Source of the DNA: a virus
Length of the DNA stretch: 23,881 nucleotides
Direction: 5' to 3' (one strand)
Virus record (IMG/VR): IMGVR_UViG_3300008267_002076
Coordinates: 1-23,881 of that record
In this document: positions 1 through 23,881 of the stretch, piece after piece
How positions within the stretch are numbered: position 1 is the stretch's first letter
Layout: every line of letters starts with the position of its first letter
The notes under the pieces: model-generated
The model's database searches: none
What the model saw: only the letters and a program-made list of their open reading frames with translations
What the model was told of the DNA's origin: nothing
Position numbers and translations under genes: made by a program

Positions 1-24
1 ACCTTATTTTTTTACAAAATAAAA

Positions 25-984
25 ATGAATTTAACCGAACAAATATCAAGAATCAAGTCAATGATGGGTTTAATCATTGAGAATAATAGAACTTTAACCC
101 ATACCTTCTCAAAAAAGAAGGAGACTGATAATTATATAACGTTTGTGGATATTAGTTTACCATTTAAGCCCCAATTTAACGATAAGATTGTTTTGGTGAA
201 TGAAAATAATCCAAATGATGTGTATACATTTGTCTATGGTAAAGATTTATTAAAATCTAAGTTTAGGGATAACGAGGCGTATACTAAGAAGGTTAAGCAA
301 GAATTTAACACTAATCCGTTTGAAAATTCTCAATTCATAAGGGATTGTGTTAAAGATGCGTTTCCTAAAGACCAATATGTGTGGCAAGAAGATAATGAAG
401 AATTTACTGAAGGGTTACGAGGTATGTATCCATTTTCAAATCAAGATGATTGGTCGGTCTTGAATTTTTTTGACACTAATCCACATAGGAAGAAGAAATT
501 GTTTCAATTATTTTTGGATAGTGGTGAATCAGATCCTAAAAAATGGTTGGTTAATTTTTTTAAGGGTGGATCTAAGGATTTAATTTATTTAACTAATTTA
601 CAAAGAAAAGCGATACAAAATTCCGATAAGTCTGAGATTGATGCTATGTCATTAATCACTAATAATTTTAGTGCGTCTCAAGTAAAAGGTGCTAAGGCGG
701 ATAGATATTCATCAATTGATGCTGTTGACGAAAATACTGGGGAGACTTATCAAATTAAGAATATTCAATCGGTCACTGAAAATGTGGACGATGAAACTGG
801 TGAGATTGTTTGGGTGGTTAAAGGTCAATATAGTAGGTTAAAAGATTATAGAAATAACAAAGACTTAGATAATTTGGCGTATTATATACCGGAAATGAAT
901 GTTGTTTATGTTTTTAAGAACAAAGATTATGAAGTTAAAAGTAATGATTTGGCGTTACATAGAATAGAACCTAAAATTTACTAA
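25..984 (+). CDS. Putative head-packaged protein with nuclease-like C-terminal half
   Basis: Protein of 319 residues that I cannot place in a named family. The N-terminus (MNLTEQISRIKSMMGLIIE, residues 1-19) is a short amphipathic basic helix ending I-I-E. It resembles the tags on five other proteins in this window and fits the (I/L)-x-E cleavage rule of T4 gp21 prohead protease. The C-terminal part around residues 226-245 (ADRYSSIDAVDENTGETYQIK) has Asp232 followed by Gln243-x-Lys245, a pattern that occurs in PD-(D/E)xK nucleases with a Q-x-K variant, and it is followed by beta-rich sequence. The nuclease reading rests on motif spacing only. The ATG at 25 is chosen because it is the first Met of the tag and is preceded by an A-rich leader. 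The gene is closed by a strong hairpin terminator, so it is transcribed separately from the tail genes downstream. It could equally be a structural or effector protein without catalysis. Confidence 0.6.
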   Translation: MNLTEQISRIKSMMGLIIENNRTLTHTFSKKKETDNYITFVDISLPFKPQFNDKIVLVNENNPNDVYTFVYGKDLLKSKFRDNEAYTKKVKQEFNTNPFENSQFIRDCVKDAFPKDQYVWQEDNEEFTEGLRGMYPFSNQDDWSVLNFFDTNPHRKKKLFQLFLDSGESDPKKWLVNFFKGGSKDLIYLTNLQRKAIQNSDKSEIDAMSLITNNFSASQVKGAKADRYSSIDAVDENTGETYQIKNIQSVTENVDDETGEIVWVVKGQYSRLKDYRNNKDLDNLAYYIPEMNVVYVFKNKDYEVKSNDLALHRIEPKIY

Positions 985-1005
985 AAAAATATTTTAATAT
1001 TAATC

Positions 1006-1034
1006 AATCCGCATAGAAATATGTGGATTTTTTT
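1006..1034 (+). terminator. Rho-independent terminator after the first gene
   Basis: A 10-bp stem (AATCCGCATA with TATGTGGATT, one G-U pair) closes on a GAAA tetraloop and is followed by a run of seven T. It lies 22 bp after the stop at 984 and before the tail operon. Confidence 0.85.
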
Positions 1035-1079
1035 ATTTATAAAACTTGTTTTTTATTTATTTTTTAATAAAAAACATAT

Positions 1080-1838
1080 ATGGAACAAGAATTGTTAAAG
1101 GCTGCGACCGAAAATTTTAATCTACCCCACGATGTGGTGATATTACCATCTGGTGGTAAATTTTATAAGTCAAAGAAGAAATCTGTTAAAATTGGTTATT
1201 TAACGGCTAGTGACGAAAATTTAATAGCTAGTGGTGGTAGAGTTGGTCGTGATAATATTGTATTATCATTGGTTAGAAGTAAATTATATGAACATGATTT
1301 AAGACCTGAAGAAATGATTGAGGGTGATATTGAAACGATATTATTGTTTTTAAGAAATTCATCTTTTGGTCCGGAGTATACATTGTTATTAACTGATCCT
1401 GTTACAGGTCAACGATTCGAACATACTGAAATTTTGGAGGAATTGGATGTTAAAAAAGGTACAAATGAACCTGATGAAAATGGTCATTTTATAACTACTT
1501 TACCTAAAAGTGGTAAAGTTGTTAAATTAAGGGTTTTAACTTATTCTGAGATACTTGAGTTAGATGAGATGGCTTCAAAATATCCTGAAGGTAGGGTTGT
1601 TCCTAAAATCACATGGAGATTAAATAAACAAATTGTGTCAATTGATGGTAGTGAGGATAGAATGATGATATCTCAGTTTGTTGAGACTATGCCGATTATG
1701 GATTCTAAACACATTAGAACGTTCTTAAATGAAAATCAACCATCATTAGACTTGGATAGAGTCGCAATCGCCCCGTCAGGAGAAAAGGTAAAGTTTAGTA
1801 TTACCTTCGGGGTGGAGTTTTTTCGCCCTTTCTTCTAA
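1080..1838 (+). CDS. gp26-like tail/baseplate assembly protein (short, 0-frame product)
   Basis: The 252-residue product resembles the T4 gp26 baseplate family. It starts a recognisable block near residue 19 (DVVILPSGGKFYKSKKKSVKIGY), followed by the all-helical region LVRSKLYEHDLRPEEMIEGD and FLRNSSFGPEYTL that is typical of gp26 and of tail-assembly chaperones. It sits directly upstream of the tape-measure gene, the position of lambda G/GT-type chaperones and of T4 genes 26-51. The 0-frame stop at 1836-1838 is preceded by a slippery TTTTTTC (1818-1824), and the +1 frame beyond it encodes a coherent helical extension, so this ORF is probably only the short form of a two-product gene. Confidence is good for the family and moderate for the exact role (chaperone versus baseplate hub subunit). 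Confidence 0.75.
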   Translation: MEQELLKAATENFNLPHDVVILPSGGKFYKSKKKSVKIGYLTASDENLIASGGRVGRDNIVLSLVRSKLYEHDLRPEEMIEGDIETILLFLRNSSFGPEYTLLLTDPVTGQRFEHTEILEELDVKKGTNEPDENGHFITTLPKSGKVVKLRVLTYSEILELDEMASKYPEGRVVPKITWRLNKQIVSIDGSEDRMMISQFVETMPIMDSKHIRTFLNENQPSLDLDRVAIAPSGEKVKFSITFGVEFFRPFF

Positions 1839-1983
1839 TTATATACAATTCTTATTAGATGAATATTATTTTTTGGCGAAGTTTTTAAGTGTATCATATT
1901 CTGAATTTTTAACTTTTCCAACGTATGTTCGAAAATATTTAATTAATAAAATTATTGAGGAAAATACCCCCAAGGATTGGTAA
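1080..1983 (+). CDS. Predicted +1 frameshift product: gp26-gp51-like tail-assembly chaperone (GT-type, 300 aa)
   Basis: Reading TTT TTT at 1818-1823 in frame 0 and then slipping +1, so that the Phe codon UUU (1821-1823) re-pairs as UUC (1822-1824), leads to GCC at 1825. It adds 52 residues up to TAA 1981-1983: 248 + 52 = 300 residues. The extension contains NYIQFLLDEYYFLAKF and YSEFLTFPTYVRKYLINKI, an aromatic helix plus a 'S-x-E-hydrophobic-P-x-x-x-R' segment like T4 gp51 and small ORFs that follow gp26 in related phages. The extension has no ATG or GTG of its own. The +1 frame is closed by a TAA shortly upstream of the slip site, so the overlap in which the shift must occur is only about 45 nt. 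The next 0-frame codon is CGC, likely rare in such an AT-rich genome, which would favour a pause. The shift itself is inference from sequence. Confidence 0.65.
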
Positions 1984-2003
1984 AACATATCTAGGGGGTA
2001 TTT
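1962..2003 (+). promoter_or_regulatory. 10-bp inverted repeat between the chaperone extension and the tape-measure gene
   Basis: AAATACCCCC (1962-1971) and GGGGGTATTT (1994-2003) form a perfect 10-bp stem with a 22-nt loop containing the TAA of the chaperone extension. No long T-run follows, so it is a weak candidate for termination. It could stabilise or process the mRNA or reduce tape-measure translation. It ends 19 nt before the tape-measure ATG. Confidence 0.5.
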
Positions 2004-2022
2004 ATGTTATATATGGTTTACA

Positions 2023-3870
2023 ATGGCAAGTATTGAAGAAGAAATAAGGCGATTATTGGACGAGAATAGTAGTAGGATGGAACAATCGACTAGTAGTATT
2101 GGTATGATTGTTAAACAATTTACTGACGCATTAAGGTCTAATTTTAACGTTAAATCAATAACTAATGAGATAATTAATATGGATAATCGGGCGACCGAGG
2201 TTATAAAAACCTTTGGTGTTGGTCGTGAATCCATTCTTAGTATTAAACAATCTTTTGCTGACGCATATGAGTCTGTAACTTTAATTGGTGGTGAGTGGGA
2301 GAATATTGTTAAAATCCAACAAGATGTTAGTAGTACACTTAATAGGAACATTGTATTAACTTCAGATTCTTATAAAGATTTATTTGCAACGACCCAAGTG
2401 ACTGGGACTGAGCTGGGTAGTTTAGTTGGTAACTTTAAGAACATTGGATATTCAACGTATCAGATTAGTGATCAAATGCTTAAGGTTGTTCGTGAAGCGA
2501 ATAGTATTGGTGTAAATGTGTCAGTGGTCTCTAACGATGTTGTAACTAATCTTAGTTTATTAAATAAATATAATTTTCAAAACGGAGTTCAGGGTCTTGC
2601 TAAAATGGCAGCTCAGGCGGCTAATATGCGAATTACCGTCAGTGAAATTGGTACTTTTATGGATAAGGCGTTCGAACCTGATTCGGCTATTGAAATGGCT
2701 GCAGCATTACAACGTTTGGGGGTAACTCAATCCGATTTGTTGGATCCTTTAAGATTAATGGACTTGTCACAAAATAATCCTACTGAGTTGATGAATCAAA
2801 TGTCTCAGATGTCCAAACAATTCGTTAGAATGAAGGAGGATGGTAGTTTTGAAATATTACCGGGTGCTAAACGTCAATTGATGGAAGTTGAAAAGTCTAT
2901 GGGATTGGTGAATGGGACTTTATCTAAAATGGCGTTGGCTAGTTCAGAGTTGGATAAGAAAATGAAAAGTATCCAATTTCCGGAAATGGCCAATGAAGAA
3001 CAACGAAAATTCATTGCCAATATGGCAGAAATGAATAAGTCTGGTACTGGTTTTGTTGTTCGTTATACGGATGAAGGTGGTAAATCTATGGAAAAGTTAA
3101 CCACTGAATTAAGTCAAACAGATATTGATTATCTTATCAAAGAACAGGGGAAACAACCTAAGACGATGGAAGATATTGCCAAAAGTCAATTAACATTAGT
3201 GGGGAGTATTCATAGTGCAGTTAATAGTATTAAAGATAGAACTGGACGGGCGATTGGTAGTCAAAAAGGTACTGAAACGATGCTTGGTGGTGCTAGAAAA
3301 GTTGCCGAATCGGTTGGTGAATTAAGTACTGTTGATGCGTTAAGTGCTAAGAATTTAAGAAATTTGGCGGATACTCAATTAAATTTTGTTATTAGTGGAT
3401 TCAAAAAATTAGCGGATGGGGATAAGATGGGTATGTTAAATGATTTGTCTCAAGCGGGTCTTAAACTTAAAGACACCTTAGATTTGGCCGGTCAACAAAT
3501 GTTAAAAACTGAAGGGTTATCAGGTATGATTAATTTTCTAACCGAACAATTAAAAGGTGCGGGTGTTATAACACCAACTAATATTGAACCTGTTACGTCA
3601 CCAACAAATACAACAATTCCGGTTAAAGACTTTATATTGAAACCGTTAGAACAGGATAAGATTGTAATAGGGGGTACGAATTTAGATGGGAATAAGAACA
3701 AAACATTCAACGAGACTAAAACATCCAATGAAGTTACATTAACATTAAATATTAATGCCGACCCTAAATTAAACAAGAATGAAATCATGAACGTTCTAAA
3801 TAGAACGGAGATACTTCAAGAATTGAATAAGAATCTAAAAAGTGTTAACACAAACTACAATTTAACTTAA
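2023..3870 (+). CDS. Tail tape-measure protein (T4 gp29-like)
   Basis: Protein of 615 residues, called from position, length and composition rather than from a clear motif. It is mostly alpha-helical with long stretches rich in Ser, Asn, Met, Leu and Lys, lacks Cys, and has no enzymatic signature. It follows the gp26/gp51-like chaperone pair, the standard place of a tape measure, and precedes the baseplate genes. T4 gp29 is 590 residues; at about 0.15 nm per residue 615 residues predicts a tail near 92 nm, close to T4. The C-terminal 70 residues change character: a Thr/Pro-rich linker (about 525-540) and then a beta-like segment with NEVTLTLNINADPKLN, perhaps contacting the baseplate hub. Start ATG 2023 is preceded by an A/T leader without a Shine-Dalgarno sequence. 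Confidence 0.75.
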   Translation: MASIEEEIRRLLDENSSRMEQSTSSIGMIVKQFTDALRSNFNVKSITNEIINMDNRATEVIKTFGVGRESILSIKQSFADAYESVTLIGGEWENIVKIQQDVSSTLNRNIVLTSDSYKDLFATTQVTGTELGSLVGNFKNIGYSTYQISDQMLKVVREANSIGVNVSVVSNDVVTNLSLLNKYNFQNGVQGLAKMAAQAANMRITVSEIGTFMDKAFEPDSAIEMAAALQRLGVTQSDLLDPLRLMDLSQNNPTELMNQMSQMSKQFVRMKEDGSFEILPGAKRQLMEVEKSMGLVNGTLSKMALASSELDKKMKSIQFPEMANEEQRKFIANMAEMNKSGTGFVVRYTDEGGKSMEKLTTELSQTDIDYLIKEQGKQPKTMEDIAKSQLTLVGSIHSAVNSIKDRTGRAIGSQKGTETMLGGARKVAESVGELSTVDALSAKNLRNLADTQLNFVISGFKKLADGDKMGMLNDLSQAGLKLKDTLDLAGQQMLKTEGLSGMINFLTEQLKGAGVITPTNIEPVTSPTNTTIPVKDFILKPLEQDKIVIGGTNLDGNKNKTFNETKTSNEVTLTLNINADPKLNKNEIMNVLNRTEILQELNKNLKSVNTNYNLT

Positions 3871-3886
3871 AGAAAATTGACTTATG

Positions 3887-3900
3887 TTCTATTTATAGAA
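3887..3900 (+). promoter_or_regulatory. TATTTATA box within a small dyad upstream of the large baseplate gene
   Basis: TTCTAT-TT-ATAGAA is a perfect inverted repeat with a 2-nt centre and contains TATTTATA (3890-3897), 18 bp before the ATG at 3915. Similar TATTTATA boxes precede four other genes here. It may be a phage promoter element; AT-rich chance occurrence cannot be excluded. Confidence 0.35.
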
Positions 3901-3914
3901 TAAAAAGAAATACT

Positions 3915-6900
3915 ATGCCAAGTCAATTAACCTTCGATTTATCTGAAAAGTTTAGGAAGAATTTAATAGTAAAAAATTTACAACCATATAATTTATCAAA
4001 TTATAACGGTGCTATTAATTATGAAACAATTCAGTCTGACTATGCGGTTAAAGATTCGGATAACAACTTAAATAAAGAAAATCCAAAACAATTAGTAAAC
4101 CTTAATGGATATATTGACGAGGTATACGACACATATAGTGTAGGGACTCCATACCTAATTCAACCATATACACCTAAGACAACATATGAAAAGGCTTTTG
4201 TTGCAACTAAATATACGCCTTATCAAGTATTTTTTAATCAAACACCGGGTATTAATCAAGATTCATATTTAGCGAAAATTGGTGTTAAAGAGTTGGGTAA
4301 ATTATTTGTTGAAACATATAATATTAATCTCAAAAAGGAGACAACATTTGTTAATGTACCGGTTGATGTATTTGATGTTGGGTTAATTTTAAGTGGTCAA
4401 AAGAATTTAATTAATCTTAATTGGGCAATAACAGTACCTGAAAATCCGGCATTAAAAGTTATTGACTTTAGATTAGGGTTGAATGGTGGGTATTTCCCAA
4501 TGTCACCAATTCCGGGTGATTATTTTAATGAAAATACGGTTGGTGGTCAATATTCCACTCAAACATCAAAAGCATTAAGTGTTGCTAATAATTTAACTGG
4601 TGGTCTACTAGGTCCGATATTAAACCTTAAAAGAAATCCGTCACAAATATTTTTGGCTAATACAGGTGCAGGACAAAAATCCGCATTATTTTATGGGTTA
4701 AATTATAACAAGTATCAACCATATTATTATAAGGATTTCGGTCAACAAATTATCAGTGGTATACAGAGTTTATTTTCACCGAATGGTAGTGGGGGTGCTG
4801 GTGGATATTATGTGGGAAGTTCAACTAATGATCCTGTATATATTGATTCACCTTCGGGGGTATTACCAATTAATAATTATGGTCAACAAACAATAATATC
4901 TGTTTATGGGCCAGATAAGTTAGGTGTTGTATTTGAAGGTAATGAAAATAAATTAAAATTCGGATTTGGTGCGAAACCTTTAATTGAAGGGGGTTCGGTT
5001 GATGGTGGATTTTTATGGTCGTCAAAAAAGACAAATAATGCCGCTGGTTATCATGCAAAACCGGGGGGTGAAAAGGGTTCTAAAGATGACGAATTTAATA
5101 TAATTAGTACCAATATAGATGGTGATAAGTCAACTAATTATGACTTTAGAAAAGATTCGATATTAGATAATACTCAAAAATTGGTTGAATCCGCGGATAG
5201 TGCGACAGGTATTAATAAGTTACAACATGTTGGTAATGCGATTAATCAATTAAGTAAAGTATTTCACGATGGTTATACTGAAATGACGAAGGGTTCTAGA
5301 GTTGTTTCATATAGTGATAATACAACGGGTGCTGAGGCGGGTATTGAATATTGTAGGGTTTTTACAAAAGATACACCTTATTTTACATATGGTGATTTAC
5401 AAAAGACGGATGGTATAACTAAATCAGGTAGACAATTCAGTTATTCGGTATTGGATAATACGTATAACTTAAATATTGCACCAATTAGAGGGGATGGATC
5501 AACTAACATAGTAAAAAGTGCTAGTGGTAAAAATGTTAAAAAATATATGTTCTCGATTGAGAATTTGGCTTGGAGAACTTCAAGTAAACCGGGGTTTACG
5601 TATGATGAATTGCCGGTGTGTGAGAAGGGTCCAAATGGGGGTAGAATTATGTGGTTCCCTCCATATGGGTTAACGTTTAATGATTCAAGTACTGCTGATT
5701 GGAACCCAACAACATTTTTAGGGAGACCTGAACCAATTTATACCTATTCTAAAACTAGTAGAAGTGGGTCAATAGGTTTTACTATACTAGTTGATAACCC
5801 ATCGGTTACTAATTTATTGATTGATAAGCAACTAAATGGTGATAATACAAGAGTCGACTCAATATTAAGATCATTCTTTGCTGGTTGTACTAAATTTGAT
5901 ATTTACAAATTGGCGGAGAAATTCAATATGTTGAGTGTTAATGATTTATATACTATACAAGAAACATTAAACAATCCTCAATTAACTCCTCAAGAATTGG
6001 CGGGTATAATGATGGAAAAGCCGGTGGATAACACAAATACTGGTGGTCAGGGTGCTGATAATACTAATAGTAACCCAACTATAACTAATGAAGCGGTGTC
6101 ATTTACTGAATTTGAAAATATAATGTTTTATTTTGAGAATGATTATCCGAACCCTAAAACACAATCTGTTACATCTAGTTTACCTTTTAATGAATTAATT
6201 GGGTCGTATACTAGTGACGGTAATAAGGTTAAATATAAACAAAAGGCTGATGGGCTTATTTTTAGTAAAGAAGCCAATAAAAATGTTGACAAATTTTTTA
6301 GTGAGATTATTGAACCGAATTATAAAAAATTAAGTGAGGAATTAATTCCTAAATTATATGATGCGGTTGATACTAAAAAGAATAAAATTGTCATTGAGAT
6401 ATCGGGTTCGGCATCGGCAATTGCGTCTCAGGGATATAATGTTAACTTATCTAAACGTAGAATAGATTCGGTTAAGAAATTTTTAACCAACTTTGAAATT
6501 AACGGTAAGACGTTAAAGAAATTCATTGATGAAAAGAAAATAGAATTCAGAGAAATTGCAAGTGGTGAAACAGGTACTATACCGACTGGCGGTGGAAATA
6601 TTAGTGGTAATAGAATTGAATGTACGGATGATATCAATATAATGTATAATAATAAATCATACGATGAACGTACGGCACCTAACCAAACTATTAAAAACTT
6701 AACTAAATTGGCTCAGGTTTATTCGACTGATGCTATGGCCTGTAGAAGGGTGAGTCTTAAAATAACGGCAACACCTGAACCACCTGAAGCGCCACCTAAG
6801 GTTGAACAAAAACAACCTGAATATATAAAAGTACAACCCACTAAACCAAAACCTAAGGTTGATATTCAAAAAAAGATTAAAGAAGGTATTAGTAAAAAAA

Positions 6901-8591
6901 TATTAAGAAACTTATTAACGGAATGTGATTATTTTGATTTGGTTAAGGATACTGATCCAATGGCTTATGATTCATTAAAATCAAGTTTGAAATATTTTAA
7001 TCCGGCATTCCACTCAATTACACCTGAGGGGTTGAATGCTCGTTTAACATTCTTGAATCAATGTTTAAGACCTGGTGAGACAATTCCCGTGGTTGATATT
7101 AATACTGGGGTTCAAAAGGTTACGGATTCCATAAATACGGCATTCGGTGCACCGCCAATATTAATATTAAGAATTGGTGATTTTTATCACACCAAGATTG
7201 TTCCAACTCAATTATCATTTTCATATGATAAAGCACCTTTGGACTTAAACCCTGAGGGGATTGGTGTTCAACCAATGCTTGTTAATGTTACATTAAGTTT
7301 TAATATAATTGGGGGAATGGGGTTAAAAGAACCTGTTGAACAATTACAAAATGCGTTATCATTTAACTATTATGCTAACACTGAAATATATGATGAACGA
7401 GCAACGGCTACTGAAGATACGTCTAAATTAGATCAAGAAATTGTTGATGCTATTGTTTCTAGTCAAAAAAATACGGTTAATAATGTTATTCAGTCGACAA
7501 ATGATGGTGGTAACACTATTGGTGATATTAAAAGTTCAACACCGACAACTGGTGGTGAGGAAGGTGAGATTTCTTATATTAAGATAATGGATGGGTTAAT
7601 TGATTCAACAAAATCATATATTACGACAATCACCGATCAACTTGAGAAGATAACCAAAAATTATAATTATGGTATTTTATTGTTGTTAAACTATAAACGT
7701 GATTATACGGATGGGTTCATTAAAAATAGTTCAGGGGATACTCAAACATCATTGTATGGTAAACCAGATCAAGATTATACAAAAAGAATTCAAGGGTTAG
7801 TTGACACTATTTCAACTGATTTGAATCGTATTGATGTTGGAACTGAAAATAATCCAATTATAGGGGGGATGTTTAGTAAAAATATTACCAACGATGATAA
7901 TTCGTTGACAACTTTAGCTGATAACATTAAAAGATATGTTAAAAAATATGCTTCGTCATACTCGAATGGTATTACAACTATTATTCAGACAATTGTTGAA
8001 GAAGAACAAAAATTAATAACAACAATTGATAAGTTAAATTTTATATCATCGGGTGTTGATGGGAAAATTGTTGACGGGTTAACTCCTAAATTATATTCAA
8101 TAACAGGTAGTTCACCGGTTAGTCCTAAAAGTAATAAGTCACCAATTCCAACGGACACACAAATGGAATTGTTAACTGATATTGGTGGATTTGTTGGGGT
8201 GTTAAGGTCATTCGATAAATCATTAACTGATAATAAAATTTATGATATCGAACGATATGATAAATCTAATTATACTTATAATGAACCTAAATATTTAGAA
8301 AATAATGGTGATACTAGATTCTATATGTTAATGAATCAGATTTTTATGGATTCGAATAAGTTGGAACAATTTAAGAATGATGTTGTGTCGGGGAATCTAA
8401 CGACCATTAAAAATGCGAAGAAATTCAGAAGAAAATTTGATGATGTTTGTGATGATATGGTTAAACGTTATACTAAAGAATATGAAAATACCTTAAAAAT
8501 ATTTGAAGATTATAAAAAAACTAAAACATATATGGATTTTACGTCAGGTATTGAGTCTCAGATGTATCCTAAAGGAAAAGAACGAATATAG
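3915..8591 (+). CDS. Giant baseplate/tail-tube-terminator-like protein with embedded OmpA-like domain
   Basis: Protein of 1558 residues, structural. Two separated segments look like halves of the tail-tube-like fold of T4 gp48/gp54 baseplate proteins: about 603-632 (GRPEPIYTYSKTSRSGSIGF) and about 1077-1165 (PPILILRIGDFYHTKIVP ... GVQPMLVNVTLSFNIIGG ... LQNALSFNYYANT). Between them lies an OmpA-like domain at about residues 728-955: FENIMFYFEND start, then IVIEISGSASAIASQGYN and VNLSKRRIDSVKKFL, matching the G-x-[AST]...N-x-x-L-S-x-x-R pattern of peptidoglycan-binding OmpA C-terminal domains. A Pro/Lys-rich linker (about 955-985) follows. The C-terminal 350 residues are mainly helical. It lies next to gp53, as expected for a baseplate component. 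The last codons overlap the gp53 region in another frame. Family identification is moderate; OmpA-like motif recognition is fairly strong. Confidence 0.7.
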   Translation: MPSQLTFDLSEKFRKNLIVKNLQPYNLSNYNGAINYETIQSDYAVKDSDNNLNKENPKQLVNLNGYIDEVYDTYSVGTPYLIQPYTPKTTYEKAFVATKYTPYQVFFNQTPGINQDSYLAKIGVKELGKLFVETYNINLKKETTFVNVPVDVFDVGLILSGQKNLINLNWAITVPENPALKVIDFRLGLNGGYFPMSPIPGDYFNENTVGGQYSTQTSKALSVANNLTGGLLGPILNLKRNPSQIFLANTGAGQKSALFYGLNYNKYQPYYYKDFGQQIISGIQSLFSPNGSGGAGGYYVGSSTNDPVYIDSPSGVLPINNYGQQTIISVYGPDKLGVVFEGNENKLKFGFGAKPLIEGGSVDGGFLWSSKKTNNAAGYHAKPGGEKGSKDDEFNIISTNIDGDKSTNYDFRKDSILDNTQKLVESADSATGINKLQHVGNAINQLSKVFHDGYTEMTKGSRVVSYSDNTTGAEAGIEYCRVFTKDTPYFTYGDLQKTDGITKSGRQFSYSVLDNTYNLNIAPIRGDGSTNIVKSASGKNVKKYMFSIENLAWRTSSKPGFTYDELPVCEKGPNGGRIMWFPPYGLTFNDSSTADWNPTTFLGRPEPIYTYSKTSRSGSIGFTILVDNPSVTNLLIDKQLNGDNTRVDSILRSFFAGCTKFDIYKLAEKFNMLSVNDLYTIQETLNNPQLTPQELAGIMMEKPVDNTNTGGQGADNTNSNPTITNEAVSFTEFENIMFYFENDYPNPKTQSVTSSLPFNELIGSYTSDGNKVKYKQKADGLIFSKEANKNVDKFFSEIIEPNYKKLSEELIPKLYDAVDTKKNKIVIEISGSASAIASQGYNVNLSKRRIDSVKKFLTNFEINGKTLKKFIDEKKIEFREIASGETGTIPTGGGNISGNRIECTDDINIMYNNKSYDERTAPNQTIKNLTKLAQVYSTDAMACRRVSLKITATPEPPEAPPKVEQKQPEYIKVQPTKPKPKVDIQKKIKEGISKKILRNLLTECDYFDLVKDTDPMAYDSLKSSLKYFNPAFHSITPEGLNARLTFLNQCLRPGETIPVVDINTGVQKVTDSINTAFGAPPILILRIGDFYHTKIVPTQLSFSYDKAPLDLNPEGIGVQPMLVNVTLSFNIIGGMGLKEPVEQLQNALSFNYYANTEIYDERATATEDTSKLDQEIVDAIVSSQKNTVNNVIQSTNDGGNTIGDIKSSTPTTGGEEGEISYIKIMDGLIDSTKSYITTITDQLEKITKNYNYGILLLLNYKRDYTDGFIKNSSGDTQTSLYGKPDQDYTKRIQGLVDTISTDLNRIDVGTENNPIIGGMFSKNITNDDNSLTTLADNIKRYVKKYASSYSNGITTIIQTIVEEEQKLITTIDKLNFISSGVDGKIVDGLTPKLYSITGSSPVSPKSNKSPIPTDTQMELLTDIGGFVGVLRSFDKSLTDNKIYDIERYDKSNYTYNEPKYLENNGDTRFYMLMNQIFMDSNKLEQFKNDVVSGNLTTIKNAKKFRRKFDDVCDDMVKRYTKEYENTLKIFEDYKKTKTYMDFTSGIESQMYPKGKERI

Positions 8592-8907
8592 AGAATATTA
8601 TAATAGATATGGTGACTTCATTATTAATGGTGAACAGACTATTGTACCGCATATTACACTAACTCAAAAAACCACCGATAAGAAATACATTTATAAGGTT
8701 GGTCAATCAAGACTTGACAAGGTTTCACAACAATATTATGGGACACCTTATTTTGGTTGGTTAATATTAATAGCAAACCCTAAGTTTGGGGGTGTTGAAT
8801 GGAATATTAGTGACGGTTCAGTGTTGACAATTCCTTTTCCTTTAGTAGCTTCTTTACAGGACTATAAAAGTCTCTTAAAAACGCATTTTTTGTATTATGG
8901 TAGATAA
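8551..8907 (+). CDS. 53: Baseplate wedge protein gp53-like (LysM-like fold)
   Basis: The conserved part matches T4 gp53-type wedge proteins: a 'Y-N-R-Y-G-D-F' start, then IYKVGQSRLDKVSQQYYG, PYFGWLILIANP and the end of the LysM-like unit, ISDGSVLTIPFPL. The family joins wedges around the hub. The start is problematic. No ATG or GTG exists in this frame before the conserved sequence; the nearest candidates are TTG 8551 (118 aa, used here) and TTG 8503. In the overlapping frame an ATG at 8562 reads MYPKGK. A +1 slip at AAA-AAG (8577-8580), or one A fewer in that run, would give MYPKGKNEYREYYNRYGDF, a much more natural N-terminus, but would also connect the upstream ORF to this one. It ends 11 nt inside the next gene (ATG 8897), suggesting translational coupling. 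Confidence 0.75.
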   Translation: MSLRCILKEKNEYREYYNRYGDFIINGEQTIVPHITLTQKTTDKKYIYKVGQSRLDKVSQQYYGTPYFGWLILIANPKFGGVEWNISDGSVLTIPFPLVASLQDYKSLLKTHFLYYGR

Positions 8908-11900
8908 TAATGAAAATATATATGTTGAGTTTGATTGTAACAATATAACGTTAGTTAATCCAAATAAAGTTATTGATTCTGAGGGGAAGGTTAAAGATCG
9001 TGTTATCAAACATGAAAATTTGGTCATGTATGCTAACCTACAATGTAAAGTATTACCAAGAACTAAATTATTAGCAGGTGGGGACGGTCAAACTTCTGTT
9101 GAGACAATCACGGTTGCTGAGATTAATTTTTTGAATCCTGGTAATAAAGAATTTATGGATAATTCATATACTGATCAATTAACTGGTAAAAATGGATTAA
9201 AAGGTAAAGGTGAAAATCAACAATTAACCGATAAGGGTAAAAAATTTATTGGTAGTGGTGGTGTTAAGGATAAAATAGTGAACAATGGTTTGTTGGGTAT
9301 TACCAATATTACCATTAACCAAGGATTGGATTTTCTTCCGGTTATAACCATGGACTTAACCGATGTTCAAGGGAAGTCAATGTTTGAACTTGGAAATAAT
9401 TCACCATATGCCGCGTTTTTTAATTTACCATACCCAATGTTTGAATTAACAATAAAGGGATATTATGGTAAGGCTGTTAAACTTAAATTGATGTTACAAA
9501 ACTTCAGTTCAAGATACTCAGATTCAACTGGTGATTTTAATATATCATTAAAATTCTATACATACAAATATACATTATTGACTGAATTGCCCATGGGTGC
9601 GTTACTAGCGGTTCCCCATATGTACAGTTCAAGATTAAAAATAACAAAAACAACGGGGGGTAATACATCTAAAGTGACCGATGGTGTTGTTGAATTGGGT
9701 TATCAAAAAATCAAGGAGATGTATAATGAATATAAGTCTAAGGGGTTATTACCTAAAGATTTTCCTGAGATAACGTTAATTCAAATGAGGGATCGAATTG
9801 ATAATTTTGTTAAAAACATATTAGATTCTTTTACTAAAGAAAACTCAGAACCATTAAATGATATTGACACTTATGGTACTATATTAAGTGATTATCAAAA
9901 AAAGATTGATGCTAATGTACAATCGTGGAGATCGGATAATATTGATATGGAGTATTTTTTGGTATTAAAAAATGATAAGTCTCGAGTTTTTACCTTTAAG
10001 AAATCGATTATTGATGATTTACAAAAAAGACAATCGGCAATTGAAGGTTTATCTTCCATTATAAATGGGTTTGCGAAAAAGTTATTGGCAAATAAAACAT
10101 TTGGTAAAGGTGGGGGATATACTATTAATAATAAACCGGTTTCATCTGAAATACCTAATCCAATAACATTAAAAACTTTTAATAATAGAAGTATTGATGA
10201 ATCTCAGATTGATTATTTAGAGACGTATCGAGCAGTTAAGAAAATAGCAAAAGAACCTACCACTGAAGAGTTAGAATTATTTAAGAATGAATTAAAAAAT
10301 AGGAGATTATTAAATTTCACTGATATCGTTATTAATGGTAAAACAATATTAAAGACCGATTATTTCATTTTTGATGGTGATAAGTCATTCAACGATGAAA
10401 TAACTAAAATGGAAAAGTTATTAAATGATTATCGTTTATCAATACAATCGTCATTGACTGAAGCGTTGAGTAGTTTATTACAAAGTAAGGATAATGGAAT
10501 TGGTTTTGTTCCCACAATTAGAAATGTATTGGCTGTGTTTTTTGCTAGTGGTGAAGCTTTTCTACGTTTAATGGATGATGTTCATACTAAAGCGTGGGAT
10601 GTTAGAGACGAGAATATTAGGAAGAACGCGATTTTAACTAAGATTGCGGGTGTTGCTGGACAAGACAATATAAGTTCAGGTGCTAACGATGATACACCAG
10701 TATATCCTTGGCCTCAATATATTATACAGACGGACGGGTCAAAAGGTCACGAGAAATATGAAATTGCATACCCTGGTGACCCCAAATATGTTTCATCGAC
10801 AAAAGGTTATCGATATGATGTTTGGCCTGAGGTTGAGTTTTTGGAAGAGTTTATTAAAGGGTTGGTTAAAAAGAATGTTGAACCTGAAGTCCCATCTGAA
10901 GGTGGGAATTTATTAAACGATATTCGAAGAGTCTCATTTGATGCAATCGAATATCCAATAAGTAACGATATTTTCTCGAATAAAGAGGAAGTTAAATACT
11001 TTTATGAAATATATGAAAGGGTGTTATTGCATTCGAACTACCCACTATTTTCAAGGGTTATGGATATTACTAATTCTATAGATTCTATTGTTGGTTTATT
11101 TGCCGAAAGCGAAAAGGAAAATATATTAAATAGTTTGTCAACTGATAACCCATTCTTAATTAAGAAAATAAAATCGTACGGTATTAATTCTGTTAATTTT
11201 ATTAATGTATTAAGAAATATATCAAATGGTGGTACTGGATTAAGTTGGCAGAATTTTATTAGGGGTATATATAACACATCATATATTAATAATTTAACGA
11301 CAAATTATGAAAATGGGTTTGTTTCTCCTAGTGTAATTAATTCGACAAAGGGACAACCATTGGTGGGTGTTAGTAGTGAAGAACAAATGGTGAAATTCCT
11401 TAATTCAACATCTAATAATTTTAATTTTATAGATACATTCCCATTTACTAATTTGGAGTGGGATAAGATGAATATGGCTAATGGTAAATTGGTTAATAAT
11501 GAAAATGCGGTATTTAATACAACAAATGTAATAACATATAACACCAATAAAAAAACTATTACCAATTTTTTAGAGACTGATAATGATAACATTAAAAGAC
11601 CTTTTACCCATGATTTGACAAAAAAGGTCACACAACCGACTATTAATGATGCAACATTAAAAAATTTTTATGTAAATAGAGAATATAAAGACCAATTTGT
11701 GACTGAAGGTAATATCAGGTATAGTAGTTATAGTGGTAATGTTAGTAGTGATCAGAGTGTTTCCATGTTAAATACGCCTTATTTCGTAAATGCAATTCAA
11801 AAAGGGGTTGAAAATTTTAGAAATTATAACCCGTATCCATTTACTGAAGCTGCGTTTTTATTCTTAAATTCATTACCAATTGCAACATTAAAAGAGAAAT

Positions 11901-14900
11901 ATAAAACATTTAACGATGATGGTAGTACTACCGAATTAGATTATATTGCGTCAACACTTAAAAAATATGGTGCGTTACACAAACTACCATATTCATTTAT
12001 ATTAAAGTATGGGTCTATATGGCATCGTTATAAGAAATTTATTAATGATGGTGTTGATATATTGGATGGTGTGTGGAAGGATTTTGACTCGGCGGTAAAT
12101 TATGATCCAATAACTTCGGCAAAAACAAAAAATTATAATATTACAATTAATGGTGGGGGAGTTGATTTTTATTTAGAAAAGAATACGACAATTGGACTTG
12201 ATTCGACCACCTTAATGAATGTAGGTTTTTACCCTAAGGTTATTAATGATTTTAATGTTTTTTATCAAGGATATGAATTATTTTCCGATTATACTAGTAC
12301 TGATATAACTAACTCGATATCTTCGGGTTTAACATTTAATTATATACCGGGAGCAATTATTAACTTGAATGAAGGGTTTGATACTAAAAATATTAAACGT
12401 GACTTAAAAATTATTCCGTGGACAATGACGGTAAATTCATTGGATAATACGTCCACATTTGTTTTACCATCTGAAGGGTCATTTATTAACCAATCAAAAA
12501 ATGAATGTTTAACAAATGATGGTAAATTAAAAATTGAATTGTCTGGTAATACTTCGGTGTATAATGGTTCGGTTAGATTATTTTGGTCGGCACCTAATTA
12601 TGGGTATTATGATAATAGTCGAGTTGAGAAACCAACACCTAAGCAATACTTCAAAAGAATTATTGTAAATTCGGCGGAACAAGAGAATTATTCATTAAAT
12701 GGTAACGGTAATATTTATTCTGATATTGAGGAATTATTTAATGTTTTTGATAAAAATACATTAGATTCTTTTGAAGGTGAATTTTTATTATTTTCCAAAT
12801 CAATGTATGATTATGAATCGAGTAGTGTATTAGACCCAAAAGATGATGAACATAAGTTAGGGAATTTCCAGATGTTGATGGTTGATATGATGAAACTACA
12901 GAAAATAACTGGTGAAACATCTACCGATTTTTTAACGAGGGTTCAGACAACTCAATTAGAAAGAGTAACATCGTCAATTAAAAATTTTATTAATAAAGAT
13001 GTTTATTTTAAGTTTGGGAACCCGTCTAGATTTAATAAAAGAACATTTTACCCATTTTCCCAGCATTCGATGGTTGATGGGTTTAATTGGAGGTCATATT
13101 CGGCGTACTCACCGGATGCGTTACCTTCATCAACTAATGGAGTTACATTATTACAATCAAAAACAAATTATCCAAATCAATGGAAGGCACTGGAAACATA
13201 TATAGGATATTCAACAATACCTGAATTAGAATATTCGGATAATGGATCTTATATAACCGATTTTTTTATTGATAATGATGTTGAATTTACTGAGAATAAT
13301 ATTATTCAACTACAACAAATAATAAGAATTTACGCAACACAAAAGAGTAAAAATTCAACATACGGAAGAGTTCAATTTATTATTGATATGGAAAATTATT
13401 TAACCAAAAATGATTCATTCATGGATAAGGTTATTGATAATTTAATGATTAAAATACAAAAAGATCTACCTGATGTATCAAACACGCCATTATCATCAAA
13501 CACGACGGAATTGGAAGGTAAACAAACAAAGGTGGAGTTATGGGAATCATTTAAGGCGATGAATGATAAGTGGATTGCTGGTGGTGATTTTAAGTTTAAG
13601 ACACTGTTTGAGGATGTATTATTAGTTGATAGGGCTAGTAGAGATATTGGTGACAAAATATTGGTTGATATATATAAATTAAAAACTTTATTATACGATA
13701 TTAATGCACAGTCATCCATGTATTATTATGTTGATGAATTAATTAGGACGAATAACTTTACGATAAGTAACTTACCATCTTACGTTAATTTTTATAATGT
13801 ACAAGACGTTGTAAAAAATCAAATACCTAAACCGGATGGTACTACCGATTTTGCTAATAATTTATTTGGGACGTTTATGAATGTTGATACTCGACAATCG
13901 AGTCCTAAATTGTTATGTATATATGCGAATAAAGTTAGTGAACAATTGGCGGTTGATACTGACTTAACAAAAAGGAATGATGATGCGTTTGAGATGGATT
14001 GTGGTAGTCCGATAATAGAAAATCAAGTTGATAAAAAAGACTGGGGAACATCTAATAAAATTGCGGCATTCAATGTTGATATAGGTATCCAAAACCAATC
14101 CATATTTTATAGGTTATCATTGGATCAAAACAATAGTTTAAGTACCGCTGAGTCGTTACAATTAATAACTCAGATGGCAAACCAAGCCGGTAATAGAAGA
14201 GGTGCTACACAAAACGTATCATTATATAATTTATATAAAATTAGAAGTTATACGACTAGTTTTAGTATGTTGGGGAATGCGATGATACAACCATCAATGT
14301 ATTTTAATTTAAGGTACGTTCCAATGTTTAGTGGTCCATACATGATAACATCTGTACAACATGTGATTACAGCTGGTAACTTTGAGACATCGGTTACCGG
14401 TGTTAGACAACCAACGGCGAGTTTGCCAAAAGTGGATGAATATATACAGGTATTAAAAACTAATTTGTTAGAATCGATAATCAAAAAGAATAAAGAAAAT
14501 GTTGCGGCTAAAAAGAATGATACAAAAGATTCTAAAAATAATGTTAATTCACAAAAAGATAAGATTGTGGCAAATGCTGAAGGTAGAAAAGAACTAACAG
14601 AAAATTGTACTGCGAAATCACCTTACGATAAGTTTTTTAATACAACCGATCCGTCAACTTCAAAATTATCATTTAAGTCAGTTAAGGATATAATTAATCA
14701 AGCGTTAAGTATAATACCAATTAATGATGATGGTAAATTGAAATATGTTATTTTTGCAACATTATATATTGAATCAGGAAAAGACACTGGGTTTACGGCA
14801 TACGAGAATAATTTTGCGGGAATTGACTTATCATCCAATTGGGGTGGATCTATTAAACCATATATTAAACAACAATTCTTTTGTTTGACGAATGAAAAAA

Positions 14901-15139
14901 CTACTTTACCTTACGCCGAATTTAAGGATGCTTATTCTTTAATTGAGTTTATTTCCATAAGATGGAAGGATAGAATGGGGGGTGTTGAAGTAAATTCTAA
15001 GTCGATTGCTAAATTCTGGATTGAAAATTTATCACCAAATCGAACTTCGGCAAATGTATATGATTCTTTTGATAAGACTAAGTTATCAAATTTGGAGACT
15101 AAAATTGAGAAATCAATACAAACATTTAATGCGATATAG
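8897..15139 (+). CDS. Very large baseplate/hub protein with C-terminal lysozyme-like domain
   Basis: Protein of 2080 residues, overlapping the gp53 stop by 11 nt. The N-terminal 250 residues (for example GLLGITNITINQGLDFLPVI and ELTIKGYYGKAVKLKLMLQN) and the region around 1770-1850 (MYFNLRYVPMFSGPYMITSV, HVITAGNFETSVTG) look like baseplate hub/central structural protein sequence. The middle is long, Asn/Ile/Tyr-rich and without motifs I recognise. A Lys/Asn-rich linker near 1870-1900 leads into a C-terminal domain (about 1930-2045) with FATLYIESG (Glu1959, candidate catalytic acid), ENNFAGID (1970-1977) and FISIRWKDRMGG. The E-S-G...N-N-F-x-G-I pattern is shared by lysozyme-superfamily peptidoglycan hydrolases such as GH73-like enzymes. 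This suggests a tail-borne muramidase or glucosaminidase that opens the cell wall during injection, comparable to the lysozyme of T4 gp5 but placed C-terminally. Confidence 0.7.
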   Translation: MVDNNENIYVEFDCNNITLVNPNKVIDSEGKVKDRVIKHENLVMYANLQCKVLPRTKLLAGGDGQTSVETITVAEINFLNPGNKEFMDNSYTDQLTGKNGLKGKGENQQLTDKGKKFIGSGGVKDKIVNNGLLGITNITINQGLDFLPVITMDLTDVQGKSMFELGNNSPYAAFFNLPYPMFELTIKGYYGKAVKLKLMLQNFSSRYSDSTGDFNISLKFYTYKYTLLTELPMGALLAVPHMYSSRLKITKTTGGNTSKVTDGVVELGYQKIKEMYNEYKSKGLLPKDFPEITLIQMRDRIDNFVKNILDSFTKENSEPLNDIDTYGTILSDYQKKIDANVQSWRSDNIDMEYFLVLKNDKSRVFTFKKSIIDDLQKRQSAIEGLSSIINGFAKKLLANKTFGKGGGYTINNKPVSSEIPNPITLKTFNNRSIDESQIDYLETYRAVKKIAKEPTTEELELFKNELKNRRLLNFTDIVINGKTILKTDYFIFDGDKSFNDEITKMEKLLNDYRLSIQSSLTEALSSLLQSKDNGIGFVPTIRNVLAVFFASGEAFLRLMDDVHTKAWDVRDENIRKNAILTKIAGVAGQDNISSGANDDTPVYPWPQYIIQTDGSKGHEKYEIAYPGDPKYVSSTKGYRYDVWPEVEFLEEFIKGLVKKNVEPEVPSEGGNLLNDIRRVSFDAIEYPISNDIFSNKEEVKYFYEIYERVLLHSNYPLFSRVMDITNSIDSIVGLFAESEKENILNSLSTDNPFLIKKIKSYGINSVNFINVLRNISNGGTGLSWQNFIRGIYNTSYINNLTTNYENGFVSPSVINSTKGQPLVGVSSEEQMVKFLNSTSNNFNFIDTFPFTNLEWDKMNMANGKLVNNENAVFNTTNVITYNTNKKTITNFLETDNDNIKRPFTHDLTKKVTQPTINDATLKNFYVNREYKDQFVTEGNIRYSSYSGNVSSDQSVSMLNTPYFVNAIQKGVENFRNYNPYPFTEAAFLFLNSLPIATLKEKYKTFNDDGSTTELDYIASTLKKYGALHKLPYSFILKYGSIWHRYKKFINDGVDILDGVWKDFDSAVNYDPITSAKTKNYNITINGGGVDFYLEKNTTIGLDSTTLMNVGFYPKVINDFNVFYQGYELFSDYTSTDITNSISSGLTFNYIPGAIINLNEGFDTKNIKRDLKIIPWTMTVNSLDNTSTFVLPSEGSFINQSKNECLTNDGKLKIELSGNTSVYNGSVRLFWSAPNYGYYDNSRVEKPTPKQYFKRIIVNSAEQENYSLNGNGNIYSDIEELFNVFDKNTLDSFEGEFLLFSKSMYDYESSSVLDPKDDEHKLGNFQMLMVDMMKLQKITGETSTDFLTRVQTTQLERVTSSIKNFINKDVYFKFGNPSRFNKRTFYPFSQHSMVDGFNWRSYSAYSPDALPSSTNGVTLLQSKTNYPNQWKALETYIGYSTIPELEYSDNGSYITDFFIDNDVEFTENNIIQLQQIIRIYATQKSKNSTYGRVQFIIDMENYLTKNDSFMDKVIDNLMIKIQKDLPDVSNTPLSSNTTELEGKQTKVELWESFKAMNDKWIAGGDFKFKTLFEDVLLVDRASRDIGDKILVDIYKLKTLLYDINAQSSMYYYVDELIRTNNFTISNLPSYVNFYNVQDVVKNQIPKPDGTTDFANNLFGTFMNVDTRQSSPKLLCIYANKVSEQLAVDTDLTKRNDDAFEMDCGSPIIENQVDKKDWGTSNKIAAFNVDIGIQNQSIFYRLSLDQNNSLSTAESLQLITQMANQAGNRRGATQNVSLYNLYKIRSYTTSFSMLGNAMIQPSMYFNLRYVPMFSGPYMITSVQHVITAGNFETSVTGVRQPTASLPKVDEYIQVLKTNLLESIIKKNKENVAAKKNDTKDSKNNVNSQKDKIVANAEGRKELTENCTAKSPYDKFFNTTDPSTSKLSFKSVKDIINQALSIIPINDDGKLKYVIFATLYIESGKDTGFTAYENNFAGIDLSSNWGGSIKPYIKQQFFCLTNEKTTLPYAEFKDAYSLIEFISIRWKDRMGGVEVNSKSIAKFWIENLSPNRTSANVYDSFDKTKLSNLETKIEKSIQTFNAI

Positions 15140-15142
15140 TGG

Positions 15143-15150
15143 TATTTATA
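15143..15150 (+). promoter_or_regulatory. TATTTATA box upstream of the paralogue cluster
   Basis: TATTTATA followed by ATAT directly precedes the ATG at 15155. The same box occurs before 1080, 3915, 16647 and 20133. It is a possible phage promoter element, on weak statistical ground in AT-rich DNA. Confidence 0.3.
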
Positions 15151-15154
15151 ATAT

Positions 15155-15628
15155 ATGAAACGAGTGATTAAATTGACGGAATCGGATATAACCAGGATTG
15201 TTAAACGTGTTATTAAGGAAGAGAAATTATCCAAACAGGATATGTTAAAAAAACATGTTCTTAAAAATGGATGGGAAGAAGTGGCTGAGAGAATGGGTGG
15301 TTTTGATAAATTATATAAACATGCGTTCAATAATGATTATAACGAATTCTTAAACCTATTCAATAACCTTGAAGTTGTTCAGAGTGAAGAAGAACCTAAT
15401 TGGACGTTATATCGTTTTGAAAAGGGTAAAAATATGATGATTTATAATAAAGAAAATGAATATGTTCACATCCATTTTCAACTCATTTGGTCATTTTTTG
15501 AGGATGGAATTGGTCTTGAGCATAGTGAAATTCAGGATATTATGAAGAAGTGGTTGGATGAGGTCTACAATTTAAGGGGGGTTACACCTAATAAAAAGAG
15601 ATTTACAATTTATTTTTACGTTGGATGA
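15155..15628 (+). CDS. Tagged accessory protein, paralogue 1 of 3 (full length)
   Basis: Protein of 157 residues, unknown function. The N-terminal tag LTESDITRIVKRVIKEE ends I-K-E (residues 20-22), fitting a T4-type capsid-targeting and cleavage signal. The body has helical HVLKNGWEEVAERMGGFDKL (from residue 34) followed by NDYNEFLNLFNNLEVVQSEE, then a beta-like part (NWTLYRFEKGKNMMIY) and a C-terminal helix KKWLDEVYNLRGVTP. The last 25 codons coincide with the first unit of the 67-bp repeat array, and the stop TGA is supplied by the start of the next repeat (gttggaTGA). The body is 80-90 per cent identical to paralogue 2 over about 90 residues, indicating recent duplication or gene conversion. 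Location after the baseplate module and the tag suggest a head-packaged, injected protein; this is inference. Confidence 0.7.
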   Translation: MKRVIKLTESDITRIVKRVIKEEKLSKQDMLKKHVLKNGWEEVAERMGGFDKLYKHAFNNDYNEFLNLFNNLEVVQSEEEPNWTLYRFEKGKNMMIYNKENEYVHIHFQLIWSFFEDGIGLEHSEIQDIMKKWLDEVYNLRGVTPNKKRFTIYFYVG

Positions 15629-15779
15629 GGTCTACAATTTAAGGGGGGTTACACCAAATTATAAAATCCTACCCTTGTTTAATTTTGTTGGATGAGGTCT
15701 ACAATTTAAGGGGGGGTTACACCCGAGGGGTTTACATCTTCAATAACATCATGAGTTGGGTGAGGTCTACAATTTAAGG
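15553..15779 (+). repeat. Regular direct-repeat array (36-bp repeats, 31-nt variable segments) from gene 3' ends
   Basis: Repeat copies: 15553-15588 and 15620-15655 (36 bp, identical), 15687-15723 (one extra G, 37 bp), and a partial fourth copy 15755-15779 (first 25 bp, one mismatch). All three intervening segments are exactly 31 nt and differ from each other. The repeat begins GTTGGATGAGG and ends GGGTTACACC. Copy 1 lies inside the preceding gene and encodes LDEVYNLRGVTP, which is conserved in paralogue 3 (WLSDEYGLNGVS), so the repeat is of coding origin. Read in the same frame, the second unit encodes LDEVYNLRGVTP followed by NYKILPLFNFVG and a stop, an alternative tail to NKKRFTIYFYVG of the gene. 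The 168-bp gap between genes at 15629-15796 consists almost wholly of this array plus the leader of the next gene. Confidence 0.9.
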
Positions 15780-15831
15780 ATTAATAAATTATAAAAATGA
15801 AGAATTTAATTAGAAGAATATTAAAAGAAGA
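15775..15831 (+). repeat. 57-bp leader/tag repeat, copy A
   Basis: This stretch, covering the untranslated leader and the first codons (MKNLIRRILKEE) of paralogue 2, is identical to 16121-16177 before and in paralogue 3. The two copies are 346 bp apart, the length of one gene-plus-leader unit, indicating tandem duplication. Confidence 0.9.
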
Positions 15832-16123
15832 GAAATTATCCAAACAGGATGTGCTAAAAAAACACGTTCTTAAAAGTGGGTGGAACGAAGTTGCTGATAG
15901 AATTGGTGGATTTGATAACCTATATAAACATGCGTTCAATAATGATTATAACGAATTCTTAAACTTATTCAACAACCTTGAAGTTGTTCAGAGTGAAGAA
16001 CGACCTAATTGGATGTTATATCGTTTTGAAAAGGGAAAAAATATAATGGTTTACGATAAAGAATATGATTATGTCTACATCAATTATTACGTTATTTGGT
16101 GTTGGATGATGTTTACAATCTAA
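15797..16123 (+). CDS. Tagged accessory protein, paralogue 2 of 3 (C-terminally truncated)
   Basis: Protein of 108 residues that matches paralogue 1 closely through FEKGKNIMVYDKE and then ends early. After Ile-Trp (the IW of IWSFF in paralogues 1 and 3) the sequence jumps to the DNA of the C-terminal 'WLDDVYNL' helix in the wrong frame, giving CWMMFTI and a stop. About 25 codons plus a frame change are lost, so the gene is a truncated or decaying copy. The tag MKNLIRRILKEE (L-K-E at 9-11) is intact and the ORF is otherwise clean, so a short product may still be made. The ATG at 15797 follows the 57-bp leader shared with paralogue 3. Confidence 0.6.
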   Translation: MKNLIRRILKEEKLSKQDVLKKHVLKSGWNEVADRIGGFDNLYKHAFNNDYNEFLNLFNNLEVVQSEERPNWMLYRFEKGKNIMVYDKEYDYVYINYYVIWCWMMFTI

Positions 16124-16125
16124 GG
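16101..16125 (+). repeat. Diverged copy of the 3'-end repeat at the end of paralogue 2
   Basis: GTTGGATGATGTTTACAATC and the following five bases match the first 25 bp of the array repeat with three differences. Like the fourth array copy (15755-15779) it runs directly into the ATTAATAAATTATAAAA leader of the next paralogue. In its ancestral frame it would read LDDVYNLRINKL and stop. Confidence 0.8.
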
Positions 16126-16177
16126 ATTAATAAATTATAAAAATGAAGAATTTAATTAGAAGAATATTAAAAGAAGA
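16121..16177 (+). repeat. 57-bp leader/tag repeat, copy B
   Basis: Identical to 15775-15831. It provides the leader and the first codons of paralogue 3. Confidence 0.9.
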
Positions 16178-16571
16178 AAAGTTATCTAAGAGTGATGTAT
16201 TAAAAAAACATGTTCTTAAAAGTGGGTGGGAAGAAGTTGCTGAGAGAATGGGTGGTTTTGATAAATTATATAAAATAGGTTTTAACAATGACTACAATGA
16301 ATTCTTGAAATTATTTAGTGACCTTGAAGTTGTTCGTAATAAACAAAAACCTAATTGGATAATATATCGTTTTGATAATGGTGATAATATTATAGGTTAT
16401 AACAATGAAACTAAATTAGTTTTTATTAACTGGGATTATATTTGGTCATTTTTTACCAATGGGATTGGGTTTATAGATACTGATGTTGAAGATATATTGA
16501 CTCAGTGGTTGAGTGATGAATATGGGTTAAATGGGGTGAGTGTAAGGTTTTTATGGACAATATATCCGTAA
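16143..16571 (+). CDS. Tagged accessory protein, paralogue 3 of 3 (full length, diverged)
   Basis: Protein of 142 residues. The tag MKNLIRRILKEE is identical to that of paralogue 2, and HVLKSGWEEVAERMGGFDKL is nearly identical to paralogue 1, while the rest has diverged (NWIIYRFDNGDNIIGY, VFINWDYIWSFFTNGIGF, WLSDEYGLNGVSVRFLWTIYP). Its intact C-terminus shows that the paralogue 1 helix WLDEVYNLRGV is a genuine part of the protein family. Function is unknown; see paralogue 1 for the packaging hypothesis. Conservation falls from the N-terminus to the C-terminus, as if recombination keeps the 5' part uniform and lets the 3' part vary. Confidence 0.7.
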   Translation: MKNLIRRILKEEKLSKSDVLKKHVLKSGWEEVAERMGGFDKLYKIGFNNDYNEFLKLFSDLEVVRNKQKPNWIIYRFDNGDNIIGYNNETKLVFINWDYIWSFFTNGIGFIDTDVEDILTQWLSDEYGLNGVSVRFLWTIYP

Positions 16572-16612
16572 AAAAGTTATCGAATCATTATTTTTAATAA
16601 TAAAACTTTTTT
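16570..16612 (+). terminator. Possible weak terminator after the paralogue cluster
   Basis: AAAAAAGTT (16570-16578) pairs with AACTTTTTT (16604-16612) across a 25-nt loop. The stem is A/T-only apart from one G-C pair, and its 3' arm ends in the T-run, so it is a marginal terminator. Confidence 0.35.
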
Positions 16613-16624
16613 AATTAAACAACA

Positions 16625-16636
16625 TATTTATAAATA
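16625..16636 (+). promoter_or_regulatory. TATTTATAAATA element (contains T4-late-like TATAAATA)
   Basis: TATAAATA at 16629-16636, the T4 late promoter -10 octamer, lies 10 bp before the ATG at 16647 and overlaps its reverse complement TATTTATA (16625-16632). If used on the + strand the 5' leader would be only a few nucleotides, so its use as a late promoter is possible but uncertain. Confidence 0.4.
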
Positions 16637-16646
16637 AAGTACGATT

Positions 16647-16871
16647 ATGAACACGAAATTATTATTAGACAACTATTTGGGTAAAAATACCCGTCACACT
16701 GAAAAGGATGCCGGTAACGGTTATAAAGAAGTATGTGACTTAGATACTGGAACATGTTATACTATTAGAATGAAGGATGGTTTAATTGAACGAGTTGATA
16801 ACACAATGAATACCTCAAAAAAAATCCAAGTTGAAACAACAACGGGAATAAAACAATTATTAAACGGTTAA
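16647..16871 (+). CDS. Small hypothetical protein
   Basis: Protein of 74 residues, not recognised. It has a helical N-terminus (MNTKLLLDNYLG), then a short beta-like part with two Cys at 30 and 37 (CDLDTGTC) and TIRMKDGLIERVD, and ends TGIKQLLNG. It has no (I/L)-x-E tag. The stop is 7 bp before the next ATG, so it is probably cotranscribed with the following gene. The ORF is supported by tight spacing, typical codon use and a possible promoter box just upstream. Confidence 0.55.
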   Translation: MNTKLLLDNYLGKNTRHTEKDAGNGYKEVCDLDTGTCYTIRMKDGLIERVDNTMNTSKKIQVETTTGIKQLLNG

Positions 16872-16878
16872 TTAAAAG

Positions 16879-17544
16879 ATGGGAATCGATAAGAAAATAT
16901 TAGAAGAAATTGCGAGATACAACTCAATTAATAAATACATTAATGAGCAAGCGTTACCGGCACCTCCGGCGGAAGATCCGATGGCTGACCCCACTTTACC
17001 ACCGGCAGATGATGCATTAGCACCACCTGTTGACCCAGCAATGGCAACACCGGCAGATGCGACCGCAACTCCACCACCAGCACCGGCTCAACCTGTTGAT
17101 GTTGCGTCAGATCCTGAAGTTGAAAAGGTTGGTGATGAAGAAAATAAAGAAGAGTTGGATATTACAGACTTGGTTAAGACACAAAAAAATGTTGAACAAA
17201 AACAAGAAGAATATTTTGAGACACTATTCAATCACTTAAATAACTTGGAATCAAAGTTGAGTGAAATGGATGGAATCGTTAGCAAGTTAAATGATTTGGA
17301 GACAAAGATTGAGAAATATAGAACAAAAACACCTGAAGAAAAGTTGGAATTAAGAAGTCTTGATTCTGGACCATTCAACCAAAAACTAAGTGATTTTTTT
17401 ATTGATAACCAAGAAAAGTTCGAAAAGACTGGAAAAGATGAATATATATTAACTCAAGATGAAGTTGAAGATTATTCGGCTGGTGATATTAAAAAATCGT
17501 TTAGAGATTTTGAAGATGAAGATGGGATTATAAATGTTAAATAA
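16879..17544 (+). CDS. Tagged Pro/Ala-rich coiled-coil protein, possible head core or internal protein
   Basis: Protein of 221 residues. Residues 1-23 (helical, ending KYINE) resemble the other N-terminal tags, with I-N-E at 21-23. Residues 24-80 are a Pro/Ala/Asp-rich flexible linker (ALPAPPAEDPMADPTLPPAD and similar). Residues about 95-150 form a predicted coiled coil (NLESKLSEMDGIVSKLNDLE), and the acidic C-terminus includes SFRDFEDEDGIINVK. The combination of tag, flexible linker, high charge and coiled coil would suit a prohead core/scaffold or internal head protein, but no family is recognised. The linker DNA is locally richer in C than its surroundings because of Pro and Ala codons. 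Confidence 0.6.
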   Translation: MGIDKKILEEIARYNSINKYINEQALPAPPAEDPMADPTLPPADDALAPPVDPAMATPADATATPPPAPAQPVDVASDPEVEKVGDEENKEELDITDLVKTQKNVEQKQEEYFETLFNHLNNLESKLSEMDGIVSKLNDLETKIEKYRTKTPEEKLELRSLDSGPFNQKLSDFFIDNQEKFEKTGKDEYILTQDEVEDYSAGDIKKSFRDFEDEDGIINVK

Positions 17545-17550
17545 TTTATT

Positions 17551-18024
17551 GTGAAACGAGTGATTAAAGAGGTTAAAGAAACACCTATTAATAGACAAGA
17601 GAAATTATTGGGGTTAATTAATCGACGAGGAATTATATCGGCGTCAGATGCGGTTGGTGGTTATGATTCACTTAGAAAATTTATGAAGGGTTATAATTTC
17701 TTAACTCGTGAAAATATGATTAAAACTATTACTGATTTCATTGAGATTAATGGTTCGTTTGACTTAAATGAGATCGATGTTGAAGAAATCACTCTTTATA
17801 ATGATGGTGAAACATTAAGAAATATGTATTATCTCTTAAAAGATGGTTACGAAGTTGCGGTTTATGGTCTTGATGAAAACGGTGATTGGGATGAGGAAAA
17901 CCAAACCACTGAGTTTTATGGATACAATACAATTAATGAAGATGATGAATACATATTAGACACCAATCACTTATATGAAATCGTTGATGGGGTTATGGAA
18001 AAGTATGAGAAATATTATATTTAA
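17551..18024 (+). CDS. Tagged hypothetical protein, distant relative of the tandem paralogues
   Basis: Protein of 157 residues starting at GTG 17551; no ATG is suitably placed. The first codons share 17 identical bases with paralogue 1 (TGAAACGAGTGATTAAA at 17552-17568 and 15156-15172) and encode KRVIKEVKE, giving an I-K-E at residues 5-7. Residues about 27-44 (GIISASDAVGGYDSLRK) parallel GWEEVAERMGGFDKLYK of the paralogues: same length, with conserved G, A, GG, D, L and K. The rest is acidic, with YYLLKDGYEVAVYGLDENGD and a C-terminal helix YEIVDGVMEKYEKYYI. Function is unknown. It is followed by a terminator, which closes the accessory block. Confidence 0.65.
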   Translation: MKRVIKEVKETPINRQEKLLGLINRRGIISASDAVGGYDSLRKFMKGYNFLTRENMIKTITDFIEINGSFDLNEIDVEEITLYNDGETLRNMYYLLKDGYEVAVYGLDENGDWDEENQTTEFYGYNTINEDDEYILDTNHLYEIVDGVMEKYEKYYI

Positions 18025-18041
18025 TTAACAATCAAAACATT

Positions 18042-18076
18042 AAAAGGTCAGGTCAAAAAAACTTGACCTTTTTTAT
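18042..18076 (+). terminator. Rho-independent terminator closing the accessory block
   Basis: AAAAGGTCA (18042-18050) pairs with TGACCTTTT (18064-18072); an alternative inner stem AGGTCAA/TTGACCT (18050-18056, 18063-18069) is also possible. A T-rich tail follows. Confidence 0.8.
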
Positions 18077-18085
18077 TTAATATTA

Positions 18086-18117
18086 TTTGACAAACTGGTT
18101 ATTCTCACTTATCTTTA
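18086..18117 (+). promoter_or_regulatory. Bacteroidota-type sigma-A promoter for the SSB gene
   Basis: TTTG at 18086-18089, a 20-bp spacer, then TATCTTTA at 18110-18117. The Bacteroidota consensus is TTTG (-33) and TAnnTTTG (-7) with about 19-21 bp between; only the last base of the -7 box differs. It lies between a terminator and the SSB ATG at 18143, leaving a leader of about 20 nt. This would let host RNA polymerase transcribe the replication genes. Confidence 0.6.
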
Positions 18118-18142
18118 CCTAAACAATTAATAATTATAAAAT

Positions 18143-19015
18143 ATGGCGACGACAAATGTATTAGATTCAGTGTTATCTCAATATGAGAAAACAAAACAAA
18201 ACGGAAATTCAACTGGGAATAAAATGTCCCAAGAAGACAGATTAAAAAGATATTTTGCGGCAATCCTACCAAAAGGTGAAAAGCAAGGACAAAAAAGATT
18301 AAGAATTCTACCAACGAATGATGGTTCTTCACCATTCAAAGAGGCATGGTTCCATGAAATTTATTTGGATGGTAAAACACAAAAATTCTATGATCCTGAA
18401 AAGAATGATAACGAACGTTCACCATTAAACGAGGTTTATGAAGATTTAAGAAGTACTGGTAAAGATTCAGACAAGAAATTAGCTGAACAATATAGAACAA
18501 GAAAATTCTACGTTGTTAAAGTTATTGATAGAGATAATGAACAAGATGGGCCAAAATTCTGGAGATTCAAACACAACTACAAAAATGAAGGAGTATTGGA
18601 CAAAATCATCCCTTTATTCCGTTCAAAAGGTGATATTACCGACGTAAACAATGGTAGAGATATTATCTTAGAATTGGCGACGGCTAAGAGTCCAAAAGGA
18701 GGTGAATATACGGTTATTCAAACTGTTATGTATGAAGATCCGGCACCACTTCATGATATCACGGAAACATCAACAACATGGGCAAACGACGAAACGACTT
18801 GGAGAGATGTTTATTCAAAAAAACCTGTTGAATATCTTGAAGCAATTGCAAGAGGTGAGACTCCAAGATGGGATTCTGAACAAGGAAAATATGTTTATGG
18901 TGATTCAACAACATCAACTGAATCATTCGGAGGTACAACAAAAAAGGAGACAACAACTGAAACTTATGTTGATCCACAAGCAAATGATGAACCTGAAGAA
19001 GAATTACCATTCTAA
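18143..19015 (+). CDS. 32: Single-stranded DNA-binding protein, T4 gp32-like
   Basis: Protein of 290 residues (T4 gp32 is 301). The N-terminal basic part (SQEDRLKRYFAAILPKGEKQ) is followed by a gp32-like OB-fold core with RLRILPTNDGSSPFKEAWFH, YRTRKFYVVKVIDRDNEQDG, KFWRFKHNY and EYTVIQTVMYEDP. The end is Ser/Thr-rich and acidic (NDEPEEELPF), an SSB-type C-terminal tip. It coats ssDNA and coordinates the recombinase, helicase and polymerase. The protein has no Cys at all, so the Zn site of T4 gp32 (one His, three Cys) is absent. It is placed directly before uvsX, has its own promoter and terminator, and is therefore probably highly expressed as a single-gene unit. Confidence 0.85.
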   Translation: MATTNVLDSVLSQYEKTKQNGNSTGNKMSQEDRLKRYFAAILPKGEKQGQKRLRILPTNDGSSPFKEAWFHEIYLDGKTQKFYDPEKNDNERSPLNEVYEDLRSTGKDSDKKLAEQYRTRKFYVVKVIDRDNEQDGPKFWRFKHNYKNEGVLDKIIPLFRSKGDITDVNNGRDIILELATAKSPKGGEYTVIQTVMYEDPAPLHDITETSTTWANDETTWRDVYSKKPVEYLEAIARGETPRWDSEQGKYVYGDSTTSTESFGGTTKKETTTETYVDPQANDEPEEELPF

Positions 19016-19027
19016 TTAAGATTATAT

Positions 19028-19061
19028 AAGGTAGTGGTTGAAATATCACTACCTTTTTTTT
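19028..19061 (+). terminator. Rho-independent terminator after the SSB gene
   Basis: Perfect 9-bp stem AAGGTAGTG (19028-19036) with CACTACCTT (19047-19055), a 10-nt loop and eight T (19054-19061). It separates the SSB transcript from uvsX, whose ATG is only 24 bp further. Confidence 0.9.
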
Positions 19062-19084
19062 ACTATTATAAAAAATAATTAATC

Positions 19085-20074
19085 ATGGCATTAAAAAAGA
19101 AAGAATTTAATTTCGAGGATATCAAAAAGAAATTCTCAACAAAAACAAAGTATAAACCTGAAGCGTATTATAATTGTGGTGAAGCGTTCATGGAAGCTTG
19201 TGGGTTACCAGGACCAATAATGGGGGGTTTAAATATGCTCTTGGGGCATTCAAATGCAGGAAAATCGACTGCAATGGTTTTAGCGGCGGCCGACGCACAA
19301 AAAAAAGGTCATCTACCAGTGTTTATTATAACGGAAAAGAAATGGTCCTGGTCTCACGCAGTTGAGTTAGGACTTCAAGCGGAACAAAATGAAGATGGGG
19401 AATGGGATGGTCAGTTTATCTTTAATGACTCGTTTGATTATATTGAACAAGCAACCGACTTTATAAATGATATCCTTGACGCTCAAGAAAAGGGTGATAT
19501 TCCGTATAACCTACTATTCTTATGGGACTCTATTGGATCAATTCCTTGTTTTATGACTTTTGAAGGTAAAGGTGGGGGAATGCATAATGCTAAAGTTTTA
19601 GCTGATAAAATAGGGATGGGGATTCATTCACGTATTACAAGATCTAAAAAAGAAGACTTCCCCTATTATAATACATTAGTTGTAGTTAACCAACCTTGGA
19701 TAGAACTCCCAGATTCCCCTATGGGACAACCAGAGATTCGTCCTAAGGGTGGTGAGGCGATATGGTTGGCTTCTTCGTTAGTGTTTTTATTTGGAAATCA
19801 AAAAAAGGCGGGTATTAACCATATTGACGCAACTAAAAATAAAAGAAAAATAGCATTTGCTATTAGGACAAAAATATCAATACTTAAAAACCACGTAAAT
19901 GGATTGGGTTATAAAGACTGTAAAATTATTGCAGTTCATAATGGGTTTATTCCGGATACGAAAGAAGCGTTGGATAAGTATAAAGAAGAATATGCGGGAT
20001 ATTGGGTTGAAAAAATGGGAAGTGCTGATTTTACATTAACTGAAACCGCTTCAATGGATTCGGATGAAAATTAA
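19085..20074 (+). CDS. uvsX: UvsX/RecA-like recombinase
   Basis: Protein of 329 residues (T4 UvsX is 391; RecA about 350). It has Walker A GHSNAGKST (residues 54-62), a RecA-type segment PVFIITEKKWSWSHAVELGL, Walker B LLFLWDSIGS with Asp148, LVVVNQPW (205-215 region) and an L2/ATP-cap-like region RPKGGEAIWLASSLVFLF. It forms the presynaptic filament on gp32-coated ssDNA for recombination-dependent replication and repair. The C-terminus is short and acidic (TETASMDSDEN). It is shorter than T4 UvsX, mainly at the C-terminus. No good promoter is seen in the 24 bp after the SSB terminator, so readthrough or an unrecognised promoter is needed. Confidence 0.88.
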   Translation: MALKKKEFNFEDIKKKFSTKTKYKPEAYYNCGEAFMEACGLPGPIMGGLNMLLGHSNAGKSTAMVLAAADAQKKGHLPVFIITEKKWSWSHAVELGLQAEQNEDGEWDGQFIFNDSFDYIEQATDFINDILDAQEKGDIPYNLLFLWDSIGSIPCFMTFEGKGGGMHNAKVLADKIGMGIHSRITRSKKEDFPYYNTLVVVNQPWIELPDSPMGQPEIRPKGGEAIWLASSLVFLFGNQKKAGINHIDATKNKRKIAFAIRTKISILKNHVNGLGYKDCKIIAVHNGFIPDTKEALDKYKEEYAGYWVEKMGSADFTLTETASMDSDEN

Positions 20075-20118
20075 TAAAAAAAAAATCATATTTTTTATAC
20101 TTTTACTAAACTTTAGAC

Positions 20119-20126
20119 TATTTATA
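20119..20126 (+). promoter_or_regulatory. TATTTATA box upstream of the ribbon-helix-helix gene
   Basis: TATTTATA followed by TAATAT lies 7 bp before the ATG at 20133. It is the same box as before 3915 and 15155. Confidence 0.3.
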
Positions 20127-20132
20127 TAATAT

Positions 20133-20300
20133 ATGGGAAGAAAAAAAATTGACGACGAGAAAAAAAAGGTTAAAATTGGGATTTCAATTGATCCCGAACT
20201 ACCTGGTTATTTTAAGGATAGAGCAATCAACATTTCTTCCCTAATTAATAAATTGTTAAAAGAATATGTAGAAAATGGGAGAAAACAGATACCATTGTAA
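20133..20300 (+). CDS. Small ribbon-helix-helix-like DNA-binding protein
   Basis: Protein of 55 residues. After a Lys-rich start (MGRKKIDDEKKKV) comes VKIGISIDPELPGYFKDRAI, a beta strand followed by a helix, then NISSLINKLLKEYVENG. This is the pattern of CopG/Arc-type ribbon-helix-helix repressors (basic strand, 'D-P-E-L', 'S-x-L-I-N-x-L-L-K-E-Y'). Such dimers bind operators and often repress their own operon. It overlaps the start of the homing-endonuclease-like gene by 26 nt in another frame, so the two are probably translated together and perhaps mobile together. It is too small for family proof, but the fold pattern is clear. Confidence 0.65.
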   Translation: MGRKKIDDEKKKVKIGISIDPELPGYFKDRAINISSLINKLLKEYVENGRKQIPL

Positions 20301-21189
20301 AGATGCTGAAAAGTGGGATCAACCTTGTTATATTAACTGTAAAGAATGTGGAAAAATTATTAACTTTACACGAAGGTATTCATATAGTTCAGCGTTAAAA
20401 AATTCTAAAAATCCTGGAGTATGTTCTTCTTGTGTGAAGAAGGGTGAAAAAAATCCTTTTTTTGGTAAGAAACATACAAAAGAATCTATGGAAAAAATGA
20501 TTGAAACTTCGAACAACAGTGAAAAACGGAAACAACACTATGAAAAAATTAAATCGGAAGAGTATCGTAAATTTTTGAGTGATTGGATGAGAGAAAATTC
20601 ACCAATGAAGGGTAAATCATATTATTCCGTTTGGGTCGAGAAATATGGGGTTGAAATTGCGGATGAAATGAATCGTGAATGTGCTAAGAAAAAAGCTCGC
20701 CGCGGTGAAGACAACTACTGGTATGGTAAAACACCCCCATATGGGTCTGGTAACGGATGGTCGGGATGGTATAAGGGTTGGTATTTTAGGAGTTTGTTGG
20801 AATTATCATATATGATTAATGTTATTGAGAAATATGATATTAAATGGAAGAATGGTGAATCTAGTGAATATCGCATGACTTATGAATATCAGGGGAAGAC
20901 CAGTAATTATGTACCAGATTTCATATTGGAGGATAAATATATGATTGAATGTAAACCGAAGAACTTATGGGGTTCCGACAAGGTTGATACGAAACGTTTG
21001 ACTGCCGAAATCTTTTGTAGGGAAAGGGGTTTAATATATAAAATCCGTGAAGTACCTAGAGTAACTGATGATGAAGTTTATGAATTATATATTAACGGAA
21101 TTATCACATGGACTGAACGATACGAGGAGAAGTTTTTGAATCGTTATAACAAAACCAACAATCCATCCAATAACAATCTAACAGAATAA
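20275..21189 (+). CDS. Free-standing homing-endonuclease-like protein (NUMOD3 + PD-(D/E)xK)
   Basis: Protein of 304 residues. The N-terminus has a zinc-ribbon-like pair C22-x2-C25 and C50-x2-C53. There follow NUMOD3-like DNA-binding repeats: EKNPFFGKKHTKESMEKM (about 58-75), NSPMKGKSYYSVW (about 108-120) and NYWYGKTPPYGSGNGW (about 147-162). The C-terminal catalytic core has FRSLLELSYM with Glu176, then VPDFILEDKYMIECKPK with Asp215 and Glu225-x-Lys227: a complete PD-(D/E)xK nuclease signature like TnsA/Vsr-type homing enzymes. It sits between uvsX and the FEN nuclease, a typical insertion place for T4 homing endonucleases near replication genes. Some codons (AAAGCTCGCCGCGGT near 20692) are unusually GC-rich for this genome, in keeping with transfer. 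It starts inside the ribbon-helix-helix gene. Confidence 0.78.
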   Translation: MGENRYHCKDAEKWDQPCYINCKECGKIINFTRRYSYSSALKNSKNPGVCSSCVKKGEKNPFFGKKHTKESMEKMIETSNNSEKRKQHYEKIKSEEYRKFLSDWMRENSPMKGKSYYSVWVEKYGVEIADEMNRECAKKKARRGEDNYWYGKTPPYGSGNGWSGWYKGWYFRSLLELSYMINVIEKYDIKWKNGESSEYRMTYEYQGKTSNYVPDFILEDKYMIECKPKNLWGSDKVDTKRLTAEIFCRERGLIYKIREVPRVTDDEVYELYINGIITWTERYEEKFLNRYNKTNNPSNNNLTE

Positions 21190-21259
21190 AAAACATTTGA
21201 TTTTTTAATAATATATTCTTATATTATTATTATTGTTGAATCGAATAATTAAAAATTAA

Positions 21260-22261
21260 ATGATAAAAACGTTATTAGTTGACGGTAATAACTTATTAAC
21301 AATAGGGTGTTATGGTGTCAAAGACTTCTTCCACAACGGTAAACATGTTGGAGGTGTTTGGCATTTTATAAACACCCTTCGTAGGTTTATAGACACTGAA
21401 AATTTCGATAAGGTCGTTGTTGTGTGGGATGGTGAAAATAATTCAACTGCAAGGAAAATATTATACCCCCAGTATAAGGAAAACAGGAAAACGACGTTCA
21501 GTGAAGAGAAATCAAATTCAATTTCGGAACAAAAACAGAGGGTTAAGTTATATTTGGAGGAATTATTCATTCGTCAGATTATCGTTGATGATAACGAGGG
21601 TGACGACTTGATTGCGTATTATTGTCAAATTTCTCCTGATGAAGATAAGACCATATTTTCTGGAGATCGTGATTTAACCCAATTAATATCGGATAATGTT
21701 AGGGTGTATTTGCCTGATATGAGGCAATATTATAAGAAGGGTGATAAGATTAAGTTAAAGGATATTGAGATTCCCCATTATAATATAAAGACGTATAAGG
21801 TTATTGCTGGTGATAAGTCGGACAATATTGATGGTGTGTATTTCCTTGGTGAAAAGACGATTATGAAATTATTTCCTGAGATACTTGAAAATGAAGTTAG
21901 TGTTAACGATATTTTATTAAGAGCTGAAGAATTACATAAAAATGACAAGGACAATAAAATTTTACACAATATCTTGTCTGGTAGATCAAAAAGTGGTATC
22001 TTTGGAAAAGAATTATATGAAGTGAATGAACAGATAGTAGATTTGTCTAACCCCTTAATAACAGAAGATGGAAAAGAAATAGTAAAGGAATATTATTCAG
22101 AAACCTTAGACCCGGATGGTCGAGGTCACAGGAACGTAATCAGGATGATGATGGAAGATGGGTTCTTCAAGTTCCTTCCGAAAGGAGACAACAATTGGGT
22201 GAATTTTTTAACACCATTTTTGAAATTAACAAGAAAAGAAAAACGTAAATATAAAAAGTAA
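21260..22261 (+). CDS. rnh: FEN-1-like 5'-3' exonuclease / RNase H (T4 Rnh-like)
   Basis: Protein of 333 residues (T4 RNase H is 305). The PIN/FEN acidic residues are all present: LLVDGNN (Asp8), VVVWDGENN (Asp57), followed by the arch-like RKILYPQYKENR, then DDNEGDDLIAYY (Asp111, Glu113, Asp115, Asp116), IFSGDRDL (Asp136, Asp138) and VIAGDKSDNIDGV (Asp185, Asp188) before a helix-hairpin-helix-like FLGEKT. It removes RNA primers and flap DNA from lagging-strand fragments and cooperates with the gp32-like SSB. The C-terminus is very basic (LTRKEKRKYKK). The gene ends 5 bp before the next ATG. The intergenic region upstream (21190-21259) is AT-only with a weak TTTG-N20-TATATTAT promoter-like pair. 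Confidence 0.85.
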   Translation: MIKTLLVDGNNLLTIGCYGVKDFFHNGKHVGGVWHFINTLRRFIDTENFDKVVVVWDGENNSTARKILYPQYKENRKTTFSEEKSNSISEQKQRVKLYLEELFIRQIIVDDNEGDDLIAYYCQISPDEDKTIFSGDRDLTQLISDNVRVYLPDMRQYYKKGDKIKLKDIEIPHYNIKTYKVIAGDKSDNIDGVYFLGEKTIMKLFPEILENEVSVNDILLRAEELHKNDKDNKILHNILSGRSKSGIFGKELYEVNEQIVDLSNPLITEDGKEIVKEYYSETLDPDGRGHRNVIRMMMEDGFFKFLPKGDNNWVNFLTPFLKLTRKEKRKYKK

Positions 22262-22266
22262 AAATC

Positions 22267-22719
22267 ATGAGAGAGAACGAATTAACTAAATTGGAATTTA
22301 TGATGAAAATAAATGATAACATCATTGTTCAAAGATTTTTTAACGTAAGAGAATTCAATAATAATGCGAAGAATTCTGTTGAATTATATGATTTGGTATC
22401 AACATTTAAGACTAGATTGGAGAATCAGTTAAGAATTAAAACTGCAACATATATGTTGGATAGTATGTATGAAATAATGAATAATCCAAATGTTATGGAA
22501 ACGTCAAATACTGAAGGTGATGAATCAATTAAAATCTTCATCAAACAAGGTGATAGAACGATTTTCCATAGAGAAATTGATGCTAAGGTATATCCACCAA
22601 AAATTAGATATACTGTTGATGTTAGACCATTATTGAAGAATTTTTTATTGGAATTAACTGACCTATTTTCAACTGAAAATTTAACATACGAATTTGGTAA
22701 TGTAACCTTAGTTGCGTAA
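22267..22719 (+). CDS. Hypothetical protein between rnh and helicase genes
   Basis: Protein of 150 residues, not recognised. The N-terminal half is helical (NELTKLEFMMKINDNIIVQRFFNVREFN and LYDLVSTFKTRLENQLRIK in order), and the C-terminal half is beta-like (IKIFIKQGDRTIFHREIDAK, IRYTVDVRPLLKNFLLELTD). Placement between the 5' nuclease and the replicative helicase, with 5-bp and 31-bp gaps, suggests a replication or recombination accessory role. A UvsY-like mediator or helicase-loader role is possible but not shown by any motif. Confidence 0.6.
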   Translation: MRENELTKLEFMMKINDNIIVQRFFNVREFNNNAKNSVELYDLVSTFKTRLENQLRIKTATYMLDSMYEIMNNPNVMETSNTEGDESIKIFIKQGDRTIFHREIDAKVYPPKIRYTVDVRPLLKNFLLELTDLFSTENLTYEFGNVTLVA

Positions 22720-22750
22720 TATTTATTGTTAACATAACATCAAAAAAAAC

Positions 22751-23881
22751 ATGAGTAAAAATAAAAATTTCGAATATTTGGGTAGTGGATTTCAGTTACA
22801 ATTATTAAACCAATTGGTACTTGATAAGAACTTCGCAAGATCAATCATTGATGTTATAAGTGTAAATTATTTTGAAAATAAGTATTTTAAGTTAATCATT
22901 CAGATGATTAAGGAATATTATTCGAAATATGAACATGTTCCAACTTTTGATACATTAGAACAAATTACCAAAGCTGAATTACAACAAGAATCAGCATCAA
23001 AAATCGTATTGGATACGATTAAAAATGTTAAGGAAGTTACCATTGAGGGTGCTGAGTTTGTTCAAGAAAAAGCGACAAAATTCTGTAAACAACAAGAGTT
23101 ACAAAAGGCTATGAATAACGCTCAAAAAATCATCGATGGTGGTGAGTTTGAGAATTATGATAAGGTTGAAGGGTTGGTGAGAAGTGCATTACAAGTTGGT
23201 GAAAGAGAAGAGGGTTTGACCAATGTATTTTCCAATTTGGACGATGTATTAAATGAAGATTATCGTCATCCAATACCAATGGGTATTTCAGGTATTGATC
23301 GGTTGTTAAAGGGGGGTTTGGCTAAAGGTGAGATTGGTGTTATTCTTGCTCCGACGGGTGTTGGGAAGAAGGTTGATGAGATTAAGTCGACAATGCCAAA
23401 TCAATTGATTCTTCAAAAATTATCTTCAGATTCATTGACAATGGGACAAATAAAAAATATCATTAGGAAGATGATTGCCGATGGTATTAAACTGGATATG
23501 GTAACCTTGGATTATATCGATTGTGTATTACCCGACAAAAACTTGGGTGATGAATGGAAATCTGAGGGGACAGTTATTAGAGGATTTGAATCCATGTGTC
23601 ACGAATTAAACTTGGTAGGATGGGCGGCAACCCAAACTGGTAGAGCGGGGATTTCAGCCGAAGTTGTAACCACCGATCAAATGGGGGGTTCAATTAAGAA
23701 GGCTCAAGTTGGTCACGTTATTATAACGGTTGCTAAAACACTTCAACAAAAAGAAGCAAAACTTGCAACAATGGCGATAACAAAGTCTCGTATTGGTGAT
23801 GATGGGATTGTTTTTGAGAATTGTAAATTTGATAATGGAATGTTGGAAATCGACACTGAAAGTTCTGTAACGTTTTTAGGT
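22751..23881 (+). CDS. 41: Replicative DNA helicase, gp41/DnaB-like, partial and with internal deletion
   Basis: At least 377 residues, open at the window edge. The N-terminal domain (about 1-165) is helical as in DnaB-family helicases. The RecA-like domain starts MGISGIDRLLKGGLAKGEIG and has P-loop APTGVGK with Lys206. The next residue is Lys instead of Ser/Thr, and the protein continues KVDEIKSTMPNQLILQKL. In gp41-like proteins that segment should come 70-85 residues later, after the H1a motif with its catalytic Glu. Later motifs are present: Walker B-like MVTLDYIDCV, WAATQTGRAG (H3-like Gln) and MAITKSRIGDDG (H4-like). As written the protein lacks the P-loop Ser/Thr and the catalytic Glu, so it should not hydrolyse ATP. 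Either the gene is damaged in this genome or about 210-250 bp were lost in assembly at about 23368. Confidence 0.8.
   Translation, partial: MSKNKNFEYLGSGFQLQLLNQLVLDKNFARSIIDVISVNYFENKYFKLIIQMIKEYYSKYEHVPTFDTLEQITKAELQQESASKIVLDTIKNVKEVTIEGAEFVQEKATKFCKQQELQKAMNNAQKIIDGGEFENYDKVEGLVRSALQVGEREEGLTNVFSNLDDVLNEDYRHPIPMGISGIDRLLKGGLAKGEIGVILAPTGVGKKVDEIKSTMPNQLILQKLSSDSLTMGQIKNIIRKMIADGIKLDMVTLDYIDCVLPDKNLGDEWKSEGTVIRGFESMCHELNLVGWAATQTGRAGISAEVVTTDQMGGSIKKAQVGHVIITVAKTLQQKEAKLATMAITKSRIGDDGIVFENCKFDNGMLEIDTESSVTFLG

What the first reader, a model, noticed from the sequence alone, without database searches (positions are those of the whole stretch)
15553..15779. CRISPR-like regular repeat array with coding origin in a phage accessory region
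Two identical 36-bp repeats, a third with one extra G and a partial fourth recur with 67/67/68-bp start-to-start spacing, and the three segments between them are each exactly 31 nt and mutually different. This is the geometry of a mini-CRISPR with a degenerate last repeat, and 36-bp repeats starting GTTGG and ending near ACA-C also occur in Bacteroidota CRISPR systems such as type VI-B. Yet repeat 1 lies in frame inside a gene and encodes residues conserved in a paralogue. So either a coding sequence has been captured into a repeat array, or a mechanism other than CRISPR conserves the repeats while the segments between vary.
Basis: partly seen in the sequence, partly recalled or inferred. Interest (0 to 1): 0.78.

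Follow-up and report, generated by a model that had tools for sequence, protein, structure and literature searches.

The report
Phage gene-end arrays storing host-gene snippets
At the end of one phage gene family, short pieces of the bacterial host's own genes are stored one after another between copies of the gene's last 36 bases, much as a CRISPR array stores DNA but without any CRISPR proteins found in the phage, which suggests phages have a host-fed, CRISPR-like way of collecting DNA that has not been described.

Summary
The array is real and part of a wider phenomenon. The window's 25-mer occurs in 44 stretches of IMG/VR. At every array checked (42) the first repeat starts just after the Trp codon near the end of one phage gene family. 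Two other repeat families (B, D), one found blind with a type VI-B repeat profile, have the same 36+30 nt geometry. Segments are mutually unrelated, about 31 nt, and turn over wholesale. Two otherwise near-identical phage contigs differ almost only in the first, gene-proximal segment. Several segments are pieces of Flavobacteriales housekeeping genes (rpoB, lpd, purC, pnp, aldehyde dehydrogenase, cysD, a response regulator): real spacers hit 27 of 396 genomes, reversed spacers 1 of 396. So this is neither a decaying tandem duplication nor a canonical VI-B mini-CRISPR: no Cas13b or Cas1 was found in the phages, and the repeat RNA lacks the VI-B hairpin. Best explanation: a coding 'neo-CRISPR' array, probably fed by the host's Cas1-Cas2, for which the gene end passes as leader plus VI-B-like repeat. 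The enzyme is inferred and the benefit to the phage is unknown (adaptation decoy or C-terminal tail diversification). The window's own three segments gave no host match.

The parts
15155..15628 (+). gene A: 157-aa member of a multicopy phage family; its 3' end is leader plus repeat 1; stop codon lies in repeat 2
   Evidence: AlphaFold2 pLDDT 86, topology bbbb-aa-b ending at the R1/S1 junction
15553..15588 (+). repeat 1 (36 bp), coding, in frame
15589..15619 (+). segment 1 (31 nt), translated as variable C-terminal tail NKKRFTIYFY
   Evidence: no host match
15620..15655 (+). repeat 2 (identical to repeat 1), read in another frame, gives the stop TGA
15656..15686 (+). segment 2 (31 nt), untranslated
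   Evidence: no host match
15687..15723 (+). repeat 3 (one extra G)
15724..15754 (+). segment 3 (31 nt), untranslated
   Evidence: no host match
15755..15779 (+). terminal truncated repeat; truncated at the same place (...TTTAA) in most related arrays
15797..16123 (+). gene B: paralogue whose 3' end and array appear to have been deleted (relative L001 has a longer gene end plus three segments before a 100% identical downstream flank)
16101..16125 (+). leftover terminal repeat of gene B's array
16143..16571 (+). gene C: paralogue without an array; encodes WLSDEYGLNGV where arrays encode WLDEVYNLRGV

Best explanation
A phage gene family carries at its 3' end a growing array. About 30-nt pieces of host chromosomal genes have been inserted one at a time, each with a fresh copy of the gene's last 36 bp, mainly at the gene-proximal end in the A family. 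Shown: geometry, wholesale turnover, gene-proximal change, host-gene origin of several segments. Inferred: the enzyme is the host's CRISPR adaptation complex (Cas1-Cas2, of the kind that feeds VI-B arrays in trans in Flavobacterium columnare), for which the gene end passes as leader plus VI-B-like repeat; the result is a coding 'neo-CRISPR' array. Inferred with less confidence: the use to the phage is as a decoy that diverts spacer integration from host arrays, and/or diversification of the protein's C-terminal tail, since the first segment is translated. The arrays probably do not make working Cas13b guides.
For: 36-bp repeat with segments of mode 30-31 nt, as in 65 host VI-B repeats and their spacers (mode 30). 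A VI-B repeat profile run over 2.43 million phage 36-mers puts repeats of families A and B above all non-array sequence and led blind to family B. Segments are unrelated: pairwise identities fall below about 0.65 or at 0.9 and above, with one B pair between. Contigs L011 and L047/L007 are about 99.5% identical over 4.6-4.9 kb by BLAST; in the aligned ~900 bp around the array they differ only in segment 1, plus one SNP in R1 of L007. Two further loci share trailer-end but not gene-proximal segments. The last repeat is the most diverged. Segments match rpoB (29/29), lpd (28/30), aldehyde dehydrogenase (28/30), a response regulator (24/24), purC, cysD, pnp and an adhesin-like repeat; reversed control 1/396 against 27/396 genomes. 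In F. columnare, VI-B arrays acquire host DNA through II-C Cas1 in trans and most host-derived spacers are mRNA-sense (PMC8092290); here 7 of 8 identified are sense.
Against: No Cas gene in the phages ties the arrays to CRISPR, and no host with this repeat was found. The repeat RNA does not fold like VI-B repeats (z about 0 against a median of -3). B and D arrays keep one open frame with no stop in 83 segments and change internally, which Cas1-Cas2 alone does not explain. No PAM was established. Segment sources were found for about 8 of about 150 segments and none of the window's three. The window's own repeat variant scores within the background tail of the VI-B profile. The C-terminal coding motif is older than the arrays (gene C has it).
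Confidence: 0.5

Rival explanations
1. Functional phage-borne VI-B mini-CRISPR or RNA anti-CRISPR (Racr): the array is transcribed and processed by host Cas13b into guides or decoys.
For: 36/30 geometry and sequence profile. The ACAAC variant folds in a VI-B-like layout. Of 8 IMG/VR stretches matching a VI-B array pattern, 4 are gene-end arrays like this one. Racr-type single repeats were reported for all CRISPR types except VI (PMC10651486).
Against: Most phage repeats lack the hairpin that nearly all host VI-B repeats have. The last repeat is truncated, yet Cas13b guides need the repeat 3' of the spacer (own knowledge). 7 of 8 identified segments are mRNA-sense, so forward guides could not pair with those mRNAs. 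Two families keep a strict open frame.
Confidence: 0.15
2. Protein diversification: the unit encodes a fixed 12-residue motif plus a variable 10-residue segment, and selection acts on the protein; an unknown phage recombination process imports the segments.
For: No stop in 83 B/D segments in the array frame against 83 of 166 checks in the other two frames. A segments are depleted of stops in the repeat frame, 16/78 against 26 and 32 (p 0.011). Segment 1 forms the tail just past the domain's last strand.
Against: In family A segments 2 onward are mostly untranslated yet keep the 27-33 nt length. Repeats beyond the first are predicted unstructured (pLDDT about 26-36). Several captured host pieces are out of their own frame, so the peptides are arbitrary. 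Repeat codons depart from phage usage, e.g. AAG 63 of 68 Lys against a genome share of 0.15, suggesting constraint or recent copying at DNA level.
Confidence: 0.25
3. Ordinary tandem duplication whose inner parts decayed.
For: R1 is coding and copied in tandem.
Against: Segments are unrelated to each other, several match host genes, and they differ wholesale between near-identical phages.
Confidence: 0.03
4. A phage-encoded integrase or recombinase without Cas1 similarity captures ~30-bp host DNA fragments left by host chromosome breakdown.
For: Segments come from the host; no Cas1 in the phages but many unknown genes.
Against: No candidate gene identified; geometry and repeat profile point to VI-B adaptation.
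Confidence: 0.2

Closest known systems
Type VI-B CRISPR array of Bacteroidota (Cas13b)
   Same: 36-bp repeats, about 30-nt unique spacers, repeat sequence profile, gene/leader-proximal change, degenerate last repeat, host-derived sense-biased spacers as in F. columnare (PMC8092290)
   Different: repeat is the coding end of a phage gene, no hairpin, no Cas13b found, translated in part, many copies per phage
Viral CRISPR mini-arrays and solitary repeat units / Racrs (PMC11656645, PMC10651486)
   Same: short arrays without cas genes in phages
   Different: no host array with the same repeat found; segments match host genes, not rival viruses; embedded in a gene family; type VI was missing from the SRU survey
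Neo-CRISPR loci made by off-target Cas1-Cas2 integration (own knowledge: Nivala, Shipman and Church 2018; the paper itself was not read here)
   Same: non-CRISPR DNA duplicated around new ~30-bp spacers
   Different: here natural, recurrent at one gene family, multi-spacer and seemingly maintained
Diversity-generating retroelements
   Same: phage hypervariable C-terminus
   Different: no reverse transcriptase found in the array phages tested except G017, which carries canonical VI-B-like arrays; segments replaced wholesale, not adenine-mutated
CRISPR-like elements that are coding tandem repeats (PMC5294841, found by search only)
   Same: coding, regularly spaced
   Different: segments here are unrelated captured DNA rather than diverged copies

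Membership tests
Type VI-B CRISPR array | 36-bp repeats with ~30-nt spacers | tested here: met
   steps mostly 65-69 in A, nearly always 66 in B and D; host spacers mode 30
Type VI-B CRISPR array | repeat sequence profile (GTTG...GGG...ACAAC) | tested here: inconclusive
   best family variants 14.5-21 bits, above all non-array 36-mers; window variant 10 bits
Type VI-B CRISPR array | stable repeat hairpin | tested here: not met
   z -0.7 to +1.7 against host median -3.0
Type VI-B CRISPR array | cas13b nearby or in the same genome | tested here: not met
   0 of 36 phage records, F. columnare control positive; records may be fragments
Type VI-B CRISPR array | leader-proximal acquisition of new spacers | tested here: inconclusive
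   three A loci fit, one of them in near-identical contigs; B and D arrays also change internally
Type VI-B CRISPR array | processed crRNAs bound by Cas13b | not testable with these tools
   needs RNA and protein work
Racr / solitary repeat unit | repeat mimics the repeat of a host array | tested here: inconclusive
   exact 25-mer absent from 84,980 GTDB species genomes; only profile-level similarity
Diversity-generating retroelement | reverse transcriptase | tested here: not met
   no RVT_1 in 16 of 17 phage records; the one hit, G017, is a phage with canonical VI-B-like arrays
Cas1-Cas2 adaptation encoded by the phage | Cas1 in the phage | tested here: not met
   0 of 17 phage records, control genomes positive
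Decaying tandem duplication | inner segments are diverged copies | tested here: not met
   pairwise identity histogram

The most novel reading that the evidence does not exclude
A phage family runs a host-fed DNA capture system at its own gene ends: coding CRISPR-like arrays that take ~30-bp pieces of host chromosomal genes during infection, either as a decoy that absorbs the host's spacer-integration machinery or through a phage-encoded, Cas1-independent capture enzyme.
Probability: 0.4. Interest if true: 0.92.

Novelty: new variant of a known kind. Interest (0 to 1): 0.8.

Why it matters
If host adaptation enzymes write into phage genes, CRISPR memory formation has a target outside bacterial arrays, and phages may exploit it as a decoy or as a source of protein variation. 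It would also mean each phage carries a readable record of host genes, which could link uncultured phages to hosts. If a phage enzyme does it instead, it is a new DNA-capture system with a ~30-nt ruler.

Tried and rejected
Spacers against INPHARED phages: only one chance-level hit. Spacers against 2.86 Mb of related phage DNA: best hits 40 bits, but shuffled spacers also reached 40 bits, so an apparent phage match (WAGRELTEDE) and a 20-nt match were dropped. Host VI-B spacers against phages: hardly better than reversed. Exact repeat in GTDB: none. Two recent spacers as 20- and 25-mers in IMG/VR: only the arrays themselves. A 336-kb part of host-like genome G235: best real match 85% over 27 nt, not interpreted. 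PAM: by eye no shared upstream motif; base +1 is mostly A in a handful of sources, too few to claim. Protein family and fold: no Pfam or PHROG match worth using, no PDB fold match, weak matches to uncultured phage proteins. NF038189 turned out to be Cas13d, not Cas13b. Recombinational shuffling among paralogues may add to array reassortment but does not create new segments.

Full report
OBSERVATION. R1 is in frame in gene A (15155-15628), which stops inside R2. A degenerate copy at 16101 closes a truncated paralogue, gene B. Relative L001, whose downstream flank is 100% identical over 200 nt, still has a longer gene end and three segments at that place, so gene B has probably lost its array by deletion. 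A third paralogue, gene C, has no array but encodes the homologous WLSDEYGLNGV: the coding motif is older than the array.

A WIDESPREAD PATTERN. The exact 25-mer is found in 44 stretches of IMG/VR contigs, including 5 in a 296-kb contig; with mismatches about a dozen places appear in that genome. In all 42 distinct arrays listed the first repeat directly follows the bases TG of the same Trp codon. Arrays have 1-6 full repeats, segments of 27-33 nt (mode 31, then 30), and a last repeat truncated at ...TTTAA in most. In the gene's frame, a 31-nt segment makes the next repeat read GTT GGA TGA (stop), a 29- or 32-nt one ends at TAA, a 30-nt one reads through.

RELATION TO TYPE VI-B. I recalled that Cas13b repeats resemble this one and tested it. 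A degenerate pattern of two VI-B repeats found 71 loci, nearly all Bacteroidota, many with ~1100-aa ORFs; the two ORFs checked are Cas13b. A profile of their repeats was run over 2.43 million 36-mers of phage DNA. Repeats of this family (14.5-21 bits) and of a second array type not seen before (family B, 21 bits) outscored every non-array sequence (best 13.6); the window's own variant scores 10. The same array pattern over IMG/VR hits only 8 stretches, 4 of them gene-end arrays of this kind. The resemblance stops at sequence and geometry: host VI-B repeats fold with median z -3.0, the phage repeats with z -0.7 to +1.7. No Cas13b in 36 phage records (F. columnare control positive), no Cas1 in 17, no reverse transcriptase except in G017, a phage with canonical VI-B-like arrays. 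It is therefore not filed as a VI-B array.

THREE ARRAY FAMILIES. Family B (GGTGGAAGA..CCTAAATTGTAAGGT) and family D (GTTGAAGACACCATTCAAAATGGGGT) have nearly always exactly 66-bp units, up to 17, in one open frame: VEETLNCKVLST + 10 variable residues; VEDTIQNGVKHT + 10 variable residues. None of 83 B/D segments has a stop in the array frame, against 22 and 37 of 58 (B) and 9 and 15 of 25 (D) in the other frames. In family A, where later segments are mostly untranslated, stops in the repeat frame are moderately depleted (16/78 against 26 and 32, p 0.011). Gene A and the start of a B protein are both predicted with topology bbbb-aa-b, whose last strand straddles the R1/segment-1 junction; later B repeats are predicted unstructured (shallow alignments). 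The profile link between A and B is modest but aligns the repeat start. Repeat codons are unlike phage usage: AAG for 63 of 68 Lys against 15% in the genomes, ACC for 43 of 52 Thr against 13%, consistent with DNA-level constraint or recent copying.

HOW SEGMENTS CHANGE. Pairwise identity of segments falls below about 0.65 or at 0.9 and above, with a single B pair in between: replacement, not gradual drift. At loci whose downstream flank is 96-99.5% identical (L004, L008, L010, L026, L044, L045) the segment sets are different, except one shared last segment (L010/L045). Contigs L011 and L047/L007 are 99.4-99.5% identical over 4.6-4.9 kb by BLAST; in the aligned ~900 bp around the array they differ only in segment 1, 31 nt in one and an unrelated 33 nt in the other, plus one SNP in R1 of L007; four later segments are the same. 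L015/L017 likewise share the last and differ in the first. Early repeats mostly equal R1 and the last is the most diverged. In family A this is the polarity of CRISPR growth at the leader end, the leader being the gene itself. B and D arrays also differ internally, so they are less clear.

WHERE SEGMENTS COME FROM. No phage source was found; hits in related phages equal those of shuffled segments. Against Flavobacteriales genomes the picture changes: real family A segments hit 27 of 396 genomes at E<=0.01, the same segments reversed hit 1 of 396; B 9/396; more A 8/396; D plus the rest of B 88/316, almost all from one segment. The sources are conserved genes: rpoB (DMPFLEDGTP, 29/29 nt in one genome), lpd (GLEEVGIAVD, 28/30), aldehyde dehydrogenase (SLLELGGNNA, 28/30), a response regulator (KPFSVEEL, 24/24), purC (KEFVRQWLI), cysD (RSKERIFSVR), pnp (LKREGRPSD, antisense) and an adhesin-like repeat (TVTDGNGC). 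Gene names are read from translated motifs, by my own knowledge. Seven of eight are mRNA-sense (one-sided p 0.035); in only two does the gene's frame equal the array's. The search scored at most two candidates per genome, so this is a lower bound. The window's own three segments, largely AT-rich, gave no match.

INTERPRETATION. Published work shows that in F. columnare a VI-B array acquires spacers from phage and from the host chromosome by means of the II-C Cas1 in trans, and that host-derived VI-B spacers are biased away from mRNA targeting, 0.36 complementary (PMC8092290). The phage arrays show the same size, the same kind of source and the same direction of bias. The simplest account is that the gene end passes for a leader and repeat and the host machinery writes into it. 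The enzyme is inferred, not shown. For function, a decoy for spacer integration fits the lack of a guide hairpin, the many copies and the host origin; tail diversification fits the frame constraint. A working guide array is disfavoured by the missing hairpin, the truncated last repeat and the sense orientation. A Cas1-independent phage enzyme is not excluded.

NOVELTY. A survey of solitary repeats in mobile elements found all CRISPR types except VI (PMC10651486), and a review describes viral mini-arrays aimed at other viruses (PMC11656645). My literature searches found no report of gene-embedded coding arrays holding host-gene pieces, but the library lacks most subscription papers and all bioRxiv preprints.

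Noticed in passing
L165 (G015), L167 (G017), L168 (G018): Large phage contigs (187-266 kb) carry canonical non-coding VI-B-like arrays (e.g. GTTGTGACAAGACACAATTTTTGGGGTTGACACAAC) with no Cas13b found in the record; G017 also has a reverse transcriptase.
   Followed up: partly
L245 (minus strand) and L255 (minus strand, 11659 on): Family D arrays (repeat GTTGAAGACACCATTCAAAATGGGGT...) of up to 11 units encode VEDTIQNGVKHT plus 10 variable residues; related to B at protein level but divergent in DNA.
   Followed up: partly
window 15797-16129: Gene B seems to be a deletion product: the end of its domain and its whole array are gone, leaving only the terminal repeat; L001 keeps the longer version.
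   Followed up: partly
window 15155-15230, 15797-15840, 16143-16190 and relatives: Family members start with one of a few short N-termini (MKIIITENQ..., MKNLIRRILKEE, MKRVIKLTESDITRIVKRVIKEE); possibly a packaging or processing signal.
   Followed up: no
window 15596-15611: Segment 1 contains AGAGATTTACAATTTA, close to the repeat's own GAGGTCTACAATTTA; may be chance or an old partial repeat.
   Followed up: no
L062 14360-16495, L082 9789-12753: Long 63-bp (21-aa) leucine-rich-like coding tandem repeats in the same phage group.
   Followed up: no
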